The notes beneath the pieces are model-generated. The model saw only the letters and a program-made list of their open reading frames with translations, did no database searches and was not told the origin of the DNA. Of a stretch of DNA of 64,000 nucleotides, positions 1 to 64,000 are shown piece after piece. The position numbers were made by a program, and so were the translations under genes. The stretch's first letter is position 1, and every line of letters starts with the position of its first letter. The DNA is from Rhabdaerophilum calidifontis (GTDB taxonomy: Bacteria > Pseudomonadota > Alphaproteobacteria > Rhizobiales > Beijerinckiaceae): positions 62,001 to 126,000 of the forward strand of contig NZ_VTRS01000004.1 in NCBI RefSeq assembly GCF_008641065.1, given 5' to 3'.

Positions 1-712
1 CAACCGTGAGCTGCGGAATGAGCGTCTTGTCCTTGTCGAGCACGCCGGGCACGTCGGTCAGAAGGAGGAGCCGCTTGGCGCGCATTGCGCCGGCGATGGC
101 GCCGGCGAAGGTATCGGCGTTGACATTGTAGGTCTGCCCATCCTCGCCGATGGCGACCGGCGCGAGGACCGGGATCAGCTCCGCCCTCAGCACCGCGTCG
201 AGCACCGTGCGATCGACCTTGTGCGGATCGCCGACGAAGCCGAGATCGAGTTCGCGTTCGATGTTGGAATCGGGGTCGCGCACGGTGCGCAGCATCTTGC
301 GTGCGGTGACCATGCCGCCATCCTTGCCGCAGAGCCCGATCGCCCGGCCGCCCTCGGCCGAGATCCAGCCGACGATCTGCTTGTTGATCGCGCCGGCGAG
401 CACCATCTCGACGATTTCAACCGTCGCGGCATCGGTGACGCGCATGCCGCCCTGGAACTCGCTCTTGATGCCGAGCTTGTCGAGCATCCGCCCGATCTGC
501 GGGCCGCCGCCATGCACGACGATCGGCTTCACGCCCTGCAATTCGAGCAGCACCACGTCCTCGGCGAAATCCTCGGCCGCGGCGCGATCGCCCATCGCGT
601 GGCCGCCATATTTGATGACGACCACTTCCTGATCATAGCGCTGCATGAAGGGCAGCGCCTCGGCGATCACTTCTGCACGGATATGGACATCGGGGAGCTT
701 CTTGTCGGACAT
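1..712 (-). CDS. argB: Acetylglutamate kinase, partial (C-terminus beyond window start)
   Basis: Phosphorylates N-acetyl-L-glutamate with ATP, the second step of arginine biosynthesis, in the cytoplasm. Read from an ATG at 712, the protein begins [16 protein letters not shown]. It carries the amino-acid-kinase glycine motif ([12 protein letters not shown], about residues 30-41), the substrate-loop motif [10 protein letters not shown] and the late segment [20 protein letters not shown], which is characteristic of ArgB. About 237 codons are visible, so roughly the last 60 residues of a normal ArgB (about 300 aa) lie outside the window. It follows the DUF423 gene on the same strand after an 81-bp gap, so it may be read with it or from its own start. 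The family assignment is secure. Confidence 0.96.
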
Positions 713-793
713 GGCGGGATTCCTGCGGCGGGCGAGGTTTTCTAGCGGAGATCGCCCCGGATTCTCAATCGCCGGCGCGAGAATATTTGCCGC

Positions 794-1150
794 TCAGCCG
801 CGATGCCGGATCGCCGAGACGATGATCCCGGCCCAGCCGAGCATCATCGTGCCGCCGCCGAGCGGCGCGGCGCCGGTGAACAGGCCATGGCCCAGCGTCG
901 CGCGCAGCGCGAGATCGCCGCAGAACAGCGCAAGGCCCATGGCAAGCAGCGTCGTCACCGTCACCGATTGCGACAAGCAGCGCCCCTCCCGCCCCTGCAA
1001 GGCGGCCAGCGCGAGAAAGACGGGCGCGTGGAAGAGCAGGAAATTCGCGGCGGTCGCGAGTTGAGGCCCGGCCGGGCCATGCGAGGCATAGGCGGAGGCG
1101 GCAACGCCGAGGAGACCTGAAACGCCGCCGAGAAGGATGATCGGGTTCAT
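794..1150 (-). CDS. DUF423 family small inner-membrane protein
   Basis: A 118-residue hydrophobic protein with four likely membrane helices: about residues 3-22, 35-55, 64-84 and 92-112. The N-terminal pattern GGVSGLLGVAASAYASHG and the HAPVFLALA segment match the DUF423 (YgdD-like) family, whose function is not established. The ATG at 1150 overlaps the stop of engB (ATGA), which favours it over a TTG 12 bp upstream and implies translational coupling. The coupling to engB and the position before argB are probably only operon packing. There is no basis here for a specific biochemical role. Confidence 0.85.
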   Translation of the reverse strand: MNPIILLGGVSGLLGVAASAYASHGPAGPQLATAANFLLFHAPVFLALAALQGREGRCLSQSVTVTTLLAMGLALFCGDLALRATLGHGLFTGAAPLGGGTMMLGWAGIIVSAIRHRG

Positions 1151-1815
1151 GCGAGGCTCCAAGCCGGCAAATGGCCGCGATCATGCAGCAGGCGCGCGAT
1201 CGCGGCCCGGAGTTCCGCGATGCCCTCGCCCTTGCGGCTCGACGTGAGCAGGATATCGGGATGAGCGGCGGCCCGCTTCCGGAGCGCCGCCGCGACCTCG
1301 GCCCGTCGCCGTTCTGCCTCGGCGGGCGAAAGCTCGTCCGCCTTGGTCAGCACCAGCTGGAACGAGACCGCCGCCTGCGAGAGCGTGTCGAGGATCGGCT
1401 CATCGGTCTTCTTGATGCCGTGCCGGGCATCGATCAGCAGAAAGACGCGCCCGAGTTCGACGCGGCCGCGCAGATAATCGTGGATCAGCCCGGTCCAGGC
1501 CGAGACCTTCTCCTTGCCGACCGCCGCATAGCCGTAGCCCGGCATGTCGACGATCGAGAGCACGCCGGCAACATCGAAGAAGTTCAGCTCCTGCGTCCGC
1601 CCCGGCGTGTGCGAGGTGCGGGCCAGGGCGTTGCGCCCGGTGAGCGCGTTGATGAGCGACGATTTCCCGACATTCGAGCGGCCCGCGAAGGCGACTTCCA
1701 GCCCGCGCGGCGGCGGCAGGTTGTCCTTGCGCGCCGCCGCCCAGTAGAATTCCGCCTCGCGCGCGAAAAGGCGCCGCCCGGCTTCGGTGAAATCGATTGT
1801 GGCGGCTTCGCTCAT
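1147..1815 (-). CDS. engB: Ribosome biogenesis GTPase EngB (YihA/YsxC)
   Basis: Cytoplasmic TrmE-Era-EngA-like GTPase needed for large ribosomal subunit assembly. The 222-residue protein shows all G motifs: G1 [10 protein letters not shown]2 region [11 protein letters not shown]3 DMPGYGY, G4 TKAD and a G5-like TSSRKGEG. The start at 1815 (MSEAATIDF) overlaps the stop of the upstream acetyltransferase gene as ATGA. Earlier in-frame starts would add a low-complexity, non-homologous tail and run deep into that gene, so I rejected them. Length and motif spacing are normal. Its place downstream of rpmH-rnpA-yidC is a common alphaproteobacterial arrangement that groups translation and membrane-insertion genes. 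Confidence 0.96.
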
Positions 1816-2444
1816 TCCGCGTTCTCCAGCGCGTCGATATCCGCCGCCCGCAGCAGCGCGGCATGGCGCATGATCTTCTCCACCGGCCAATCCCACCAGC
1901 GGATCGCGAGAAGCCGCGCGATCTCACCCGCCGAGAAGCGCAGACGCGTCACCCGCGCCGGATTGCCGACGACGATCGCATAGGGCGGAACAGCGCGGGA
2001 GACGACCGCATGCGCGCCGATGATGGCGCCGTCGCCGATCGTCACGCCGGGCAGGATCACCGCTTCGCGCCCGATCCAGACATCGTTGCCGATGACGGTA
2101 TCCCCGCGCGGCGGATCTCCGTCGAGATCAGGGGCCTCGCCGGGCACGAATCCCATGGCGGCGAAGGGAAAGGTCGAGATCCCGCGCATCGGATGGTTGG
2201 CGCCGTTCATGAGGAACTGCGCCCCTTGCGCAATGGCGCAGAACTTGCCGATGATCAGCCGGTCCCCGACAAAGTCGAAATGATAGCGCACGCAGCGCGC
2301 GACGAAATGTTCCGGCCCGCGGCTGTCGTCGTAATAGCTGAAATCCCCGATCTCGATGCGTGGATCATCCACGATCGCCCTGAGATAGGCCGTGCCGCGC
2401 CAGCCGGGAATCGGCTGGCGGGAGAGGGGGTCGGGCAGCGGCAT
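1812..2444 (-). CDS. Hexapeptide-repeat acetyltransferase of the Vat/CatB (xenobiotic acetyltransferase) type
   Basis: Predicted acetyl-CoA-dependent O-acetyltransferase with a left-handed beta-helix fold, acting as a trimer in the cytoplasm. Visible signatures of the 210-residue protein are [13 protein letters not shown] near residue 35, the conserved [15 protein letters not shown] block with the catalytic-type His (about residue 84), and hexapeptide runs such as [20 protein letters not shown]. The C-terminus has the family's WWDWP segment. Members include streptogramin and chloramphenicol acetyltransferases, but many chromosomal relatives modify unknown or sugar substrates. It sits between yidC (7-bp gap) and engB (ATGA overlap), inside an otherwise conserved housekeeping cluster. 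A resistance role is not supported by context. Confidence 0.88.
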
Positions 2445-2451
2445 CGGGCGA

Positions 2452-4293
2452 TCAGGCCCTCCTGAACATGGCCCGGATATTGTCCCAGAGTTCGACCTTG
2501 GTGCCCATGCGCTTCATGATCGCGTATTGCTGGAGCACCGAAAGCGTGTTGTTCCAGGCCCAATAGATCACGAGGCCGGCCGGGAAGGTCGCCAGCATGA
2601 AGGTGAAGACGAGCGGCATCCAGCCGAACACCGCCTTCTGCACCGCATCGGTCGGCTCCGGGTTCATCTTCATCTGCACCCACATCGTGATGCCCATGAT
2701 GATCGGCCAGACGCCGAGATGCAGGAACGGCCCGAGGACGGGAACCTGCGTCGGATCGAAGGGCAGGAGACCGAACAGGTTGAAGATCGTCGTCGGATCA
2801 GGCGCGGCGAGATCGCGGATCCAGCCGAAGAACGGCGCGTGACGCATCTCGATCGTGACGAACAGAACCTTGTAGAGCGCGAAGAATACCGGGATCTGGA
2901 TCAGGACCGGCAGGCAGCCGGCAAGCGGGTTGATCTTCTCCCGCTTGTAAAGCTCCATCATCGCCTGCTGCTGCTTCATCTTGTCGTCCGCATAGCGGTC
3001 CCGGATGGCGAGCATCTCCGGCTGCACGGCCTTCATCTTGGCCATGCTGGCATAGGACTTGTTGGCGAGCGGAAAGAAGGCGAGCTTGATCAGCACCGTT
3101 ACGATCAGGATCACGATGCCGAAATTGCCGACGAGCTTGTAGACCCAGTCGATGAGGTAGAACATCGGCTTGGTGATGAAATAGAACCAGCCCCAATCGA
3201 TCATCAGGTCGAAATTCTTGACGCCGAGGCTCTCGCCATACCCGTTGATGGCGCTCACCTCCTTGGCGCCGGCGAAGAGCCGCATCACGGCCTCGGCCGC
3301 GGCGCCGGGGGCCACGCTCACCGGCTCGGCGATCGCGGCAGCCTCGTAGACGGGCCGGTCGCCCGTCGCGGCGAAAGCGGCCGAGAACGGCTTCTGCTGC
3401 GGCGGCAGCAAGGCGGCCGCCCAGTATTTCTCGGTGATGCCAAGCCAGCCGCCGTCGCTTTTCGGGAAGGTCTGCGATTTCGCCTTGCGGAGCGAATCGA
3501 AGCTCGGCTCCTGGAGCTTGTCGGCGACATAGCCGACCGGCCCCTCGTGCAGGATGAAGAACCCGAGCGTGGTCGGCGTGCCGTGGCGCGACACCCGGCC
3601 GTAATTCGAGAGCGCAACCGGCATGGCGCCGGCATTGCGCACCGAATCGGTGATCGTGAACAGGAACCGGTCATCGACCTCGATCCTGCGGGTGAACATC
3701 AGCCCCTGGCCGTTGTCCCAGCTCAGCGTCACCGGATTGCCGGGCCTGAGCACCTCGCCGCTTGCCTGCCACGGGGTGTCCGGGCCCGGCACGACCAAAT
3801 TCTGGCCGGCAGCCGGAACCCATCCGAAATCCGCAAAATAGGCATTGGGCGCCCCGATCGGGGCGAAAAGCACGATATTGGGGCTCGATGCCTCCACCGT
3901 CTCGCGATAGCGGACCAGCGCGAGATCGTCGATGCGGCCGCCGATCAGCGAGATCGAGCCGGTGACCGAGGGCGTCTCGATGCGGATGCGCGGGCTGCGC
4001 TGGAGCGCGACCTCGCGGCTGACGAAGGTGCCGCCGGGCAGCGCCCCGCCGATGCCGGGCTGCTGCGCGGGAGCACCGGGAATTCCGGGCGCGGCAGGCG
4101 CAACAGCACCGGGCACAACCGGCGCGCCGGGAACGGCTGGCGCGGCAGGTTGGGCGGGATTCGCCGCCGTCTGCTGCGTGGCCTGGCGCTGCTGCTGGAG
4201 CTGCGGGACGCCGTAGAAATAGTTCCAGCCCACCATGACGGCCACGGAGAGGGCAATCGCCAGCAGCAGGTTCCTGTTGTCCTCGGACTTCAT
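2452..4293 (-). CDS. yidC: Membrane protein insertase YidC
   Basis: Inserts and folds inner-membrane proteins, alone or with SecYEG. The 613-residue protein starts [20 protein letters not shown], the expected N-terminal signal-anchor. A long Ala/Pro/Gly-rich linker follows (about residues 40-80), then the periplasmic P1 domain (about 85-345) and the C-terminal insertase core (about 350-595). The core contains [21 protein letters not shown] and the final helices around [15 protein letters not shown]. The start at 4293 was chosen because upstream codons only encode Arg/Pro-rich sequence without homology. It follows rnpA on the same strand after a 194-bp gap. The yidD gene often found in that gap is not visible. 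The collagen-like linker is longer than usual but probably only a spacer. Confidence 0.97.
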
Positions 4294-4487
4294 GCCAAGC
4301 CTTTTCCAGTGGGAGGGGTGATGTCGCCGGACCGGCCCGCCACGCGCGGCAGGCGGCGCGCGCGCCCCGCGCATGCCCGTCTCGGCCGGAGCGGAACGGC
4401 GCGCGCCGAGCGGCCGTCGACCGGTCTTCCCTCGAAAACGGTCCGGCGCCTTCTATGCCGAGTTGGGGCGGCTTGCCAAGCTTTGCG

Positions 4488-4931
4488 TCAGCCTCGCGGC
4501 GATTTTCCGGGTTTTCCGGGGCGCAGCTGCGCGAGCGCCGCCGCCGCGCGGACCATATCCTCGACGAGGGCCGCGAAGGGACGGTCGATCGCCGGCCGCC
4601 GCGCGATCAGCACCAGTTGCATTGCCCCACCGCACAGGCGGGGCGCGGCGGCACGTACCGCCGCGCGCAGACGCCGACGGATGCGGTTGCGCTCCACCGC
4701 GTGGCCGATCTTCTTCGTAACCGTGAAGCCGAAGCGCAGCGGCGCGCCGTCCGGCGGCGGTTCCGGGCTGAGCAGCAGGGTGAAACCCGGCGTCGAGACG
4801 CGGCGGCCAGCCTGCGCCGCCCGGAAGGCGGCGCGCTTCTTGATGGTCTCGAGACGAAAAACGGGCAGGGAAGCTTCTGCCCTGCCCGCGCCTTCTCCGG
4901 TTGTGCCGCTGTCCGTGATGGCCCCCGTCAT
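4488..4931 (-). CDS. rnpA: Ribonuclease P protein component
   Basis: Basic protein subunit of RNase P, which assists the catalytic RNA in 5' maturation of tRNA. The diagnostic RNR region reads FTVTKKIGHAVERNRIRRRL (about residues 69-88), with an N-terminal LETIKKRAAFRAA helix and a later MQLVLIARRPA strand. At 147 residues it is longer than the usual 115-125 because of about 23 poorly conserved residues before the core. No better start codon with homology was found downstream. It lies 40 bp after rpmH on the same strand, the classical rpmH-rnpA pair, presumably driven by the promoter upstream of rpmH. Confidence 0.95.
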   Translation of the reverse strand: MTGAITDSGTTGEGAGRAEASLPVFRLETIKKRAAFRAAQAGRRVSTPGFTLLLSPEPPPDGAPLRFGFTVTKKIGHAVERNRIRRRLRAAVRAAAPRLCGGAMQLVLIARRPAIDRPFAALVEDMVRAAAALAQLRPGKPGKSPRG

Positions 4932-4971
4932 GGCCCGGCCCCGCCCGGCATGCCCGGCCGCAGCCGACGGC

Positions 4972-5106
4972 TCAGGCCGAGAGCTTCTTGCGCCCGCGGT
5001 TGCGCCGGGCCGCGATCACCTTCCGGCCACCCTTGGTGGCCATGCGGGCGCGAAAGCCATGGCGGCGCTTGCGGACGAGCTTGCTCGGCTGATAGGTGCG
5101 CTTCAT
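4972..5106 (-). CDS. rpmH: 50S ribosomal protein L34
   Basis: A 44-residue, very basic large-subunit ribosomal protein beginning [18 protein letters not shown] and ending NRGRKKLSA. This is a textbook L34 in length and sequence, including the [10 protein letters not shown] block. It is the first gene of the minus-strand cluster rpmH-rnpA-yidC-acetyltransferase-engB-DUF423-argB. The ATG at 5106 is the only plausible start. A candidate promoter lies about 100-130 bp upstream. Confidence 0.98.
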
Positions 5107-5204
5107 CGGACTGCTCTTTCACGAGTGCCGGCGGCGGAACAAAAGAAATGCGCCCGAAGGCGCCCTTCATCCCGGCCGCACCGGCTCTTCAAAACCAGAC
5201 GGCG

Positions 5205-5233
5205 CTTGAACATCAGCCGGGGACAAATGTCAA
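5205..5233 (-). promoter_or_regulatory. Candidate sigma-70 type promoter for rpmH-rnpA
   Basis: On the minus strand a perfect -35 hexamer TTGACA (5233 to 5228) is followed, after 17 bp, by a weak -10 TTCAAG (5210 to 5205). The region just ahead is comparatively AT-rich (GGACAAATGT). It would give an rpmH leader of roughly 90 nt. The -35 match is strong and the -10 match only 3 of 6, so this is a proposal from position and sequence only. Confidence 0.4.
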
Positions 5234-5309
5234 TGCCGAAACGCGGAGACGCGGCGGAGATTGCCAAAGGTCCGCCATCGGCTAAGGTCCGCCGCCAGAC
5301 GGGGGTTGC

Positions 5310-6572
5310 ATGACGCGCTTGCTTCAGGCCGAAACCGAAATCCGTCCCGATCTCTGCGTGATCGGGCTCGACGCGGCCGGTTTCGAACTCGCCTTCGCCG
5401 CGCAGGCGCTCGGCGTGCCGGTGGCGCTGGCGACGGCGTGTGCCACCCCCTTCGCTCCGCCGCCCGGGCAGCCGGATCCGCTGCGCCGGCTCGCCGCGCT
5501 CGGCGCGCGAATCATCGAGGGCGCGGTCCGCTTCGCAGGGCCGGACCGGCTCGAAACACCGGACGGCTTGGTGCGGGCGCGGCGCTTCGTCATCGCCACC
5601 GGAGCGGAACCGGCCCTGCCGCCGGTGCCGGGACTCGAGGCGGTGCCCGCGCATGATCCGGCCGCGGCGGCCGGAACCCAGCTCGCGGTGTTCGGCGCCG
5701 GGGCGCATGGGGTCGCGACCGCGCAGGCGGCCCGGCGGGCGGGTGCGCGCGTGACGCTGCTCGCCACGGCCGGCTTCCTTCCCGGCTGGGATCCCGACGG
5801 CGCCGCCCTGGTGCGGACCCTGCTTGAACGCGAGGGCGTGGCGATCCGCGAGGGCGGCAGCCTGGAGGGCGCAAGCCTGGTCACCGGTGAGGACGGCGCG
5901 CGCCGCCTCGTCTTCCCGGACGGTGCCGGGCCGGTCACGCTGAGCCATGCCGCCTTCGATTGCGGCCTGGTTCCCCGCCTCGCCGCGCTCGCCCCCGACA
6001 GGGCGGGGATCGCGATGCGCGATGGCGCGCCGCTGCTCGATTCCCGGCTGCGGACCCGCAACCGCCGGATCCATGTCGCGGGCGCCGCGACCGGCCGTGC
6101 CGAGGCCGCCGAGCAGGCGCGGGCGGAAGCGGCGGCCCTGCTCGCATCGCTGGTGTTCCGCCGTCCGGGGCGTATCGATCCCGCCGCCCTGCCGCGCCGT
6201 GTCGCGACGCGGCCGGCACTGGTCGAATTCGGCGCCGGCGAAGCGGGGCTCGCGCCGGGCGCACGCGCCGGCCTGCGCTTCCTGCGCGTGCCGGTCGCAA
6301 CCGCTTCGGGGCCGGGCTTCATCAAGGCGATCGCCACGCCGAAGGGCGCGATCCGCGGCGCAGCCATCCTCGCCGACGAGGCGGAGGCGCTCGCGGCGCC
6401 GCTCCTTCTCGCGGCACGGTCCGGCACGCCCCTGCCGGCCCTGGCCGAACTCGCCCTGCCCGCGCCCGGCGCCGCCGCGGCCTTGCAGGCGCTCGGCGCG
6501 CTGTTCATGCGGGAGCGATTGCAGCGCCCCGGCATGGCGCGCCTCATCCGGCTGCTGCGGTGGCTCGGATGA
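5310..6572 (+). CDS. Degenerate FAD/NAD(P)-dependent oxidoreductase (pyridine nucleotide-disulphide reductase fold, redox cysteines missing)
   Basis: A 420-residue protein of the dihydrolipoamide dehydrogenase/mercuric reductase fold. Visible elements are an N-terminal dinucleotide-binding strand with an altered glycine motif (CVIGLDAAGFELAFAAQ), the ATG motif FVIATGAEPALPPVPG (about residues 94-109), a good NAD(P) motif AVFGAGAHGVATA (about 131-143), and the FAD-contacting IHVAGAATG near 254. The C-terminal interface domain is recognisable but eroded. The active-site CxxxxC disulphide of the family is absent, and the canonical first GxGxxG is only partly kept. It therefore probably does not do disulphide chemistry. 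The stop overlaps the start of the next gene, a histidine kinase (ATGA), suggesting a shared function such as redox or nucleotide sensing; that is inference. Confidence 0.75.
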   Translation: MTRLLQAETEIRPDLCVIGLDAAGFELAFAAQALGVPVALATACATPFAPPPGQPDPLRRLAALGARIIEGAVRFAGPDRLETPDGLVRARRFVIATGAEPALPPVPGLEAVPAHDPAAAAGTQLAVFGAGAHGVATAQAARRAGARVTLLATAGFLPGWDPDGAALVRTLLEREGVAIREGGSLEGASLVTGEDGARRLVFPDGAGPVTLSHAAFDCGLVPRLAALAPDRAGIAMRDGAPLLDSRLRTRNRRIHVAGAATGRAEAAEQARAEAAALLASLVFRRPGRIDPAALPRRVATRPALVEFGAGEAGLAPGARAGLRFLRVPVATASGPGFIKAIATPKGAIRGAAILADEAEALAAPLLLAARSGTPLPALAELALPAPGAAAALQALGALFMRERLQRPGMARLIRLLRWLG

Positions 6573-7963
6573 CGGCGCAGCGGCTGGCGCCGGGGCTGTC
6601 GTCGAAGCTGCTCGCGCTCACGATCCTGTTCGTTCTGCTCGCGGCGGTGCTGATCTATGTTCCCTCGATCGCGAGCTATCGCAATGCCTGGCTGACGGAG
6701 CGGATCGCGCAGGCCCGGACCGCCGCGCTGATCCTCGAACGGACGCCGGCGGACACGCTGCCCCCGGCGCTCATGGAAGACATGCTCTCGGGCATGGGCA
6801 CGAGCATGATCGCGCTGCGATCCGGCAATGCGCGACGCCTCCTCGCCATCTCGGCCATGCCGCCGATGGTCGATTTCGAGATCGATCTCCGTCTGCGCGA
6901 CATGCCGCGCGCGATCGCCTCCACCTTCGACATCCTGTTCTTCGGCGCCGCGCGTGCCATCCGGGTGGTAGGGCCGGCGCCGGGGGGCGGTGAATTCGTC
7001 GAGATCGTCATTCCCGAACAGCCGCTGCGCAAGGCGCTGATCCGCTTCTCGCGCAACATCCTCGTCCTGGCACTGCTGCTGTCCGGAATGACGGCATTGC
7101 TGGTGTTCGCGGCGCTCGACGGGCTGATCGTCCGGCCGGTGAAGCGGCTCGCGCAGGCCGTCACCGCCTTCCGCGCCGACCCCGCGAATGCCCGGTCGCT
7201 GATCCGGCCAACGCCGCGCGGCGATGAGATCGGCACGCTCGAACGCGCGCTCTCGGAGATGCAGGCCGCGCTCCAGCAGGAATTGCGCCAACGCGAGCGG
7301 CTCGCCAATCTCGGGCTCGCGGTCGCGAAGATCAACCACGACCTGCGCAACATGCTGGCCACGGCGCAGCTTGTCGCCGACCGGATCGGCGCGGTGCGCG
7401 ACCCCAATGTGCAGCGCTTCGTGCCGCGCCTGCTCGACGCCCTCGACCGCGCGATCGCCTTCTGCCAGTCGACACTCGGCTACGGCCGGGCCGAGGAACA
7501 GCCGCCCGAGATCCGGCCGGTCGATCTCGCGGGGCTGGTCGAGGAGACCGCCGCGCTGCTCATGCTCGCGGCGGAAGGCCGGCCCGCCTTACGCGCCGCG
7601 ATTCCGCCAGGCGTCACGGTTGCGGCTGATCCCGGCCATCTCGGCCGGGTGCTGACCAATCTCCTGCGCAACGCCGTTACCGCGCTTCGGGACGGCGAGA
7701 CAGCGCGCGAGGCCGTGATCACGATCACGGCGCGCGTGGCGGGAGACCTTGTCGTCCTCGAGATCCGCGATACCGGCCCCGGCATTCCCGAGCGCATCCG
7801 CGGGCGGCTGTTCCAGGCCTTCTCCGGCACCGCCCAGGCCGGCGGAACCGGCCTCGGCCTCGCGATCGCGGCGGAACTCGTGCGCGGCATGGGCGGGGAC
7901 ATCGCGCTCGCCGAGACCGGACCCGCCGGCACCGCCTTCCATGTGACGCTGCCGCGCGGCTGA
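6569..7963 (+). CDS. HAMP-domain sensor histidine kinase (orphan)
   Basis: Inner-membrane sensor kinase, 464 residues. Helix 1 is at about 13-32 and a periplasmic segment follows to about residue 162. Helix 2 is at about 163-185 and a HAMP linker at about 186-240. The phosphoacceptor box KINHDLRNMLATA has His257. A HATPase domain shows N-box NLLRNAVTAL, G1 DTGPGIP and G2 GGTGLGLAIA. The HDLRN-type box is a variant common in alphaproteobacterial kinases. The start ATG at 6569 overlaps the stop of the upstream oxidoreductase, so the two are translationally coupled. No response regulator is encoded nearby, so the partner is unknown. It converges with the M23 peptidase gene 31 bp downstream. Confidence 0.9.
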   Translation: MTAQRLAPGLSSKLLALTILFVLLAAVLIYVPSIASYRNAWLTERIAQARTAALILERTPADTLPPALMEDMLSGMGTSMIALRSGNARRLLAISAMPPMVDFEIDLRLRDMPRAIASTFDILFFGAARAIRVVGPAPGGGEFVEIVIPEQPLRKALIRFSRNILVLALLLSGMTALLVFAALDGLIVRPVKRLAQAVTAFRADPANARSLIRPTPRGDEIGTLERALSEMQAALQQELRQRERLANLGLAVAKINHDLRNMLATAQLVADRIGAVRDPNVQRFVPRLLDALDRAIAFCQSTLGYGRAEEQPPEIRPVDLAGLVEETAALLMLAAEGRPALRAAIPPGVTVAADPGHLGRVLTNLLRNAVTALRDGETAREAVITITARVAGDLVVLEIRDTGPGIPERIRGRLFQAFSGTAQAGGTGLGLAIAAELVRGMGGDIALAETGPAGTAFHVTLPRG

Positions 7964-7994
7964 GGCGCCTGGTCCAAACAGGCACGGCGCCGCG

Positions 7995-9428
7995 CTAGCC
8001 GCGCCGGGCCGGGCGCTGCGGCGGCAGCGGCGCCGCCACCGCGACGCCGAGCTGCGCGCCGACCCGCATCAGCCGCATCGGATCATTCGGAACATTGTTG
8101 AGCCGGGTCTCATAATGAAGGTGCGGCCCGGTCGAACGGCCAGTCGAGCCGGCCTTGCCGACCATCTGCCCCGCCGCAATCGGCTGGCCGGGCGAGACAT
8201 GGATCTCCGAGAGATGCGCATAGCGCGTGACGAGGCCGTTGCCGTGGTCGATCTGCACGAGATTGCCGTAGCCGCCGGCCTCGCCGGCGCTCAGCACGAC
8301 GCCCGCCCCGGTGGAAAAGATCGGCGTGCCGGTGGCGGCGGCGAAATCCTGGCCGGCATGGAAGCGGGTCGTGCCGAGGAACGGATCGCTGCGGGCGCCG
8401 AACCGGCTCGAGATCCGGTTCTCCGCCGTCACGGGCTGGCGGATGGGCAGCCCGTTGACCACCGGCGCGAGACGGCGGATCTCGGTGGCGCTGCGGCGCA
8501 GGTTCGAGAGCGCGATGCCGAACGGGCTCGCATCCTCCGCCGCCGGCCTGGCGACCTTCGACACCGCGCGCAGCGCCTGGATCCGCTTGGGATCGACGAT
8601 GTCAGACAATTCGCGCCCCGCCGCCTCCGCCGCCTGGCGCAGCAACGCGAGGCGGAATTCTGCTGCCTCGCTCAGCGTCTTCATGCTCGTGATCTGGTTC
8701 GCTTCCAGCGTCTGGGCGCGGACGAGCAGCGACATCGCGATCTCGAGCGATTTCTCGGCCTCGAGGACCGGAACCCGCGCCGCGCGGCGCTCGCCGAGCG
8801 CATCGCTCCCGGCATCGCCGCGCCGTTCGGAGGCCGGGTCGCTGCGCAGTTCGGCATCCGGATCGAGTTCGAAATCCTCGGGATCGTCCGGCTCCATGCC
8901 GAGCGCCGAGCGGGTGCGTTCGAGCCCGGCGCCCTGGCGGCGCGGCGGCGCCGGCACCTTGGCCGCGACCCCCTGGAGCGCCGCGATCGGCGCGCCGCCG
9001 ATCTGCTCGGCGACCCGCACCAGCGCCGATTGCCGGGATTCGATCTGCCCCTGGCGGCGGACCAGTTCGATGAGCCGCGCCTCGATCCCCGTCTGCTGGT
9101 TGGCGATCTTCTCCAGCCGGTCGAGATCGCGCTGGGCGCGCTCGTATTCGGCCTGGCTCGCGGCGAGCAGGCGGCGGAATTCCGCACCCTGCTGCTCGTA
9201 ATAATCCTGCAGCTCGAACGCGCGGCCGATGGCCGAGGTCGCAAGGCGGTTGCCGGAGAGCAGGAGATAGGTCGCGCCGCCCGCCCAGATTCCGACCAGC
9301 ACCAGCACGAAGCCGAGCACCAGGGTGAGGCCGCCGGGCGCCACGCGACGCGGCGCGGCAGCCGCGGCGGCGCGCGCGGCCGGTTTCAGGATCGTCCTGC
9401 GGGTCTCTGCGGCTTTCCGAACTGGCAT
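7995..9428 (-). CDS. Membrane-anchored M23 (LytM) peptidoglycan endopeptidase
   Basis: Predicted zinc endopeptidase that cuts peptide cross-links in peptidoglycan, or an inactive divisome activator of the EnvC/NlpD type. The 477-residue protein has a short basic N-terminus and one membrane helix (about residues 35-57). A coiled-coil stretch rich in Arg, Glu and Gln follows (about 70-140), then a low-complexity linker. The C-terminal M23 domain (about 330-455) has the zinc ligands visible in FHAGQDFAA and GPHLHYE and the typical YGNLVQIDHGNGLVTRYAHL. Because both motifs are intact, I expect it to be catalytic. The start at 9428 (MPVRKAAET) is preferred over an upstream ATG that adds 15 unconserved residues. 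Its promoter must lie in the 254-bp space shared with the divergent caspase-like gene. Confidence 0.9.
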   Translation of the reverse strand: MPVRKAAETRRTILKPAARAAAAAAPRRVAPGGLTLVLGFVLVLVGIWAGGATYLLLSGNRLATSAIGRAFELQDYYEQQGAEFRRLLAASQAEYERAQRDLDRLEKIANQQTGIEARLIELVRRQGQIESRQSALVRVAEQIGGAPIAALQGVAAKVPAPPRRQGAGLERTRSALGMEPDDPEDFELDPDAELRSDPASERRGDAGSDALGERRAARVPVLEAEKSLEIAMSLLVRAQTLEANQITSMKTLSEAAEFRLALLRQAAEAAGRELSDIVDPKRIQALRAVSKVARPAAEDASPFGIALSNLRRSATEIRRLAPVVNGLPIRQPVTAENRISSRFGARSDPFLGTTRFHAGQDFAAATGTPIFSTGAGVVLSAGEAGGYGNLVQIDHGNGLVTRYAHLSEIHVSPGQPIAAGQMVGKAGSTGRSTGPHLHYETRLNNVPNDPMRLMRVGAQLGVAVAAPLPPQRPARRG

Positions 9429-9583
9429 GCTCGCCTCGTCGCCATTCCAAGGTCGTCCTGGTCTCGCTCCCATGGCGCCCGTCCCGAAGGATGAGCGTCA
9501 CGGTGCTGACAAATATCGTGAAGCACGGCCGGGCTTTGTGCAGGGTCGCACAGAGCATCCCCCCGAAACACGGCAAAAGCAAA

Positions 9584-9612
9584 TTGACACATCGACAGTC
9601 GAGCGTCACCCT
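9584..9612 (+). promoter_or_regulatory. Weak candidate promoter for the caspase-like gene
   Basis: A perfect TTGACA at 9584-9589 lies about 95 bp before the caspase-like start codon in the 254-bp divergent intergenic region. The hexamer 17 bp downstream (CACCCT, 9607-9612) is a poor -10. The stretch is AT-richer than its surroundings (GGCAAAAGCAAATTGACAC). I give it low weight. Confidence 0.25.
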
Positions 9613-9682
9613 GCGCCCGTCCTTCGACAAGGATACACGGCGCGCCGTGTGCCGCGCCACGCTTGCGTTGACGAGGACAGAC

Positions 9683-12319
9683 ATGCCCGAGCTTGCCCCC
9701 CTGATCGGCCGAATCCTGACGCGCGTGACGCGCCGCCTCCGGCTCGCCGTCCCGGCCCTCATGATCGTGGCGGCAATATCGCTGCCGGCCATGGCCGCCG
9801 AACCCCGTCAGAAGCGCGTCGCCCTGGTGATCGGCAATGCGCAATATGGCAGCCTGCCGAAGCTCAAGAACCCGGCCAACGACATGCGCGAGGTGGCGAA
9901 CACCCTTCGGGCAGCACAATTCGAGGTGTTCGAGGGCCAGGATCTCACCCGGATCGATTTCGAGGAACTGCTGAAGAGCTTCCTGCGCTCGGTCGAGAAC
10001 GCAGATGTCAGCCTCGTCTATTATTCGGGTCACGGGATCCAGATTGCGGGGAAGAACTATCTCGTTCCCGTCGATGCCCGGTTGGCGACGCCCTACGACG
10101 TCGAGATCGAATCCGTGAACGTCGACAACATCTACGGCTATCTGCGCGAGAATTCGAAGATGCAGCTCATCTTCCTCGACGCCTGCCGCGACAACCCGTT
10201 CCGGGCCGAGCAATACTGGATCGCCGACCGACTGGAGAAGGCGCCGAAGATCGCCGGGCTCGCCGCGCCGACCAATCTCGGAACCCCGTCGCGCCGGGGC
10301 ATCGGCATGGGCAGCCTGTTCGCCTTCTCCACCGAGCCGGACAAGGTGGCCTATGACGGCACGGGCGAACTCAGCCATTACACCCAGGCCTTCGTGAAGC
10401 GCGCGCTGATCCCCAATACCGAAGTCCGCCAGATGCTGACCCAGGTCCGGCGCGACGTGATCACCTCGACCGACGGCCGGCAGGTGCCGTGGGAGAATTC
10501 CTCGCTGCTGACGGATTTCTTCATGGTCCGGCTGCCCTCGGCACCGGTCTCGCAGCCGATCCACCGCGCGACCGTCCTCGCCGGCACGCCCGGCCCGCTC
10601 GACGTGCCGGCTCCGGTGAGCCCCGCGGGCTCGCCGCTGACGATCACGTTCGACACCATGCCGCAGAAGGGGCGGCTGCTGCTCGCCGGGCAGCCGATCG
10701 GCCCGGCGCGGGCGCTGAAGGTCGCCGATCTGGCGCGGCTCGCCTATGATCCGGCCGAGGCTCCGCCGGGCCATGTCGAATTGCTGACCTACACGGTCAC
10801 GGATGCCTGGAAGCAGGCCGCGCAGGGCGCGGTGGCGGTGGCGGTCGGCGATGGCGGGCTTGTCGCGCGCTCCTCGGGTGCTGCCGCGCCGGCGGCGCGG
10901 GCGCCGCGGCATCCGGAAGCGCATGCCTATCTCACCGGGCTCGCGCGGCTGACGCCGCGCCCGCCGGTCGGGGTCGGGGGCGCCTCGCTCGATCTGCCGG
11001 CAGCGCGGCTCGAACAGGCCGGCGCGCTCAGCGTCACCTTCACCGCCGTGCCGCCGACCGGCGCGCTCTATGCCCAGGGCAAGCGGATCGAGGCCGGCAC
11101 CGCGCTGCCGCTCGCCGAACTGGCGGGCCTCAGCTACGAGCCGAAGATCGGCACCGAGGACAGCGCCTTCGTGGCGCGGCTGGCGCTCGACACCGGCGAC
11201 CGCACGACCGAGGCGCGGCTCGCGATCAGCCCCGCGCTCCACCCATGCGACAGCGAGACGGCGGAACCGTTCGACCTCCAGGGCGTCGCGCGGAAGGGGC
11301 GGCTGCCGAACGAAATCAACGCGCCCGCCGCCCTGCGCGCCTGCACGCAGGCGGTGGAGCGGTTCCCGACCGTCGCCCGTTTCCGCTACCAGCTCGGCCG
11401 CGCCAAATTCGCCGCGCGCGATATCGAGGGCGGCTGGCGCGAGACCGAAACCGCGGCGGCGATGGGGCATACCCGCGCGCTCTACCAGCTCGGCTATCTC
11501 CACCGCCTCGGGATCGGCCGCCCCGCCGCGCCGGAGAAGGCGGTCGAGTATTTCCGCCAGGGTGCCGAGCGCGGCGATCCCTACGGCATCTACGATTACG
11601 GCAAGGCGCAGTTCTATGGCCGCGGCACCGCCAAGGACGTGTCGGGCGGGCTGCGGATGATGCTGCGCGCCGCCGATATGGGCCATACCTACGCGATGAA
11701 CGAGCTCGGCTATATCTTCCTCGAGGGAATCGAGGTGCAGAAGGACACCGAACGCGGGCTGCGCTTCTACCGGGCCGGCGCCGCGCGGCAGGACATCTAT
11801 TCGATGAACAATCTCGGGCTCGCCCATCTCGCCGGCAACGGCGTGCCGCGCGATCCCCGGATCGCGGCGGATTATTTCCGCAAGGCCGCCGAGGGCGGGC
11901 AGCCCTATGCGCCCACCAATCTCGGCCGCCTCTACCGCGACGGCGCCGGTGTCCCGCGCAATCTGGATCAGGCCGCGACGCTGTTCGCGCGCGGCGCCGA
12001 GCGCGGCGATTACTGGGGCGCGCTCGACCGGGCGCGGCTCGCGATGGACGGGCCGGGCAAGCTGCGCAGCCTCACCGATGCCGGCTATTTCCTCGCGCTC
12101 GCCGCGGCGATCAACCGGCCCGGCGCCGGCGATCCCGAGAACCGCGCCCGGCGGATGCTCGCGGACTTGCCGGCGGCCGAGAAGCAGAAGGTCGCCCAGC
12201 GCCTCGCGCGCGAACTCGGCCCGCAGGCGCTCGCCGGCGCCGATTCATCCGACGACAGGCTGATCGCGCTCGCGCGGGAGGCCTGGGAGAAGCGCAATCC
12301 GCGGATCGACCTCTTCTGA
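9683..12319 (+). CDS. Secreted caspase-like (peptidase C14) protein with cadherin-like modules and Sel1 repeats
   Basis: An 878-residue exported protein: signal peptide about residues 1-38 (hydrophobic core LAVPALMIVAAISLPAMAA), then a C14/caspase-like domain (about 45-275). The catalytic pair is intact, His117 in YYSGHGIQIAG and Cys168 in LIFLDACRDNPF. Two related modules follow (about 315-375 and 445-515; compare LTITFDTMPQKGRLLLAGQP with LSVTFTAVPPTGALYAQGKR), resembling cadherin-like modules. At least five Sel1/TPR-like repeats (about 570-800) follow, with the pattern ALYQLGYLHRLGIG. Family members are predicted cysteine peptidases in prokaryotic signalling or death pathways. The ATG at 9683 was chosen because it opens directly into the signal peptide. 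It precedes the S74 lipoprotein and PAAR genes at the edge of the T6SS cluster, so a secretion-linked role is possible but unproven. Confidence 0.88.
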   Translation: MPELAPLIGRILTRVTRRLRLAVPALMIVAAISLPAMAAEPRQKRVALVIGNAQYGSLPKLKNPANDMREVANTLRAAQFEVFEGQDLTRIDFEELLKSFLRSVENADVSLVYYSGHGIQIAGKNYLVPVDARLATPYDVEIESVNVDNIYGYLRENSKMQLIFLDACRDNPFRAEQYWIADRLEKAPKIAGLAAPTNLGTPSRRGIGMGSLFAFSTEPDKVAYDGTGELSHYTQAFVKRALIPNTEVRQMLTQVRRDVITSTDGRQVPWENSSLLTDFFMVRLPSAPVSQPIHRATVLAGTPGPLDVPAPVSPAGSPLTITFDTMPQKGRLLLAGQPIGPARALKVADLARLAYDPAEAPPGHVELLTYTVTDAWKQAAQGAVAVAVGDGGLVARSSGAAAPAARAPRHPEAHAYLTGLARLTPRPPVGVGGASLDLPAARLEQAGALSVTFTAVPPTGALYAQGKRIEAGTALPLAELAGLSYEPKIGTEDSAFVARLALDTGDRTTEARLAISPALHPCDSETAEPFDLQGVARKGRLPNEINAPAALRACTQAVERFPTVARFRYQLGRAKFAARDIEGGWRETETAAAMGHTRALYQLGYLHRLGIGRPAAPEKAVEYFRQGAERGDPYGIYDYGKAQFYGRGTAKDVSGGLRMMLRAADMGHTYAMNELGYIFLEGIEVQKDTERGLRFYRAGAARQDIYSMNNLGLAHLAGNGVPRDPRIAADYFRKAAEGGQPYAPTNLGRLYRDGAGVPRNLDQAATLFARGAERGDYWGALDRARLAMDGPGKLRSLTDAGYFLALAAAINRPGAGDPENRARRMLADLPAAEKQKVAQRLARELGPQALAGADSSDDRLIALAREAWEKRNPRIDLF

Positions 12320-12362
12320 GGGGAGATCCTCACCCAGCCATGAACCTGAAACGGGGGCCAAG

Positions 12363-13031
12363 ATGACACCGACCACCGGATGCCTGCTCAAATCTCTCGC
12401 GCTGGCCGCTCTGGCCGGAACCATGCTGGCCGGCTGCCAGGACCCCAATGCGAGCTATGTCTACAACCCCCGCACCGGCGCCTATCAGCGCATCGCGACC
12501 CCGTCGCGGGCGGCAGCGAACCCCAATTCCGATGCGGCAATCCGCTCCCGCGCGCCCTATCGCCTGGAGGAGTTCCAGCCCCAGCCCCGGCGCGCCGCGC
12601 CGCGGGCGGCGGGAACCGGCCAGGCGGCCGCGCCTCCCGCGCGGGCGACCGGAACCGCCGCCAATGATGGCGGCGGCGGGGATAGCGGCGGCGGTGGCGG
12701 CGGCTCCGGTGGTGGTGGCGGCTCCGGTGGTGGTGGCGGCTCCGGTGGTGGTGGTGGTGGTGGCGGCGGCTGGTCGGACATCCGCCTGAAGCACAACATC
12801 GAGCGCGTCGGCACGACGGCGCAGGGGCTCGGCCTCTATGCCTTCGATTATGTCTGGGGCGGGCCGCGTCAGGTCGGTGTGATGGCGCAGGAGGTGCTCG
12901 AGCACGATCCGGAGGCGGTGATCCTCACCGGAAGCGGCTATTACAAGGTCGATTACGCGCGGCTCGGGCTCGAGATGAAGAGCTTCGCCGACTGGAGCGC
13001 CTCGCGGGCCGCCGGGCACGCGGCCCATTGA
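12363..13031 (+). CDS. Glycine-rich lipoprotein with C-terminal S74 (intramolecular chaperone of endosialidase) domain
   Basis: A 222-residue protein starting MTPTTGCLLKSLALAALAG with a lipobox LAGC (Cys25), so it should be lipidated after export. A variable, Pro/Ala-rich region is followed by a Gly/Ser tract (about residues 103-136), encoded partly by an 18-bp tandem repeat. The C-terminal domain starts SDIRLKHNIERVG (about 138-150) and continues LGLYAFDYVWGGPRQVGVMAQEV, the hallmark of the S74 domain. In phage tailspikes this domain drives trimerisation and self-cleaves at the Ser before DxRLK. A lipidated S74 protein is unusual. It is followed by PAAR (13117) on the same strand, 85 bp away, hence a possible T6SS accessory such as an outer-membrane anchor; that is inference. 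Confidence 0.85.
   Translation: MTPTTGCLLKSLALAALAGTMLAGCQDPNASYVYNPRTGAYQRIATPSRAAANPNSDAAIRSRAPYRLEEFQPQPRRAAPRAAGTGQAAAPPARATGTAANDGGGGDSGGGGGGSGGGGGSGGGGGSGGGGGGGGGWSDIRLKHNIERVGTTAQGLGLYAFDYVWGGPRQVGVMAQEVLEHDPEAVILTGSGYYKVDYARLGLEMKSFADWSASRAAGHAAH
12705..12758 (+). repeat. In-frame 18-bp tandem repeat, three copies
   Basis: The unit TCCGGTGGTGGTGGCGGC occurs at 12705, 12723 and 12741; the third copy drifts into more GGT codons at its end. Each unit encodes Ser-Gly-Gly-Gly-Gly-Gly in the linker of the S74 lipoprotein. Slippage would change the linker length without a frameshift. Confidence 0.9.
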
Positions 13032-13116
13032 GCGAACCATCCGGGCGGGTATGCGCACCCGTCCGGAGGCTATCCGCCCTCAGGAACCATCCCGATCAGC
13101 CCGCCGAGGCCCCGTC

Positions 13117-13404
13117 ATGAGCCGTCCCGCCGCCCGCCTGACCGACATGCATACCTGCCCGATCATCGCGCCGGGCATGCTGCCGATCGCCATGATCGGC
13201 GCGCTCAACGTGCTGATGGGCGGGCTGCCGGCGGCACGCGTGACCGATGTCTGCGCCTGCGTACCGCCGCCCGTGCCGGACCCGATCGTGACCGGCGCCT
13301 GGAATGTGCTCGTCGCCGGGCTTCCGGCGGCGCGGATCGGCGATCTCACCGGCAAGGGCGGCGCCATCGTCACGGGATTGCCAACGGTGCTGATCGCGCC
13401 TTAA
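13117..13404 (+). CDS. PAAR-domain protein, T6SS spike tip
   Basis: A 95-residue protein made only of a PAAR domain, which caps the VgrG trimer as a metal-stabilised cone and can carry effectors. It shows PAARLTDMHTCPI near the N-terminus, the repeated module pattern NVLMGGLPAARVTD and NVLVAGLPAARIGD, and His/Cys residues (HTC, CAC) suited to metal binding. No extension with a toxin domain is present. The ATG at 13117 (MSRPAARLTD) is preferred; an upstream start adds only Arg/Pro-rich residues. It follows the S74 lipoprotein gene and lies close to tssK, so it is very likely the tip of this T6SS. Confidence 0.92.
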   Translation: MSRPAARLTDMHTCPIIAPGMLPIAMIGALNVLMGGLPAARVTDVCACVPPPVPDPIVTGAWNVLVAGLPAARIGDLTGKGGAIVTGLPTVLIAP

Positions 13405-13410
13405 GCCGGC

Positions 13411-14310
13411 TCAGCTCATCGTGAACAGTGCGAAGCGGAGCGCCTCGGCCGGCTCCTTGGCCGGATCATAGCCGAAGCCGAGATAGCCGAGCCCGTGCAG
13501 CACGAGATCCTTGCGGCGCAATGCAATGGCGCTCTCGCCGGCGAAGACCACGAAGGTGCCGTTGGTCGAATGATCCGTCAGCACCCATTGGTCTCCGGAA
13601 AGCTGGATCGATGCATGGGCGCGCGATGCGCGCGGATCGGCGATCACGAAATCCGACCCGTCCTCGCGGCCGATCGTCGCCCGGGTCCGCGAATCGCCGG
13701 AGCTCCAGCGCATGGCGCCCTGGGCCAGTTCGAGCCGGCTGCGGCGCGGTGCCACCGTCTCCTTGGCGATGTCGTGCGGCAGCACCGTCATCGCGCCCTC
13801 GCGCAGCCAGAGCAGCTCGAGAACCGGGAAGTCACCACCGACCCCCTTGAGCACGATGGTGCCGAGCCGGCGAAGCATCGCCGAAAGCTCGCGCGGCAGC
13901 GTCTTGCCCATCGCCTCGCTGACGATGATCTCTCCACCATTGGCGGCGGAGGCGAGGCGCGAGGCGATGTTCACGGTATCGCCGAAGCAATCGTCATCGG
14001 TCTCGATCACGGGGCCGGCATGGATGCCGACGCGCAGCCGCAGCGCCGATTCGGAATCGGGATGCGGCAGCTTCGCCATCGCGAGCTGCGCCGCGATCGC
14101 GGCATGGCAGGCCGAACCCGGCTCGGGAAAGGTCGCCATGAGCCCGTCGCCGATCGATTTCACCACCGCGCCGCCGCGGCCGGTGATCACGGCCCGGATC
14201 GCGGCATGGCATTCCTCGATCATCCGGAGCGCGCGCTGATCGCCGACGCGGCGGAAGAGCTGCACGCTGCCCTCGATATCGGCGAAGAGAATGGCGCGCC
14301 GGGTTTCCAT
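13411..14310 (-). CDS. Class III adenylate cyclase with C-terminal FHA domain
   Basis: A 299-residue soluble protein. The N-terminal class III cyclase domain (about residues 1-170) has both metal Asp residues (Asp11 in FADIEGS, Asp55 in KSIGDGLMA), Lys51 and Asp111 at base-specifying positions as in ATP-using cyclases, and the transition-state pair Asn114 and Arg118 in GDTVNIASRL. All catalytic residues are present, so it should make cAMP as a homodimer. The C-terminal FHA domain (about 205-285) has the GRE, SRAH and NGT motifs needed for phosphothreonine binding. It converges with the PAAR gene (6-bp gap) and diverges from tssK. With a T6SS Thr kinase/phosphatase pair nearby, a phosphorylation-gated cyclase is plausible; that link is inference. 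Confidence 0.92.
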   Translation of the reverse strand: METRRAILFADIEGSVQLFRRVGDQRALRMIEECHAAIRAVITGRGGAVVKSIGDGLMATFPEPGSACHAAIAAQLAMAKLPHPDSESALRLRVGIHAGPVIETDDDCFGDTVNIASRLASAANGGEIIVSEAMGKTLPRELSAMLRRLGTIVLKGVGGDFPVLELLWLREGAMTVLPHDIAKETVAPRRSRLELAQGAMRWSSGDSRTRATIGREDGSDFVIADPRASRAHASIQLSGDQWVLTDHSTNGTFVVFAGESAIALRRKDLVLHGLGYLGFGYDPAKEPAEALRFALFTMS

Positions 14311-14734
14311 GCCGCGAACTCAGCGCTCCGCAGCCGCGATGCCGCCTGCGGCACGGAGAGCCCGGCGGGGCATGGCTGGCGGCATCCGGCTGATCCTGTT
14401 TATAGCCATAGCCGCGAGTTTACCCGGAACCGCCGCGCTTGCCACCCCGATCACAGGGTTCAAAGCGTGACGGCGCGCCGCCGGAACGTCGCCGGGACGA
14501 GCAGCGCCCGGAGCGCGATGGCGATCCTGTCGCACGGATGGGGGCATGGCATGAGGGGTCCGGCATCCTGTCGAAAACCATGGCGGCGGCGGCGGAATGC
14601 TGGTTTATTCTCGCCGACGCGGCAGCGGATGTGCGCCGGCATACATTGGCGGGTGGTTTGGGCATGTTCCATGGGCAGACGCGGCGGCCCGGCGGCCGGC
14701 GCGGCAGGTCTGGGCAGAATGGCGGGCGTGAACG
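14311..14734. other. 424-bp intergenic region between the cyclase and tssK genes
   Basis: No gene is supported here. An AT-rich island (14397-14421) reads TTTATAGCCATAGCC on the plus strand. On the minus strand it offers a TATAAA (14404 to 14399) as a possible -10 for the cyclase gene, but no good -35 at the right distance. The plus-strand promoter for the tssK operon must lie here or further upstream, but I cannot point to a convincing one. Confidence 0.5.
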
Positions 14735-16072
14735 ATGTCGTGGTTCGGAAAAGTTGCCTGGTCGGAAGGTCTGTTCCTCCGGCCGCACCATCTCCAGCAG
14801 TCGGATCGGTACCATGAGCGGCTCGTCGAGACCCGGACGAGCCATGTCACGCCCTATCCCTGGGGTTTCGTGACGCTCGAGATCGACCGCGATCTCGCAC
14901 AGCAATCCAAATTCGCGCTGCGCACCGCGCGCGGCATCATGCCGGACGGCACGCCCTTCGATCTGCCGGCCGACGGCCCGCTGCCGGCGCCGATCGACAT
15001 TCCCGCCAACGCGGCGAAACACATGGTCTGGCTCACCCTGCCGGCGATTGCGCCCAATACCCGCGAGATCGACGATGCCCGCGCCGAGAGCGGCTCGCGC
15101 TTCGTCGCTGCCAGCGAGACGATCATCGATTCGAATTCGAATGTCCGCGTCGAGGAGGAAATCGATATCGCCTTCCCCCGGCTGGCCTTCGACCTGCGCA
15201 AGACGCCGCGGCCCGGCCATGTCAATCTGGGCATCGCCCGCATCCTCGAACTCAAGGACAAGGCGATCGTCTTCGACGACCGCTACGTGCCGCCGGTGCT
15301 CACCTGCCAGTCGCATCCCAATGTCGACGGCTGGATCGACCGCGTGACCGGGTGGATGACGAACAAGCTCGAAGAGCTTGCGCGCTACGCCGCCGACCCT
15401 TCTGCTGGCGGCGGGCTCCAGACGGTCGATTACCTGGTGCTGCAGGTGCTGAACCGGCATATCAACGGCCTCAAGCATATGCGCGCCTCGCGCTATACTC
15501 ACCCGGAGCGGCTCTATGTCGAGCTGTTGCGGCTCGCGGGGGAACTCGCGACCTTCGCGACCGCCGGACGACTCGCCAAGGATTATCCCGCCTATGACCA
15601 TGACGATCTCGAAGGCACCTTCCGGCCGCTGATCGACGATATCCAGGAATTCCTGTCGATCCGCTACGGGCGCCGCGCCATCCGGCTGGACATGATCGAG
15701 CGGGCGGAAAACGCCTTCATCTCGACGATCAAGGATCGCTCGCTGTTCCGCAACGCCAATTTCGTGCTCGAAGTCTCCGCCCGTCGGCCCCTGACCGAGA
15801 TCCAGGCGCAGTTCCCGCAGCTCTTCAAGGTCGGCCCGAACACCAAGATGAACGACATCGTGCACGCGCATCTGCCGGGCGTGCCGCTGATCCACATGCC
15901 GACACCGCCGCCGCAGCTGCGGGTGATGGCCGACCATGTCTATTTCCTGCTCGACCGCACCTCGCCGCTTTGGCCGGAATTCTCCACCGCGAGCGCGGTC
16001 GGCTTCCATTTCTCCGGGCTCTGGCCCGATCTCGAACTCGAATTCTGGGCGATCCTCGGAGACCGGCCATGA
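14735..16072 (+). CDS. tssK: T6SS baseplate protein TssK
   Basis: Trimeric baseplate subunit linking the wedge (TssE/F/G) to the TssJLM membrane complex. The 445-residue protein opens with the family signature WSEGLFLRPHHLQQSDRY and keeps the typical domain pattern and length (about 440-450). The C-terminal receptor-binding portion includes TKMNDIVHAHLPGVPLIHMP. The start ATG at 14735 gives exactly the expected N-terminus. Its stop overlaps the tssL start (ATGA). It opens the six-gene run tssK-tssL-tssM-tagF-pppA-ppkA. Confidence 0.97.
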   Translation: MSWFGKVAWSEGLFLRPHHLQQSDRYHERLVETRTSHVTPYPWGFVTLEIDRDLAQQSKFALRTARGIMPDGTPFDLPADGPLPAPIDIPANAAKHMVWLTLPAIAPNTREIDDARAESGSRFVAASETIIDSNSNVRVEEEIDIAFPRLAFDLRKTPRPGHVNLGIARILELKDKAIVFDDRYVPPVLTCQSHPNVDGWIDRVTGWMTNKLEELARYAADPSAGGGLQTVDYLVLQVLNRHINGLKHMRASRYTHPERLYVELLRLAGELATFATAGRLAKDYPAYDHDDLEGTFRPLIDDIQEFLSIRYGRRAIRLDMIERAENAFISTIKDRSLFRNANFVLEVSARRPLTEIQAQFPQLFKVGPNTKMNDIVHAHLPGVPLIHMPTPPPQLRVMADHVYFLLDRTSPLWPEFSTASAVGFHFSGLWPDLELEFWAILGDRP

Positions 16073-17535
16073 CGGACCGCAAGCCCCCGCCCGGCCCGCC
16101 CGAGCGCACGATCATCCAGCCCAATCCCGGCGGGCGTCGGGCGGCGCTCCCGCCGCAGCCGGGCGCATCGTCCCCCCAGCCGGCCGCCGGCCCGCCGGCC
16201 GGACGCGAGAGCGGCGCGGTGGATTGGGCGGGCTCCTTCGATTCCGCGCCGCGGCCGGCGCCCGCATCGCCGCCGCCGCTCCATCCCGCCCCCCGCCAGC
16301 CGGGGCAGGCGATGATCCTCAAACGCGACGTGCCGGTCGCGCCCAACGAGAACCTTCTCGTCGAGGCCGCGGGGCCGATCCTGCTGCTGCTCGGCCGGCT
16401 GCGTGCCTCGCTGATGCATGCCCGCTTCGCCGACCTGATGGACCAGGTCGCGAGCGCGATCGAGGCGTTCGAGAAGAGCGTGCGCGCCGAGGGCGTCGGC
16501 GCCGAGACCGCGCGAGATGCGACCTATGCGCTGGCGGCGACCGCCGATGACATCGTCCAGAACATCCCCTCCGAGGACCGGCAGATCTGGACGCAATATT
16601 CGATGCTCTCGCGCTTCTTCGGCGAACGCGTGGGCGGCGTGCGCTTCTTCGAACTGCTCGACCGCGCGAAGGCCGATCCGCATGCGAATGTTGACCTGCT
16701 CGAACTGATGTATGTCTGCCTCTCGATCGGGTTCCAGGGCATCCACCGCACGGCCGGCGGCGGCGCGGCGGCGCTGCAATCCATCCAGCGCAACCTCTAC
16801 GAGACGCTGCGCCGCGTCCGGCCGCGCACGACGCTCGATCTTTCGCCGCATTGGCAGGGGCAGGACATTCCGCCGCCGGCCGCGCGGCTGCGCGTGCCGT
16901 TCTGGTCCGTCGCGGCGGTGGCGGGCGTCGTCCTCGCCGGCATCTACATCACCTTCCGGCTGCTGCTCGGCGGCGCCTCGGACAGCGTGGCCGGCGAGGT
17001 GCGCCGGCTGATCCCCACCGACCGCGTGGCCCTGGCGCGGCGCGAACCGGTGCCCCCGCCCCCGCCGCCGCCGCCCTCCTCGCAGATCAACTGCATCAAG
17101 ACCGCGCTCGCGGCCGAGATCGAGGCCGGGCGCATCACCGCCGTCGAGACCCCCAGCTCGGTGATCCTGCGCGTCGGCGCCTTCGCCTCCTTCGCCTCCG
17201 GCCGGGCGGATGTGCTGGAGAGCTTCAGGCCGGTGGCGACGCGGATGGGGACGATCCTCGACAAGCACAAGGGGCCGCTGCGCATCATCGGCCATTCCGA
17301 CAACACCCCGATCGCCTCGGCGCGCTTCCCCTCGAACTGGCACCTCTCGGTCGCCCGTGCGCAGGCCGTGGCGGCGCTGATCCGGCCCGCGCTTTCCGAT
17401 CCCGCCCGGGTCTCGGTCGAGGGCAAGGGCGCCGACCAGCCGCTCGACGATGCCAACACCGCCGAGGCGCGGGCCCGCAACCGGCGCGTCGAGCTGATCA
17501 TTCCGCGCGACGACGCGTTCCAGACCTGTCCGTGA
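16069..17535 (+). CDS. tssL: T6SS membrane protein TssL with C-terminal OmpA-like peptidoglycan-binding domain
   Basis: IcmH/DotU-type component of the membrane complex. The 488-residue protein has a long Pro/Ala-rich cytoplasmic tail (about 1-85) and the DotU domain (about 95-270; FADLMDQVASAIEAF, IPSEDRQIWTQYSML). One membrane helix (about 277-300) follows, then a Pro-rich spacer and an OmpA-like domain (about 355-485) with the IIGHSDNTP and NRRVELII motifs. The fused OmpA domain replaces a separate TagL peptidoglycan anchor, the arrangement known from several alphaproteobacterial systems. It is coupled to tssK by ATGA overlap and followed by tssM after 54 bp. Confidence 0.96.
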   Translation: MTDRKPPPGPPERTIIQPNPGGRRAALPPQPGASSPQPAAGPPAGRESGAVDWAGSFDSAPRPAPASPPPLHPAPRQPGQAMILKRDVPVAPNENLLVEAAGPILLLLGRLRASLMHARFADLMDQVASAIEAFEKSVRAEGVGAETARDATYALAATADDIVQNIPSEDRQIWTQYSMLSRFFGERVGGVRFFELLDRAKADPHANVDLLELMYVCLSIGFQGIHRTAGGGAAALQSIQRNLYETLRRVRPRTTLDLSPHWQGQDIPPPAARLRVPFWSVAAVAGVVLAGIYITFRLLLGGASDSVAGEVRRLIPTDRVALARREPVPPPPPPPPSSQINCIKTALAAEIEAGRITAVETPSSVILRVGAFASFASGRADVLESFRPVATRMGTILDKHKGPLRIIGHSDNTPIASARFPSNWHLSVARAQAVAALIRPALSDPARVSVEGKGADQPLDDANTAEARARNRRVELIIPRDDAFQTCP

Positions 17536-17589
17536 GGCGGCGATGACCCCGAACCCCGCCCCCGCGATCTCAAAGCCGGGAGAAGCCCC

Positions 17590-20500
17590 GTGACCGCCCG
17601 CCTGCTGCTCATCGCGATTTCCTCGCTGATCGGTGCGCTCGCCCTCGCGCTCGTCATCTGGTTCGTCGGGCCGCTGGTCGCGATCGGCGAAAGCCATCCG
17701 TTCGACGCGGTCTGGCTACGGCTGCTGCTGATCGGGATCCTGTTCGCCGTGGTGCTGGCGGGGCTCGCTCTCGCCTGGCTCAGCCGCCGCAAGGCGCAGG
17801 TGCGGCTCGCCCGCAGCCTCGAAGGCGAGGCAGGCGGCGAGGAGGCCAATCCCGGCGATGCCGCGGTGCTCGCCGACAAGATGAAGGATGCGCTCGCCAC
17901 CTTGCGCAAGTCGAGCGGCACGAAGGGCGATTACCTCTACGACCTGCCCTGGTATGTCATCATCGGGCCGCCCGGGGCCGGCAAGACCACCGCGCTCGTC
18001 AATGCCGGGCTGAAATTCCCGCTCGCGCGCGGGCTCTCGCCGGCGGCGATCGCCGGCGTCGGCGGCACGCGCTATTGCGATTGGTGGTTCACGGACGAGG
18101 CGGTGCTTCTCGATACCGCCGGCCGCTACACGACGCAGGATTCCGACGCGAAGGCCGACCAGAAAAGCTGGCGTGCCTTCCTCGAATTGCTGCGCGAGAA
18201 CCGGCCGCGCCAGCCGATCAACGGCGTGCTGCTCTGCATCAGCCTCGAGGATCTGATCGCCGGCGGGCCGGAACTGGCCAATCTCCATGCCGAGGCCTGC
18301 CGCGCGCGGCTCATCGAGCTGCACGACGAGCTCAAGATCGATTTCCCGGTCTATGTCCTCTTCACCAAGGCCGACCTCGTCGCCGGGTTCAACGAATTCT
18401 TCGGTCACCTGAACGAGCAGGGCCGCCGGGCAGTGTGGGGGGCGACCTTCCAGACCGACGACAAGACCGAGAACCATGTCGACCGGGCCGGAACGGAATT
18501 CGACCTCCTGATCGAACGGCTCAATCTCGACCTGATCGATCACCTGCAGGACGAGCCGAACCCCGCCTCCAAGGTGCAGATCCTCGGCTTTCCGAGCCAG
18601 ATGGCGGCGAGCAGGGCGGCGATCGTCGATTTCCTCGGCCGCGTCTTCGAGCCGACGCGCTACCATGCCAACGCGACCTTGCGCGGCTTCTACTTCACCT
18701 CCGGCACCCAGAAGGGCTCGCCGATCGACCGGCTGATCGGCGCGCTCTCGCGCTCCTTCGGCGCCGAGGAAGCGGCGGCGGCGAGCTATTCCGGCATCGG
18801 CAAGAGCTATTTCCTCACCGACCTGATCACGCGCGTCATCGTCGGCGAGGCCGGCTGGGTCTCGACCAACCGCGCCGCCGTGCGCCGCAACGCCGTCATG
18901 CGCCTCGCCGCCTATGGCGTGCTCGGAACCCTCACCCTCGGTGCGCTGGCCGCGTGGTGGATCAGCTACCGCAACAATTCCGGGCTGATCGAGCAGGCCT
19001 TCCAGGCCGCGACGCGCTACAAGCAGATCGGCGAGGATGTTTCGACCGAATCGATCATCGCCGACGGCGACCTCAGCCGGCCGCTGCGCCATCTCCACCA
19101 TATCCGCACCCTGCCGGCCGGCCATGCCGAGCGCGAGATGCCGGTGCCGCTCGGCGAGACCTTCGGGCTCAGCCAGCGCGCGCGGCTCAATTCCGCCGCC
19201 GAGAGCGCCTATCAGGCGGCTCTGGAGCGCCATTTCCGGCCGCGGCTGCTCTACCGGATCGAGAGCGAGCTGCGCGCCCGCCAGGACGATGCCGGCTATG
19301 CCTTCCAGGCCCTGCCCGTCTATCTGATGCTCGGCGGCCGCGAGGCGATGGACAGGGAGAAGGTCACCGCCTTCCTGACCGAGGATTGGGAGCAGAACCA
19401 GTTCCGCGGCGCCGCGAACGCCGATGGGCGACGCGTGCTCGGCGAGCATCTCGCCGCCCTGCTCGCCTTCGACCCGCCGGAGGCCGAGCGCGCCATCGTG
19501 CTCGACGAGAACCTCATTCAGGAAACGCAGAAGGCGCTCGGCCAGCTCGGGGTTGTCGAGCGCGGCTTCGAGCTGATGCGCGGGTTCGGCGCCCGACAGG
19601 CGCATCGCGACTGGATCGCCAGAACCCGCGGCGGGCAGGATGTCGAACGGGTCTTCGAGGCGCAGGGCGGCGAGGGGCTCGAAGCCGTGCGCGTGCCCTT
19701 CCTATTCACCTATGACGGGTTTCACGAGATCTTCCTCGGGCGGATGACCGAGGTGCGGGGAATCGTCGAGAAGGATCGCCGGCTGATGGGCGCCGTGGCC
19801 GACCAGCTCGCGCTCCAGAAGCAGTTCGACGAATTCGAGCAAGGGCTGCTCCGCCGCTACAATCAGGAATTCGTCAAGGCCTGGGAGACCGGCCTGCGCC
19901 GGCTCAGGATCAAGGCGCTGACCGCCGACCGTCCGCGCTACGTGGCGCTCGACGCCGCCGCGCGCGCCACCTCGCCGCTGATCGCGCTCTTCGAATCGAT
20001 CCGCGCCGAGACCCAGCTGACCCGTGAGCGGCCGAAGCCGGCGGGGCAGGCGCCCGCCGCCGCAGCGCAGCCGCCGAAGCTCAGCCTGCCGGCGGGAACC
20101 GTTCCCGGCGCCGAGATCGAGGCCGCCTTCCGGCCGATGCATGTCGTCGTCGAGGCGCAGGGCGGCAAGCGCATCATCGACGATGTGATCAAGAACCTGT
20201 CGGATATCCACCAGAGCCTGATGGCGATGCAGGATCCCGCCCAGGCCGCGGGCGCGCAGCAGATGTTCCGCGTCCATCTGCAATCGCTCAACGGCAATTC
20301 GACCCGCCTGCCGCCGCCCTTCGCGACCATGCTCCAGACGGCGGCGAACGCCTTCGACCAGGACGCGACCGGCTCGACCATCGCCCGGCTCCAGCGCGCG
20401 CTCGCCGAGCAGGTGACGGAGCCCTGCCGCGTCGCGACCCAGAACAAGTATCCGTTCACGCGCGGCGCCGGCGCCGAGATCTCCATCCCCGATTTCGAGC

Positions 20501-21141
20501 GGCTCTTCGCCACCAACGGCATCATCGACCGGTTCTTCCAGGTCAATCTCGCGAGCTTCGCCGACACGACCCGGCGCGAATGGGTCTGGAACCCGACAAG
20601 CCCGGTGGGGCGGCAATTGCCGCCGGCGCTCATCCGCGATTTCCAGCGCGCGGCGGCGATCCGCGAGACATATCTGCGCACCGGCGCGGCGGGCTTCGGC
20701 TTCGTTGCCCGCAACATGACGATGCCGCCGGGCGCGCAGCAGGCGCGGCTCGAGATCAACGGCGCCATCGCCACGACCGACGCGCCGGAGGTCACGGCGC
20801 CGCGCGGGCCGCTCGACGGGCTGTTCGGCGCGCCGCAGCCGGCCGCGCCCAAGGCGCCGGTCGCGCCGACGCAGATGCAATGGCCCGGCCCGGCCGGCCT
20901 CCAGCGCGCGGCGATCGTCCTCCAGGATGCCACCGGCCGCGTCGCGACCCAGCAGAAAGACGGTCCCTGGGGCCTGTTCCGTCTGCTCGACGGCGCCAAT
21001 GTCCAGAAGGCTGGCGAAACGGTGATGGCGCGGTTCGGCGTCGGCGGGCAGGAGGTCGCCTACGCGATCAACGTTCCGGCCGGCGAGAACCCGCTGACCT
21101 CGCCGCTGCTGCGCAATTTCCGCTGCCCCGGCGCGCCGTGA
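17590..21141 (+). CDS. tssM: T6SS inner-membrane protein TssM (IcmF)
   Basis: Central scaffold of the T6SS membrane complex, 1183 residues from a GTG at 17590. Helices lie at about residues 4-27 and 42-64, followed by a cytoplasmic NTPase-like domain with an intact Walker A, GPPGAGKTT (126-134), and the TKAD motif. A third helix (about 437-457, YGVLGTLTLGALAAWW) leads into the large periplasmic region. The C-terminus carries the IcmF-related C2-like region around PFTRGAGAEISIPDFERLF. Length and order are typical. Its stop overlaps the tagF start (GTGA). Confidence 0.97.
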   Translation: MTARLLLIAISSLIGALALALVIWFVGPLVAIGESHPFDAVWLRLLLIGILFAVVLAGLALAWLSRRKAQVRLARSLEGEAGGEEANPGDAAVLADKMKDALATLRKSSGTKGDYLYDLPWYVIIGPPGAGKTTALVNAGLKFPLARGLSPAAIAGVGGTRYCDWWFTDEAVLLDTAGRYTTQDSDAKADQKSWRAFLELLRENRPRQPINGVLLCISLEDLIAGGPELANLHAEACRARLIELHDELKIDFPVYVLFTKADLVAGFNEFFGHLNEQGRRAVWGATFQTDDKTENHVDRAGTEFDLLIERLNLDLIDHLQDEPNPASKVQILGFPSQMAASRAAIVDFLGRVFEPTRYHANATLRGFYFTSGTQKGSPIDRLIGALSRSFGAEEAAAASYSGIGKSYFLTDLITRVIVGEAGWVSTNRAAVRRNAVMRLAAYGVLGTLTLGALAAWWISYRNNSGLIEQAFQAATRYKQIGEDVSTESIIADGDLSRPLRHLHHIRTLPAGHAEREMPVPLGETFGLSQRARLNSAAESAYQAALERHFRPRLLYRIESELRARQDDAGYAFQALPVYLMLGGREAMDREKVTAFLTEDWEQNQFRGAANADGRRVLGEHLAALLAFDPPEAERAIVLDENLIQETQKALGQLGVVERGFELMRGFGARQAHRDWIARTRGGQDVERVFEAQGGEGLEAVRVPFLFTYDGFHEIFLGRMTEVRGIVEKDRRLMGAVADQLALQKQFDEFEQGLLRRYNQEFVKAWETGLRRLRIKALTADRPRYVALDAAARATSPLIALFESIRAETQLTRERPKPAGQAPAAAAQPPKLSLPAGTVPGAEIEAAFRPMHVVVEAQGGKRIIDDVIKNLSDIHQSLMAMQDPAQAAGAQQMFRVHLQSLNGNSTRLPPPFATMLQTAANAFDQDATGSTIARLQRALAEQVTEPCRVATQNKYPFTRGAGAEISIPDFERLFATNGIIDRFFQVNLASFADTTRREWVWNPTSPVGRQLPPALIRDFQRAAAIRETYLRTGAAGFGFVARNMTMPPGAQQARLEINGAIATTDAPEVTAPRGPLDGLFGAPQPAAPKAPVAPTQMQWPGPAGLQRAAIVLQDATGRVATQQKDGPWGLFRLLDGANVQKAGETVMARFGVGGQEVAYAINVPAGENPLTSPLLRNFRCPGAP

Positions 21142-21851
21142 GCACGGCCATGGGCCAGCCGGGAGGAGCCTGCGGGCTGTTCGGCAAGGTGCCGGCGCGG
21201 CGCGATTTCGTCGCCGCCGGTATCCCGCAAAGCGTGCTCGGCCCCTGGGAGAGCTGGCTCCAGCGCGAAATGGCGCAGAGCCGCGTGCTGATCGACAGGG
21301 CCTGGGTCGCGGCCTTCCTGAGAGCGCCGATCTGGCGTTTCTGGTGCGGCTCGCGCGTGCTGGGCCGCGCGGCACTCGGCGTGCTGATGCCGAGCGTCGA
21401 CGGGGTCGGGCGCTATTTCCCGCTGACGCTTCTCGCCGTGGCGCCGGAGGGACACGGTTTCCCGCCGGTCGCGGCGCTGCTCGAGGCCCCCTTCCTAGTG
21501 GCGCTGGAGGATCTCGCGCTCGCCGCGCTCGCGCCCGAAGCCCGCTACGAGGATCTGCGCGCCGCGCTTGACGGGTTGGCACCGCCCCTGGAACCCGCGC
21601 CCGCTGCCGAGCGGCGCGGCGTCTATGTCTCCGCGGCGCTCGGCGAGGGCACGGATGCGCGTTTCGCCGATGCGGCGGAGGCACTGGCCGACTGGCGCGC
21701 GGCACGGAGCGGGGCGGGGCATTCCGTCTGGTGGACGCTCGGCGGCGGCGGCTTCGCCGCGCGGATGCTCGCCGTCGAAGGCTTGCCCGACGGCCCGCTC
21801 TTCGCCACCATGCTGAACGGCGCGTTCGAAGCGGGAGCGGAGGCATCATGA
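21138..21851 (+). CDS. tagF: T6SS-associated protein TagF
   Basis: Cytoplasmic post-translational repressor of T6SS assembly in systems with the threonine-phosphorylation pathway. The protein (237 residues from GTG 21138; an ATG at 21150 gives 233) starts with the family signature GLFGKVPARRDFVAAGIPQ. It continues WLQREMAQSR and the conserved VGRYFPLTLLA block. GTG at 21138 overlaps the tssM stop, and the tagF stop overlaps the pppA start, so the gene is embedded in a coupled run. In Agrobacterium TagF and PppA occur as a fusion; here they are separate adjacent genes. Confidence 0.93.
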   Translation: MSTAMGQPGGACGLFGKVPARRDFVAAGIPQSVLGPWESWLQREMAQSRVLIDRAWVAAFLRAPIWRFWCGSRVLGRAALGVLMPSVDGVGRYFPLTLLAVAPEGHGFPPVAALLEAPFLVALEDLALAALAPEARYEDLRAALDGLAPPLEPAPAAERRGVYVSAALGEGTDARFADAAEALADWRAARSGAGHSVWWTLGGGGFAARMLAVEGLPDGPLFATMLNGAFEAGAEAS

Positions 21852-22666
21852 TTTCACCCAGCCCCATCCCCGAGAGCCGGCTGCGGTTCGAGACCAGCGC
21901 CGGGACGCATGTCGGCCTCGCGCGCGAGGAGAACCAGGACGATCTGCTCGTGAAGCCGGAGGCCGGGCTCTGGGCGGTGGCGGACGGCGTCGGCGGCCTG
22001 CATGACGGGCGGCTTGCAAGCCGCACGCTCGTCGAGGCGCTGGCCGCGGTGCCGCCGGGGCGCGATCTCCGCGGGATCGTGGCCGCGGTGCGCGGTCAGG
22101 CCGGCATCGCGAACCGGAGCCTGCTCGACATCGCGCATCGGCGCTCCATCGCGCTCGGCACGACGCTGGTGGCACTCGCGGCCCGGGACGAGGGCTTCGC
22201 CTGCCTCTGGGCCGGCGACAGCCGCCTCTACCAGATCCGCGGCCGGCAGATCCGCCGCATCTCGGAGGACCACAGCGAGGCCGGCGAACTCGTCCGGCAG
22301 GGCGTGCTGACGCATGAGGAGGCGCGGGACTGGCCGCGCCGAAACGTCATCACCCGCGCGCTCGGCGTCGAGGAGCCGCTCGACCTGGAACTCGCGCAGG
22401 GGCGGATCGAGGATGGCGACATCTTCATCCTGTGCTCGGACGGATTGACGGCGCATCTCGACGATTCCGAGATCCTCGCGGTGGTGGCGGGGCGCCCGCT
22501 CGACGGCGCCGCGGACGCGCTGATCGAGGCGACCCTGCGGCGCGGCGCCAGCGACAATGTCACCGTCATCGTCGTCGGCGCGCGCCGGGAGAACCGGCAC
22601 CGCGAGGTGGCGGGCATGCGCGAGAAGACCGTCTACATCATCCCGCGGGCGGTGCCGCGTGAGTGA
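21848..22666 (+). CDS. pppA: T6SS PP2C-type serine/threonine phosphatase PppA
   Basis: A 272-residue Mn/Mg-dependent PP2C phosphatase that dephosphorylates targets of the T6SS kinase, such as the FHA protein, and so resets the apparatus. Motifs are complete: GLAREENQDD near residue 24, AVADGVGGLHDG, the GTTLVALAAR strand, CLWAGDSRLY, ILCSDGLTAHLDD and the terminal GASDNVTVIVV. The ATG at 21848 overlaps the tagF stop (ATGA), and its last bases overlap the GTG start of the kinase gene. Phosphatase and kinase are thus made from one message. Confidence 0.95.
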   Translation: MISPSPIPESRLRFETSAGTHVGLAREENQDDLLVKPEAGLWAVADGVGGLHDGRLASRTLVEALAAVPPGRDLRGIVAAVRGQAGIANRSLLDIAHRRSIALGTTLVALAARDEGFACLWAGDSRLYQIRGRQIRRISEDHSEAGELVRQGVLTHEEARDWPRRNVITRALGVEEPLDLELAQGRIEDGDIFILCSDGLTAHLDDSEILAVVAGRPLDGAADALIEATLRRGASDNVTVIVVGARRENRHREVAGMREKTVYIIPRAVPRE

Positions 22667-24731
22667 CGATGCCATCCCCGCCGGCCATGCTGCGGCGCCG
22701 GCCGGGAGCCTCCCGGCCGGTCTCCAGCTCAACGGCACCTACGAGATCGACCGGCTGATCGCCACCGGCGGCATGGGCGAGGTCTATCGCGGCCATCTGA
22801 TCGAGACCGGCGACCCGGTGGCGATCAAGGTCATCCGCGCCGACATGGTGCGGAACGAAGCGGCGCTGGCGCTGTTCCGCAAGGAGGCTTCGGCGCTCCA
22901 CCACCTGCATCACGAAGCGATCATCCGCTATTTCGTGGTGGCGATCGATCCCGGGCTCGGCAGGCCCTATCTCGCGATGGAATTCGTCGAGGGCGAGCCG
23001 CTGTCCGAGATCATCCGGCGCGGGGCCCTGCCGGAGGCGGATTGCTTCGCGCTGCTCGACCGGCTCGCCGCGGGGCTCGGCGCCGCGCATCAGATCGGCA
23101 TCTTCCATCGCGATGTCTCGCCGGACAACATCATCCTGCCCGAGGGCGACGTGACGCGCGCGAAGATCATCGATTTCGGGATCGCGAAATCGACGCGCTT
23201 CGGTGCCACCACGGTGATCGGCGATGGATTTGCCGGCAAATATTCCTATGTCTCGCCCGAACAGCTGGGCCTCTATGGCGGCCAGGTCACCGAACGGTCG
23301 GACATCTACAGCCTCGGCCTCGTGATCGCGGAGGCTTCCGCCGGGCAGGCGATCGACATGGGCGCCAACCATGCCGAGACGATCGAGCGCCGCCGCGCGG
23401 TGCCGCCGCTCGACGGCGTGGCGGCGGGGTTGCGGCCGCTGCTGTCGCAGATGCTCCAGCCGCTGCCCGAGGACAGGCCGGGCAGCATGGCCGAGGTGCG
23501 CCGGCTCGCACTGCAGGCATGGCCGGGCGGGAGCGGGGCCGCGGGCGGTTTCGGAGGCGCGGATCCGACGCTGCTCGCGCCGCGCGCCCGCAGCCGGCTC
23601 CGCGCGATCGAGGCGGCACGGCAGGCGGAAACCGGGGGCGGCGGCGGGCGCAGGCGCATGGCCTGGCTGGCCCTGGCGGCGCTCCTCGCCGCAGCGGTGC
23701 CGGCCGCGCTCTATGTCTGGCCGGGCTTCCTCGCGAAGCCGGTCCAGACGGCGAATCTCGAGGACGGCCCCTATCTGCCGCTGCCGAGCGGCGGGCTGCC
23801 GCGCCCGGAAGGCCCGACGCCCGCGCTGCGGCCGGCGGGCGACCCCGCACGCCCGCAGGGAACCGCCTCGCCCGATCCCGAGCCGGACGAGAGCGCGGAA
23901 CCGGCGGCGCGTCCGGGGCTTCAGCCCGCCGCGGCGCCCCCCTCCGAACCACCGCGTGCGGAGCCTCCCGTGACGCCCACGCAGCCATCCCAGCCTCCGC
24001 CGCTGCCGGCGATCGCCGCGCAGGAGGTCAAAGAGCCCGCCGTGCCGGCCCGGCCCGTGCCGGAGCCGCCCGGCCCGTCGCCCGATCCCGCGCCGGCACC
24101 ATCGACCAGCCTCCCCGCCGCAATGACGGCGGAGGATTTCGTCGCGCGCTATCCGCCGGCGTCCTGCTTCCTGCTCACGCTGCGCAAGGCCGGGCCGCGC
24201 AAGGCCGATATCGAGGCGTTCGGCAGCGAGGTGAAGGATATCGAGGCGTTCGACCGGGCTTTCGCCCGTTCGCTCGGCTACGAGGCCGATATCCAGTTTC
24301 GCGCCGTGAGCGATGCGCAATGCCCGGCGATCGAATTCCTGGCGCGGTTCCAGCAGCCCGATGCCGAGGCGGGGCTGGTGCTCGACACCTTCAACCTCCG
24401 GCCCGGACAGGCGGTGACGGGGGTGATCCGCGGCGCAGGCTTCCGGGCGGTCACGGTCCTGATGGTGACGGATGACGGGATGGTGCGGCCGTTATCCGTC
24501 CGCCCCGATCCCGGCGGGCAGAACAGCCTCGTCACCATCGATGCCGAACCCGCCGCCGCCGGCCGCAAGCCGAAACTGGTGATCGCGATCCTCTCGCCGC
24601 GCCGGCCGAAAGCCGCGACCATCCCCGGCCGCGTGCCGGCGCGCCGCATCTTCGCCGATCTCGCGGCGGAGCTTGCCGCCGAGCGGGAGGGCGTGACGGT
24701 TCTGCGCCAATATCTGCGGATCGATGGATAA
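22659..24731 (+). CDS. ppkA: T6SS transmembrane serine/threonine protein kinase PpkA
   Basis: Receptor-like Hanks-type kinase, 690 residues from GTG 22659. The kinase domain (about 28-285) is intact: glycine loop IATGGMGEVYRG, Lys57 in VAIKVI, catalytic loop HRDVSPDNIIL (Asp152), DFG at 172-174 and YVSPEQ. A single membrane helix lies at about 334-356, followed by a Pro-rich periplasmic linker (about 365-490). The distal domain (about 490-690) contains a 10-residue internal repeat (DIEAF twice) and beta-rich sequence of no family I recognise. In known systems PpkA phosphorylates the FHA protein to trigger assembly. It converges with tagH, 17 bp away, which supports that pairing. The periplasmic part is a likely signal sensor. 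Confidence 0.94.
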   Translation: MSDDAIPAGHAAAPAGSLPAGLQLNGTYEIDRLIATGGMGEVYRGHLIETGDPVAIKVIRADMVRNEAALALFRKEASALHHLHHEAIIRYFVVAIDPGLGRPYLAMEFVEGEPLSEIIRRGALPEADCFALLDRLAAGLGAAHQIGIFHRDVSPDNIILPEGDVTRAKIIDFGIAKSTRFGATTVIGDGFAGKYSYVSPEQLGLYGGQVTERSDIYSLGLVIAEASAGQAIDMGANHAETIERRRAVPPLDGVAAGLRPLLSQMLQPLPEDRPGSMAEVRRLALQAWPGGSGAAGGFGGADPTLLAPRARSRLRAIEAARQAETGGGGGRRRMAWLALAALLAAAVPAALYVWPGFLAKPVQTANLEDGPYLPLPSGGLPRPEGPTPALRPAGDPARPQGTASPDPEPDESAEPAARPGLQPAAAPPSEPPRAEPPVTPTQPSQPPPLPAIAAQEVKEPAVPARPVPEPPGPSPDPAPAPSTSLPAAMTAEDFVARYPPASCFLLTLRKAGPRKADIEAFGSEVKDIEAFDRAFARSLGYEADIQFRAVSDAQCPAIEFLARFQQPDAEAGLVLDTFNLRPGQAVTGVIRGAGFRAVTVLMVTDDGMVRPLSVRPDPGGQNSLVTIDAEPAAAGRKPKLVIAILSPRRPKAATIPGRVPARRIFADLAAELAAEREGVTVLRQYLRIDG

Positions 24732-24748
24732 CGCGGCCGGGGCCGCAC

Positions 24749-26059
24749 TCAGCGCCCCGGCGGTGTCCGGTCGTATCGGGCGGTGAAGAGGTTCAGAAAC
24801 ACCCCGCGAATCCCGTCCGGATGGCTCGCGGCAAGCGCCTGCCAGCGGCTGCGGTAGAGATCCCAGAGCCGGGCGCGGCGGCTCGCGAACAGCGCGCCGA
24901 CCTTGCCCTCCGGTTCGATCGTCGCCTCGATCTCGGCCGGGTCCAATTCCTTGATCAGCCCGTCGAGCGCCGCCTGCATGGCGACGAACGTGTCGAGCTG
25001 ATGCGTCTTCAGCGCCTCGAAGGTCTTCCGCAGCGCGGCCTCGCCGGCGAGATAGGACTTGCCGCGCGGGCCGAGCATGATGCGCAGCGCATCCTCGGCG
25101 GTCGGCGCGAACGGAATCGGGTTGTTGTCGAGCGCCTGCACGGTGGTGTGGCTCGCGCTGCGCATCGCGCTCTTGGATTCGCTGCGCGCCTGCATCAGAG
25201 CCTTCAACTCGGCCGTCGCCGCCAGCATCATGCGCCCCAATTCCTCGGCCAGCGCGCCGGGTTCACGCTCCTTCAGCGCACCGGGCGGCAGGCCGGCGCC
25301 GATCTCGAACCGTCGGATGAATTCGGCGGCGTCCGCTGCCGGAGGCGACAACGATTCGACCGGCTCCGGCACGGGCAAAACCGGCAGGGCTGCGGATGTG
25401 AAATCCGGCACGGGAGCCGGCACAGGCTCCGCCACGGGGAGCGGCGCGGCTTCCGGCCGCGGCTCCTGGTGGCGCGGTCGCGGCCGCTCGAAGGCCGGCA
25501 CCCCGGCGGCGCCGCTATCGCCCGCGCCCGACCAGGGATCGGCACCCCGCCAATCCGGCGCCGGCGCCGGAATATCGCTCGCGCGGTCGATGAAATCGTC
25601 GGCATGCACGGGGCGGTAGCTGCGCTCGCGCGGCACGGGGGCGGGAGGGGCGGCCTCCTCGCCCACCGACCAGAGATCGGCGGAAGCCGGTGCCGGCGGC
25701 GAGGCATCCCCTTCCACCGGAAGCGCGGCCTCCGCCGCCTCTCCCGTGACGGAAACGGCGATGATGTAATGGCCGATCTCCAGCCGATCCCCGGTGCGCA
25801 GGCGGCGCGGCGCGGCGAGCCGGTTGGCATCGCCGTTGAGATAGGTGCCGTTGGCCGAGACATCGTGCAGCCAATAGCCGCCATCGCGATAGCGGATCTC
25901 GCAATGCCGGCCGGAAATCACCCGCGACGGATCGGGCAGGACCCAATCGAGATGCGCGTCGCGGCCGATATCGATGCCGCGCCGGCCGGTCAGGACATAG
26001 CTCAGCGGCCCGCCATCCGGCAGGGCGCCGATATTCTCGATCTTGAGCAGCAGCGACAT
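24749..26059 (-). CDS. tagH: T6SS FHA-domain protein TagH (Fha)
   Basis: A 436-residue cytoplasmic scaffold that binds phosphothreonine and relays the PpkA signal to the T6SS. The N-terminal FHA domain (about residues 1-100) has IGRD (31-34), SGRHCEI (49-55) and SANGTYLNG (68-76), all phosphopeptide-binding residues. A long Pro/Ala-rich linker follows (about 110-240). The C-terminal TagH domain (about 245-430) contains FIRRFEIGAGLP and LDNNPIPFAPTAEDALRIM. The ATG at 26059 opens directly into the FHA fold (MSLLLKIENIG), so upstream starts are rejected. It is the third gene of the minus-strand run vgrG, DUF6931-like, tagH. Confidence 0.94.
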   Translation of the reverse strand: MSLLLKIENIGALPDGGPLSYVLTGRRGIDIGRDAHLDWVLPDPSRVISGRHCEIRYRDGGYWLHDVSANGTYLNGDANRLAAPRRLRTGDRLEIGHYIIAVSVTGEAAEAALPVEGDASPPAPASADLWSVGEEAAPPAPVPRERSYRPVHADDFIDRASDIPAPAPDWRGADPWSGAGDSGAAGVPAFERPRPRHQEPRPEAAPLPVAEPVPAPVPDFTSAALPVLPVPEPVESLSPPAADAAEFIRRFEIGAGLPPGALKEREPGALAEELGRMMLAATAELKALMQARSESKSAMRSASHTTVQALDNNPIPFAPTAEDALRIMLGPRGKSYLAGEAALRKTFEALKTHQLDTFVAMQAALDGLIKELDPAEIEATIEPEGKVGALFASRRARLWDLYRSRWQALAASHPDGIRGVFLNLFTARYDRTPPGR

Positions 26060-26090
26060 CACGGCCGGAAATCCTCGCTCCCGGACAATC

Positions 26091-26666
26091 TCACGGGGCG
26101 CCTTTCCTGGCGATGCGGGTGCAGGCGGCGAGCCATGCCTGGATCGTAGCACGAGATTTCGCGACGGGAACCCGGCCGAGCGCGATCGCAAGCCCGCCGG
26201 TCACGGCCTGCGCGGCGAGGTCCGCCGGCGCGGGCGCGCCGGGATAATCGCCGACGGAGAGATTGCCGCCCGACCAGGCGGCGGCGAAGGCCGCCCAGGT
26301 CGCAGGCGCCCGCGGGTCGAGCCGTTCCGCGAGCTTCAGCGCCGTGACGCGGCGCGTCTCGCCGGGCTCGCGCAGCCAGGCCTCGGCCGCCTCGATCGCG
26401 GCGTCTCCGGCCGCGAGATCGATCTCGGGCGTCGCGCGCAGGGCGGCGCAGAGCCATCCCACCGCCTCGCGGCGGGGGAGCATATGCGCGGCGAAGCGGA
26501 TCGCGTCGAAGGGCTCCGGCCCCGCGCCCAGCCGTTCCATGAAGGCGAGCGGCGCCTCGGCGCCCGGCCGCGCGGCGATCGCCTCGCCGAGCTTCGGGAA
26601 AGCATCGAACACGGCTTCGGCGGTCTCGAAGCGGATGAGATCGGCGGAACGGGGGGGCGCGGCCAT
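26091..26666 (-). CDS. T6SS-linked protein of unknown function (DUF6931-like)
   Basis: A 191-residue, Ala-rich, mostly helical soluble protein without signal peptide. Recognisable stretches are AFPKLGEAIAARPGAEAP, the WLCAALRATPEIDLAAGD helix and TWAAFAAAWSGGNLSVGDYP. I associate these from memory with a small family (DUF6931) found next to VgrG or FHA genes in alphaproteobacterial T6SS loci; I could not check this. It starts 8 bp after the vgrG stop and ends 31 bp before tagH. Position fits a VgrG adaptor/chaperone or an immunity-like partner, but no motif decides between them. Confidence 0.6.
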   Translation of the reverse strand: MAAPPRSADLIRFETAEAVFDAFPKLGEAIAARPGAEAPLAFMERLGAGPEPFDAIRFAAHMLPRREAVGWLCAALRATPEIDLAAGDAAIEAAEAWLREPGETRRVTALKLAERLDPRAPATWAAFAAAWSGGNLSVGDYPGAPAPADLAAQAVTGGLAIALGRVPVAKSRATIQAWLAACTRIARKGAP

Positions 26667-26674
26667 GGCGGACC

Positions 26675-28561
26675 TCAATTGATCTTCACGAGCGCGCCGC
26701 TCAGCGAGAGCAGGCCCGAACCGGTGATGCTCGTCATCGGCGCGCTGGCGGAGATCGTCGCCGTGCCGTTGAGCGTGATCATCGGGGAATCGATCGCGAT
26801 GCTGGCCGGCGTCATGGTGATCTTGCTCTGCCCGCACTGGATCGTGATCATCATCCCGGCGGTGATGGTGATGCGTTCGGTGACATCGACGCTCTGGCTC
26901 GCGCCGATCCTGACCTTCTGATCGCCGGTCTCGACCGTCAGTTCGTCGTCGCCCTTCTTGACGACGCGCTTGTGCGAGGTCCTGCCGCGCGGCACCGCGA
27001 ATTCGCTCGCGATTTCCCATTCCGCGGAATTCTTGATCTTGACCTCGAGATCCTTCTCGCCGTGCATGCGGATCTTTTCCTGGTCGGTCTTGTCCTCGAA
27101 GATCAGCTCGTTATAGCCGTTGTCGTTCTTCGAGGAGCGCGATTTCACGCCCGAGATGGTCTTGTTCTCCGGCAATGCGAAGGGCGGCGCATTGTTGCCG
27201 TTATAGACCGTGCCGGTGACGAGCGGATAATCCGGATCACCCTCGACGAACTCGACGACGACCTCCATCCCGATGCGGGGAATGACGATGCCGCCCCAGG
27301 CATTGCCGGCCCAGCTCTGCGCGACGCGGACGCGGCGCGAGGGCTTCTTGTCCCGGTCCCAGTGGAACTGGACGAGGATGCGGCCATGCTCGTCGACATC
27401 GATCTCCTCGCCCTCCTTGCCGACGACCTTCGCCGTCTGGAGCCCGGCGATAAGCGGCTTCACCGTGCGCGCCGGCGCGCGGTAGGGTCGATCCACCGGC
27501 TGGAACAGGTAGCGGCCCTCGTAGCCCGGCGTGGTCTCGAGGGTAGCGCGCGAGGAATAGGCATCGCCCTGCACGGCGTGCTGGCAGGAGACGATGAGAT
27601 ATTGCCCGTTCTCGCCGGAGGCATCGAGATCGGTCACATCGACAAGACCGCCGGGGGCGATCGAGGGGGCATCGCCCCAGCCCTCCCGGCGGAAATCGAA
27701 GCTCTGCATGGCCTCGACCTGGATCTTCGCGAATTTCTCGCCGAGACCGCGCTCGGTGTAATCGGCGTGATAATCGTAATGCTCCAGCGAGGCGCGCGAA
27801 TAGCCGCCGGGCTTCGCGGCCTCGGCAAGCAGCTGGGCGTTGGGCTTGAGGTAATCGTAATCGTTGAGGCTGACCTTGCCGGTCTCGAAGCGGCGCGTGG
27901 GCTTCCAGCCGGCGAGATATTGCTCTTCCCGGAAGCTGCGCTCGTGCGAATGCCGCATCGGCACGCGCGGCAGCCCCGCCAGCGGCTGGTGGGAGGAGCG
28001 CCCGTCGGCAAGTACGAGGTCGTGCTTGTCCTGCTTGTGCTCGAAAAAGAAGTAGATCCCGTAACGCTCCATAAGCCGGCGAACGAAATGAAGGTTGGTC
28101 TCGCGATATTGCACGCAATACTCGATCGGATCGTAGCTCTCGCTGGTGCGGAAGACGTAATCCGAGAACCCGCCTTCCGAAAAGACCTGCTTGAGGATGT
28201 CGATGACATTCATCTCCTTGAAGAACCGGCAATTCTGCTGATAGTTCAGCAAAGCGAGCCAGGGTTCGAGATGAAGCCGGTAATGATGCAGCCCCTCGGT
28301 CTTGCCGAGCCATTCCGCACCGGTCAGCACGCCGTTGAAATGCCGCTCGACGCTCCCATGCGTGCGATAGGTGACGCAGCAATTGCGGCCGAGCGCGCGG
28401 TCGAAATCGAGCCCCGCCTCGCTGCTGACGGCCTCGATCGAGAAGTTGAACAGATCGCTCAGCCCCTCGCGCGCGTCGAGCCGCAGGAAGCTCAGAACAT
28501 CCTTGCCGAAGGGTGTCTCGAGCCGGGCGGGCCGGTCGTCTTGCTTGGGGGCGCGGGCCAT
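26675..28561 (-). CDS. vgrG: T6SS spike protein VgrG
   Basis: A 628-residue trimeric spike that sits on the Hcp tube. The N-terminal gp27-like region (about residues 1-370) contains VLTGAEWLGKTEGLHHYRLH and YCVQYRETNLHFVRRLMERY. The gp5-like OB domain (about 385-470) shows HGRILVQFHWDRDKKPSRRV, WGGIVIPRIGMEVVVEF and DPDYPLVTGTVYN. The C-terminal repeat helix ends SGALVKIN. There is no C-terminal enzymatic extension, so it is a structural VgrG that would carry effectors non-covalently. The start at 28561 (MARAPKQDD) gives the normal N-terminus. It is divergent from the ompA-like gene and heads the run that includes tagH. Confidence 0.97.
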   Translation of the reverse strand: MARAPKQDDRPARLETPFGKDVLSFLRLDAREGLSDLFNFSIEAVSSEAGLDFDRALGRNCCVTYRTHGSVERHFNGVLTGAEWLGKTEGLHHYRLHLEPWLALLNYQQNCRFFKEMNVIDILKQVFSEGGFSDYVFRTSESYDPIEYCVQYRETNLHFVRRLMERYGIYFFFEHKQDKHDLVLADGRSSHQPLAGLPRVPMRHSHERSFREEQYLAGWKPTRRFETGKVSLNDYDYLKPNAQLLAEAAKPGGYSRASLEHYDYHADYTERGLGEKFAKIQVEAMQSFDFRREGWGDAPSIAPGGLVDVTDLDASGENGQYLIVSCQHAVQGDAYSSRATLETTPGYEGRYLFQPVDRPYRAPARTVKPLIAGLQTAKVVGKEGEEIDVDEHGRILVQFHWDRDKKPSRRVRVAQSWAGNAWGGIVIPRIGMEVVVEFVEGDPDYPLVTGTVYNGNNAPPFALPENKTISGVKSRSSKNDNGYNELIFEDKTDQEKIRMHGEKDLEVKIKNSAEWEIASEFAVPRGRTSHKRVVKKGDDELTVETGDQKVRIGASQSVDVTERITITAGMMITIQCGQSKITMTPASIAIDSPMITLNGTATISASAPMTSITGSGLLSLSGALVKIN

Positions 28562-28928
28562 GGCGTTCCTCGGAAAATCCTGCCGCGCCGGGCCGGCCGC
28601 GACGGACCCGACTATTCCCCCAAACGGGCCGCGACGGAAGTGTGGTTTGTCACAGGCAGGACGCCGGTTTCGGTATTGGATGGCGCCGTGATCGTCTCGC
28701 GGCCGATCCGCCCGGCACCGTTCGCGGCGCATGGCGACAGCTCCCGCGGGGCGGCTGGATTTACGCGCATGGCCGGGCCGGCCCGATGCCCGGCCGCCTG
28801 CCGCGCGTTCGTGGATAGAAGGAGGATCGACGATGCCGACCGACCACGCCGCAAACGTGCCTTTCGTTGACGCACCAAGGGGATTGCGTCATCCTCGCCC
28901 GCAAAACAACAATCCCAGGAGCGCCCAG
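28562..28928. other. 367-bp divergent region between vgrG and the ompA-like gene
   Basis: This must hold the promoters for vgrG (minus) and the ompA-tssA operon (plus). Near 28819-28825 there is a strong Shine-Dalgarno (AAGGAGG) followed by an ATG at 28833, in frame with the downstream ompA-like gene. A TTGACG at 28867-28872 is a possible -35 with no good -10. No other gene is supported. Confidence 0.5.
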
Positions 28929-29489
28929 ATGAACCGCGTGAGATGTTGTTTGATGGCGCTCGCGCTGATCGCCGTGCCGGCCGCCGCCCAGACCAGGGGC
29001 AAGCCGGCCTATTCCGCCGATGATATCGTCAAGACCTTCTCCGGCGAGGCCCTCGGCACGCCGCGCGGGCTCGGCGACCAGCGCGCGGTCTGCGTCGGCA
29101 CCGAGGCCGATTGCCGCAAGAACGCGGCGGCGCCGAGCATCGCCGAGACCCACCGGCCGAGCTTCGACCTGATGATTCAGTTCGGACTCGATTCCGACCG
29201 GCTGACCGACGCCGCCCGGCGCAATCTCGACGAGTTCGCCGCCGCCCTGCGCGATCCGCGCCTGAAGAGCCGGACCTTCGCGGTCGAGGGCCACACCGAT
29301 GCCCGCGGCTCCGACAGCCACAACATGGATCTGTCGCGGCGTCGGGCCGAGGCGGTGGTCCGCTATCTCGAATCGCGCGGCATCGAACGCGAGCGCGTGC
29401 TGCCGCAGGCCTTCGGCAGTACGCGGCCGCGCGCGGGCGACCCGCTCGACGCAACCAATCGCCGGGTCGAAACCCGTCTCGCGCAATAG
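28929..29489 (+). CDS. OmpA-family peptidoglycan-binding exported protein
   Basis: A 186-residue protein with signal peptide MNRVRCCLMALALIAVPAAA (cleavage about residue 20-21). It has an OmpA-like domain (about 85-186) containing IQFGLDSDRLTD, FAVEGHTDARGSDSHN and ATNRRVETRLA, the residues that bind the peptidoglycan diaminopimelate. The start at 28929 has its own Shine-Dalgarno (AGGAG at 28917-28921). A second in-frame ATG at 28833 also has one and would add 32 residues before the signal peptide; I chose the signal-peptide start. It lies 29 bp before tssA, so it is probably a cell-wall anchor of this T6SS, additional to the OmpA domain of TssL. Confidence 0.88.
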   Translation: MNRVRCCLMALALIAVPAAAQTRGKPAYSADDIVKTFSGEALGTPRGLGDQRAVCVGTEADCRKNAAAPSIAETHRPSFDLMIQFGLDSDRLTDAARRNLDEFAAALRDPRLKSRTFAVEGHTDARGSDSHNMDLSRRRAEAVVRYLESRGIERERVLPQAFGSTRPRAGDPLDATNRRVETRLAQ

Positions 29490-29518
29490 CGCGCGCCGGT
29501 CGCGGAAGGGCTCGGAAG

Positions 29519-30874
29519 ATGAGTACGATCAGGTTTTCCGAGCTCGCGACGGCGCTTCCCCGCCAGGAGGATTGCGGCCCGGATCTCGACGCCGCGGGGG
29601 ATGACGACCATCTCGGCTTCCTCGCGCGTGTCGAGGGCGTGCTGCCCGCCTCCTTCGCGGAGTTCGACCGCAGCGCGGTCGATTTCGCGGCCGAATACGC
29701 GGCCGCCGGCGCGCTGCTGGATCGCGCGGCCGACCTGCGGGTGCTCGTTCTGCTCGCCAAGCTCCTGATCCTCGACCGCCGGCTCGAGGATTTCGCCGGG
29801 GTGATGGAGGCGATCGCGATGCTCCTCGCCCGTCATTGGGAGCGCGTGCATCCGGCGGGAGATATCGAGTTCCGACGCGGCGTGCTGATGGCGCTCGACG
29901 ACAGGCCGCATACGGTGATGCCGCTGCAGGCCGTGCCGCTGTTCGAATCGCGCAATCTCGGCCGGGTCTCCTATCGCAGCCATCTCATCGCCACCGGCGC
30001 GGCGCAGCCGCGCGAGACCGAGAGCAGCTACACGGCCGGCACCGTCGCCGCCGCGCTCGAACGCGCCGAGGACGAGGAGATCGCCGGCGCCCATGCCGCC
30101 CTGACGCGGATCCACGCCGCGCTCGGCGGGATCGCCGGCGCCTTCGGCACGGCGCTCGGCGCGGGCAAGGAACTCCAGCTCCCCAATCTGCGCGCGCTGG
30201 TCGAGGGCCAGCTCGCCTGGCTCGGCAGCGAGCTGGTGCGCAGAACCCCCGCCGCGATTCCGGAACCCGCGGCAGGCGTAAGCGGGCAGGACGGGGCGAT
30301 CGCCGAGCCTCCGCCCGCGATCGATAGCCACGCGGCCGCACGGGCGGCGCTCGACCGGATCGCCGGCTATTTCCGCCGCAAGGAACCGTCCTCGCCGGCC
30401 CTGCTGCTGATCCGCCAGAGCCGCCAGCTTGCCGATGTCTCCTTCATCGAGGCGCTGCGGACGCTGATGCCGGATTCCTTCCCGAGCGCGACGATCCGCA
30501 TCGGGCGGGGCAGCGGCTTCGCGATCCCGATGGAACGGCTCGGCGAATTGCCCGACGAGGTCGAATCCCCGGCGGACGAGGCCGGGGAGGCGCCAGATTT
30601 CGCCGAAGCCGGGGATGCAGCCGAAGCGGCGATGAAGGCGCCCGGTCCTGTGCCGGAACGCACAGAGGGTCCGCGCCGGCTGCCGCAGGTTGCCACGCAG
30701 CGGGAGGCGGTCGAGTTGATCACCCAGGTCGCGGGGTTCTACCGCGCCCGTGAGCCCTCGAGCCCGCTTCCCCTGCTCCTCGACCGGGCCAGCGCGCTCG
30801 TGGGGCGCGATTTCCTCGCGGTGCTCGAGGAGATGCTGCCCCCGGCGCATCTGCGCCCGCCCGAAGACAATTGA
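29519..30874 (+). CDS. tssA: T6SS protein TssA (ImpA family)
   Basis: Cap and assembly chaperone that coordinates tube and sheath growth from the baseplate. The 451-residue protein has the N-terminal ImpA domain (about residues 15-135; RDDDH-like LGFLARVEG, LAKLLILDRRLEDFAGV, HWERVHP). After it come a helical middle and two similar C-terminal modules (about 270-320 and 400-445), both containing the core YFRRKEPSSPALLLI or FYRAREPSSPLPLLL. Single such modules are usual; the duplication is noted as a finding. The ATG at 29519 follows GGAAG at a proper distance. It lies 29 bp after the ompA-like gene and 73 bp before tssB. Confidence 0.93.
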   Translation: MSTIRFSELATALPRQEDCGPDLDAAGDDDHLGFLARVEGVLPASFAEFDRSAVDFAAEYAAAGALLDRAADLRVLVLLAKLLILDRRLEDFAGVMEAIAMLLARHWERVHPAGDIEFRRGVLMALDDRPHTVMPLQAVPLFESRNLGRVSYRSHLIATGAAQPRETESSYTAGTVAAALERAEDEEIAGAHAALTRIHAALGGIAGAFGTALGAGKELQLPNLRALVEGQLAWLGSELVRRTPAAIPEPAAGVSGQDGAIAEPPPAIDSHAAARAALDRIAGYFRRKEPSSPALLLIRQSRQLADVSFIEALRTLMPDSFPSATIRIGRGSGFAIPMERLGELPDEVESPADEAGEAPDFAEAGDAAEAAMKAPGPVPERTEGPRRLPQVATQREAVELITQVAGFYRAREPSSPLPLLLDRASALVGRDFLAVLEEMLPPAHLRPPEDN

Positions 30875-30947
30875 ACCGGGCTACCCGCGCGCCGGGCGCC
30901 TGAAAAACGACGGCCTGACACGAAGACAAGACAGAAGGAATGAAACC

Positions 30948-31472
30948 ATGAGCGACAGCGGACAGAAATTCATCCGGCGCAACCGCAAGCCGCGCGTCCA
31001 TATCACCTACGAGGATCCGTACAACGCCGAGAAGCTCGTCGAGCTGCCCTTCATCATGGGCGTTCTGGCGGATCTTTCCGGCAATGCCTCGAAGGTCGAG
31101 AAGCCCGAGATCGCGCAACGCAAGTTCCTCGATATCGACATGGACAATTTCGAGAAGCGGATGGCGGCGATCGCGCCGGCGCTGAATTTCCGCGTCGAGA
31201 ACAAGCTCGGCGGCGAGGAGGGCAGCAAGCTCGGCGTCGAACTCGAATTCAAGTCGATGGACGATTTCAAGCCGACCGTCGTCGCGCGCCAGATCCCTGC
31301 GGTGGCGAAGCTCCTGGAGGCGCGCGAACAGCTCAAGAACCTCCAGCGCTACATGGACGGCAAGGTCAATGCCGAGAACAAGCTCAAGGAGCTGCTCGCC
31401 GATCCGCATCTGATGCAGGCGCTGCGCGACCGCGCCGCCAAAGCCGACGAGGGCGAGGGCGGCGCCGGCTGA
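30948..31472 (+). CDS. tssB: T6SS contractile sheath small subunit TssB
   Basis: Forms the sheath with TssC. The 174-residue protein starts MSDSGQKFIRRNRKPRVHIT and contains the family's ELPFIMGVLADLSGN, KFLDIDMDNFEKRMAAI, and the MDDFKPTVVARQIP region. Length is typical (160-180). AGAAGGAA precedes the ATG at a suitable distance. Transcribed with tssC 43 bp downstream. Confidence 0.98.
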   Translation: MSDSGQKFIRRNRKPRVHITYEDPYNAEKLVELPFIMGVLADLSGNASKVEKPEIAQRKFLDIDMDNFEKRMAAIAPALNFRVENKLGGEEGSKLGVELEFKSMDDFKPTVVARQIPAVAKLLEAREQLKNLQRYMDGKVNAENKLKELLADPHLMQALRDRAAKADEGEGGAG

Positions 31473-31515
31473 GCTCCGCCCGACCCGCCCGCTGCCATTG
31501 CCGAAAGGGACGATC

Positions 31516-33006
31516 ATGGCCACCGAAATGCAGAAAGACGCCGCCGGCGCCGCCGAGACACGGGATGTCGAGGAATTCGCCACCCTACTCAAGCAGAGCT
31601 TCAAGCCGCGCAACGACCGCGCCGCGACCGAGGTCGAGAACGCGGTCGCGACCCTCGTCACCCAGGCACTCGCCGACCAGTCGCTCGTCAAGGGCGACGT
31701 GCTCGAGACGCTCGACGAGATGATCGCACGGCTCGACGAGAAACTCTCCGCGCAGATGAACGCGATCATGCACGCGCCGGAATTCCAGCAGCTCGAATCC
31801 GCATGGCGCGGGCTGCATTACCTAGTCTTCAATTCCGAAACCGACGCGACATTGAAGATCAAGTTCATGAATGTCGGCAAGACCGAGCTCAACAACAACC
31901 TGCGCACCTATCCCGGCGCACGCTGGGACCAGAGCCCGCTCTTCAAGCAGGTCTACGAGCAGGAATTCGGCCAGCTCGGCGGCGAGCCGTTCGGCGCGCT
32001 CGTCTGCGACTATTACTTCTCGCACGAGCCGATGGACATCCAGCTCATGCGCAGCCTGACCAAGATCGCTGCCAGCGCGCATTGCCCGCTCTTCGCCGCC
32101 GCCAGCCCGACGCTGATGGGCATGGACAGCTGGACGCAACTCTCGGACCCGCGCGATCTCTCGGTGATCTTCGAGACGCCGGATTACGCGGCCTGGAAGA
32201 GCCTGCGCGACAGCGAGGATGCGCGCTATCTCGGCCTCTGCCTGCCGCGCGTGCTCGCCCGTCTGCCCTATGGCGCCAAGACCGACCCGGTCGAGGAATT
32301 CGGCTTCGAGGAGGAAACCGACGGCCATGACGGCACGAAATACGCCTGGATGAACGCAGCCTACGCGATGGCGGCGAACATCAACCGCGCCTACAAGGAA
32401 TGGGGCTGGACGACGCGCATCCGCGGCGTCGAATCGGGCGGCGAGGTGATCAACCTGCCGGTCCATACCTTCCCCACCGATGACGGCGGCATCGATCTGA
32501 AATGCCCGACCGAGATCGCGATCACCGACCGTCGCGAGGCCGAACTGGCGAAATCCGGCCTCATTCCGCTCATCCATCGCAAGAATTCCGACAAGGCCGC
32601 CTTCATCGGCGCGCAATCGGTCTACCGGCCCAAGAAGCGGATGACGGACGAGGCGACCGCCTCGGACAATCTCTCCTCGCGGCTGCCCTACATGTTCGCG
32701 GTGTCGCGCTTCGCGCATTACCTCAAATGCATGGTGCGCGACAAAATCGGCTCCACCAAGAACAAGTCCGAACTCCAGCGCTGGCTCAACGACTGGATCC
32801 ATCTCTATGTCGACGGCGATCCGCTGAACTCGACCGAAGAGACCAAGGCCCGCCGCCCGCTCGCTGCCGCTTCGGTGGAAATCATCGAGAACGAGGAAAA
32901 TCCCGGCTATTACTACGCGAAATTCATGCTCAGGCCCCATTACCAGCTTGAAGGCATGGATATCGGCCTGAGCCTCGTCTCGCGCCTGCCGGCGAAGACC
33001 GGCTAA
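31516..33006 (+). CDS. tssC: T6SS contractile sheath large subunit TssC
   Basis: Forms the contractile sheath with TssB and is recycled by ClpV. The 496-residue protein has the typical SAWRGLHYLVFNSETD, FGALVCDYYFSH, VIFETPDYAAWKSLRDSEDARY and LPYMFAVSRFAHYLKCM segments and ends with a PHYQLEGMDIGLSLVSRLP tail. The ATG at 31516 has AAGGGA upstream; a TTG 18 bp earlier is less likely. It precedes hcp by 92 bp. Confidence 0.98.
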   Translation: MATEMQKDAAGAAETRDVEEFATLLKQSFKPRNDRAATEVENAVATLVTQALADQSLVKGDVLETLDEMIARLDEKLSAQMNAIMHAPEFQQLESAWRGLHYLVFNSETDATLKIKFMNVGKTELNNNLRTYPGARWDQSPLFKQVYEQEFGQLGGEPFGALVCDYYFSHEPMDIQLMRSLTKIAASAHCPLFAAASPTLMGMDSWTQLSDPRDLSVIFETPDYAAWKSLRDSEDARYLGLCLPRVLARLPYGAKTDPVEEFGFEEETDGHDGTKYAWMNAAYAMAANINRAYKEWGWTTRIRGVESGGEVINLPVHTFPTDDGGIDLKCPTEIAITDRREAELAKSGLIPLIHRKNSDKAAFIGAQSVYRPKKRMTDEATASDNLSSRLPYMFAVSRFAHYLKCMVRDKIGSTKNKSELQRWLNDWIHLYVDGDPLNSTEETKARRPLAAASVEIIENEENPGYYYAKFMLRPHYQLEGMDIGLSLVSRLPAKTG

Positions 33007-33026
33007 TATAGCCGACAAAATATTAT

Positions 33027-33046
33027 CCCTGTGCGTCCGCACACGG
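33027..33046 (+). other. Inverted repeat (hairpin) in the tssC-hcp spacer
   Basis: Arms CCCTGTGCG (33027-33035) and CGCACACGG (33038-33046) pair at 8 of 9 positions with a two-base centre, so a stem with a slightly opened loop would form in the hcp leader. No U-run follows, so it is not a classical terminator. It could stabilise or delimit an hcp message. Confidence 0.5.
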
Positions 33047-33087
33047 AAACGGGGATCGAAAACAGCGATAAGAATTACGGCTAACAC

Positions 33088-33094
33088 AGGAGGT
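33088..33094 (+). promoter_or_regulatory. Near-perfect Shine-Dalgarno of hcp
   Basis: AGGAGGT lies 4 bases before the ATG at 33099, the strongest ribosome-binding site I saw in the T6SS cluster. It fits the need for far more Hcp than other subunits. Confidence 0.85.
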
Positions 33095-33098
33095 ATCC

Positions 33099-33575
33099 AT
33101 GGCCGTAGACATGTTCCTCGAGATCGATGGCATTCAGGGTGAATCCTCGATCAAGCAAAACGCGATCGACATCGAATCCTGGAGTTTCGGCATGGCGCAG
33201 ACGGGCACGAGCCATGTCGCGACCGGCGCCGGCGCCGGCAAGGTCTCGGTGCAGGACATCCATATCCAGAAGCAGGCCGACAAGGTCTCGCCGACGCTGA
33301 TGCTCAAGTGCTGCTTGGGCGAGCATATCAAGAAGGGCAAGATCACCTGCCGCAAGGCCGGCGGCAAGCCGCTCGATTATTACGTCGTCGAGATGGAGGA
33401 TATCCTCATCTCCTCGGTGCAGGTCGTCGGTTCCAACGGCAGCGATCTCGTCAACGAAAGCATCTCGATCAATATCGGCTCCTTCAAGGTCGTCTATACG
33501 CCACAGAAGGCCGATGGCTCGGGCGGCGCGCCGGTCGAGGTGGCGTGGGACGTTGCCAAGAACAAGAAGAAATAA
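33099..33575 (+). CDS. hcp: T6SS tube protein Hcp (TssD)
   Basis: Hexameric ring protein that stacks into the inner tube and is expelled with VgrG. The 158-residue protein starts MAVDMFLEIDGIQGESSIKQ and continues IESWSFGMAQTG, VSVQDIHIQKQADKVSPTL, and the late ESISINIGSFKVVYTPQKADG. Length and sequence are canonical. It has its own long leader with a hairpin, a very strong ribosome-binding site and a second hairpin just after the stop, pointing to expression above its neighbours. Confidence 0.98.
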   Translation: MAVDMFLEIDGIQGESSIKQNAIDIESWSFGMAQTGTSHVATGAGAGKVSVQDIHIQKQADKVSPTLMLKCCLGEHIKKGKITCRKAGGKPLDYYVVEMEDILISSVQVVGSNGSDLVNESISINIGSFKVVYTPQKADGSGGAPVEVAWDVAKNKKK

Positions 33576-33590
33576 GTCGGCTTCACATAA

Positions 33591-33609
33591 GCCGCTTAGC
33601 GCCAGCGGC
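33591..33609 (+). terminator. Hairpin after hcp, possible partial terminator or processing site
   Basis: Perfect 6-bp arms GCCGCT (33591-33596) and AGCGGC (33604-33609) with a 7-base loop, 15 bp after the hcp stop and followed by a G-run rather than a T-run. It is therefore not a typical intrinsic terminator. It could protect the 3' end of an hcp-only transcript or attenuate reading into tssE. Confidence 0.4.
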
Positions 33610-33686
33610 GGGGGGCATGCTCCCTGCCGCGCCGTTCAACGGAGCCGGCGCACGGCCGGTCCGGACATTGCCAGGCGGGGAGCGTC

Positions 33687-34244
33687 ATGATCAGGAAGAC
33701 CGCCAGGGAGCGTCTGTCGCCGCCGCTGATCTATGCCTTCCGCTCGGCCCATGCCGCGGGGCATTACCGCAAGGCCACGCCCTCGCCGGATTTCGAGCCG
33801 GGTGATGCGCCGAAGCCGGCGCCGGCGCGGAACGTGCTGCGCAGCCCGATCACCGAGCAGGCGCTCCGCGACGAGGTGGCGCGCGACCTCAACGCGCTCG
33901 TCAATACGATCAGCCTCGAATCCGCGGTCGACCTCGGTGAATTCAACGCCGTTCGGCGCTCGATCCTCAATTTCGGCATCCGCGACCTCAATTCGCGCTT
34001 CGCGGACCAGGCGAGCGACGGCCATCTCGTGCGCGACGTCGCCGAGGCGATCCGTCGTTATGAACCGCGGCTCATCGCCTCATCGATCCGGGTCAATCAT
34101 GTCGTGCGCGTCGACGAACCGACGCTGACGGTGCGGCTCGAGATCGCCGCCGATCTGTTCTGCGAGCCGGTCAACGTGCCGGTGGTCTTCATCGCCGATA
34201 TCGATGTCGACAATTGCGACGTCTCCGTCAGCCGGGCGGCCTGA
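33687..34244 (+). CDS. tssE: T6SS baseplate wedge protein TssE (gp25-like)
   Basis: Baseplate wedge subunit with the gp25/lysozyme-like fold. The 185-residue protein has a variable N-terminus (to about residue 50), then SPITEQALRDEVARDLNALV, VDLGEFNAVRRSILNFGIRD and YEPRLIASSIRV, the conserved EPRL core. It is slightly longer than the usual 135-170 residues because of the Pro-rich N-terminal extension. It starts 111 bp after hcp and is followed by tssF after 3 bp. Confidence 0.95.
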   Translation: MIRKTARERLSPPLIYAFRSAHAAGHYRKATPSPDFEPGDAPKPAPARNVLRSPITEQALRDEVARDLNALVNTISLESAVDLGEFNAVRRSILNFGIRDLNSRFADQASDGHLVRDVAEAIRRYEPRLIASSIRVNHVVRVDEPTLTVRLEIAADLFCEPVNVPVVFIADIDVDNCDVSVSRAA

Positions 34245-34247
34245 GCG

Positions 34248-36206
34248 ATGAACCGCGAATTTCTCGATCTCTATAATCGCGAATTGCTGCTGCTTTACGA
34301 GCAGGCAAAGGAATTCGCTGAGGAATACCCGGAAATCGCGCAACGGCTCGGCGGGCTTGTTGCCGAACGGACCGACCCGATGGTCGCCGGCCTCCTCGAG
34401 GGCACCGCCTTCCTCGCCGCGCGCGTGCAATTGAAGATGAAGCACGAATTCCCGGAATTCACGGGAAACCTGCTCGAACAGCTGATGCCGGGTGCGCTGG
34501 CACCGACGCCGTCGGCGGTCATGGTGCGCTTCACCCCGAAATTCGGCGATGCCGCGCTCAAGGAAGGCCGCGTCATTCCCCGGCTGAGCATCATCGAGGC
34601 CGTGCATGCACAGAAGGACAACCCGGTCGCCTGCCGGTTCCGGCTTTCGAGCAACGTCACGCTCTGGCCGTTCGAGATCAGCAACGCGCGCTATTTCGCG
34701 GCGGCGGCGCCGCTCCAGGCGCTGCGGGTGCCGCTGACGGCGGCCGCCACCGCCGGGCTTGTGCTCACGCTGCGCCACCGCAGCGTTGCGAACGCGGCGA
34801 ACGAGCTGGCGGGCGGCGCAGCGCCTGAGGACGAGAGCGCGCTTGTCTCCACCTGCCGGACCCGCCGCCTGCCGATCCATTTCCTCGGGCCGGAGGCGGA
34901 TGCGATCGCGCTCCTCGAGCAGATCTTCGCGCGCCGCGTGTCGCTGCATTTCCGCTATCTCGATTCCTTCGGCGACCCGGTGATCCTGCCCGGCGCGGGG
35001 GTGGCGATCCGTCCTGTCGGTTTCGGCGAGGACGAAGCCCTGCTGCCCGTCGATCACCGCCTGTTCCGCGGCTTTGACCTGCTGCGCGAATATTTCATCC
35101 TGCCGCGCAAGTTCCTCGGCATCGAACTTGCCGGGCTCGAGACCGTGCTGCCGCGGATCCGTGCCGCGCAATTCGAGATCGTGCTCGCCTTCTCCGAAGC
35201 CAATGCGCGGCTGCCGGCCTATGCGAAGCCGGAGAACATGGTGCTCTACGCCGCGCCCGCGGTCAACCTGTTCGAGAAGACGACGGATCGCCTGCCGGTG
35301 AAGCCGGGCCTGCACGAATACCATGTCGTGCCCGATCGCAGCCGGCCGCTCGATTACGAACCGCACCGCATCCTCGCCGTGCATGCCCACCGGCCAGGCG
35401 GCAAGGAGAAGCGCCCGGTGCCGCCGCTCTACGGCGCGGCGCTCGACAACGGCGATCCGGCCGAACTCGCCTACACCTTGCGGCGGCTGCCGCGGCGACG
35501 CACCGCCGACGAACGGCGCTATGGCACCGCCTCGGAATATACCGGCACCGAGATGTTCCTGTCGATCTCCACCCCGCTGACGCAGGGCGAGGACCGGGTG
35601 ATGGAACTCTCGGTGCGCGCGCTGTGTTCGAACCGTCACCTGCCGGAATTGCTGCCGGTCGGTTCCGGAAAGGTGGATTTCCGGCTGCTCGACGACACCG
35701 AACTCGCCATTGCCTGCATCGCCGGCCCCACCCCGCCGCGCGAACCGATCGCCGGCCAGAAGCGCGGGCGCGCCGAAACATGGTCGACCGGCTCGACGCT
35801 GTGGCGGCTGCTCAACCTTGCGAGCCTCAACCATCTCGGCTTCGCCAGCCACAACGCTGCCGCCGATGCGCGGATGCTGAAGGAGACGCTGCGCCTCTTC
35901 GCCGATTCCGCCGACAGTGCCACCGAACGGCGGATCGCCGGGTTGCGCGCCATCACCAGCCAGCCGGTGGTCCGCCGGGTGCAGCGCCGCGAGGGGGCGG
36001 GCGTGGCGCGCGGGATCGAGATCGGCGTCACGATCGACGAAGCGGCCTTCGAAGGCTCGGGCATCTTCCTGCTCGGCGCTATCCTCGACGAATTCTTCGC
36101 CGAATACGCGCATCTCAACACCTTCACGCAGATGGTGCTGCGCTCCACGAGCCGCGGCGAGGTGATGCGCTTCGCGCCGCGCCTCGGCCGGAGAGCGGTG
36201 CTGTGA
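34248..36206 (+). CDS. tssF: T6SS baseplate wedge protein TssF
   Basis: Large wedge subunit (VasA/ImpG family). The 652-residue protein starts MNREFLDLYNRELLLLYEQA. It carries EYPEIAQRLGGL, DPMVAGLLEGTAFLAARVQL and FPEFTGNLLEQLMPGALAPT near the N-terminus, and ETWSTGSTLWRLLNLASLNH and FLLGAILDEFFAEYAHLNTF towards the end, all diagnostic. Length is slightly above the usual 580-620. It shares its stop with the tssG start (GTGA), so the two wedge proteins are made in a coupled way. Confidence 0.97.
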   Translation: MNREFLDLYNRELLLLYEQAKEFAEEYPEIAQRLGGLVAERTDPMVAGLLEGTAFLAARVQLKMKHEFPEFTGNLLEQLMPGALAPTPSAVMVRFTPKFGDAALKEGRVIPRLSIIEAVHAQKDNPVACRFRLSSNVTLWPFEISNARYFAAAAPLQALRVPLTAAATAGLVLTLRHRSVANAANELAGGAAPEDESALVSTCRTRRLPIHFLGPEADAIALLEQIFARRVSLHFRYLDSFGDPVILPGAGVAIRPVGFGEDEALLPVDHRLFRGFDLLREYFILPRKFLGIELAGLETVLPRIRAAQFEIVLAFSEANARLPAYAKPENMVLYAAPAVNLFEKTTDRLPVKPGLHEYHVVPDRSRPLDYEPHRILAVHAHRPGGKEKRPVPPLYGAALDNGDPAELAYTLRRLPRRRTADERRYGTASEYTGTEMFLSISTPLTQGEDRVMELSVRALCSNRHLPELLPVGSGKVDFRLLDDTELAIACIAGPTPPREPIAGQKRGRAETWSTGSTLWRLLNLASLNHLGFASHNAAADARMLKETLRLFADSADSATERRIAGLRAITSQPVVRRVQRREGAGVARGIEIGVTIDEAAFEGSGIFLLGAILDEFFAEYAHLNTFTQMVLRSTSRGEVMRFAPRLGRRAVL

Positions 36207-37294
36207 GCGCGGGCGCGCGCCACAACCGGCCGCCGCCGCTGCCGGCCCCGCTCGCCGCCGCGCTGGAAGCCGCGCCGGAGCAGTTCGATTTCTTCGCGGT
36301 GATGCGCGCGCTCGAGGCCGGCAACCCGCAGGCGCCGCGCATCGGCGACAGCGGCGCGCTGCGCGAGGAATATGTCACGCTCGGTCAGGATCCGTTCCTG
36401 GTCTTTCCCGCCTCGAACCTCTCGAAAGCCACGGCGGACCGCGCCGGCCGGTTGCGCGTGCTCGTCCGCTTCCTCGGTTTGCTCGGCCCGCAGGGCGCAT
36501 TGCCGCTGACGACAACCGATGAAGCCCTGACCTATCTTTCGCGCGACGACGAGGCGCTGGCGCGCTTCCTCGATCTGTTCAACAATCGCTTTCTCCAACT
36601 CTTCTTCCGGGCCTGGGCCGATGCGCGGCCGATCGCGCAGGCGGACAGGCCGCGCGAGGACCGGTTCCGGGCCTATATCGGCGCCTCGATCGGCCTCGGC
36701 TCGCCGCTGGCGGCCGATCTCGATTCGGTGCCCGATGCGGTCAAGCTCCGCTTCGCGGGGCTGATGGGCGCGCAGGCCAAGAGCGCGACGCGGCTTGCCG
36801 CCCTGCTCACGGGCGTGTTCGGCACACGCTGCGAGATCGAGGAATTCGTCGGAAGCTGGCTGCTGCTGCCTTTCGGGGAACGGAGCCGGCTCGGCGGGGA
36901 GAATGCCGCGCTCGGCGGCGCGCTGATGCTCGGCGAGCGGATGTTCAGCGTCGCCGACAAGTTCCGCATCCGCATCCATGCCGCGACGCTCGCCGAATAC
37001 GAAACCTACCTGCCGACAGGGCCGCGCGCCGAGCACCTGAGCGACCTCGTGACCTTCCATCTCGGCGAGGCGCTCGATTGGGATGTCGAGCTCGCTTTGC
37101 CCGCCCGCGAGGCAAAACCGATGGTGCTCGGCCGGACCGGCCGGCTGGGCTGGACGTCGTGGATGGCACCGGACTGGTCGATCAGCGGCGATACGATCCG
37201 GCGCGATGCACGTTTCCATGTTCACATGCGGGTCAGGCAGGCCCGCGCGGCGCGCGAGGCGCGCGAATCCGCCAGCGAGGGAGCCCGGGCATGA
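36203..37294 (+). CDS. tssG: T6SS baseplate wedge protein TssG
   Basis: Partner of TssF in the baseplate (VasB/ImpH family). The 363-residue protein reads from a GTG at 36203. It contains FDFFAVMRALEAGNP, ASNLSKATADR, GLLGPQGALPLTTTDEAL, FLDLFNNRFLQLFFRAWADA and the late LPTGPRAEHLSDLVTFHLG, all matching the family. GTG is chosen because it overlaps the tssF stop and gives a normal N-terminus. The stop overlaps the tssH ATG. Confidence 0.96.
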   Translation: MSAGARHNRPPPLPAPLAAALEAAPEQFDFFAVMRALEAGNPQAPRIGDSGALREEYVTLGQDPFLVFPASNLSKATADRAGRLRVLVRFLGLLGPQGALPLTTTDEALTYLSRDDEALARFLDLFNNRFLQLFFRAWADARPIAQADRPREDRFRAYIGASIGLGSPLAADLDSVPDAVKLRFAGLMGAQAKSATRLAALLTGVFGTRCEIEEFVGSWLLLPFGERSRLGGENAALGGALMLGERMFSVADKFRIRIHAATLAEYETYLPTGPRAEHLSDLVTFHLGEALDWDVELALPAREAKPMVLGRTGRLGWTSWMAPDWSISGDTIRRDARFHVHMRVRQARAAREARESASEGARA

Positions 37295-39939
37295 CCGATA
37301 TCAGCCTTGAGAATGTTGCCGGCAAATTGAATCGTGTCGGCTATGATGCCTTCCTTCAGGCCATGCGGCTCGCGAAATCGGCCGGGAACCGCCATGTCGA
37401 GCTGGCGCATTGGCTCTTTCCGCTGCTCCAGGCGGAGGGAACGGACATTCCGGTTATCGCCGACCATTTCAAGCTCGACCGCGCAAAGCTGCTCGCCGAT
37501 TGCCAGAACGTCATCGCCGGCTTCCGTCGCAACGAGAGCGAGATGCCGGGCGTATCGAACACGATCGTCGACCTGCTCGATCGCGGCTGGCATTACGCGA
37601 CGCTGTTCTTCGGCGAGGTGCAGATCCGCTCCGGGCATCTGCTGCTCGCGGCGTTGAAATCACCGGAATTGCGGCGGGCGTTGCTGGCCGTGTCACCGGA
37701 ATTCCAGAAGATCAATACCGACACCTTCGCCGCCGAGCATCGGCGATTGCTCGCGCGCTCCGCCGAGGAGGCGATGCGGCCGATGGACGGCGCCGGGATC
37801 ACCCCAGAGCCGGGCGCGGGGGCGAAGGGCACCACGGCGCTGGACCGCTTCAGCCAGGACCTGACGGCCAGGGCGCGGGCCGGCGGCATGGATCCGGTTC
37901 TCGGACGGGATGACGAGATCCGGCAGATCATCGACGTGCTGCTGCGCCGGCGCCAGAACAACCCGATCCTCACCGGCGAGGCCGGCGTCGGGAAGACCGC
38001 CGTGGTCGAGGGGCTCGCGCAGCGGATCGTGGCCGGGGACGTGCCTCCGGCCTTGCGCGACGTGCGGCTCTGCGCGCTCGATGTCGGGCTGATGCAGGCG
38101 GGCGCCTCGATGAAGGGCGAGTTCGAGCAGCGGCTGCGCTCGGTGATCGACGAGGTGCAGGCCTCGCCCATTCCGGTGATCCTCTTCATCGACGAGGCGC
38201 ATACCTTGATCGGCGCGGGCGGCGCGGCCGGCACCGGCGATGCCGCCAACCTGCTCAAGCCGCCGCTGGCGCGCGGCACGCTGCGCACCATCGCCGCGAC
38301 GACCTGGTCGGAATACCGGCAATATATCGAGAAGGACCCGGCGCTGACGCGGCGCTTCCAGCCGGTGCAGATCGACGAGCCGGATGCGCAGCGCTGCTGC
38401 GACATGCTGCGCGGCATCCTGAAGCCGATGGAGGCGCATCACGGCGTGCGCATCGCCGATGCCGCGATCACGGCCGCGGTGATGCTCTCGCAGCGCTATA
38501 TCCCCGCCCGGCAATTGCCCGACAAGGCCGTGAGCCTGCTCGACACGGCCTGCGCGCGGGTCGCGATCAGCCAGAGCACGATCCCCGCCGGCATCGAGGA
38601 GCTGCGCGCCGCCCTCGCCGCCCGCGCCAAGGAGCGCGCTGCGCTCGTCAAGGATGCGGAACTCGGCGCCGACAATGCCCGGCGCATCGCCGAAATCGAG
38701 GCCGAGACCGAGAGGCTGGCCGCGGCCCTCGCGGCGCGCGAGGCGGACCATGCGCGGGAAAAGGCGCTGATCGACGAGATCCTGGCGCTGCGCGGCAGGC
38801 TCGGCGAGGCGATTTCCGATACCGAAGCCGCCCAGCGCGAGGCGGTGATGCAATCCCTGCGTGCCAAGGCGCGGGAACTCGATGCGCTGGCGCCCGAGAG
38901 CCGGATGATCTTCCCGCATGTCGACGCGGACACGGTCGCCGCCATCGTCTCGGACTGGACGGGGATCCCGGTCGGGCGGATGGTCAAGGACGAGATCGAG
39001 GCGGTGCTCACGCTGCCGGACATGCTCAACCGTCGCGTCGTCGGGCAGAACCACGGTCTTGCGATGATCGCGAAGCGGATCGAGACCAGCCGCGCCAAGC
39101 TCGACAACCCTTCCAAGCCGATCGGCGTCTTCATGCTCTGCGGGCCCTCCGGCGTCGGCAAGACCGAAACCGCACTCGCGCTGGCCGAGGCGCTCTACGG
39201 TGGCGAGCAGAATATCATCACCATCAACATGAGCGAGTTCCAGGAGGCGCATACCGTCTCCACGCTCAAGGGCGCCCCGCCCGGCTATGTCGGCTATGGC
39301 GAGGGCGGACGGCTGACGGAAGCCGTGCGCCGCAAGCCCTATTCCGTGGTGCTGCTCGACGAGGTGGAGAAGGCGCATCCGGACGTACACGAGATCTTCT
39401 TCCAGGTCTTCGACAAGGGCATGATGGAGGACGGGACCGGACGGCGGATCGATTTCCGCAACACGCTGATCATCCTCACCTCGAATGTCGGCACCGAGCG
39501 GCTGATGCATCTCGCGGCGAAGGAGGAATTCCGCTCCGACCCGGAGAAGCTCGCCGCCGCGCTCAAGCCGGATCTCCTGGAGGTATTCCCGCCGGCCCTG
39601 CTCGGGCGCATCGTGACGATTCCCTATTTCCCGCTCTCGCCGGAGATGCTTGGCGGCATCGTCCGGCTCCAGCTCGGCCGGATAGAGAAGCGGATCCGCG
39701 AGAACCACGGCGCGGCCTTCACCTATGACGCGGCGGTGGTCGAGAAGATCGTCGGGCTGTGCAACGATCCCGCCAGCGGCGGACGCATGGTCGACAACAT
39801 TCTGACCAACGCCATCCTGCCGGAGATGTCGCGGCGCATCCTCGGACTTCAGGTCGAGCGGAAGGCGCTGGAGCGCATCCATGTCGGGGTGGAGGACGGC
39901 GTCTTCACCTTCCTCGCGACCGGAAGCGATGCCGGCTGA
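37291..39939 (+). CDS. tssH: T6SS ATPase TssH (ClpV)
   Basis: AAA+ disaggregase that recycles the contracted sheath. The 882-residue protein has an N domain (about 1-155), AAA1 with Walker A GEAGVGKT (229-236), VILFIDEAHTLIGAG and ROQ-like RGTLRTIAATTWSEYRQYIE. A ClpB-like middle region follows, then AAA2 with GPSGVGKTETALALAEALYG, GAPPGYVGYGEGG and LLDEVEKAHPDV. The ATG at 37291 overlaps the tssG stop and gives the ClpV-type N-terminus MTDISLENVAGKLN. ClpV rather than ClpB follows from the N domain and the genetic context. It ends the operon and converges with mbfA (11-bp gap). Confidence 0.97.
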   Translation: MTDISLENVAGKLNRVGYDAFLQAMRLAKSAGNRHVELAHWLFPLLQAEGTDIPVIADHFKLDRAKLLADCQNVIAGFRRNESEMPGVSNTIVDLLDRGWHYATLFFGEVQIRSGHLLLAALKSPELRRALLAVSPEFQKINTDTFAAEHRRLLARSAEEAMRPMDGAGITPEPGAGAKGTTALDRFSQDLTARARAGGMDPVLGRDDEIRQIIDVLLRRRQNNPILTGEAGVGKTAVVEGLAQRIVAGDVPPALRDVRLCALDVGLMQAGASMKGEFEQRLRSVIDEVQASPIPVILFIDEAHTLIGAGGAAGTGDAANLLKPPLARGTLRTIAATTWSEYRQYIEKDPALTRRFQPVQIDEPDAQRCCDMLRGILKPMEAHHGVRIADAAITAAVMLSQRYIPARQLPDKAVSLLDTACARVAISQSTIPAGIEELRAALAARAKERAALVKDAELGADNARRIAEIEAETERLAAALAAREADHAREKALIDEILALRGRLGEAISDTEAAQREAVMQSLRAKARELDALAPESRMIFPHVDADTVAAIVSDWTGIPVGRMVKDEIEAVLTLPDMLNRRVVGQNHGLAMIAKRIETSRAKLDNPSKPIGVFMLCGPSGVGKTETALALAEALYGGEQNIITINMSEFQEAHTVSTLKGAPPGYVGYGEGGRLTEAVRRKPYSVVLLDEVEKAHPDVHEIFFQVFDKGMMEDGTGRRIDFRNTLIILTSNVGTERLMHLAAKEEFRSDPEKLAAALKPDLLEVFPPALLGRIVTIPYFPLSPEMLGGIVRLQLGRIEKRIRENHGAAFTYDAAVVEKIVGLCNDPASGGRMVDNILTNAILPEMSRRILGLQVERKALERIHVGVEDGVFTFLATGSDAG

Positions 39940-39950
39940 ACAGGCCGCGC

Positions 39951-40955
39951 TCAGGCGCTGCCGATGAAGATGCCGGCGAGCAGGACCATCGTGCCGCCGA
40001 CCACGACCTGGAACACCGAGCGCAGGAACGGCGTTTCCATATAATGCGTGCGGATCCAGGCGATCGCCACGAGTTCTGCCGCGACGATCAGCGCCGCCGT
40101 CAGTGTCGCGATGTGGAAGGCGTTTGGCCAGGAATCCGGCACGAGATAGGGCAGCGTGTGGCCGAGCCCACCGAGCATGGTCATCAGCCCGCAGACGAGG
40201 CCCCGCAGCCAGGGCGCGCCGCGCCCGGAAATGATGCCGTCATCGCTCATCGCCTCGGTGATGCCCATCGAGATCCCGGCCCCGACGGAGGCGGCGAGCC
40301 CGACAAGGAAGGTCTCCTTGTTCGATTGCGTCGCGAAGGCCGCCGCGAAGAGTGGTGCCAGCGTCGAAACCGAGCCGTCGATCAACCCCGCGAGCCCCGG
40401 CTGGACATAGGTGAGCACGATGCGGCGATGGCGCGCCGTGCTTTCTGCATCGCGCGCAGCCTCGGTGAGATGCTCCGCCTCCAGCCGTCCGGCCCGCTCC
40501 TCGTGGCCGCGCTCGGCCTCGGCGAGATGGTTGAACAGCGCGCGAAGCCGGGCATCGCGGGAGCGTGCCGCCGCCGCGGCATAGAAGGTCTCCGCGCGGC
40601 GCTCGCGGGCCGTGGCTTCGGACCGCATCCGCTCCGGCTGCGCCAGGACCGCGCCGGGAGGCGGCGCCGGCATGCGCGGCAGACCCCGGATCTCCTCGGT
40701 GCGGATCGGCGGCAGGATGTCGCCGAAACGCTCGCGATAGAGCGCGAGCAAGGAATCGCGATGCGCGCGCTCCTCCGCGGCCATGGCGGCGAAAAACCCG
40801 GCCGAGGCGGGATAGGAGCCGGCGCAGGCATCCGCAAAATCCTGGTAGCGGCGCGCATCGTCCTCCTCGCTGAAAACGGCCAGGGCAATCAGTTCCCGTT
40901 CGGTCAGATCGTCGATCGACCGGCGGCGGAACGGGAGAATCGCGGACATGGGCAT
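39951..40955 (-). CDS. mbfA: Membrane-bound ferritin-like iron exporter MbfA (erythrin-VIT1 family)
   Basis: Inner-membrane protein that exports iron under iron excess or peroxide stress in characterised alphaproteobacteria. The 334-residue protein has an N-terminal ferritin-like (erythrin) domain with diiron-type motifs EEDDARRYQDF (about residues 30-40), EERAHRDSLL (about 61-70) and AERGHEERA (about 145-153). A C-terminal VIT1/CCC1-type domain follows (about 175-334) with several membrane helices and GLIDGSVSTLAPLFAAAF, ASVGAGISMGITEAMSDDG. An Irr-type iron control element lies 19-35 bp upstream of the start, so low-iron repression by Irr is expected. The ATG at 40955 or the second at 40949 are both possible. 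It follows mutS by 104 bp on the same strand. Confidence 0.93.
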   Translation of the reverse strand: MPMSAILPFRRRSIDDLTERELIALAVFSEEDDARRYQDFADACAGSYPASAGFFAAMAAEERAHRDSLLALYRERFGDILPPIRTEEIRGLPRMPAPPPGAVLAQPERMRSEATARERRAETFYAAAAARSRDARLRALFNHLAEAERGHEERAGRLEAEHLTEAARDAESTARHRRIVLTYVQPGLAGLIDGSVSTLAPLFAAAFATQSNKETFLVGLAASVGAGISMGITEAMSDDGIISGRGAPWLRGLVCGLMTMLGGLGHTLPYLVPDSWPNAFHIATLTAALIVAAELVAIAWIRTHYMETPFLRSVFQVVVGGTMVLLAGIFIGSA

Positions 40956-40973
40956 GGCAGGACCGGCGCATGA

Positions 40974-40990
40974 TTTAGAATAAATCTAAA
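40974..40990 (-). promoter_or_regulatory. Iron control element (ICE), candidate Irr-binding site upstream of mbfA
   Basis: The plus strand reads TTTAGAATAAATCTAAA, an almost perfect inverted repeat matching the ICE pattern TTTAGAA-N3-TTCTAAA at 13 of 14 fixed positions. It begins 19 bp upstream of the mbfA start codon, where it would overlap the promoter or transcription start. It stands out as an A/T-rich patch in very GC-rich DNA. mbfA is a known Irr target in other alphaproteobacteria, so site and gene support each other. Confidence 0.8.
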
Positions 40991-41059
40991 CTAGGCGCTC
41001 AAATCCCCCGCCGCAAGAGGCCGCGTCGCATGATTGCCGGCCGCGGCCATGCGTCGCGC

Positions 41060-43783
41060 TCAGGTCGCCGGGTCCGCCAGAGCCTTGAGGCGGTAGAGCG
41101 CGTCGAGTGCCTCGCGCGGGGTCATCTCGTCCGGCCGGATCGCGTCGAGCGCGGCGCGCAAAGCGTCCGGGGCGGGCGGTGGCTGGACGGCACGAAACAG
41201 CGGCAGGTCATCCACGAGCCGCGTCACGGGGGCGGCGCGATCCGCCTTCTCCAGTTCGGCGAGGATGGCGCCTGCGCGGCGGATGACGCCCGGCGGCAGC
41301 CCGGCCAGCTTCGCGACCTGGATGCCGTAGGAGCGGTCGGCAGCCCCGGGAACCACCTCGTGCAGGAAGACGACATCGCCCTTGTAGGTGGCGACCTTCA
41401 TCGTCACCGGATGCAGGCGCCCGAGCTTCGCCGAAAGGGCGGTGAGTTCATGGAAATGCGTCGCGAACAGCGCCCGGCAGCGGTTGACATCATGCAGGTG
41501 CTCGATCGCCGCCCAGGCGATCGACAGTCCGTCATAGGTCGCGGTGCCGCGGCCGATCTCGTCGAGGATCACCAGCGCCCGCGGGCCGGCCTGATTGAGG
41601 ATCGCCGCGGTCTCGACCATCTCGACCATGAAGGTCGAACGTCCGCGCGCGAGGTCGTCCGCCGCGCCGACGCGGCTGAACAGGCGATCGACGATGCCGA
41701 TCCGCGCCCGCCGCGCCGGAACGAAGGCGCCCATCTGCGCGAGAATGGCGATCAGCGCATTCTGGCGGAGATAGGTCGATTTGCCGGCCATGTTGGCGCC
41801 CGTCACCAGCAGGATCCGCCCGGCGCCGCCCGGATCCTCGGGCGAAAGATCGCAGGGATTGGCGATGAAGGCGCTGCCGCCCCGCTGCATCGCGCGCTCG
41901 ACGACCGGATGACGCCCCTCCTCGATCGCGAAGGTGGCATCCTCGGTGATTTCCGGACGCGTCCAGCCGCCGCGATCGGCGATCTCGGCGAGACCGGCGA
42001 GGACATCAAGCGTCGCGAGCGCCTCGGCGCCGGCGCGGATCGCAGCGTCGGCGGCCGCGATTTCGGCGGCGAAGGCGGCGAAATGGTCGAGTTCCCGCTG
42101 CAAGGCACGCCCCGAAGCCTCGCCGATCCGATGTTCGAGCGCGGAGAGTTCGGCGGTCGAGAAGCGCATCGCCCCGGCCATGGTCTGGCGGTGGACGAAG
42201 GTCGCGGCGAGCGGCGGGCGCAGCATCGCCTCGCCGACCGCCTGCGGCACCTCGACGAAATAGCCGAGCTGGTTGTTGTGCTTGATCCGCAGCCCGCGCG
42301 CGCCGGTCTCCTCGGCGTAGCGCGTCTGGAGCCCGGCAATCACCGCGCGGGAATTGTCGCGCAGCGCGTGCAACTCGTCGAGAACGGCATCGAAACCGGG
42401 GCGGATGAAGCCGCCATCCCGCTTCTGGAGCGGCACATCCTCCCGCAGCGCCGCGAGCAGGCCGGCTCCGAGCGCCGCCGGCGCCGCGAGCAGCGCATGG
42501 CCCAGCCGCGCGAGCATTTCCGGAAGATCGGGGCGTGCTGTGAGGCGGGCGGCGATCCCCTCGCACTCGACCAGCGCCTGACCGATCGCGATCAGGTCGC
42601 GGGGGCCGGCCCGATCGAGTGCGAGGCGTGCGAGCGACCGCGGCATGTCCGGGCAGCGCCGGAGCCGCTGCCGAAGATCGCGGCGGGCCTCGCCATCCGC
42701 GACCAGCGCCGAGACCGCGTCATGCCGGGCCCGGATCGCGCCGGGATCGGTCAGCGGGCCGGCCAGCCATTGCGCGAGCAGGCGTCCGCCGCCGGGGCTC
42801 ACCGTCTCGTCGATGGTCGCGAGCAGGCTCCCCTCGCGCGCGCCGCCGAGCGTGCGCACCAGTTCGAGATTGGCGCGCGTCGCGGCGTCGATGGCCATGG
42901 TCGCCGAACGGGCGATGCGACGCGGCGGCATCAGCGGCGGACGGGCCTGAAGCTGGGTCCGTTCGAGATAGACGATGATCGCGGCGAGCGCGGCGATTTC
43001 GGGGCGGCTGAATGTGCCGAAGCCGGCCAGCGTCGCGACCCCGTAATAGGCAGCGACACGGCTCTCGCCGCTCGCCGGGTCGAAGCCCTCGCGCGGAAGC
43101 CGCGTGACGGCGGCGCGCGGATCGTTCAGCAGCCCGGAAAGCGCCGGATCTTCGCGGAGTGCATCCGGAACCAGCAATTCGCTCGGATCAAGCCGGTCGA
43201 TCTCGCCGGCAAGGTCGGCGGCGTCCACCAAGGCGAGCCGGCATTCGCCTGTCGAGATGTCGACGGCAGCCAGGGCGTAATCATGGCTGCCGCCCTCGGC
43301 CTTCTGTCGCGCCAGCGCGACGAGCATGTTGGCGCGGCGCGCGTCAAGCAGCCCCTCCTCGGTGATGGTGCCGGGGGTGACGATGCGGACGACATCGCGC
43401 CTCACCACGGCCTTGGCGCCGCGCTTGCGCGCCTCGGCCGGGTCTTCGAGCTGCTCGCACACCGCCACGCGATGCCCGGCGGCGATGAGGCGCTGGAGAT
43501 ATTCGTCGGCGCGAACGACCGGCACCCCGCACATCGGGATATCCTGCCCGGCATGCCGGCCACGCTTCGTGAGCACGATGCCGAGGGTCCGCGCGGCGAT
43601 CTCGGCATCGGCGAAGAACAATTCGTAGAAATCGCCCATCCGGTAGAACAGCAGGCAATCCGGGTTTGCGGCCTTGATCTCGATATATTGCGCCATCGAG
43701 GGCGTTGCCCGCGCCGCTTCGTTGTGCACGGGCGACGGCGCCTCGTAAGGCTCCTGCGGCGGATCAAAGGCGGGGTCGCGCAT
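41060..43783 (-). CDS. mutS: DNA mismatch repair protein MutS
   Basis: Mismatch-recognition ATPase, 907 residues. The N-terminal mismatch-binding domain shows [20 protein letters not shown], containing the Phe-x-Glu motif (FYE), and [14 protein letters not shown]. The C-terminal ATPase has Walker [29 protein letters not shown] and [19 protein letters not shown], followed by THFHELTAL. The C-terminal part ends in the expected helix-turn-helix dimer region. The start at 43783 places a short unconserved N-terminus before the typical core; an internal ATG nearer the core (MAQYIEIKA) is possible. It is divergent from maeB. Confidence 0.97.
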
Positions 43784-43954
43784 CAGGCGTTCGGCTTCCG
43801 GAATGATCCGGTCGAGTTACCACGCCGCCGGCGCGATTCCGAATCCGGCGCCGGATTTTGCCTCGGTCGCGGCTTGAGCATTGGGGACAACGCCAATACG
43901 GTGTTCAGCCCGCCCCCAGAAGGCGCCCTTCCGGAAACGCCCGAGTTGCTCCCG

Positions 43955-46240
43955 ATGCCTGATTCGACCCAGCCCAAGAAGCGCCCCCGACCGACCTTCA
44001 CCGATCAGGAGGCGCTCGATTTCCACGCGCGCGGCAAGCCGGGCAAGCTCGAGATCGTTCCTACCAAGCCCATGGCGACGCAGCGCGATCTTTCGCTTGC
44101 CTATTCGCCCGGCGTCGCGGTGCCCGTGCTGGCGATCGCCAAGAACCCCGCCACCGCCTTCGATTACACCGCACGCGGCAATCTCGTCGCGGTGATCTCG
44201 AACGGCACCGCGATCCTCGGGCTCGGCAATCTCGGCGCGCTCGCCTCCAAGCCGGTGATGGAAGGCAAGAGCGTGCTCTTCAAGCGCTTCGCCGATATCG
44301 ATTCCATCGATCTCGAGATCGATACCGAGGATCCGGAGGCGTTCATCAACGCGGTGCGCCATCTCGGCCCCTCCTTCGGCGGCATCAATCTCGAGGACAT
44401 CAAGGCGCCGGAATGCTTCATCATCGAGCAGCGTCTCAAGGAATTGATGGACATCCCCGTCTTCCATGACGATCAGCACGGCACCGCGATCATCGCCGCC
44501 GCGGGACTTCTGAACGCGCTGGAACTGACGGGCCGGGACATCCACTCGACGCGGCTCGTCGTCAACGGCGCCGGCGCGGCGGGGATCGCCTGCGTGGAAC
44601 TGCTGAAGGCGATGGGGTTCAAGCCCGACAACGTGATGCTCTGCGACACCAAGGGGGTGATCTATCAGGGCCGCGAGGAGGGCATGAACCAGTGGAAGAG
44701 CGCGCATGCCGTGCGCTCCGACCGGCGCACGCTCGCCCAGGCGCTCGAAGGCGCGGATGCCTTCTTCGGCCTCTCGCAGAAGGGGGCGCTGACCAGGGCC
44801 ATGGTCGCGGCGATGGCGCCGAACCCGATCATCTTCGCGATGGCCAATCCCGATCCGGAGATCACGCCGGAAGAGGTGGCCGAGATCCGCGACGATGCCA
44901 TCATGGCGACCGGGCGCTCGGATTATCCGAACCAGGTCAACAACGTGCTCGGCTTCCCCTATCTGTTCCGCGGCGCGCTCGACGTGCAGGCGACCACGAT
45001 CAACATGGAAATGAAGATCGCGGCGGCGAAGGCGCTGGCCACGCTGGCCCGCGAGGACGTGCCGGATGATGTCGCCGCCGCCTATGCCGGCGCGCGGCCG
45101 CGCTTCGGGCGCGACTACATCATTCCGGTGCCCTTCGATCCGCGCCTGATGGCCCGCGTCTCGGGCGCGGTGGCCCAGGCGGCGATGGAAACCGGCGTCG
45201 CGCGCAAGCCGCTGAAGAGCCTCGCCGAATACGGCCGCGCGCTCGCGCATCGGCGCGATCCGGTGGCGGGCGTGCTCGCGCGCGTGTTCGAGCAGGTGCG
45301 CCGCCGGCCGAAGCGCGTCGTGTTCGCGGAGGGCGAGGAGGAGGCGGTGATCCGCGCCGCCGTCAGCTTCGGCAACCAGGGGCTCGGCACCGCCGTGCTG
45401 GTCGGGCGCGAGGAGCGCGTGATGGCGGCGGCCGAGGCGGCCGGCATCGAGATCAAGGCCGGCATCGAGATCCATAACGCCCGGCTCTCGACGCGCAACG
45501 CCGCCTATGCACAGTTCCTTTACGAACGGCTCCAGCGGCAGGGCTATCTGTTCCGCGATTGCCAGCGGCTGATCAACAACGACCGCAACGCTTTCGCAGC
45601 GTCGATGGTCGCGCTCGGCGATGCCGATGCAATGGTGACCGGCGTCACGCGCAATTATTCCGCCGCGCTCGCCGATATCCGCCGCGTCATCAGCGAGAAG
45701 CCCGGCCACCGCGCGATCGGGGTCAGTCTCGTGCTGGCACGCGGGCGGACGGTGCTCGTGGCCGATACGGCGGTGCACGAAATGCCGACCGCCGAGGAAC
45801 TCGCCGACATCGCGATCGAGGCCGCCGGCGCGGCGCGGCGGCTCGGCTACCAGCCGCGGGTGGCGCTGCTCGCCTTCTCGACCTTCGGCAACCCGGAGGC
45901 CGAGCGCTCGGCGCGCGTGCGCGAGGCGGTCGAGATCCTCGACCGCATCCGCGTTGATTTCGAATATGACGGCGAGATGGGCGCGGATGTCGCGCTCAAC
46001 CCCGAGATCATGGCGGCCTACCCGTTCTGCCGGCTTTCCGGCCCGGCCAATGTGCTGGTGATGCCGGCCTTCCATTCCGCCGCCATCGCCACCAAGATGC
46101 TGCAGGAACTCGGGGGATCGACCGTGATCGGCCCGCTGCTCGTCGGGTTCGACCGGCCGGTGCAGATCGTGCCGATCGCGGCGAAGGACAACGATCTGGT
46201 CAACATGGCGACGCTTGCGGCCTTCGGGGTCGGGGGGTAA
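43955..46240 (+). CDS. maeB: NADP-dependent malic enzyme with phosphotransacetylase-like C-terminal domain
   Basis: Decarboxylates malate to pyruvate and CO2, linking the citric acid cycle to gluconeogenesis and NADPH supply. The 761-residue protein has a malic N-terminal domain (about 15-165; LAYSPGVAVPVLAIAKNP, FHDDQHGTAI), the NAD(P)-binding domain (about 170-420; VVNGAGAAGIACVELL, IIFAMANPDPEITPEEV) and a PTA-like domain (about 435-761; RVVFAEGEEEAVIRAA). The PTA-like domain is regulatory, not catalytic, in studied MaeB enzymes. The ATG at 43955 (MPDSTQPKKRPRPTF) was chosen; a GTG about 55 bp earlier is possible. The frame stays open far upstream through the antisense of mutS, but that is high-GC noise. 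Confidence 0.95.
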   Translation: MPDSTQPKKRPRPTFTDQEALDFHARGKPGKLEIVPTKPMATQRDLSLAYSPGVAVPVLAIAKNPATAFDYTARGNLVAVISNGTAILGLGNLGALASKPVMEGKSVLFKRFADIDSIDLEIDTEDPEAFINAVRHLGPSFGGINLEDIKAPECFIIEQRLKELMDIPVFHDDQHGTAIIAAAGLLNALELTGRDIHSTRLVVNGAGAAGIACVELLKAMGFKPDNVMLCDTKGVIYQGREEGMNQWKSAHAVRSDRRTLAQALEGADAFFGLSQKGALTRAMVAAMAPNPIIFAMANPDPEITPEEVAEIRDDAIMATGRSDYPNQVNNVLGFPYLFRGALDVQATTINMEMKIAAAKALATLAREDVPDDVAAAYAGARPRFGRDYIIPVPFDPRLMARVSGAVAQAAMETGVARKPLKSLAEYGRALAHRRDPVAGVLARVFEQVRRRPKRVVFAEGEEEAVIRAAVSFGNQGLGTAVLVGREERVMAAAEAAGIEIKAGIEIHNARLSTRNAAYAQFLYERLQRQGYLFRDCQRLINNDRNAFAASMVALGDADAMVTGVTRNYSAALADIRRVISEKPGHRAIGVSLVLARGRTVLVADTAVHEMPTAEELADIAIEAAGAARRLGYQPRVALLAFSTFGNPEAERSARVREAVEILDRIRVDFEYDGEMGADVALNPEIMAAYPFCRLSGPANVLVMPAFHSAAIATKMLQELGGSTVIGPLLVGFDRPVQIVPIAAKDNDLVNMATLAAFGVGG

Positions 46241-46273
46241 CCGGGCGCAGCATTCCGCCCGCGAGGTTTCCGC

Positions 46274-48745
46274 TTGCCCGTCAGCCGCCCGGTCCTGCCG
46301 ATCGATGCCGCCCTGCCCGATCTCCTCGCCGCGCTTGCCGGGCCGGGGCAGGCGATGCTGGTGGCGCCGCCCGGCGCCGGCAAGACGACGATCGTGCCGC
46401 TGGCGCTGCTCGAAGCGCCCTGGCGCGGTGACGGCGCCATCCTCGTCCTCGAACCGCGCCGCATCGCCGCGCGTGCCGCCGCCGCGCGCATGGCCGCCCT
46501 GCTCGACGAGCCGCTTGGCGGCATCATCGGTCTGCGCACGCGCTTCGAGACCCGCGAATCCGCAGCCACCCGCATCCTCGTCGTCACCGAGGGGGTGTTC
46601 GCGCGGATGATCGTCGACGATCCGGCGCTGGCCGGAATCGCGGCGGTGCTTTTCGACGAATTCCACGAGCGCTCGCTCGACGCCGATTTCGGGCTTGCTT
46701 TGGCGCTCGAGACGCGGGAGGCGCTGCGGCCCGATCTCCGGCTCCTCGTGATGAGCGCGACGCTCGACGATGCCCGTCTTGCAACCCTGCTCGGCGCGGC
46801 ACCGCTGATCCGCTCCGAGGGCCGCAGCTTCCCGATCGAGACCCGCTATCGCGGTCGCGATCCCGGCCAGCCGATCGCGCCGCAGATGGCGACGGCGATC
46901 CGCGCCGCGCTGGCGGTCGAAACCGGCTCGATCCTCGCCTTCCTGCCCGGCCAGGGCGAGATCGAACGCGTGGCGCAGCTGCTTGCGGAAGGGGGGCTGC
47001 CGGCCGATGCCGAACTCTGCCCGCTCTACGGCGCGCTCGACCCGGCGCGGCAGGATGCGGCGATCCGCCCCGCGCCGCCGGGACAGCGCAAGATCGTGCT
47101 CGCGACCGCCATCGCCGAAACCTCGCTGACGATCGAGGGCGTGCGGATCGTCGTCGATTCCGGGCTCGCCCGCGTGCCGCGCTACGAGCCCGATCTCGGC
47201 ATATCGCGGCTGGAAACCGTGCGGGTCAGCCGTGCTTCGGCGGATCAGCGCCGGGGGCGCGCCGGCCGGACGGAACCCGGAATCGCCATCCGATTATGGG
47301 ATCAGGCGCAGGATCAGGGGCTCGTCGCCTTCAACCGCCCGGAGATCCTCGATGCCGATCTCGCGGGGTTTCGGCTCGATTGCGCGGCCTGGGGTGCCGC
47401 ACCGGATGCGCTGCGGCTGCTCGATCCCGCGCCGCCGGCGGCGTTGGCGGAGGCGGAGCGGCTGCTCGCCGGGCTCGGGGCGCTCGATGATGCGGGGCGG
47501 ATCACCGCGCGCGGCCGTGCCTTGCGGCGGCTGCCGCTCGCACCGCGGCTCGCGGCGCTGGTTCTGGAGGGAGCGCGGCGCGGTCAGGGCGAGACAGCGG
47601 CGCGGATGGCGGCATTGCTGTCCGAACGCGGTCCCGGTGGTAGCGCGACCGATCTTCTCGTCCGGCTCGACCGGCTCGCGGAGGAGCGCGGGCCTCGCGC
47701 GCAGGCCGTGCGCGGCATGGCCGCGCAATGGGCACGGCGCGCGGCGGAAGCGACGCGGGACGAGGTCCCTGCCGAGCCCCTGCCCCCCGGCGCGCTCGCC
47801 GCGCTCGCCTTTCCGGACCGGATCGGCAAGGCACGCGGTGACGGCGCCTTCAACCTGGCGAATGGTCGGATCGCGGCGCTCGACGCCGCCGATCCCCTGG
47901 CTGCTTCGGCCTATCTTGTGGCGCTCGATCTCGCCGGATCGGCGGGCCGGGCGCGGATCACGCTGGCGGCACCGCTCGAACGGCGCGAGATCGACCGGCT
48001 GTTTGAATCGCAGATCCGGGTGGAAGAGGCGACGATCTTCGATTCCGCCGCCGAGGCGCTGCGCCGGCGGCGGGTGGCGCGCCTGCTCGCGCTTGTGCTC
48101 GACCAGCAGACCCTGCCGGTTCCGCGCGACGAGGCCAGCGCCGGCATCCTCGCGGCGGCGGCGGCCCGGCACGGGATCGACCGCCTCGGCTGGTCGAAGG
48201 CGCAGATGCGGCTGCGCGACAGGGTCGGTTTCGTGCGCGCGGGCGATCCGGATTCGTGGCCCGATCTTTCCGAGACGGCGCTCGCCGCCACGGCGGCCAC
48301 ATGGCTGGCGCCGTTCCTGATCGGCCGGACCCGTCTGGCCGAGATCGATGCCGAGACGCTCGGCGCGGCGCTCGACGCGCTGCTGCCCTTCGCCCTGCGC
48401 CGACGGCTCGACGCGGAAGCGCCGACGGAATTCGTCGCGCCGACCGGCAATACCCACCCGATCCGCTACGAGGGCGAAGGCGCGCCGGCCGTCGCGATCC
48501 GCGTGCAGGAATTGTTCGGACTCAGAACCCATCCCGCAATCGCCGGCGGGCGCCTGCCGCTGACGCTCGAACTGCTCTCGCCGGCGCATCGGCCGATCCA
48601 GATCACGCGCGACCTGCCCGGCTTCTGGCGCGGCTCCTGGGCCGATGTCCGGGCCGATATGCGCGGGCGCTACCCGAAACATCCCTGGCCGGAGGATCCG
48701 GCCGCCGCGGCGCCGACCGCACGGGCCAAGCCGCGCGGCACCTGA
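46274..48745 (+). CDS. hrpB: ATP-dependent helicase HrpB
   Basis: DEAH/DEFH-box helicase of the HrpA/HrpB group, function still poorly defined. The 823-residue protein has Walker A APPGAGKTT (about 31-39), motif II LFDEFHERSLDADFGLALA, SAT (VMSATLDDARL), motif V ATAIAETSLTIEGV and motif [17 protein letters not shown]. The helicase-associated region and the HrpB-type C-terminus end with the PGFWRGSWADVRADMRGRYP block. The reading frame begins with TTG at 46274, 33 bp after maeB; no ATG or GTG gives a full N-terminus. It converges directly with the DUF1194 gene. Confidence 0.94.
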   Translation: MPVSRPVLPIDAALPDLLAALAGPGQAMLVAPPGAGKTTIVPLALLEAPWRGDGAILVLEPRRIAARAAAARMAALLDEPLGGIIGLRTRFETRESAATRILVVTEGVFARMIVDDPALAGIAAVLFDEFHERSLDADFGLALALETREALRPDLRLLVMSATLDDARLATLLGAAPLIRSEGRSFPIETRYRGRDPGQPIAPQMATAIRAALAVETGSILAFLPGQGEIERVAQLLAEGGLPADAELCPLYGALDPARQDAAIRPAPPGQRKIVLATAIAETSLTIEGVRIVVDSGLARVPRYEPDLGISRLETVRVSRASADQRRGRAGRTEPGIAIRLWDQAQDQGLVAFNRPEILDADLAGFRLDCAAWGAAPDALRLLDPAPPAALAEAERLLAGLGALDDAGRITARGRALRRLPLAPRLAALVLEGARRGQGETAARMAALLSERGPGGSATDLLVRLDRLAEERGPRAQAVRGMAAQWARRAAEATRDEVPAEPLPPGALAALAFPDRIGKARGDGAFNLANGRIAALDAADPLAASAYLVALDLAGSAGRARITLAAPLERREIDRLFESQIRVEEATIFDSAAEALRRRRVARLLALVLDQQTLPVPRDEASAGILAAAAARHGIDRLGWSKAQMRLRDRVGFVRAGDPDSWPDLSETALAATAATWLAPFLIGRTRLAEIDAETLGAALDALLPFALRRRLDAEAPTEFVAPTGNTHPIRYEGEGAPAVAIRVQELFGLRTHPAIAGGRLPLTLELLSPAHRPIQITRDLPGFWRGSWADVRADMRGRYPKHPWPEDPAAAAPTARAKPRGT

Positions 48746-49570
48746 TCAGTTGCGCTCCCAGTTCTGCCGCCACAATTTCTCGCCGATCAGGCAATCGGCG
48801 CGTGCGCGGCGGCGCGGCGCCGCCGGCAGATCCGATTGGCCATTCTGCGCCACCTCGCGGAGGATCTTGGCGCGGATCGCATCGGCGAACTGGGCGCGAT
48901 CCACGACGGCGATCATGAAGGCGCCGGGCCCCCCGATCACGCAATCCTCGAAATATTCGTCGAGCCCCTCGATGTCGAAGGACGAGCGATAGCCGCGGTC
49001 GAGCACCACAGGCAGGCCGTTGATGATCACTCCCGCCGCGAGCGCGCGGTCCCGCGCCCGGGTGACGGGCGCCCCCTCGTTGTTCGGCCCGTCTCCGGAA
49101 ATATCGATCACGCGGCGGATGGCGCGGAGATTGGTCGCGTGCAGACGATCCATGCCGAAATCGATCGCGTTCGACACCGAGGTGCGCCGCGCCCGGCGGA
49201 TCGGCGCGGCCTTCAGCTGATCGGCGAAGGCGCGCGCGGATCGCTCATCCTCGATGATCGTCCAGTCGACGACGATGTTGCGCGTCGCGACGCCGGCCCA
49301 TTCGAGATAGGTGACGGCGATCCGCCCCACCATGCCCTTGCGGATCGCGTCGATCACGGCGGGCGAGGTCAGGGCGGCGACATAACCCTCGCGCTGAAGC
49401 GCCTGCTCCTCAAGATCCATCGAATAGGAAATATCGACCGCCAGCACCAGGGCGACATCGACCTCCGGCCCGGTCTCGATCCAGGGCGGGGCGGGCTGGG
49501 TTTGCGCGGCGGCAGGCGCGGCGAGAAGCGCGAAGGCGGCGAGCAGGAACGGGGCAAGACGGGCGGGCAT
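48746..49570 (-). CDS. DUF1194 (von Willebrand A-like) exported protein
   Basis: A 274-residue exported protein with signal peptide MPARLAPFLLAAFALLAAP (cleavage about residue 22). It has a vWA-like domain: metal-ion-dependent adhesion site DISYSM (about residues 46-51), then VVDWTIIEDERSARAF, RRVIDISGDGPNNEGAP (about 155-171) and AGVIINGLPVV. The family (DUF1194) is common in alphaproteobacteria and is predicted periplasmic, with unknown ligand. The ATG has GGAGGG upstream. It converges with hrpB with no gap and lies downstream of the NlpC/P60 gene after 74 bp. Confidence 0.9.
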   Translation of the reverse strand: MPARLAPFLLAAFALLAAPAAAQTQPAPPWIETGPEVDVALVLAVDISYSMDLEEQALQREGYVAALTSPAVIDAIRKGMVGRIAVTYLEWAGVATRNIVVDWTIIEDERSARAFADQLKAAPIRRARRTSVSNAIDFGMDRLHATNLRAIRRVIDISGDGPNNEGAPVTRARDRALAAGVIINGLPVVLDRGYRSSFDIEGLDEYFEDCVIGGPGAFMIAVVDRAQFADAIRAKILREVAQNGQSDLPAAPRRRARADCLIGEKLWRQNWERN

Positions 49571-49644
49571 CGATCCCTCCGGCGTTTCGCGCCAGTGTCG
49601 CAGCAAAATCCGTTCCGGGCAAAGGGGCGCCGGCGCTATCCCCC

Positions 49645-50517
49645 TCACGATTGCGGGAGGCGACGGGCGCTGCGCAGCGGCGCGCCATCCCGCGCGATCC
49701 GCGCGAGCGCCGGCGCGATCTCCTCGCTGATCACGGCCATGGCGAAGGCCGTGGCATGGATCATCCGACCGCCGCCCTGGCAGAACGCGACATGACCCGG
49801 CCAGAACAGCAGATCGCCGCGCCGGAACGCCGCGGGATCCGCCGGCAGCGGCATCGGCGCGCCGAGCGCCGCTTCCTGCATGTCGCTGTCGCGCGGGGCG
49901 GGGATGCCGGCCGCGAAACAGGCGCTCTGCACGAGGCCCGAGCAATCGAGTCCGAGGCTTGTCTTGCCGCCCCAGAGATAGGGCGTGCCGAGAAAGCGCT
50001 CCGCCTCGGCGACCGGATCCGCGACAACGACATCGAGCGGCACCGCCGCCTCGGCGAAGAACCAGCCCTCCGCGATGCGGGCGAAGCGCCCCTCCATCGC
50101 CGTGATCCGCACCTGCGCGCCATGCGGCAGGAAGCCGAGCGGCGCGGTCTTGATCGTCGGGCCGGGATAGAGGAAGGCGCGCAGCGCCGCGATCCGGTGC
50201 GTCGGCGGATCGGCCCCATCCTCCCGCGCGAAGGCAGCGCGGGGGGCATAGCCGACATAGCCGTCGCGCGCCGCCTGACCCCAGACCCAGCGCCCGCGTG
50301 TCTCGTAGATCGTGAATTCCTCCCCGAACAGCAATTCGGTCTCGAAGCCGAGCGACTCGTCGGGGTTCCGGCGAAGCGGCACACTCGACCGGATGACACG
50401 GAACACCCGGCCGGAGACGAAACGCGCGGCCTCGACCCGCCCGCGCAGGGCGCTGGCGGCGAGATCGGGACGGAACGGGTTGACCCGCGGATCGAGCGCG
50501 GTCGGAGACATGCTCAT
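49645..50517 (-). CDS. NlpC/P60 family cysteine endopeptidase with N-terminal SH3-like domains
   Basis: A 290-residue protein that probably cleaves peptidoglycan stem peptides. SH3-like bacterial domains occupy about residues 35-165 (LFGEEFTIYETRGRWVWGQA, DGYVGYAPRAAF, ITAMEGRFARIAEGWFF). The NlpC/P60 catalytic domain (about 175-285) has Cys in SLGLDCSGLVQ, His in GHVAFCQGG and a final His/polar residue near MIHATAF. No signal peptide is visible, which is common for this group in alphaproteobacteria next to leucyl aminopeptidase genes, as here. Start at 50517 (MSMSPTALD); an ATG 6 bp further in is equally possible. Likely a conserved functional linkage with the M17 enzyme upstream. Confidence 0.92.
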   Translation of the reverse strand: MSMSPTALDPRVNPFRPDLAASALRGRVEAARFVSGRVFRVIRSSVPLRRNPDESLGFETELLFGEEFTIYETRGRWVWGQAARDGYVGYAPRAAFAREDGADPPTHRIAALRAFLYPGPTIKTAPLGFLPHGAQVRITAMEGRFARIAEGWFFAEAAVPLDVVVADPVAEAERFLGTPYLWGGKTSLGLDCSGLVQSACFAAGIPAPRDSDMQEAALGAPMPLPADPAAFRRGDLLFWPGHVAFCQGGGRMIHATAFAMAVISEEIAPALARIARDGAPLRSARRLPQS

Positions 50518-50563
50518 GCGGCAAACGAAGCCGATTCCGGTCGGTTGCGCAACGGCACGCGGC

Positions 50564-50914
50564 TTACGGCGCCAGTTCGGCCGCGCGCGCCGCGATGAGA
50601 TCTCCCAACTCGTCGAGGAACAGCGCGCCGCGCACCGTGCGCTGGATGATGACATTGCGCCGGTCGGCGGGATCGCGCCGGCGCGAGACCAGATCCATGT
50701 CGCCCATCGCGTCGAGGGCGCGGGTGATGACCGGCTTCGTCACGCCGAGCTTCGCCGCCAGGCCGCGGACGGTGTGCGGCGGCGGCTCGAGATAGATGGT
50801 CAGCAAAACCGCGAGTTGCCGCGAGGTCAGGTCGACACCGTTGCCGCGCACCAGCGCGAGTCCGACTTCGTGCCAGAGCCTGAGCGCCTGAATGGGACGC
50901 AACCTCACGCTCAT
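50564..50914 (-). CDS. MarR-family transcriptional regulator
   Basis: A 116-residue winged helix-turn-helix protein. The DNA-binding core reads VDLTSRQLAVLLTIYLEPPP, then HTVRGLAAKLGVTKPVITRAL (the recognition helix) and a wing MDLVSRRRDPADRRNVIIQR, all MarR features. It is short at both ends compared with the typical 140-160. It sits between the M17 aminopeptidase and the NlpC/P60 gene (46-bp gap to the latter). Two overlapping palindromes 24-46 bp upstream of its start could be its own operator. The regulated gene is not known. Confidence 0.85.
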   Translation of the reverse strand: MSVRLRPIQALRLWHEVGLALVRGNGVDLTSRQLAVLLTIYLEPPPHTVRGLAAKLGVTKPVITRALDAMGDMDLVSRRRDPADRRNVIIQRTVRGALFLDELGDLIAARAAELAP

Positions 50915-50937
50915 ACCCGCAATGGCTCTCCCACCTG

Positions 50938-50960
50938 TCCCCTTTTGGGGGAAATCCCAA
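50938..50960 (-). promoter_or_regulatory. Overlapping palindromes upstream of the marR-like gene, candidate operator
   Basis: On the plus strand TCCCC-TTTTG-GGGGA (50938-50952) and TTGGG-GGAAAT-CCCAA (50945-50960) overlap. They lie 24-46 bp before the regulator start codon in a 97-bp spacer that is AT-richer than its neighbours. MarR proteins usually bind 16-20-bp palindromes in their own promoter, so an autoregulatory operator is reasonable. It is a sequence-only proposal. Confidence 0.35.
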
Positions 50961-51011
50961 TCGTTTCACCTCCGTATCATAAACGCGGCTCAAGTGTCAG
51001 GATGGCGCGTC

Positions 51012-52409
51012 TCAACCATTGGTGGAATTTTTGCCGTATCTCTCGATGATCGTCGCGGCGATCAGGCGTGCAGCCTGCGGTTCCCCCCCTTCCGGCCGCG
51101 CAGGCTTAGCGGTTGGGTTCCATCCGAAAATGTCCAGATGCAAGTAGGTCTTTGCGTTTTTAACAAAATTCGCCAGGAACAGGGCTGCCGTTATCGCGCC
51201 GGCGAAGCCGCCGGATCCGACATTGTTGAGATCGGCGAATTTGGAATCGAGCATCGCGCGATAGGGTTTCCATAGCGGCAGCCGCCAGACCGGGTCCGCG
51301 ATCTGCGCGCCAATCCGCGCAAGGTCTGCGGCGAGGCTGTCGTCATTCGTGAAGAAGGGCGGCAGATCGGGGCCAAGCGCGACGCGGGCGGCGCCGGTCA
51401 GGGTCGCGAAATCGACGAGCAGCGCCGGCGTCTCCTCGTCGGCCAGAGCGAGCGCATCGGCGAGCACAAGCCGGCCCTCGGCATCGGTATTGCCGATCTC
51501 CACCGTGGTTCCGTTGCGGGCGCGATAGATGTCGCCGGGACGGAAGGCGTTACCGGAGACGGCATTCTCGACGATCGGCAGCAGGACGCGCAACCGGATG
51601 CGCGCGCCGAGCCCCATCAGGATCGCGGCGGCGGTGAGCGCCGCCGCAGCGCCGCCCATATCCTTGCGCATCAGCAGCATGGAATTGTCCGGCTTGAGGT
51701 TCAGCCCGCCGGTATCGAACACGACGCCCTTGCCGACCAGCGTCACCTTCGGTGCGGCCGGATCGCCCCAGACGAAATCGACGAGGCGCGGCGGCCCGCC
51801 CGCCGCGCGCCCGACGGCATGGATCAGCGGAAAATTCTCGCGCAGGAGGTCGTCGCCCGCGATCTCGGACAGGCTGGCGCCGTGCCGCGCCGCAAGCGCG
51901 CGGGCGGCCCCGGCGAGTTCGGCGGTGTTGAGCGCGTTGGCCGGGCTGTTGATGAGATCGCGGCCCTCCCGCACCGCGTCGGCGACCAGCGCCATGGCGG
52001 CGGCGTCGATGCCCGGCGGCGGAGCCAGCTCCACCGCCCGCGACTCGGCATTCTTGAAGCGATCGAACCGATATCCTCCCAGCAGGAAGCCGAGATAGGC
52101 GATCTCCGGCTGGGCGAGCGGACCCGCGATCGCGTAGCGGCCTGCGGGCAGATCGGTCGCGAGCTTGCCGAGCAGGAACGGCGTCTCGGCGAGTCCCTCG
52201 TCCTCACCGCAGCCCAGCAGCACGGCTTCGAGCATGCCGGACGCCCCCGGCAGCAGCGCGAGGCGCCCCGATTTCGGCTGGAAGGCGCTCGCCTCGGCGA
52301 AGGCGCGCGCGACGGAAGGCAGGGAAGCCCGCACATCCGGCCAGGTGGCCTCGCTCACGAGATGGACGGGGATGACGGGCCCGGCTGCGCCGGTGGCGGT
52401 CTCGGTCAT
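51012..52409 (-). CDS. Leucyl aminopeptidase family protein (peptidase M17)
   Basis: Two-metal aminopeptidase, 465 residues. The N-terminal macro-like half is divergent. The C-terminal catalytic half has VTLVGKGVVFDTGGLNLKPD (metal-binding Lys and Asp), LMRKDMGGAA, NTDAEGRLVLADALALAD (metal-binding Asp/Glu and catalytic Arg) and the C-terminal FLANFVKNAKTYLHLDIFGW. The catalytic residues are intact. The sequence type resembles the shorter PepB/LapB-like group rather than classic PepA. It likely acts in cytoplasmic peptide turnover and is associated with the NlpC/P60 gene downstream. It is divergent from tadD. Confidence 0.93.
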   Translation of the reverse strand: MTETATGAAGPVIPVHLVSEATWPDVRASLPSVARAFAEASAFQPKSGRLALLPGASGMLEAVLLGCGEDEGLAETPFLLGKLATDLPAGRYAIAGPLAQPEIAYLGFLLGGYRFDRFKNAESRAVELAPPPGIDAAAMALVADAVREGRDLINSPANALNTAELAGAARALAARHGASLSEIAGDDLLRENFPLIHAVGRAAGGPPRLVDFVWGDPAAPKVTLVGKGVVFDTGGLNLKPDNSMLLMRKDMGGAAAALTAAAILMGLGARIRLRVLLPIVENAVSGNAFRPGDIYRARNGTTVEIGNTDAEGRLVLADALALADEETPALLVDFATLTGAARVALGPDLPPFFTNDDSLAADLARIGAQIADPVWRLPLWKPYRAMLDSKFADLNNVGSGGFAGAITAALFLANFVKNAKTYLHLDIFGWNPTAKPARPEGGEPQAARLIAATIIERYGKNSTNG

Positions 52410-52427
52410 GGGGGAATCGCGGGTCGG

Positions 52428-52442
52428 TTAACGGGTGGTTAG
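52428..52442 (+). promoter_or_regulatory. CtrA-like box upstream of tadD
   Basis: TTAACGGGTGGTTAG fits TTAA-N7-TTAA with one mismatch in the second half. A further TTAA follows at 52445-52448. It lies 52-66 bp before the tadD ATG and also between the divergent tadD and aminopeptidase genes. CtrA controls pilus genes in Caulobacter and relatives. A single short motif in a 64-kb window is weak on its own, but a second one precedes cpaB. Confidence 0.4.
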
Positions 52443-52493
52443 GGTTAACGAGTTATTCCTGTGCCGTGAAGCGACAAGACGGGAGCGCGGCGC

Positions 52494-53267
52494 ATGGGCG
52501 GGATGCAGGCGGAGACGGGACGGCGGCGTACCGCGACCCTTCTTGTCGCGACCCTTTCGACGCTGGCGCTCGCAGGCTGCTCGGCCGGGCGCCTCGGTCA
52601 GTTCACCGGGTCGCTGCGGGATGCGGGACGGGAGCAGGCCATCCCGGCCGCGTCGGCGGATCTTGCCGAACTCGGGCGCCGTTATGACCGGAACCCCGGC
52701 GAGAAGCGCGCCTCGCTCGATTTCGCCCAGGCGCTCCGCCAGGCCGGGCAGCACGGCCAGGCGGTGGCGGTGCTCCAGCGCGCCTCGATCAGCAATGTCG
52801 GCGATGCCGAGATCGCCGCCGCCTATGGGCGCGCGCTCGCCGAGGTCGGCCGGTTCGAGGAGGCGCGCAGCGTGCTCGTCAACGCGCACAGCGCCGACCG
52901 GCCGGACTGGCGGGTGCTCTCGACGCAGGGCAGCGTCGCGGATCAGCTCGGCGACCATGTCCGCGCCCGCGCCTTCTATGCCCAGGCGCTGGCGATTGCG
53001 CCGAACCAGCCCGGAATCCTCAACAATCTCGGGCTGTCGCATCTGCTGACGCGCGATCTCGCCAAGGCCGAGGAATATCTTCGTCTGGCGGCGGCGCAAC
53101 CGGGTGCCGACGCCCGGGTGCGCGCCAATCTCGCGCTGGCGCTGCGGCTCCAGGGCCGGAACGCCGAGGCCGACAGCCTCGATGGCGGCGCCGGCCGCAC
53201 CGCAGACGTGGCACCGCCCCGCCCCGCAGCGGCCAGCCGCAACCCGGCGACGCCCCGGCGCGGCTGA
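52494..53267 (+). CDS. tadD: Tad pilus lipoprotein TadD (TPR)
   Basis: Outer-membrane lipoprotein that helps the CpaC secretin assemble, like PilF/PilW. The 257-residue protein has a signal sequence ending in a lipobox LALAGC (Cys about residue 29). Helical TPR repeats follow (about residues 45-225), for example AEIAAAYGRALAEVGRFEEA and ARAFYAQALAIAPNQPGILN. The C-terminal tail is Ala/Pro-rich. ATG 52494 or 52503 are both possible. It lies on the plus strand and converges with tadC 16 bp away, so it is transcribed separately from the main Tad operon. Confidence 0.92.
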   Translation: MGGMQAETGRRRTATLLVATLSTLALAGCSAGRLGQFTGSLRDAGREQAIPAASADLAELGRRYDRNPGEKRASLDFAQALRQAGQHGQAVAVLQRASISNVGDAEIAAAYGRALAEVGRFEEARSVLVNAHSADRPDWRVLSTQGSVADQLGDHVRARAFYAQALAIAPNQPGILNNLGLSHLLTRDLAKAEEYLRLAAAQPGADARVRANLALALRLQGRNAEADSLDGGAGRTADVAPPRPAAASRNPATPRRG

Positions 53268-53283
53268 GGAGCGGGCACCGCCT

Positions 53284-54264
53284 TCAGCGCCACTTGAAAA
53301 TCTGGATCAGCGCCGGTGTCAGGATGACGATGAAGAGCGCCGGCATGAAGAACACGATCATCGGCACCGTGAGCTTCGGCGGCAGCGCGGCGGCCTTCTT
53401 CTCCGCCGCCGTCATGCGCTGGTCACGGCTCTCCTGCGCGAGGACGCGCAGCGCCTGCCCGAGCGGCGTGCCGTAGCGCTCGGCCTGGATCAGCACCGTC
53501 GAAACCGACTTGACCGAATCGAGATCGGTGCGCCGGGCAAGGTTCTCATAGGCCTGGCGGCGCTCCGGCAGATAGGAGAGTTCGGCGGTCGTGAGCGCCA
53601 GTTCCTCGGCGAGCGGCACTGAGGAGGAGCCGATCTCGGTCGCGACCTTGCGGAAGGCGTGCTCGATCGACATGCCGGATTCGACGCAGATCAGCAACAG
53701 GTCGAGCGCGTCGGGGAAGGCGCGCCGCATCGAGGCCTGCCGCTTGGCGGTGAGGTTGGCGAGATAGATCTCCGGCAGCTTGATGCCGAGATAGGCCGCG
53801 CCGATCATCAGTGCGGCCTTGCCGGCGAAGGGCAGCGCGAGCTTGCTGTTGGCGAGGAGATAGAGCCCGACGACCGCCATCAACCCAAGCGGCGCCGCGA
53901 GCCGGGCGACGAGGAACGCGGTCTCGGCCTTGGGGCCGCGCAGGCCGGCGCGCATCAGCTTCTCGGTCGCGGTATCGGAACTCAGCCATTGCCGGAGGTT
54001 GAACTGCTCGACGATCCGCCGCGCCATGGCGCCGGGCGTCGAACGCAGCACCGGCTTGGCGCCGGACTTGCCCTGCGCGCTGAGCCGCTCGCGTTCGCGG
54101 GCGCGGATGCGCTCGCGCTCCAGTGCCACCGCCTTCATCCGCTCGCGCATCTCGTTGCGTTCGAGCAGCGGCAGGCCGATCGTTACCACGGTGGCCGCCA
54201 CCGCAACGGCCGTCATCGCGGAGGCGATGAAGCCGGGATTGGTGAGCGTGTCGATCAGGCTCAT
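53284..54264 (-). CDS. tadC: Tad pilus inner-membrane platform protein TadC
   Basis: Inner-membrane partner of TadB and the CpaF ATPase. The 326-residue protein has an N-terminal helix (about 12-33) and a basic coiled segment (about 38-65). Further helices lie at about 110-155, followed by the GspF/T2SSF domain with FPDALDLLLICVESGMSIEH and ERYGTPLGQALRVLAQESRD, and last helices around FFMPALFIVILTPALI. This is the T2SSF domain pair arrangement of TadC. It starts 8 bp after tadB and is the last gene of the minus-strand Tad operon. Confidence 0.94.
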   Translation of the reverse strand: MSLIDTLTNPGFIASAMTAVAVAATVVTIGLPLLERNEMRERMKAVALERERIRARERERLSAQGKSGAKPVLRSTPGAMARRIVEQFNLRQWLSSDTATEKLMRAGLRGPKAETAFLVARLAAPLGLMAVVGLYLLANSKLALPFAGKAALMIGAAYLGIKLPEIYLANLTAKRQASMRRAFPDALDLLLICVESGMSIEHAFRKVATEIGSSSVPLAEELALTTAELSYLPERRQAYENLARRTDLDSVKSVSTVLIQAERYGTPLGQALRVLAQESRDQRMTAAEKKAAALPPKLTVPMIVFFMPALFIVILTPALIQIFKWR

Positions 54265-54272
54265 TGCGCGCC

Positions 54273-55241
54273 TCAGATGTCGAAATTGATCATGCCGCGC
54301 ATCACCAGCGTGCCCATCAGCATCACGGTCGCGCAGATGCCGAGGCCCACCTGCCCGGATTTCGTCGTCCAGAGCAGCTTGATGTAATCGGGCGAGCCGA
54401 ACCAGACGAGCACGCCGACGAGAAAGGGCAGCGCGCCGATGATGATCGCGGAGGATTTCGCCTCCATCGACATGGCGCCGACCTTGTCGCGCAGCTTCTT
54501 GCGGTCCCGGATCACCCGCGACAGATTGAGCAGGATCTCCGCGAGATTGCCGCCGGATTTCGCCTGAATCTGGATGACGATCGCGAAGAAATTGACCTCG
54601 GAGAGCGGGATCCGCTCGTAGATCCGCATGATCGCGTCCGCGGTCGTAAGCCCGACCGCCTGCGCCTCGACAACGGAGCGGAACTCGCTCCGGAGCGGCT
54701 CCTTCGCCTCCTGCGCGATCAGCCGCAGGCAATCATTGAGCGGCAGACCGGATTTGATGCCACGGACGATCGCCTCGATGGCGTTGGGGAATTCCTCCAT
54801 GAACGCCTTCTGCCGCTTGCGGGCGAGATGGTTCAGCAACCAGCGCGGAAAACCGAACCCGCCGATCACCAGCCCCCCCAGGGCGAGAACCGGCTGGCGG
54901 GTGACAAGCAGGAACACGAGCGCGAAGCCCAGCGCCGCTCCGAGCGAGACGAGCAGGAAGGTCTTGCGCGTCCAGTCGAGCCCCGCCTGCTCGAAGCGCT
55001 GATCGAGCGTCAGGCGCCGGGCCCCCTGACGCTGCTCGATCTCCTTGAGGGATTCGGCGATCTGCTTGCGGCGGTTGCCAATCTCGGCAGCAGCCTGGCG
55101 GCGCGCCCTCGAATCGGTGAGCAGGGCCTGGCGCTTCTCGGCGCGCCGCTCGCCGCTCAGGATCGGCTCCAGAAAGACGATCCCCAGCCCGCCGACCGCG
55201 ATGGTCGCAAGCCCGGCCACGAGAAGCTGCTGCATGTCCAT
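54273..55241 (-). CDS. tadB: Tad pilus inner-membrane platform protein TadB
   Basis: Inner-membrane platform protein paired with TadC. The 322-residue protein has an N-terminal helix (about 6-27), a basic cytoplasmic part and helices at about 93-135. The T2SSF domain (about 140-280) has FMEEFPNAIEAIVRGIKSGL, SEVNFFAIVIQIQAKSGGNLA and EILLNLSRVIRDRKKLRDKV. The C-terminal helices follow, ending MRGMINFDI. Start at 55241 (MDMQQLLVAG) is 2 bp from the cpaF stop. Confidence 0.95.
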   Translation of the reverse strand: MDMQQLLVAGLATIAVGGLGIVFLEPILSGERRAEKRQALLTDSRARRQAAAEIGNRRKQIAESLKEIEQRQGARRLTLDQRFEQAGLDWTRKTFLLVSLGAALGFALVFLLVTRQPVLALGGLVIGGFGFPRWLLNHLARKRQKAFMEEFPNAIEAIVRGIKSGLPLNDCLRLIAQEAKEPLRSEFRSVVEAQAVGLTTADAIMRIYERIPLSEVNFFAIVIQIQAKSGGNLAEILLNLSRVIRDRKKLRDKVGAMSMEAKSSAIIIGALPFLVGVLVWFGSPDYIKLLWTTKSGQVGLGICATVMLMGTLVMRGMINFDI

Positions 55242-55243
55242 CG

Positions 55244-56716
55244 TCAGGCCACCTTCTCGTCGCGGATCTCGGCCGCGTCGAGCGCGGCGGCGAGCCGGCG
55301 TTCCTCGCCGTAATAGCGCGCGCGCTCCCAGAAGCGCGGCCGGCCGATCCCGGTGGAGCGGTGGCGGCCGATGACGCGGCCATTCGCGTCCTCCCCCTGG
55401 ATCTCGTAGACGAAGAGATCCTGAGTGGTGATGACATCGCCCTCCATGCCCATCACCTCGGTGATATGGGTGATGCGGCGCGAACCGTCGCGCAGGCGCT
55501 GCGCCTGGACGATGACATCGACCGAGGAGGTGATCATCTCGCGCACGGTCTTGGGCGGGAGCGAATAGCCGCCCATGGCGATCATCGCTTCCATGCGCGC
55601 GAGGCATTCGCGCGGGGAATTGGCGTGGATCGTGCCCATCGAGCCGTCATGGCCGGTATTCATCGCCTGAAGCAGATCGAAGACCTCCGGCCCGCGCACC
55701 TCGCCGACGATGATGCGCTCGGGGCGCATGCGCAGACAGTTCCTGACGAGATCGCGCATCGTCACCTGCCCCTGCCCTTCGAGATTGGGTGGGCGCGTCT
55801 CGAGGCGAACGACATGCGGCTGCTGGAGCTGAAGCTCGGCCGCATCCTCGCAGGTGATGATGCGCTCGTCCTCGTCGATATAGCGGGTCAGGCAGTTGAG
55901 CAACGTGGTCTTGCCGGAGCCGGTGCCGCCCGAGATCACCACATTGCAGCGCACGCGGCCGATGATCTTCAGCACCTCCGCGCCCTCCGCCGAGATGGAG
56001 CCGAATTTCTGAAGCTGCTCGAGGGTGAGCTTGTCCTTCTTGAACTTGCGGATCGTCAGCGCCGGGCCGTCGATGGCGAGCGGGGGGGCGATCACGTTGA
56101 CGCGGGAGCCGTCGAGCAGGCGCGCGTCGCAGATCGGCGAACTCTCGTCGACGCGCCGGCCGACCTGGCTGACGATGCGCTGGCAGATGTTGAGGAGCTG
56201 GGCGTTGTCGCGGAAGCGGATATTGGTGAGCTGAATCTTGCCGCCGGTCTCGATGAAGCAGCGCTCGGCGCCATTGACCATGATATCGGCGATATCGTCG
56301 CGCGCCAGCAGCGGTTCGAGCGGGCCATAGCCCAGGACATCGTTGCAGATGTCCTCCAGCATGTCCTCCTGCTCGGCGATCGACATCGCCACGTTCTTGA
56401 GCGCGAGGATTTCTGTGATGACATCGCGCAATTCATCGCGCGCCGAGGCGAGATCGAGCTTGGCGAGCTGGCTGAGATCGATCGACTCGATCATCGCGCC
56501 GAAAACCATGCTCTTCGTCTGGTAATATTGGTCGGAGCGCTGCGGCGCCGCCTGGACCGGCTGCGCCGGCTTGCGGATGGCCGCCAGCGGCGGCGCGGGC
56601 GTTCGGCTCTCCTCGCGCGGGGGCGGCGCTTCCGTCCGCGCCGGCGAAGGGGCAGCGGGCGCCGAAGGCCGCAGGCTGGCCGCTCCCTGTCCGATCGTGG
56701 TCCGTTTCCCGAACAT
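55244..56716 (-). CDS. cpaF: Tad pilus assembly ATPase CpaF (TadA)
   Basis: Hexameric secretion ATPase powering Flp/Tad pilus assembly. The 490-residue protein has a Pro-rich N-terminal tail (about 1-60). The N-terminal domain has [20 protein letters not shown] and the ATPase core has Walker [14 protein letters not shown] (about residues 262-274). [20 protein letters not shown] is the Walker B region, and [20 protein letters not shown] the His box. All catalytic residues are intact. It follows cpaE by 62 bp and precedes tadB by 2 bp. Confidence 0.97.
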
Positions 56717-56778
56717 CTGCCGTTCCCCGTCCTTGAACCCGCCCCGGCGGGCGCCGTCCTGGCGCGATCACCCGCGCG

Positions 56779-58020
56779 TCAGGCGGCCCGCGCCTTTCCG
56801 GGGCGCTGGGTGAACTTCTCGCGAATCGTCGAAAACAGCGATTTCTTGGCCTGCCGGGCTTCCTGCCGCCCCATCAGAATCTTCGACATGTCAAGAAATG
56901 CTTCCCGCGCCTTCGATTTCGGCTGCAACTCGGCGATCATCTGGCCGTTATTGTTAGCGGTGCCGAAAAGGTTCGCATCGAATGCGATCGAGGCGAGCGG
57001 GGTGCAATCGAGCGCCCTGGCGAATTCCGACGTCGAGATCTCGGGGCGCTTCGGCAACCCGACCTGATTGAGCACGAGGCGCGGCCTGGGATCGTTGGGC
57101 CGGGCCAGCGCGAGCGTGTCGATCAGGTTCTTGGCATTGCGGAGATTGGCGAGTTCGGGGCTCGCAACCACGACCACCTCGTCCGCGCGCACCAGCATGG
57201 CGCGCGCCCAGCCCGTCCAGAGATGCGGCACGTCGAAGACGATCGCCGGCACGGTTGCGCGCAGGGCGTCGACCACCGGCTCGAACATCTCGGGCGCGAA
57301 ATCATAGATCCGGTCGAGGCTCGACGGCGCCGCCATCAGGCTGAGGCGCTCGCCGCAGCGGGAAAGCAGCCGCTCGATCATGTTGGCATCGACGCGCGCG
57401 GGGTCGAATGCCGCCTCCATGATGCCCTGCGGCGGATCCTGATTGAAATCGAGCCCAGCGGTGCCGAACGGCAGATCGAGATCGACGATGACCGTCTCGA
57501 CCTCCAGATCCTGGGCGATGGCATGGGCGAGGTTGTGCGCGATGACGGAGGCCCCAACCCCGCCCTTGGCGCCGGTGACGGCGATGGTGCGCCCGACCGG
57601 CTTCGCCGTCGGACCGGTGAAGATCTCCGACAACGCGCGGATGAAATCCAGCACGTCGAGGGGAGCCACGAGATATTCGCTGACGCCGCGGCGGATCAGT
57701 TCGCGGTAGAGCGGCACGTCGTTGACATGGCCGATCACCACAACGCGCGTGCCCTCGTCGCAGAACCCCGCCAGCTCGTCGAGATTTGCGAGCAGGGTGG
57801 CGCTGTCCGTCATCGATTCGATGACGATCACGTTCGGTGTCGGCGCGTCGCGATAGGCCTCCACCGCCGCCGCGACGCCGCCAGCCTGGATGCGCAGATG
57901 CGCCTTCGCCATGCGCCGGTCCTGCGTCGCCTCCTCGACCAGGGCGACGACCGGGGCGGTCTCGGAAAAGACCTGGATCGCCACATGCGGCAGCGGGGCG
58001 ACCGTGCTCTCGCTCATCAT
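56779..58020 (-). CDS. cpaE: Tad pilus localisation protein CpaE (TadZ)
   Basis: MinD/ParA-like ATPase that places the Tad machinery at the pole. The 413-residue protein has an atypical receiver-like N-terminal domain (about 10-130; NVIVIESMTDSATLLANLDE, VVIGHVNDVPLYRELIRRGV). A MinD-like domain (about 145-390) follows, with AVTGAKGGVGASVIAHNLA, a deviant Walker A that keeps KGGVGAS, and VETVIVDLDLPFGTAGLDF. The receiver part lacks a clear phosphorylatable Asp context, as is usual in CpaE. It is between cpaD and cpaF in the usual order. Confidence 0.94.
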   Translation of the reverse strand: MMSESTVAPLPHVAIQVFSETAPVVALVEEATQDRRMAKAHLRIQAGGVAAAVEAYRDAPTPNVIVIESMTDSATLLANLDELAGFCDEGTRVVVIGHVNDVPLYRELIRRGVSEYLVAPLDVLDFIRALSEIFTGPTAKPVGRTIAVTGAKGGVGASVIAHNLAHAIAQDLEVETVIVDLDLPFGTAGLDFNQDPPQGIMEAAFDPARVDANMIERLLSRCGERLSLMAAPSSLDRIYDFAPEMFEPVVDALRATVPAIVFDVPHLWTGWARAMLVRADEVVVVASPELANLRNAKNLIDTLALARPNDPRPRLVLNQVGLPKRPEISTSEFARALDCTPLASIAFDANLFGTANNNGQMIAELQPKSKAREAFLDMSKILMGRQEARQAKKSLFSTIREKFTQRPGKARAA

Positions 58021-58042
58021 CCGATCTCCATCCGCCCGGCGC

Positions 58043-58753
58043 TCATTGCCCCGCTTCCTTGATCTTCACGTCATCCCGCCGCCAATTGGTGGAGGGGTCC
58101 TGGTCCTTGCGCAGCGCCTCGATATCCTTGGTCCGCTTGAGCGGATCGATCGGGCTCTCCGCGCGCGGGCGGACCAGATCGAGCGGGTCGGCCACCTGCG
58201 CGGCGATCATCGATTGATAGGCGCAGCCGAGATTGTGGTAGGGCCGGTTGTGCCAGCTCTCCGCCTCCTCGGTCCCCGCGAGATCCGCCGGCCACAGGCC
58301 GCATTCGCTCGCGACCTGGGCCTGGAGCGTCATGAAGCTCAGCCGCACCGGCGCCGCGCCGAGGCGCGGATCGGCGGGATAGCCGGTCACATGCAGCGCG
58401 CCGGCGCCGCCCTCGCGCAGCGCCGCCCGGATCGCCGGCAGGAGCCGCGCGCCGGCGCCGCCCGAGGGCAGGGCGGCGAGCATCGGGCCGCGGCCGCGCG
58501 CCCGGTATTCCGCCGCGAATTCGGCGATGTCGCGGCGCTGGCGCCGGTCGAGCACGGCGCCGGTCGCGAAGACATCGAGATGCCTCGGCGCATCCGCGAT
58601 CCGGATCGGGTGGCGCAGGTGATATTCGTCCGGCGCGAAGGCCTTCTGCGTCGGGCGCAGGCTGGAGCATCCGGCAAGGGCCAGGGCGAGGCCCGCGAGG
58701 CCGGCAACGCGGACAAGGCCGCGGACGGTGGCGCGGGGGGCGGTGTCACGCAT
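58043..58753 (-). CDS. cpaD: Tad pilus lipoprotein CpaD
   Basis: Outer-membrane-associated lipoprotein that helps stabilise the CpaC secretin. The 236-residue protein has a signal sequence with lipobox LALAGC (Cys about 29) and the CpaD-family segments AEYRARGRGPMLAALPSG, VTGYPADPRLGAAPVRLSFM and HNLGCAYQSMIAAQVADPLD. The start at 58753 was preferred because it opens the signal peptide; an ATG at 58771 adds six residues. It sits between cpaC and cpaE in the standard order. Confidence 0.93.
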   Translation of the reverse strand: MRDTAPRATVRGLVRVAGLAGLALALAGCSSLRPTQKAFAPDEYHLRHPIRIADAPRHLDVFATGAVLDRRQRRDIAEFAAEYRARGRGPMLAALPSGGAGARLLPAIRAALREGGAGALHVTGYPADPRLGAAPVRLSFMTLQAQVASECGLWPADLAGTEEAESWHNRPYHNLGCAYQSMIAAQVADPLDLVRPRAESPIDPLKRTKDIEALRKDQDPSTNWRRDDVKIKEAGQ

Positions 58754-58763
58754 GGCGAATCCC

Positions 58764-60296
58764 TCAATCATGGATGAAGCCGACCGGGCCGGGCTTGGCG
58801 AGCGCGGCCGGCGCCTTGGCGCCGCTGCCATAGGTGCGGTTGAGCCGGCCGACGAAGACGGTCGAGGGGTCGGTGGCGTCGGCATAGCCGTCATCGGGCT
58901 TGGCGATCTGGCCCGACGCGCTCGGCCGGGCGATGAAGGGCTGCACGAGGATCAGCAATTCGGTCTCGAAGCGCTGGTAATCGCGCGAGCGGAACAGGCT
59001 GCCGAGGATGGGGAGGTTCATGGCGCCGGGCAGGCCGTTGATCGCCTGGCGCGATTGCTGCTGGATCAGCCCGGCGGTCGCGAGCACGCCGCCGGAAGGC
59101 AGTTCGACCGTCGTCTCGGCCTTGCGGGTGCGGAAGCCCGGCACCACCGAGCTGGTGAAGCGGAAGGACGCGTCAGGATCGATCTCGGACACCTCGGTCG
59201 CGAGCCGGATCGAGATCCGGTTCTCGCTCAGCACCACGGGCGTGAAATTGAGGGTGACGCCGATGGGCTTGTAATCCACCGTCACCGTGCAGGCCGTGCC
59301 GCCGAACACCGAGCCGGTCGCGGAACAGGTCTCGCTGCGCGGCACCGCCACCTCGCCGCCGGCGAGGAATTTCGCCGTCTCGCCCGAAATCGCGGTCAGG
59401 TTCGGCTCGGCGAGCGTCCGCAGCACGCCCTGCCGCTCCAAGGCCCGGAGCGTGCCGGTCTTGCCGGCGAAATTGCCGGTCAGCGCGGTGTTGGAGAGCG
59501 GATTCTGGCGCTGGACCGAGAACGGATTGTCGGTCACCACGCCCAGCGCGGAGCCCGCAACCGACCATTCGCCGTTGATGTTGATGCCGAGCTGCTTCAG
59601 CACCGAGCGCTGGATCTCGGCAATCGTCACCTTGAGCATGATCTGGTCGCGCCCGCGCACCTGGAGCGCGTTCACGACCTTGCCCGAACTGCCGCCGATG
59701 CCGAGGAAACCGCTCGACTGGCCGACGAGATTGTTGGCGATATCAACCGCGCTCTGCACTTCGAGCGCGGAATCGACCGTGCCGGACAGGACGAAATTGT
59801 CGCCGACGCTCGCGACCTGGATCGCGGCCTTGGGCAGCGCCTTGCGCAGCACCTCGCGCAGGATGGAGAGTTCGCGCCCGAGCTCCTTCGAAACGCCGAT
59901 ATCGAGCGCCGCGAGCTGGGCGCCGTCCCGGTCCATCACGAAGACCGAGGTCGTGCCGGCGCCGGTGCCGATGATGAAGATCTTGCGCGGCGTCCGCACC
60001 ACGGCGTTGGCGACCTTCGGCTCGGCGACGAATACCTCGCCCGCATCGCGCGGCAGGTCGATCACGATCGATTTGCCGATGGACAGGTCCACGCGGCGCG
60101 CAAGCGTCGAATCGGCCGCGCCCGGTGCCATGCGCGGGGTCGGGACCGTCTCATAGGGCACGCCGCCGAAATGCCGGCCGGGGGTCTGGGCCGAGGCCGG
60201 CGCGACCGGACCGGCGAGGAGCAGGGCCGCGAGGCCGAGCAGCGGGGCGGCGAAAGGCGCGGGCATCCGCGCCGGGGCCGGACGATTCGTTCTCAT
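58764..60296 (-). CDS. cpaC: Tad pilus outer-membrane secretin CpaC (RcpA)
   Basis: Outer-membrane channel of the Tad system. The 510-residue protein has a signal peptide (to about residue 37) and the N-terminal pilus-assembly domain (about 70-140; LSIGKSIVIDLPRDAGEV, RTPRKIFIIGTGAGTTSVFV). A BON-like middle domain and the secretin domain (about 270-450) follow, with VLRTLAEPNLTAISGETAKF and RKAETTVELPSGGVLATAGL. It ends with a low-complexity tail. Its ATG overlaps the cpaB stop (ATGA). No feature is out of line with family members. Confidence 0.95.
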   Translation of the reverse strand: MRTNRPAPARMPAPFAAPLLGLAALLLAGPVAPASAQTPGRHFGGVPYETVPTPRMAPGAADSTLARRVDLSIGKSIVIDLPRDAGEVFVAEPKVANAVVRTPRKIFIIGTGAGTTSVFVMDRDGAQLAALDIGVSKELGRELSILREVLRKALPKAAIQVASVGDNFVLSGTVDSALEVQSAVDIANNLVGQSSGFLGIGGSSGKVVNALQVRGRDQIMLKVTIAEIQRSVLKQLGININGEWSVAGSALGVVTDNPFSVQRQNPLSNTALTGNFAGKTGTLRALERQGVLRTLAEPNLTAISGETAKFLAGGEVAVPRSETCSATGSVFGGTACTVTVDYKPIGVTLNFTPVVLSENRISIRLATEVSEIDPDASFRFTSSVVPGFRTRKAETTVELPSGGVLATAGLIQQQSRQAINGLPGAMNLPILGSLFRSRDYQRFETELLILVQPFIARPSASGQIAKPDDGYADATDPSTVFVGRLNRTYGSGAKAPAALAKPGPVGFIHD

Positions 60297-61090
60297 CGGT
60301 TGGGCACCTCCTGCGCGATGCCGAAGCGCACCACCGTCACGGTATGGGCGGGGCTGCGGGCGCGGGATTCGTCGGGCTTGTTGGCGTCGGCCATGGAACG
60401 CAGCGCCAGCGCCAGCGAGCCGGTGCGCTGGTAGAGCGTGACGAGTTCGGCCTGGGCAGGGTCGAGTTCGAGGGTCGCGGTCTCGCCCACCACGACGCGC
60501 TCGCCGTTCTTCTCCTGGATGTTCTGGCCGATCGCCAGAACGCGGACATTGGTGAGGACTGTCGAACTCTGGAAGACATCCACCCCGGCGCGCTGCGAGG
60601 CTTCGGGGTCGCGGCGGGTGGTGATGACATCGACGAAATCGTTCGGGAGGATGAAGCCGCCGGCGCTCGTCGCGCCGCGGCTGTCGATGGAGATCGCGAT
60701 CGCGCGCTTGCCGGAGGGCAGGATCGCCGACAGGAACCCCGAGCCGGAGCCCTTGATCACCTTCTCCTCGCGGATCGGCTCGTTGGCGTAGAAGGATTGC
60801 CGCGTGATCGCGCCCTTGAACTCCTCCAGCGCGTTCGGCCGGGCCGCGCGCTGGATCATGGCGTTCTGCGCGAGTTCCGCCGGCCAGGGCATCCAGGCGA
60901 GTTCCTCGTCGCCGAGGGCGGTCCCCATCGGCAGGTCGCGTTTGGCGACCAGCACCTCGGCGCGCTTCACCTCCGGCGCCGGTTCCGGCACGGTGACGGT
61001 GATCGGGGCGGGCTGGCGCCCCGAAAGCAGCAGCGCGATGAGGCCTGCCACCCCGGCGACGCCGGCGATGATCAGACGGGCGGGTTTCAT
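60293..61090 (-). CDS. cpaB: Tad pilus protein CpaB (RcpC), SAF-domain
   Basis: Periplasmic/inner-membrane Tad component whose SAF domain may bind the pilus or peptidoglycan. The 265-residue protein has an N-terminal helix (about 5-23) and a SAF-like segment (about 44-115; VLVAKRDLPMGTALGDEELA). The CpaB C-terminal domain has KRAIAISIDSRGATSAGGFI, PNDFVDVITTRR and VVVGETATLELDPAQAEL. It is the first gene of the run after cpaA and has a CtrA-like box 69-83 bp upstream. It is 126 bp from the cpaA stop. Confidence 0.94.
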   Translation of the reverse strand: MKPARLIIAGVAGVAGLIALLLSGRQPAPITVTVPEPAPEVKRAEVLVAKRDLPMGTALGDEELAWMPWPAELAQNAMIQRAARPNALEEFKGAITRQSFYANEPIREEKVIKGSGSGFLSAILPSGKRAIAISIDSRGATSAGGFILPNDFVDVITTRRDPEASQRAGVDVFQSSTVLTNVRVLAIGQNIQEKNGERVVVGETATLELDPAQAELVTLYQRTGSLALALRSMADANKPDESRARSPAHTVTVVRFGIAQEVPNR

Positions 61091-61158
61091 GACCGGGCAT
61101 TCCCCACGAAACGGCGGGCGCGGAAGGCGCCTCGGGAACCGATTTCAGCAGCCAAAGA

Positions 61159-61173
61159 TCAAGGTATGGTTAA
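61159..61173 (-). promoter_or_regulatory. CtrA-like box upstream of cpaB
   Basis: On the minus strand TTAACCATACCTTGA reads TTAA-N7-TTGA. It matches the CtrA pattern TTAA-N7-TTAA at 7 of 8 fixed bases and contains the extended half TTAACCAT. It lies 69-83 bp upstream of the cpaB ATG, a position compatible with the -35 region of a promoter. The paired occurrence with the tadD box supports CtrA control of the locus. Confidence 0.5.
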
Positions 61174-61216
61174 TCGCGGCTTGCGAATCGTCGTTGACCA
61201 ATCGTGAAGGTCGCGC

Positions 61217-61720
61217 TCACGCGCCGGCAACCGCCTTCCAGACATCGGTATAGGGGTAGATGGCGAGCCCCGCCGCCGCGAGCGCAATACCATAGGGGAT
61301 GCCGGTCTTGTGGTGGTGGAGCCGCGCGATCCAGTCGATCCGCATCAGCGCCGCGGGCATCAGATAGCGCCGCCAGGAGAGGATCAGCAGCGTCAGCACC
61401 CCGCCGAACAGCGAGGCGAAGACCAGGTATTCGAGCAGAACGCCGAAGCCGCACCACAGCGCTGTGGCGGCCGCGAGCTTGGCGTCGCCGCCGCCGATCC
61501 AGCCGAAGGCGAACATCGCGAACGCCACGACCAGCACCGCCGCCCCCGCCGCGACATGCAGCGCGAGGGTTTCGAGCGGCATGCCGGTCAGGATCGCCAT
61601 GCCGAGGAAGCCGGCGATCAGCAGCAGCGAGACCCGATTGGGGATCGTCATGGTGAGGAGGTCGCTGGCGGCGGCGAACGCCATCAGCGCCGGGAAGAAC
61701 ATCAGCAGCACCGGCTCCAT
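61217..61720 (-). CDS. cpaA: Tad prepilin peptidase CpaA (TadV)
   Basis: Inner-membrane aspartic peptidase that cleaves the Flp prepilin leader. The 167-residue, mostly hydrophobic protein keeps the two catalytic Asp contexts: SDLLTMTIPNR (about residues 19-29) and GGGDAKLAAA (about 75-84). Several membrane helices span the rest. The ATG at 61720 (MEPVLLMFFP) is preferred over a start 39 bp upstream. Its substrate, the Flp pilin, is not encoded next to it, which is unusual. Confidence 0.93.
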   Translation of the reverse strand: MEPVLLMFFPALMAFAAASDLLTMTIPNRVSLLLIAGFLGMAILTGMPLETLALHVAAGAAVLVVAFAMFAFGWIGGGDAKLAAATALWCGFGVLLEYLVFASLFGGVLTLLILSWRRYLMPAALMRIDWIARLHHHKTGIPYGIALAAAGLAIYPYTDVWKAVAGA

Positions 61721-61816
61721 CACTCGCTCCGGATCACCCGCCACGATCATGCGTGACAATCGTGCCGTTCTAGCGCAAGGCTCCTCGCGATCCGGTTAAT
61801 GCGGCGGGAGGCCGCG

Positions 61817-62248
61817 ATGGAAAGCGGCCGCTTCATCCTCGAAGGGCTCGGCTGGCGGGTGCCGGCCGAGGCCGTGGAATTGCGATTCACCCGCGCCGGC
61901 GGACCCGGCGGGCAGAATGTCAACAAGGTCTCGACCGCGGTCGAACTGCGCTTCACGCTCGCCGCCGCGCCGCTCCATCCCAATCATGCCGCGCGGCTCG
62001 CAGCCAAGGCGGGCGACCGGCTGACCCGCGAGGGCGTGATCGTGCTCCGCGCCGAACGCTTCCGCTCCCAGGAGCGCAACCGCGAGGACGCGCTCCAGCG
62101 GCTCGCCGCACTGATCGAAGCCACCGCCCGCCCGCCGCGCGACCGCATCGCGACGCGACCGACGCGCGCGTCCAAGGAGCGGCGCCTCAAGGCCAAATCC
62201 GGCCGCGCGGAGATAAAGTCCGGCCGCGCCCGGGTGCAGCCGGACTGA
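61817..62248 (+). CDS. arfB: Ribosome rescue factor ArfB (YaeJ, peptidyl-tRNA hydrolase)
   Basis: Releases peptides from stalled ribosomes by hydrolysing peptidyl-tRNA. The 143-residue protein has the release-factor GGQ motif in RAGGPGGQNVNKVSTAVELR (about residues 23-42). A basic C-terminal tail rich in Lys/Arg (about 105-143) inserts into the mRNA channel in the E. coli protein. The ATG at 61817 has GGGAGG nine bases upstream, so it is preferred over an ATG at 61799. It converges with gyrB (15-bp gap). Confidence 0.95.
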   Translation: MESGRFILEGLGWRVPAEAVELRFTRAGGPGGQNVNKVSTAVELRFTLAAAPLHPNHAARLAAKAGDRLTREGVIVLRAERFRSQERNREDALQRLAALIEATARPPRDRIATRPTRASKERRLKAKSGRAEIKSGRARVQPD

Positions 62249-62263
62249 GCCGGCCGGCGCGTT

Positions 62264-64000
<1,737 letters not shown>

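Follow-up and report, generated by a model that had tools for sequence, protein, structure and literature searches.

The window (the whole stretch of DNA analysed, 64,000 nucleotides long) contained a gene for an MbfA-like protein, the upstream gene mutS on the same strand and, in the gap between the two, a short palindrome (Table 1). The palindrome read TTTAGAATAAATCTAAA, exactly as the sequence-only reading had written it, and TTTAGATTTATTCTAAA on the gene strand. We take the consensus of the iron control element (ICE, or Irr box) to be TTTAGAANNNTTCTAAA, an A+T-rich inverted repeat of the form TTTAGAA-N3-TTCTAAA. The site matched this consensus at 13 of 14 fixed positions, the single mismatch being one base in one half-site, and its earlier description as a nearly exact ICE was borne out. 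A text search of the literature with the first half of the consensus found no Irr paper by title among the matches listed. The first ATG of mbfA was at 40955 on the minus strand, with 18 bases between it and the palindrome, so that, counted from the A of this start codon, the palindrome spans -35 to -19. This agrees with the placement 19-35 bp ahead of the gene that had been claimed. A second in-frame ATG was present at 40949, and its use would put the site 6 bases further off.

Table 1. Features at the mbfA locus, in window coordinates
Feature	Position	Strand	Basis or remark
mbfA, 334 aa	39951..40955	-	ORF; rubrerythrin/ferritin-like N-terminus, VIT1 C-terminus
mutS-mbfA gap, 104 bases, containing the predicted operator	40956..41059	-	ORF table
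ICE (Irr box)	40974..40990	-	exact match, shuffle control, genome uniqueness, conservation
putative -10 element TAGTTT	40988..40993	-	overlaps the distal edge of the ICE
putative -35 element TTGCGG	41011..41016	-	17 bases before the putative -10; weak alone
mutS, upstream gene (context only)	41060..43783	-	five MutS Pfam domains

The gene had been called a membrane ferritin-like exporter, and its product was indeed MbfA-like. It possessed a rubrerythrin domain (PF02915, residues 21-158) and a VIT1 domain (PF01988, residues 246-332), an N-terminal ferritin-like domain thus being fused to a VIT1 membrane domain as in the MbfA architecture. The NCBIfam model FeExpMbfA (NF045676) matched over the full length with 447.1 bits, 3 bits short of its curated cut-off of 450. 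From residue 188 onward, four segments exceeded the hydrophobicity threshold used. When the protein was aligned with seven others that were 50-68% identical to it, residues E30, E31, E61, E62, H65, E118, E148 and H151 of the ferritin-like part were invariant in all eight sequences, as was much of the C-terminal part. A sequence search of solved structures at an E-value of 0.01 returned no match to MbfA. On the plus strand, an ORF at 37078-39939 ended near the 3' end of mbfA, and its translation resembled a ClpV/TssH-type AAA ATPase (type VI secretion).

Conservation of the site and its chance controls

With up to 3 mismatches permitted on both strands, the 17-mer had no match when the window was dinucleotide-shuffled 100 times, and the next-best ICE match within the window itself had 5 mismatches. 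For sites with at most 1 mismatch, a composition model gave an expectation of 0.0001 in the window and 0.005 in the genome, and the site ahead of mbfA was the only one within 1 mismatch of TTTAGAANNNTTCTAAA in the 3,086,309-base genome (19 contigs). Blind counting over the whole genome showed no excess of ICE-like sites over a reversed control pattern: there were 4 against 3 at up to 2 mismatches and 14 against 13 at up to 3. As the reversed pattern gave similar numbers, loose ICE matches are not trustworthy by count alone. Leaving positions 4 and 14 of the pattern free gave 5 genome sites against 0 in the control, only 3 of them ahead of genes and 2 within script-called ORFs. In the genome-wide motif search that the sequence-only reading had proposed, the mbfA site was unique at up to 1 mismatch and the looser sites only equalled the reversed control. 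The case for the predicted ICE is one of position and conservation, not of blind counts.

Conservation was scored in 260 bases around the mbfA match start at 53 loci. Named genomes or bins supplied 22 of these, members of the same family 29 (one in the same genus) and a plasmid one; the last was the window itself. The named genomes and bins had yielded 24 mbfA loci, of which two (L034 and L041) were left out because they were cut at a contig end. Among the mbfA match rows, 30 of 47 had loci and were examined, one being the window's own gene. The best mbfA relatives in named genomes were labelled Beijerinckiaceae, Hyphomicrobiales/Rhizobiales, Methylobacterium and similar. Two loci were removed as duplicates by upstream sequence (L044, equal to L020, and L045, equal to L022), leaving 51 distinct loci; the former pair consists of the same-genus genome G026 and Rhizobiales bacterium SYSU XM002, which were identical upstream of mbfA, making the organism studied here a probable congener of the SYSU XM002 isolate.

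An ICE with up to 3 mismatches was found upstream of mbfA in 43 of the 51 distinct loci, compared with 5 of 995 control stretches, which were other 260-base stretches from the same loci and the window. At up to 2 mismatches the counts were 37 of 51 and 1 of 995. In the 43 conserved sites the consensus base was present at positions 2-7, 11-13, 15 and 16 in 39 to 43 instances. The ends were looser (position 1 was consensus in 33 and position 17 in 29), and the three central bases varied more, with T favoured at position 8 and A at position 10. Position 4 was A in 42 of the 43, and position 14 was T in only 15. The eight distinct loci lacking an ICE at mbfA belonged to distant alphaproteobacterial bins (L035-L039) and to three family members (L063, L067 and L069).

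Irr was searched for in the 52 genomes with a scored mbfA upstream region, the plasmid record being set aside, and was above cut-off in 49 of them. The mbfA ICE was present in 44 of these 49 and in none of the three genomes without Irr, these three being the only Irr-less genomes available for comparison. Two genomes were counted twice, and the distinct tally of the ICE with Irr is 42 of 47. Five genomes (G003, G033, G045, G078 and G079) possessed Irr and mbfA without an ICE at mbfA. On the conjugative-typed Bradyrhizobium betae plasmid pBbPL7HG1, a perfect ICE preceded mbfA. This was the one record in which the ICE was looked for among 17 in the plasmid collection with distant mbfA relatives. 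Viral contigs, scanned once with a pattern, yielded no relative.

Irr and other ICE-like sites in the genome

Repression of mbfA by Irr, as the sequence-only reading proposed, requires an Irr homologue, and the genome proved to encode two. Among its four Fur-family proteins, two exceeded both NCBIfam Irr cut-offs (150 and 170), one with 208.5 and 202.3 bits and the other with 177.4 and 177.3 bits. The remaining pair comprised one Fur/Mur-like and one Zur-like protein, each under the cut-off of its model. Irr1 was encoded on contig 11, beside a gene read from its translation as FabA, and Irr2 on contig 2, where a bfd-like gene and then bacterioferritin follow. Both Irr proteins contained an N-terminal Cys-Pro (CPV), which we take to be the heme regulatory motif of Irr, and an HHH motif (DHHH). 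In the structure search, the matches to Irr1 were Fur, PerR and further members of the Fur family, none of them named Irr, together with two oddly named chains. Three Rrf2 proteins were above the Pfam cut-off, with RirA-model scores of 46, 112 and 71 bits; none in the genome reached the RirA cut-off of 193, the best being at 112.

Genes around the genome sites were called with a simple ORF script. All four ICE-like sites with up to 2 mismatches were outside ORFs and ahead of genes. Besides the one at mbfA, one lay in the divergent gap separating irr2 from the gene of an ABC transporter binding protein, one upstream of a cysteine desulfurase gene that is followed by genes read as sufB, sufC and sufD, and one before a TonB-receptor-like gene. 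The suf site (contig 15, 214720-214736) was a long palindrome containing CTTAGAACAATTCTAAG and lay between a hydrolase gene and the cysteine desulfurase gene of the suf cluster. The TonB-receptor-like assignment was marginal, with a Pfam score of 27.5 bits against a cut-off of 27 and a sole NCBIfam match, to a copper receptor, far below cut-off. At 3 mismatches, further sites were ahead of bfr, sdhC and the hmuP/heme receptor genes; the hmuP site lies within the ORF if the longest start is taken, but upstream of a later ATG.

Thus, 7 of the 14 ICE-like sites with up to 3 mismatches were at iron, heme, Fe-S or TonB genes. The remainder comprised five sites inside ORFs, one that faced no gene and one that preceded an ORF with no Pfam match. 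Among the five intra-ORF sites, one lies before the part of a moaA ORF in which domains were recognised and may be upstream of the true moaA start. Loci were available for 10 of the 13 reversed-control sites (three had none), and the genes next to these were assessed from their translations. None of these 10 was ahead of a gene recognisable in this way as iron-related. By the script, 8 of the 14 ICE-like sites were outside ORFs, compared with 3 of the 10 reversed-control sites with loci. The three reversed-pattern sites with up to 2 mismatches comprised one outside ORFs, ahead of two genes, and two inside ORFs.

A putative operator-promoter and the alternatives

A putative promoter could be placed over the palindrome (Table 1). 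The hexamers TTGCGG and TAGTTT are poor matches in the window, and their positions were taken retrospectively from relatives. Among the 43 conserved upstream regions, 27 had TTG at either of two matching -35 registers, which were chosen post hoc; shuffling gave a mean of 2.8 and a largest value of 10 in 2000 shuffles, and shifted registers gave 13 at most. At the -10 positions, TA was present in 21 of the 43 and A in 32. A promoter scan reported a single site, on the opposite strand, and not the putative mbfA elements. With this placement the transcription start of mbfA would fall inside the ICE.

We consider it very probable that the palindrome is an Irr operator lying on the mbfA core promoter, through which Irr would repress mbfA when iron is low. 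Two Irr proteins above cut-off, a site conserved in place and an MbfA-like gene speak for the repression that had been proposed, as far as sequence can. Under low iron or heme, Irr would be present, occupy the ICE and block RNA polymerase, and the exporter would not be made. When iron is plentiful, heme would load onto the His-rich and Cys-Pro sites of Irr, and Irr would be destroyed or released; with Irr gone, mbfA would be transcribed and MbfA would export or detoxify iron.

The palindrome might be bound not by Irr but by a different regulator of the Fur family (Fur/Mur or Zur) or of the Rrf2 family (an IscR/RirA/NsrR-like protein), and the genome does encode a Fur/Mur-like and a Zur-like protein, both below cut-offs, and three Rrf2 proteins. 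The motif, however, has the form of an ICE and not of a Fur or Zur box, no Rrf2 protein was at the RirA cut-off, and presence of the ICE tracks that of Irr, although the Irr-less genomes number only three. In addition, bfr, sufA and sdhC are described in an excerpt of PMC4902296 as Irr-repressed in B. japonicum, and in the present genome ICE-like sites accompany bfr, the suf genes and sdhC. Because motif, target genes and co-occurrence all point to Irr, we regard another regulator as quite unlikely. We also considered that the A+T-rich palindrome might be bound by no regulator and be a mere -10 region, or an mRNA hairpin or terminator between mutS and mbfA. It does overlap the inferred -10 and can form a 7-pair hairpin (-4.7 kcal/mol, z -3.1), but a scan of 40900-41200 found no terminator-like hairpin, and the 111-base leader folded little better than its shuffles (z -1.0; 29 of 200 at least as stable). 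Base pairing is not the conserved trait, since A at position 4 was kept in 42 of 43 sites and its partner T at position 14 in only 15. The terminator and RNA-hairpin readings were rejected on these three grounds. ICE-like sites also precede other iron genes, and we judge an explanation without a regulator to be very unlikely as a whole.

Were the match no more than an A+T-rich run that arose by chance against a G+C-rich background, this would accord with the blind counts, in which ICE-like sites only equalled the reversed control. Against this stand the absence of any match in the 100 shuffles, the uniqueness of the site at up to 1 mismatch in 3.09 Mb and, above all, the recurrence of a site at this position in 43 of 51 loci, compared with 5 of 995 controls. 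Given this conservation, chance is extremely unlikely.

The preferred reading, an Irr operator at mbfA, has precedents. A 2006 study reportedly predicted Irr sites genome-wide, and a 2014 study is said to have dealt with the affinity of Bradyrhizobium Irr. In Bradyrhizobium japonicum, Irr represses mbfA (blr7895), with bfr, sufA and sdhC repressed likewise (PMC4902296, in excerpt). It is described there as the only global iron regulator, with a heme regulatory motif that takes part in heme-dependent degradation and an HxH motif (PMC7762939, in excerpt). The R. calidifontis genome fits the Bradyrhizobium type of Irr in that none of its Rrf2 proteins reached the RirA cut-off and in the HHH and Cys-Pro motifs of its Irr proteins. 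It differs from B. japonicum in a second Irr gene with an upstream ICE-like site of its own, and binding and regulation here are predicted.

In Rhodobacter sphaeroides, Irr binds the promoter of mbfA (RSP_0850) and the 5' end of the mRNA is inside the box (PMC3413700, in excerpt); the start was mapped there, whereas we infer a similar one here. Under iron limitation, mbfA was about 8-fold higher in the irr mutant, and the excerpted text has the authors assigning Irr no major role in the iron response of mbfA (PMC3413700). A real ICE does not guarantee a strong iron response. In Brucella melitensis, Irr binds an ICE at the mbfA-like gene BME_RS01725 and represses it at low iron (PMC10374146, in excerpt). 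The ICE at an mbfA-like gene is shared with the present locus, with Irr binding shown in that species and predicted here. Unlike in B. melitensis, where RirA is among the Irr targets according to the same excerpt, no Rrf2 protein was at the RirA cut-off in our genome. The Irr-mbfA design is thus already documented in Bradyrhizobium, Rhodobacter and Brucella, and the present locus adds one more case. It would extend the known switch to another lineage, near Beijerinckiaceae and Methylobacterium relatives, and the mbfA ICE may serve as a trustworthy anchor for mapping the iron regulon.

The second irr gene

The irr2 gene was itself preceded by an ICE-like site (contig 2, 25397-25413), with a weaker one ahead of bfr (26243-26259) in the order irr2-bfd-bfr. 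Within 300 bases upstream of irr2, a site with up to 2 mismatches was present both in this genome and at each of the five closest Irr2 relatives found (58-59% identity). Over all irr loci examined, 7 of 29 had such an upstream site, and none of the 10 irr genes adjoining fabA had one even at up to 3 mismatches. This pattern suggests that the second Irr may be self-regulated. In a literature search of open-access scope, no title on paired or self-regulated Irr was present among the matches listed.

More tentatively, a lineage with two Irr proteins and no RirA might combine an Irr1 lacking an ICE-like site of its own with an Irr2 under Irr feedback control, which could give the operators of mbfA and bfr a second threshold. 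We hold this arrangement to be possible but rather doubtful. If self-regulation of Irr2 is true, it might show how Irr-only bacteria grade their iron response.

The flanks examined reached 1.5 kb, and within them bfr accompanied irr2 in this genome alone. In two of the relatives (L088, 1-1977, and L090, 1-1962), irr2 was divergent to a gene that reads as an ABC transporter metal-binding protein, an arrangement in which the ICE-like site of irr2 may serve both directions.
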